From Candidatus Latescibacterota bacterium (GTDB taxonomy: Bacteria > JAAXHH01 > JABIQT01), in the NCBI GenBank assembly GCA_018667995.1, contig JABIQT010001142.1, positions 1-6,665 of the forward strand: a stretch of DNA of 6,665 nt. The letters run 5' to 3'. Every line of letters starts with the position of its first letter. The first letter of the stretch is position 1. Under the pieces are notes generated by a model. It was given only the letters and a program-made list of their open reading frames with translations. It ran no database searches and was not told the origin of the DNA. This document shows, piece after piece, positions 1 to 6,665 of the stretch. The position numbers were made by a program, and so were the translations under genes.

Positions 1-1016
1 AATGCCTGATTCCACCAACCAGCCCCGTCCAACAGGGCAGAACGGATAGGCTCGGGGGTGCCCCTGTCAAGGTAGTAAATGATGGGTTCCACGGGGTCGC
101 TCATTGGAGCTCCGGGATTCTTCTTCTCCAAACGGTGGCGACGAATAAATCGCTTCACCATCGGCTCTCCAAGTGGCGTCGCATAGTCCGTATATGTGAC
201 GGCTCCATATCCAGCACGGGGATCGTATGGTCGTGGCGTGTAGTTGTCATCCGGCAGAGCCACAAAGGAATGATGGACGCGTAGCGAAACGGCCGTCCCG
301 TTGGCCGCGACAGCACCTGCTGATTCATACCGTACCCCGCCTCCTATGCTGCTTTCGGAGCTGTATGTGATCATGACCTCGATTTCCGTATTCAACGGAA
401 AGTTCATGGTCATGGGCCGGTACACCACGCTGCGTGACTTGTCGACCTTGTACGCTCCGGATCGCCGGAGACGGCGGATGGCATTGTGTGTGTCGCGAAG
501 CAGGTAATCCGTCATATCCACCAGCACCCGGTCATCCGTCTCTGCGGCCACCGTGAATCCCCAGAGCGTCGAGCGTGCAAAGGCATCCGTAACTGCGCGT
601 ACTTCGTCCGGATTATCTGATACCGCCCTAAACCGGTAGTTGGGCTGTATCATCAAGACCTTGCGGCCTACACGTTCAAAAGAAACTATGCGACTGCCCC
701 CACCTTGACCACGATCGAGGCCCACATCGTTTGAACCCAGACCGGCTGATAGGCCGCCCAGGTTTAGTATCTCCGTGTCGAATCGGTTGATCTCCATCCA
801 CAAGGTGCCGGAATCCCCATCCCAATACAGAGGGAAGTAGCCATCCAATTTTTCGAGGCCTGCCGTCTGCTCCTCGATAGACGGGATCACATCATTGGAG
901 GTAGAATTCTGTTGGGCCCTGGCTGAGGAATAAGCACCAAAAAGAGGCACCAGAGCACATAGACAGACGACCAGAGCCCATCGGACTCCGGCATGGCTAT
1001 TACGGCGAGACAACAT
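1..1016 (-). CDS. Exported zinc-dependent metalloprotease, DUF5118/DUF5117 family (N-terminal part, cut by left edge)
   Basis: The reading frame is open from the ATG at 1016 to the window edge: 338 codons plus two bases. Residues 1-34 form a signal peptide with a basic start (MLSRR), a hydrophobic core at about 13-31 and a likely cleavage after ARA34. A DUF5118-like segment follows (about 55-135), with FPLYWD, AGLGSNDVGLDRGQ and QPNYRFRA. Next comes a DUF5117-like segment (about 145-300), with LVDMTDYLLRD, YTPRPYDPRAGY and RRHRLEKKNP. The stretch PIIYYLDRGTPEPIRSALL followed by WWNQA matches the usual entry to the peptidase domain. Known members are long periplasmic or secreted proteins with an HExxH zinc site; that site would lie beyond the left edge, so catalytic competence cannot be judged. 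The ATG at 1016 is preferred to an in-frame ATG at 1022 because AAGGGAG lies 7 nt before it. The gene follows the CocE-like gene after a 122-bp structured leader and may have its own control. Substrate is unknown. Confidence 0.9.
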   Translation of the reverse strand, partial: MLSRRNSHAGVRWALVVCLCALVPLFGAYSSARAQQNSTSNDVIPSIEEQTAGLEKLDGYFPLYWDGDSGTLWMEINRFDTEILNLGGLSAGLGSNDVGLDRGQGGGSRIVSFERVGRKVLMIQPNYRFRAVSDNPDEVRAVTDAFARSTLWGFTVAAETDDRVLVDMTDYLLRDTHNAIRRLRRSGAYKVDKSRSVVYRPMTMNFPLNTEIEVMITYSSESSIGGGVRYESAGAVAANGTAVSLRVHHSFVALPDDNYTPRPYDPRAGYGAVTYTDYATPLGEPMVKRFIRRHRLEKKNPGAPMSDPVEPIIYYLDRGTPEPIRSALLDGAGWWNQA

Positions 1017-1023
1017 GGACATT

Positions 1024-1030
1024 CTCCCTT
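1024..1030 (-). promoter_or_regulatory. Ribosome binding site of the metalloprotease gene
   Basis: The minus strand reads AAGGGAG, then a 7-nt spacer AATGTCC, then the ATG at 1016. An in-frame ATG inside the spacer (1020-1022) would sit only 1 nt from the purine tract. The site therefore decides the start in favour of 1016. Confidence 0.7.
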
Positions 1031-1043
1031 ACGAGTTTGCCGT

Positions 1044-1122
1044 ACCTGATGCCTTCTCGCGATACGGTTTCCTGGCCTGGGTTCAGGCCGTGACACGGGT
1101 TGTGAATCGGCGAGCATCAGGT
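1044..1122 (-). repeat. Nested inverted repeats in the leader between the CocE-like and metalloprotease genes
   Basis: Outer arms are a perfect 9-bp inverted repeat: acctgatgc at 1044-1052 and gcatcaggt at 1114-1122 on the plus strand. Inside lies a perfect 6-bp stem with a 4-nt loop at 1074-1089 (ggcctg, loop ggtt, caggcc). A competing 5-bp pair, ccgta at 1040-1044 and tacgg at 1063-1067, shares base 1044 with the outer arm and encloses the rest of that arm, so alternative folds are possible. No run of T follows the inner hairpin on either strand, so it is not a canonical intrinsic terminator. It may slow RNA decay at the 3' end of the CocE-like message or shape translation of the metalloprotease; both roles are inferred. 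No convincing promoter was seen in the 122-bp gap. Confidence 0.5.
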
Positions 1123-1138
1123 GCACAATCCGTTTTGA

Positions 1139-2818
1139 TTATGCTCCAACGTCGATCACCGGCAGTTTGAGACAGGAAACCGCATCGGGGCCATGAAGAA
1201 CTGTGTTGCGCGCCACAACGATTTCCTCGCCAGACCATGGAGCTGAGAGCGTATTTCTGTGCGGCAAAATCCTTGGGAAATCGCTACTGGTAATGATTAG
1301 ACTGATACGACTTCCGACCGGGAATTCATAGGCCACATGGTTAAGATGGATCGTCATTTTCGTGGCTTCTCCCGGGACCAAAGGTTCCGGCTTGATTGCA
1401 TCATCACGATATCGGCACCGGAGTGATCCCACGGTCAGACTCATCACTGTGCCGTCCGATTGCTCCACGCAAAGTTTGGCAATCACATCGGTATCCTCTG
1501 CACTACTGGCAAGGATGAGATCGAGGATGATTTCACCGACAACGGCGAGTCTTGCTGTGACCGGTTCACTCCGATAGTAGAGTACATCCGGTCGAGCCAG
1601 AATGGAACGCTGATCGGCAGGCCCCAGACCAAAAGGCTCAAGACCCCAGTAGATGGCGCCACCACACGTTGGAACGGGGTCTTTCGGATCGTAGACGATG
1701 GTGTCTCCCATTGTCTGTCCAGGGCTATCCATACTCAGGGTACCATCGCCTATTCGCATGTTCGCGCTTCCAGCGGAATTAAGATACCAGGAGAGTTCGT
1801 CCTGATCGGGCGGTGGCCAATCGTCGAATCCCATCCACCGATTTGCGCCCATCAGGAAGACTTTGGCAGTAGGTTGATTCTCGTATCCGTTGTCGAGGTC
1901 CTTCAAGTAGTGATCCAGACACTGAAGCTCATGATCCATAACGGAGAGATCCGTTTCGGCACCAAAGTCCCAAGCTCCGTAACTCGTATGTGCCGCTCCG
2001 TTATTGCCGACGTTCTTGTGACCCCAGGGACCAATCAGCAGTCGCTGACCAGCTCGGGCTGATGCGGTAGCACCATGATCACGTATGTTTCTGAAAGCAT
2101 TGAACTGGCCACGAGTCAGGTGATCGAACCATCCCCCTGCGTGATATCCCGGTACCTTGATGGCGGCGTGCATGGCTTTTTGATCAATCTCCTGCCAATA
2201 GTCTGTATTCGCATCGTTATCCGCCCAATCCGCCAGACAGGCAGTCTCGAACCCGACCGCTTCGGTGATCTCGGCGGGGCTGGCAAGGAAGTTGAGCGCT
2301 TCCCAGTCGATGTGCCTCTCCGGAGGTTTGTTCCTACAGGATGCGTGGCTTAATGACCATCGAATGGCATTACTCAGCGCAAAACACCCGTCATAGCGGA
2401 TCCAGTCCTCAAAGAAGGAACCGGGAGCCACGGAGGGAACGATGCACCGGATGGACTCATGGCCGCCACTGGCAGCCGGTACCTGCACGATACCCAGATA
2501 ACTGCGGCCCCATAGCCCCACACGCCCATTGCACCAGCGTTGGTTCGCCACCCAGTCCACTGCAGCATGTCCGTCACGGGCTTCGTCACGCAGCGGTGAG
2601 AACACGCCGTCAGAGTCATACTTTCCACGGCAATCCTGAACGACAAGCGCATATCCACGCTTTACGAAGAGCGGTGCAAGAGACTGTTGACCGATCCTGT
2701 GGTAGGGAGTCCGAACAAGCACCGTTGGAAAGGGACCGGCACCGGACGGCATATACACATCGGTGGCCAGGGCCACGCCGTCTTCAGATGGTACGCGACG
2801 ATTGATCAGTATTCTCAT
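1139..2818 (-). CDS. CocE/NonD family alpha/beta-hydrolase (X-Pro dipeptidyl-peptidase S15-like)
   Basis: A complete 559-residue protein, within the family's usual length. Residues 1-320 form the alpha/beta-hydrolase core. The nucleophile elbow is GLWGRSYLG with Ser106. The acid is Asp232 in GGWFDHLTRG, and the histidine is His267 in LLIGPWGHKN, matching the Ser-Asp-His order of cocaine esterase. Tyr39 in RTPYHR corresponds to the oxyanion-hole tyrosine. CLDHYLKDL, then FLMGANRWMGFDDWPP, lead into the C-terminal jelly-roll domain (about 345-555). There is no signal peptide, so it should be cytoplasmic. Family members hydrolyse esters, amides, beta-lactam acyl groups or X-Pro dipeptides, and the substrate cannot be read from sequence. 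The ATG at 2818 has GAGGA 5 nt upstream, and the encoded start (MRILINRRVPSEDGVALATDVYMP) fits the family's beginning. It lies downstream of two Gfo/Idh genes and may act on a substrate or product of theirs. Confidence 0.93.
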   Translation of the reverse strand: MRILINRRVPSEDGVALATDVYMPSGAGPFPTVLVRTPYHRIGQQSLAPLFVKRGYALVVQDCRGKYDSDGVFSPLRDEARDGHAAVDWVANQRWCNGRVGLWGRSYLGIVQVPAASGGHESIRCIVPSVAPGSFFEDWIRYDGCFALSNAIRWSLSHASCRNKPPERHIDWEALNFLASPAEITEAVGFETACLADWADNDANTDYWQEIDQKAMHAAIKVPGYHAGGWFDHLTRGQFNAFRNIRDHGATASARAGQRLLIGPWGHKNVGNNGAAHTSYGAWDFGAETDLSVMDHELQCLDHYLKDLDNGYENQPTAKVFLMGANRWMGFDDWPPPDQDELSWYLNSAGSANMRIGDGTLSMDSPGQTMGDTIVYDPKDPVPTCGGAIYWGLEPFGLGPADQRSILARPDVLYYRSEPVTARLAVVGEIILDLILASSAEDTDVIAKLCVEQSDGTVMSLTVGSLRCRYRDDAIKPEPLVPGEATKMTIHLNHVAYEFPVGSRISLIITSSDFPRILPHRNTLSAPWSGEEIVVARNTVLHGPDAVSCLKLPVIDVGA

Positions 2819-3023
2819 GGACGTCCTCAGTGATAATTCGCCATATCAAATGCGGATGAATTCGCTTCACCCAATGGTCTCTTAACATCGTCTGCCAATC
2901 TGAAGGGCCTGCAAGCATACCCAAAATCCAATAATAGCCAGTCAGCAGACAAATTCTTAAAGCCGCTGTATCAATGCCGTTCGAATCTTGCGCGACCTCA
3001 GCAGCATAGCCCGACGACAACAT
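2784..3023 (-). CDS. Possible small protein with one hydrophobic segment (doubtful ORF)
   Basis: I do not recognise this 79-codon ORF. Its ATG at 3023 shares a base with the stop of the preceding Gfo/Idh gene (TGATG), an arrangement typical of translational coupling; a GTG at 3026 would add one residue. Residues about 20-39 (ALRICLLTGYYWILGMLAGP) are hydrophobic enough for one membrane helix, followed by basic residues (R48, K53, R54). It has four tryptophans. Against it: no Shine-Dalgarno sequence is evident, G or C at third codon positions is about half (lower, by eye, than in the adjacent hydrolase), and its end overlaps the first 35 bases of the CocE-like gene and covers that gene's ribosome binding site. 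If it is not coding, the 204 bp at 2819-3022 are plain intergenic sequence with no promoter or terminator that I can support. Confidence 0.25.
   Translation of the reverse strand: MLSSGYAAEVAQDSNGIDTAALRICLLTGYYWILGMLAGPSDWQTMLRDHWVKRIHPHLIWRIITEDVHENTDQSSRTI
2824..2829 (-). promoter_or_regulatory. Ribosome binding site of the CocE-like gene
   Basis: The minus strand reads TGAGGA, then the 5-nt spacer CGTCC, then the ATG at 2818. This independent site supports the start and means the hydrolase need not rely on coupling to the small upstream ORF. Confidence 0.65.
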
Positions 3024-4093
3024 CACAGCCAGTCCGCTGGATTTGCCACGGATACAGTCCGATTTTTCTGGATAGATTCCACCGCCGCTATACCTGGAAG
3101 CGTCATGTTCACAGCAAGTTCCGGACCTATGGGTGCGGGCCTGCCTTCCAGAATAGCACTAACAAAGTCATCAATGATTTGAACAGCCGGTCCCGCGTGC
3201 GATCCCATATTTTGAGCATAGTCGGGCAGAGGCGGGTATTCGTGCATCTCCTCTGCCATTTCGCGAGGCTCATCCCCCAAAGACCACGCGAATGCCTGAC
3301 TTCTTGCCTTTTTGCCTCGTCCCGATTCGAAACTCCCCTTGTCGCCGTACAGAGAAAGGTAGTGGCCACCGGGATGCGCATTGCAGAATGAATTGAGCAG
3401 CTTGAAGAGCATACCCCGTTCGGATCGGAGCACAGCCAGTTCGAGCCAGGACCGACCCGGCTCAGTTCCAGGGGCAATGTCACCTGAGACAGAGTGCGCC
3501 GTTACCTCAGTAAACCGATCGCCGGTCATATGCAGATACGGTCCCAGCCCATGGGTTGGATAGAGCAGCGGGGCAAGCGTGTGTCGCCACGTAGGTTCCC
3601 CGTCGGCTGAAAACCAGAGAGACTCGGTATGATGGATGTATTCGGCCTCACCGTAGAACAGCGTCCCTATATTACCGCTGTCGTAAAAAGATTTTGCCTT
3701 CAGTACGCTGGGTTCGTAGGGCCAGTTCTCCGCCATCATATAGGTGCGCCCGGATTCCTTGGCGGCCATTACAATCTCGCGACAGCCGTCCACAGTTACG
3801 GCAGCAGGTACCGCGGATAGCACATGCTTTCCTGCTCGCAGCGAGCGTGCTGACTGTTCCGCATGGAGCGGCGCCGGCGTAAAAAGAGCAACTACGTCTA
3901 TGGCGGGATCCGATAGCACATCGTCCAGATCGGAGCTCGTAGATGGGATAGCTGCATCAGTCGCATTCTGCTGCAGGACATCTGCGTTTATGTCGCACAG
4001 TGTCAGAACACGGCAATCGGGATGGTTCCTAAAACCATTGACCCAAGTGCGGCCAAATCGCAAGCCTACTACCGCCACGTTGAGTTGAGTCAT
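3023..4093 (-). CDS. Gfo/Idh/MocA family protein B, with a non-canonical EKP region (SAVPAA)
   Basis: A complete 356-residue protein. The N-terminal Rossmann fold (about 4-120) opens with VAVVGLRFGRTW, a variant dinucleotide loop, and the beta-2 acidic position is CDIN. At the site where most members carry EKP, with a lysine important for cofactor and catalysis, this protein has SAVPAA (93-98), so the lysine is missing. The C-terminal alpha/beta domain contains YPTHGLGP (178-185), with His181 a candidate active-site residue; as I recall, similar motifs occur in NAD-dependent GH109-type glycosidases. HPGGHYLSLYGDKGSFE (240-256) is a typical sheet segment of the fold. The ATG at 4093 overlaps the upstream stop (ATGA) and has GGAGG 4 nt before it. 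Likely cytoplasmic. It could be an NAD(P)-dependent sugar or cyclitol dehydrogenase, a cofactor-cycling lyase or hydrolase, or a non-catalytic partner of protein A. Fold assignment is firm, activity is not. Confidence 0.9.
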   Translation of the reverse strand: MTQLNVAVVGLRFGRTWVNGFRNHPDCRVLTLCDINADVLQQNATDAAIPSTSSDLDDVLSDPAIDVVALFTPAPLHAEQSARSLRAGKHVLSAVPAAVTVDGCREIVMAAKESGRTYMMAENWPYEPSVLKAKSFYDSGNIGTLFYGEAEYIHHTESLWFSADGEPTWRHTLAPLLYPTHGLGPYLHMTGDRFTEVTAHSVSGDIAPGTEPGRSWLELAVLRSERGMLFKLLNSFCNAHPGGHYLSLYGDKGSFESGRGKKARSQAFAWSLGDEPREMAEEMHEYPPLPDYAQNMGSHAGPAVQIIDDFVSAILEGRPAPIGPELAVNMTLPGIAAVESIQKNRTVSVANPADWL

Positions 4094-5160
4094 CTTACCT
4101 CCGGAGGTCCAGCGTATCCGAAACTAGCCCAGCCAGCTACGTCCCCCCCCTTTAGGCGATAAGGGTGCGGATAAACACTCAAAGATCGGTTTTTCAGGGG
4201 TAATTCTAAACGTGTGTGCCCCAGCTCGGATGAGCATCGTATAGCCAGGGCCGCCTCTAGTGCCCGATGATATCCCACGTCGCTGCCAAGTTCGTCCCGT
4301 CCCGATTCGATGGCTCGAACGAGTCTCTTTATTCGAACAGAAAAGGGATTCTCGAGCGTGTAGTCGACAGCATATCCAGCTGGTATGGGATCAAGGACGG
4401 GGCCGTCCGCTCCGAGTGTGATGGTCCCGGTGCTACCAGTCACGCCGATCATCGGGCTATCCTTCGTAGGATTTAATCGCGGCTGGGGTATATCGCAGAT
4501 GCCGCCACCAGACAGTCCCACTCGTCCATACCCGGGACAATCAACCTGGGATTTGGGTATGCCGTCAGGTGGGTCCCATCCCGGTGCTGGCGGGAGCGTG
4601 AATCCCTCTACCCATATGATTTCCTGCTGTGTAAGGAGTCGTAAAAGCGTCAGCGGAACGCAACCTGCTCCAGCCATCTCTACGGGCAGACCACGTGGAA
4701 TCAGGGCACTCTCTATTCTACCAAGATGGCCTTGCTGTACCACGGTGAGCACGTCCGACAGCCCGGGAACATCCGCGTAGACGCTGCCGCAGCTGAAGAT
4801 TGTGCCACGCTCACGGCAGGTCGCCAGCATAGTATCAGCATCCTGCAGACTGACCGCGATAGGTTTCTCACAAGAGACAAGCCGCACCCCTGCTTCCGCG
4901 CAGGCTATTACGATGGCGGGATTGCTTTCCACTGGAACAACGGCTGAGACGATATCCGGCTTCTGATCCTGTAGCAGATCTTGAATGGAATCGTACTCAT
5001 GGCTTATACCGTAACGCCTGGCGAAGGCTGCTCGCCTCTCTCCGGAACTGTCAACCAAGCCCGTTATGGTACATTCTGGGTTTTGATCGTAGGCGGCCAG
5101 ATAGTGCCGTCCCCAGGTTCCTGCCCCTCCTACCACTGCCACACGATACGATGCAGCCAC
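4090..5160 (-). CDS. Gfo/Idh/MocA family oxidoreductase A (EKP motif intact)
   Basis: A complete 356-residue protein, the same length as its downstream neighbour. The Rossmann domain (about 5-125) has VAVVGGAGTWGRHY as the dinucleotide loop, an acidic beta-2 end (GLVDSSG) and a canonical CEKPIA motif with Lys99. The C-terminal domain is compact. Where relatives usually show GxHxxDLLRxL, this one reads GAGCVPLTLLRLL (164-176), so the expected His and Asp seem absent. The C-terminus is odd, with HPYRLKGGDVAGW and PPEVR beyond the usual end, and a G8 tract encodes part of it. The start is a GTG at 5160 with AGGTG 4 nt upstream; a nearby ATG at 5177 is out of frame. It lies 70 bp after the phosphosulfolactate synthase gene and overlaps protein B by 4 bp. 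It likely oxidises or reduces a polyol, sugar or hydroxy-acid substrate with NAD(P). The substrate is unknown. Confidence 0.9.
   Translation of the reverse strand: MAASYRVAVVGGAGTWGRHYLAAYDQNPECTITGLVDSSGERRAAFARRYGISHEYDSIQDLLQDQKPDIVSAVVPVESNPAIVIACAEAGVRLVSCEKPIAVSLQDADTMLATCRERGTIFSCGSVYADVPGLSDVLTVVQQGHLGRIESALIPRGLPVEMAGAGCVPLTLLRLLTQQEIIWVEGFTLPPAPGWDPPDGIPKSQVDCPGYGRVGLSGGGICDIPQPRLNPTKDSPMIGVTGSTGTITLGADGPVLDPIPAGYAVDYTLENPFSVRIKRLVRAIESGRDELGSDVGYHRALEAALAIRCSSELGHTRLELPLKNRSLSVYPHPYRLKGGDVAGWASFGYAGPPEVR
4097..4108 (-). promoter_or_regulatory. Ribosome binding site of Gfo/Idh B inside a 12-bp perfect palindrome
   Basis: ACCTCCGGAGGT reads the same on both strands. On the minus strand its GGAGG lies 4 nt before the ATG at 4093, while its first half is complementary to the Shine-Dalgarno sequence. 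It also encodes the last residues of protein A (GPPEV). Intramolecular pairing could leave only a 4-bp stem with a CCGG loop, so any masking of the site would be weak and easily opened by ribosomes finishing gene A. Confidence 0.5.
4143..4153 (-). repeat. Homopolymer tract AAA-G8 near the 3' end of Gfo/Idh A
   Basis: Eight C on the plus strand (4143-4150) precede TTT; the minus-strand message reads AAAGGGGGGGG. In frame this is CTA AAG GGG GGG GAC, which contains the heptamer A AAG GGG of the X XXY YYZ type associated with -1 ribosomal slippage. The -1 frame meets TAG at 4124-4126 and the +1 frame meets TAG soon after the tract. A slip or a one-base indel would therefore shorten or alter the last 17 or so residues of protein A and end translation before the ATGA junction. 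Confidence 0.6.
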
Positions 5161-5230
5161 AATTCACCTGAATCCATTTAGAATTTAGCCCGCCTCTGTC
5201 GTTAGCCACACGCCTTCAAATATTGCCTCG

Positions 5231-6013
5231 TCAATCCTCAGCCTTGCCGGCGTTGACGCCCAGACCCTGTCGATAGGCTTCAAACGATATCACCTCATTC
5301 GGGTCCACATTTCCGACATTGACATCTGGGCCATACCTGTCCACAAGCTGGCGGCGCATATGATGTATCAAAGCGGTGCTGACACCCTCAATCCAAGGCC
5401 CCGGCAATTCAAACATCACGCGATTCAGACCGATCTTCTCGACCACGGCCTCAACAGCCGCGGCGGTGTCTGCGTCATCGTCAATGAGCTCGGCCGCTTC
5501 GAGCAGTATAATATCCGATCCGGCGTCGAGGCAGGCAGCCGCATCATCCACCATAGAGACGCTGCTCCCTAGGCCCTCCTTCTTGCCGACCTCACCGAAT
5601 ACCTTCAGTTCGTTGCGGCGTCCTTCGCTGATCATCTTCAGTTTCCACTCGAGTGAAACCGCACCCAGATTGTCCGATACTTCGATCCAGGAATAGCCGG
5701 CATCCCTCACAGCGGGAATATAGTGATCCGCCTTACCCTCTACCTCTGCGTATTCCAGATACTGCCCACCTGGAAAGGGCTCCACGCCGTAATTCTTGTA
5801 GGTCCGTACCTTATCAACCAGTACGTCATTCGATAACAGGCGGGATATTCCCACTGCTACTTTCGCGAAATCCGCGTACTCAGCACCCGTTACCAACATA
5901 TCTAGTTGGGCATGAGGCCCCATACCCCAGTCCACAACCATGGTCTGCCCGGTTGTGCGTGGCTTGTTGGACCGTGACCGACCGTCAAGACCGTCAAAGA
6001 TGTGACCCGGCAT
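5231..6013 (-). CDS. comA: Phosphosulfolactate synthase homologue (ComA/HSA32 family)
   Basis: A complete 260-residue TIM-barrel protein. ComA joins sulfite to phosphoenolpyruvate to give (2R)-phospho-3-sulfolactate (EC 4.4.1.19), the first step of the archaeal coenzyme M route and of sulfolactate formation in some bacteria. Family landmarks are present in order: NKPRTTGQTMVVDWG (16-30), YADFAKVAVG (46-55), VEPFPGGQYLEYA (77-89), WIEVSDNLGAVSLEWK (109-124), FGEVGKKEG (139-147), LDAGSDIILLEAAEL (162-176), NRVMFELPGPW (197-207) and the C-terminal VNVGNVDPNEVISFEAYRQGL (231-251). The EVGKK lysines and PGG loop are expected active-site elements. Trp29 stands where, from memory, the methanogen enzyme has Lys (DKG), so this may belong to a distinct bacterial subgroup with a changed substrate. 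AGGGAG lies 7 nt before the ATG at 6013. No ComB or ComC is adjacent. HSA32 relatives act in heat tolerance, so another role remains possible. Confidence 0.88.
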   Translation of the reverse strand: MPGHIFDGLDGRSRSNKPRTTGQTMVVDWGMGPHAQLDMLVTGAEYADFAKVAVGISRLLSNDVLVDKVRTYKNYGVEPFPGGQYLEYAEVEGKADHYIPAVRDAGYSWIEVSDNLGAVSLEWKLKMISEGRRNELKVFGEVGKKEGLGSSVSMVDDAAACLDAGSDIILLEAAELIDDDADTAAAVEAVVEKIGLNRVMFELPGPWIEGVSTALIHHMRRQLVDRYGPDVNVGNVDPNEVISFEAYRQGLGVNAGKAED

Positions 6014-6020
6014 ATGTGGA

Positions 6021-6026
6021 CTCCCT
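6021..6026 (-). promoter_or_regulatory. Ribosome binding site of the phosphosulfolactate synthase gene
   Basis: The minus strand reads AGGGAG, then the 7-nt spacer TCCACAT, then the ATG at 6013. Motif and spacing are nearly the same as those of the metalloprotease gene (1024-1030), supporting both starts. The 81-bp gap at 6014-6094 shows no clear promoter or terminator. Confidence 0.65.
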
Positions 6027-6094
6027 AATTTCAGCTCGGATACCTAATAGATCAGACCAGAATAGAACGAGAATTCGACTCCAGAACTCCGCGA

Positions 6095-6665
6095 TCAGGC
6101 CTGCGGCTTCATATCCTGGGCGACCTGCTCCACCTGACGCCAGACCCGCAACAGATTCTCGCCCCACAGTTTCTTGATATCCTCTTCACTATAACCGCGT
6201 CTGACGAGTTCTAAGGTTACATTGAGTGTCTCGGATGCATTGTCCCAACCCGTTATCCCACCGCCGCCATCAAAATCCGAGCTGATCCCCACGTGTTCAA
6301 TACCGATCAGCTTAACGGCATGGTCGATGTGGTTCACAAACTGTTGCACATTCGCTCCGGGCCACTGCTCCTCGATCTTGGCGCGTTCGGCGTCGTATTC
6401 CGTCCGTTTCTCGGGACTCAGATCACGCAGGCCACCGAATCCCTCGATACCCATCTCATCACGCAGAGCGGTGATAGCCTCGGTCTTGGCTTCCGGCGTT
6501 TTCTTGACAAATGCACCCAGTGCAACGGTCTGCATCACTCCGCCGTTCTCCTTCAGTGCCAGCAGTTGCTCATCGTCCATATTGCGCGCCACATCTGCAA
6601 TGGCTTTGGTACTGGAATGAGAGGCGATGACGGGTGCTTTCGAGAGGCGAACAGCATCCAACATG
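6095..6665 (-). CDS. Membrane dipeptidase, peptidase family M19 (C-terminal part, cut by right edge)
   Basis: About 190 residues of the C-terminal half are visible; the frame continues past the right edge, so the ATG at 6664 is internal and not the true start. The fragment has the M19 signatures. These are PVIASHSS, whose His (fragment residue 16) matches a zinc-site histidine of renal dipeptidase. They also include VARNMDDE, with the substrate-carboxylate-binding Arg (27), GGVMQTV, NHIDHAVKLIGIEHVGISSDFDGGGG, with the conserved Asp130, and the closing GENLLRVW. The roughly 50-residue insert between GGVMQ and NHIDH, including LSPEKRTEYDAER, is usual in bacterial M19 proteins. These binuclear zinc enzymes cleave dipeptides, including D-residue forms; several bacterial ones are exported, but the N-terminus needed to judge that is outside the window. 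The gene ends 81 bp before the ComA-like gene, in the same direction, so co-transcription is possible but unproven. Confidence 0.93.
   Translation of the reverse strand, partial: MLDAVRLSKAPVIASHSSTKAIADVARNMDDEQLLALKENGGVMQTVALGAFVKKTPEAKTEAITALRDEMGIEGFGGLRDLSPEKRTEYDAERAKIEEQWPGANVQQFVNHIDHAVKLIGIEHVGISSDFDGGGGITGWDNASETLNVTLELVRRGYSEEDIKKLWGENLLRVWRQVEQVAQDMKPQA

Follow-up and report, generated by a model that had tools for sequence, protein, structure and literature searches.

Two overlapping Gfo/Idh/MocA genes in a Latescibacterota operon: a GH109-type glycosidase-like protein and a member of a conserved subfamily without the His/Asp pair

Introduction

Catalysis in the Gfo/Idh/MocA superfamily has been assigned to a triad, composed of the lysine of an EKP motif together with an aspartate and a histidine (or tyrosine) on the first helix of the second domain (PMC7535918). 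Family members form homo-dimers or homo-tetramers, and inter-subunit sites are known among them: in scyllo-inositol dehydrogenase, a loop histidine extends into the active site of the adjacent subunit (PMC5969746). The EKP lysine is dispensable in at least one active member, the CHMS dehydrogenase PmdC (9azo; PMC11489326), which reads VEIP at this position and uses histidine residues.

Two groups of NAD-dependent glycosidases share this fold. In the GH109 alpha-N-acetylgalactosaminidases, represented by AmGH109A (6t2b) and EmNagA (2ixa), the EKP lysine is absent by nature. In the mechanism proposed for AmGH109A, His404 in the GGHGG loop acts at C3, Tyr226 acts at C2 and the glycosidic bond is handled by His259 (PMC10755693; the chain numbering of 6t2b is 25 lower than the published numbering). 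The H225A substitution inactivates a homodimeric GH109 enzyme from Spirosoma (PMC6521355). The GH188 sulfoquinovosidases, represented by SqgA, combine a redox glycosidase mechanism and two conserved histidines with a lysine, Lys107, kept at the substrate (PMC10755693). Here, we compare two overlapping genes, encoding proteins A and B, with these systems.

Results

Layout of the gene pair

The window, by which we mean the whole contig of 6665 bases, belongs to a Candidatus Latescibacterota assembly of 6.06 Mb in 1165 contigs that is 85% complete. A sequence-only reading of the window had described two genes that share an ATGA overlap and code for 356 residues each, and the open reading frames 5160..4090 and 4093..3023 bear this out (Table 1). 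It had also described a protein A that keeps the EKP lysine, Lys99, without the His/Asp pair, and a protein B that lacks the EKP lysine (SAVPAA at 93-98) while carrying His181 in YPTHGLGP. Both descriptions hold, with A reading SCEKP and, at residues 164-176, GAGCVPLTLLRLL. The Pfam family PF01408 matches A at 83.9 bits and B at 63.0 bits (cut-off, 24), indicating that a Rossmann NAD-binding domain is present in B. A Shine-Dalgarno-like GGAGGT lies inside the end of A and precedes B, which makes translational coupling of the two genes likely.

The same-strand gene order, from upstream, is an M19 dipeptidase gene truncated by the contig end, a ComA-like gene, A, B, a CocE/NonD hydrolase gene and a gene for a DUF5117 protein. 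The ComA-like protein directly upstream of A (5231-6013) belongs to the phosphosulfolactate synthase family, with 180.8 bits to PF02679. Against the archaeal ComA equivalog it scores 155.8 bits, with a cut-off of 280 bits, and it is a bacterial relative of ComA.

Table 1. Positions of the gene pair and of its active-site features in the window
Feature	Position	Strand	Description or basis
Protein A	4090..5160	(-)	356 aa, GTG start; oxidoreductase from a rare Gfo/Idh/MocA subfamily that lacks the His/Asp pair
Protein B	3023..4093	(-)	356 aa, ATG start; GH109-type NAD-dependent glycosidase-like protein
ATGA overlap, A stop/B start	4090..4093	(-)	4 bases
Shine-Dalgarno-like GGAGGT	4097..4102	(-)	Within the A 3' end, 3 nt before the B ATG; read from sequence
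A Lys99 of the EKP motif	4864..4866	(-)	Kept in all orthologues covering that region; sequence, orthologue alignment
A residues 164-174 (GAGCVPLTLLR)	4639..4671	(-)	Val168/Thr171 at the canonical His/Asp columns
A residues 334-340 (YRLKGGD)	4141..4161	(-)	C-terminal tail signature; superclade alignment
B Val95	3809..3811	(-)	At the Lys column, as in GH109; sequence, profile search, tree alignment
B Tyr152	3638..3640	(-)	Equivalent of AmGH109A Tyr226; alignment, PMC10755693
B His181	3551..3553	(-)	Equivalent of AmGH109A His259 and EmNagA His228; alignment, PMC10755693, PMC6521355
B His299 in GSHAG	3197..3199	(-)	Equivalent of AmGH109A His404, GGHGG loop; alignment, PMC10755693

Protein B carries the catalytic residues of GH109

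A profile of B relatives ranks the GH109 structures 6t2b (1e-44) and 2ixa (1e-43) first and DgpA next (3e-33), and a tree of 91 proteins nests the GH109 structures in the B clade with a local support of 0.99. Across seven active-site columns (V95, E122, Y152, W169, Y178, H181 and H299), B is identical to GH109; no such match as a set is seen for 1,5-AF reductase, TM0414 or DgpA. The predicted structure of B aligns with 2ixa over 353 of its 356 residues (Z 35.5, rmsd 3.1) and with 6t2b over 349 (Z 35.4, rmsd 3.2), although these scores are tied with those of other family members and the fold alone does not single out GH109.

The likeness to GH109 extends to an ENx motif, to the YPTHG motif around His181 and to a histidine in a glycine-rich loop. 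In contrast, GH109 enzymes have about 440 residues, their identity to B is about 20%, and their GGHGG loop reads GSHAG in B and GGHAG in the orthologue of genome G099. Close relatives of B are found in G099 (69%), G013 (66%), and G098 and G100 (42% each); close and distant relatives alike share V-P/T-A at the lysine position, EN, an EAEY-like motif, W-R and Y-x-T-H.

Because GH109 enzymes lack the EKP lysine by nature, Val95 is the normal state of B's clade. Protein B looks complete on its own, with the whole GH109 catalytic set in one chain, and the proposal that the site is incomplete in each of the two proteins did not survive the alignment to GH109. We regard B as a putative GH109-type NAD-dependent glycosidase which, as judged by clade and residues, adds a member to a known type. 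Its chemistry would be independent of metal and, by homology, would begin with oxidation of the sugar at C3 by a tightly bound NAD+. Deprotonation at C2 and elimination of the glycoside would follow, after which water would add and C3 would be reduced again. Tyr152, His181 and His299 would supply the acid/base residues, and the EKP lysine would not be needed.

The other described systems are less close. SqgA resembles B in its fold, its mechanism and its two conserved histidines, but B has no counterpart of Lys107; PmdC shares the missing EKP lysine, but its HHxxH site is unlike that of B. As protein B illustrates, an absent EKP lysine may be a sign of a GH109-type redox glycosidase and not of a broken dehydrogenase, and the source genome alone has several such lysine-less proteins among its PF01408 matches.

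Orthologues of B occur in two of 16 genomes in the set from the source genome's phylum. A search of viral contigs for B found nothing, and plasmids yielded distant relatives only, at most about 31% identical. The B orthologue of G098 has a cluster of three sulfatases next to it, and the related G100 has the same arrangement as far as its contig reaches. The B orthologue of G099 adjoins a gene for a 769-residue protein (L138, 2250-4559, minus strand) that has no sequence match in Pfam, NCBIfam or the PDB. By visual inspection this protein resembled a six-hairpin glycosidase, an assignment that we do not make given the lack of matches.

Protein A belongs to a subfamily whose active site appears to have been rebuilt

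Protein A shares the two-domain fold, the Rossmann motif and the EKP lysine with canonical dehydrogenases such as WlbA, levoglucosan dehydrogenase and 1,5-AF reductase; its predicted structure aligns with WlbA over 305 residues (Z 29.6, rmsd 2.8). It differs from them in two respects. The aspartate and the histidine or tyrosine of the triad are absent from the first helix of its second domain, and it carries a C-terminal tail (residues about 325-356). Structural alignments of A stop at about residue 320-328, placing the tail beyond the aligned solved structures, and the model has low confidence at residues 341-350 within it.

Orthologues of A, at 44-50% identity, were found at 11 loci, hosted by three Poribacteria, by metagenome-assembled genomes labelled Gemmatimonadetes or Latescibacterota, and by one Planctomycetota, one genome labelled Zixibacteria and one uncultured bacterium. 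They are rare, with an orthologue in three of the 384 genomes searched. The His/Asp pair is missing from all 12 members of the subfamily, and Lys99 is kept wherever the alignment covers it. Where A reads GCVPLT at the start of the His/Asp helix, the orthologues read GCVQLT, GCVQLS or GCVQIT. The nearest paralogue group (C900 in the source genome and L144 in G013) reads DKP and SGGGCQHI. Members of this group (L035, 2532-3632; L144, 1450-2349) have a histidine one position after the canonical column, and they have the YRxxGGD tail too.

Across the superclade that unites A with this group, Cys167 and Arg174 are invariant, as are the tail residues Tyr334, Arg335, Gly338, Gly339 and Asp340, and the tail has no counterpart in the sister groups. 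Since these sisters retain a His/Asp pair of the NGTHxID type, the alignment is most simply explained by a single loss on the stem of the A superclade, the same stem on which the YRxxGGD tail would have been gained. The tail may have taken over acid/base or substrate-binding work. More specifically, and as a tentative proposal, members of the superclade would be active oxidoreductases in which Tyr334, Arg335 and Asp340 of the tail replace the Asp/His relay, acting in sugar-acid breakdown together with dehydratases of the MR/MLE superfamily.

Alternatively, A could be a pseudoenzyme that binds NAD(P) or senses a substrate without turnover, leaving B as the sole enzyme of the pair; the yeast regulator Gal80 is comparable in idea. 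The loss of the His/Asp pair from the whole subfamily fits this explanation, as does the state of the source copy, the most diverged member of the group. It deviates at 26 of the 132 positions that are invariant in five other members, compared to 3-9 of 109-115 positions for the others, and it has Pro169 where its relatives have glutamine. Given this divergence and the missing Gln169, the source copy may be losing its function. However, members from different phyla all keep Lys99, the Rossmann glycine motif and many polar positions unchanged, a pattern that suggests a retained reaction, and the operon partners of A relatives elsewhere are metabolic enzymes. We therefore consider a pseudoenzyme unlikely and favour A as an enzyme that retains its chemistry.

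Protein A thus appears to represent a conserved and apparently uncharacterised subfamily, whose novelty would lie in a rebuilt active site on a known fold. A literature search for Idh/MocA proteins in Latescibacterota or Poribacteria returned nothing. If the subfamily is functional, it must do without residues by which catalysis in the superfamily is defined, and it could test how closely the superfamily's chemistry is tied to the Lys-Asp-His triad.

Proteins A and B most likely act independently

The complementary losses had suggested an obligate heteromer to the sequence-only reading, either with a shared site formed by the lysine of A and the histidine of B or with one subunit acting as a scaffold. 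The ATGA overlap and translational coupling are consistent with such a complex, as are the family's oligomeric states and its precedent for inter-subunit sites in scyllo-inositol dehydrogenase (PMC5969746). The distribution of the two genes argues otherwise. The regions flanking the 11 A loci contain no B orthologue. Seven of the 11 A-bearing genomes have no B orthologue at all, only general GH109-like paralogues at 36% identity or less; the other four have one (42% or more), located on a different contig from A and among different neighbours. The gene pair is therefore not always co-conserved, as the heteromer had been expected to entail. The catalytic lysine and histidine also reside in one chain in all family structures considered. 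Because A commonly occurs without B, and B looks complete by itself, both the shared-site and the scaffold versions of the heteromer are unsupported, and we judge an obligate complex highly improbable.

The two proteins are distant paralogues, 21% identical over the Rossmann part only and located in distant clades of the tree, which rules out a recent duplication with subfunctionalisation. Complementation within a heteromer was likewise rejected, on the co-occurrence of A and B and the complete site in B.

We consider it probable that A and B are independent operon neighbours, B being a GH109-type glycosidase and A an NAD(P)-dependent oxidoreductase of a subfamily lacking the His/Asp pair. Most likely, they are two independently acting carbohydrate enzymes whose translational coupling here is an accident of gene order. 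Protein A would retain hydride transfer beside Lys99, with either the tail or the substrate helping in acid/base chemistry; this substrate would be a sugar or a sugar-acid intermediate. Neither active site would need parts from the partner protein. The further suggestion, of a subfamily with non-standard chemistry for each protein, is supported by homology for B; for A, it is plausible.

Genomic neighbours of A relatives suggest a possible role in sugar-acid breakdown

In five of the 11 genomes (G013, G098, G099, G100 and G103), a gene of the MR/MLE superfamily is located 12-40 bp from the A relative on the same strand; G098 and G100 are close relatives, and the linkage amounts to about four independent cases. 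Four of the five MR/MLE neighbours are most like rhamnonate or galactonate dehydratases, and, of the solved structures, muconate cycloisomerases come closer to the one in G103. Other A relatives adjoin a hydantoinase or a GNAT gene. From the adjoining dehydratases, our best guess is that A acts at a step of sugar-acid breakdown.

These neighbours also bear on whether A and B, as separate homo-oligomers, act one after the other on a single substrate; for example, B could free a sugar from a glycoside and A could oxidise that product or a sugar acid formed later. The shared operon in the source genome and the acid-sugar dehydratases beside A relatives fit such a pathway, and in G099 genes for an MR/MLE dehydratase and a DHDPS-type aldolase share a stretch with the B orthologue. 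However, linkage of A and B was seen in the source genome only, and the M19 dipeptidase, the ComA-like protein and the CocE/NonD hydrolase of the operon are not obviously sugar-related. A common pathway is possible, though we lean against it, and independent action of the two enzymes remains our preferred explanation.

Active-site losses and protein lengths in context

We next consider how unusual the two losses are within the source genome (G000), which contains 85 PF01408 matches in its 6.06 Mb. This is an extreme expansion; A-bearing relatives have up to 150 first-look candidates. Of the Gfo/Idh/MocA proteins in the source genome, 82 were aligned, and the histidine column was scored in 78. 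The lysine is absent in nine of the 82, and the canonical histidine in 12 of the 78, eight of which have tyrosine instead. Because such losses are frequent in the source genome, the complementary pair is a mild coincidence and less striking than it first appears. Each loss is common to a whole orthologue group, which marks both as genuine, ancient changes rather than errors of sequencing.

The equal lengths of A and B are coincidental too, since their orthologues differ in length: full-length A orthologues mostly have 360-367 residues, and B orthologues 355-380. Among the paralogues, one (L097, 268-1305, minus strand) has alanine at the lysine column and tryptophan at the histidine column, and another (L109, 160-1011, minus strand) has arginine at the histidine column.
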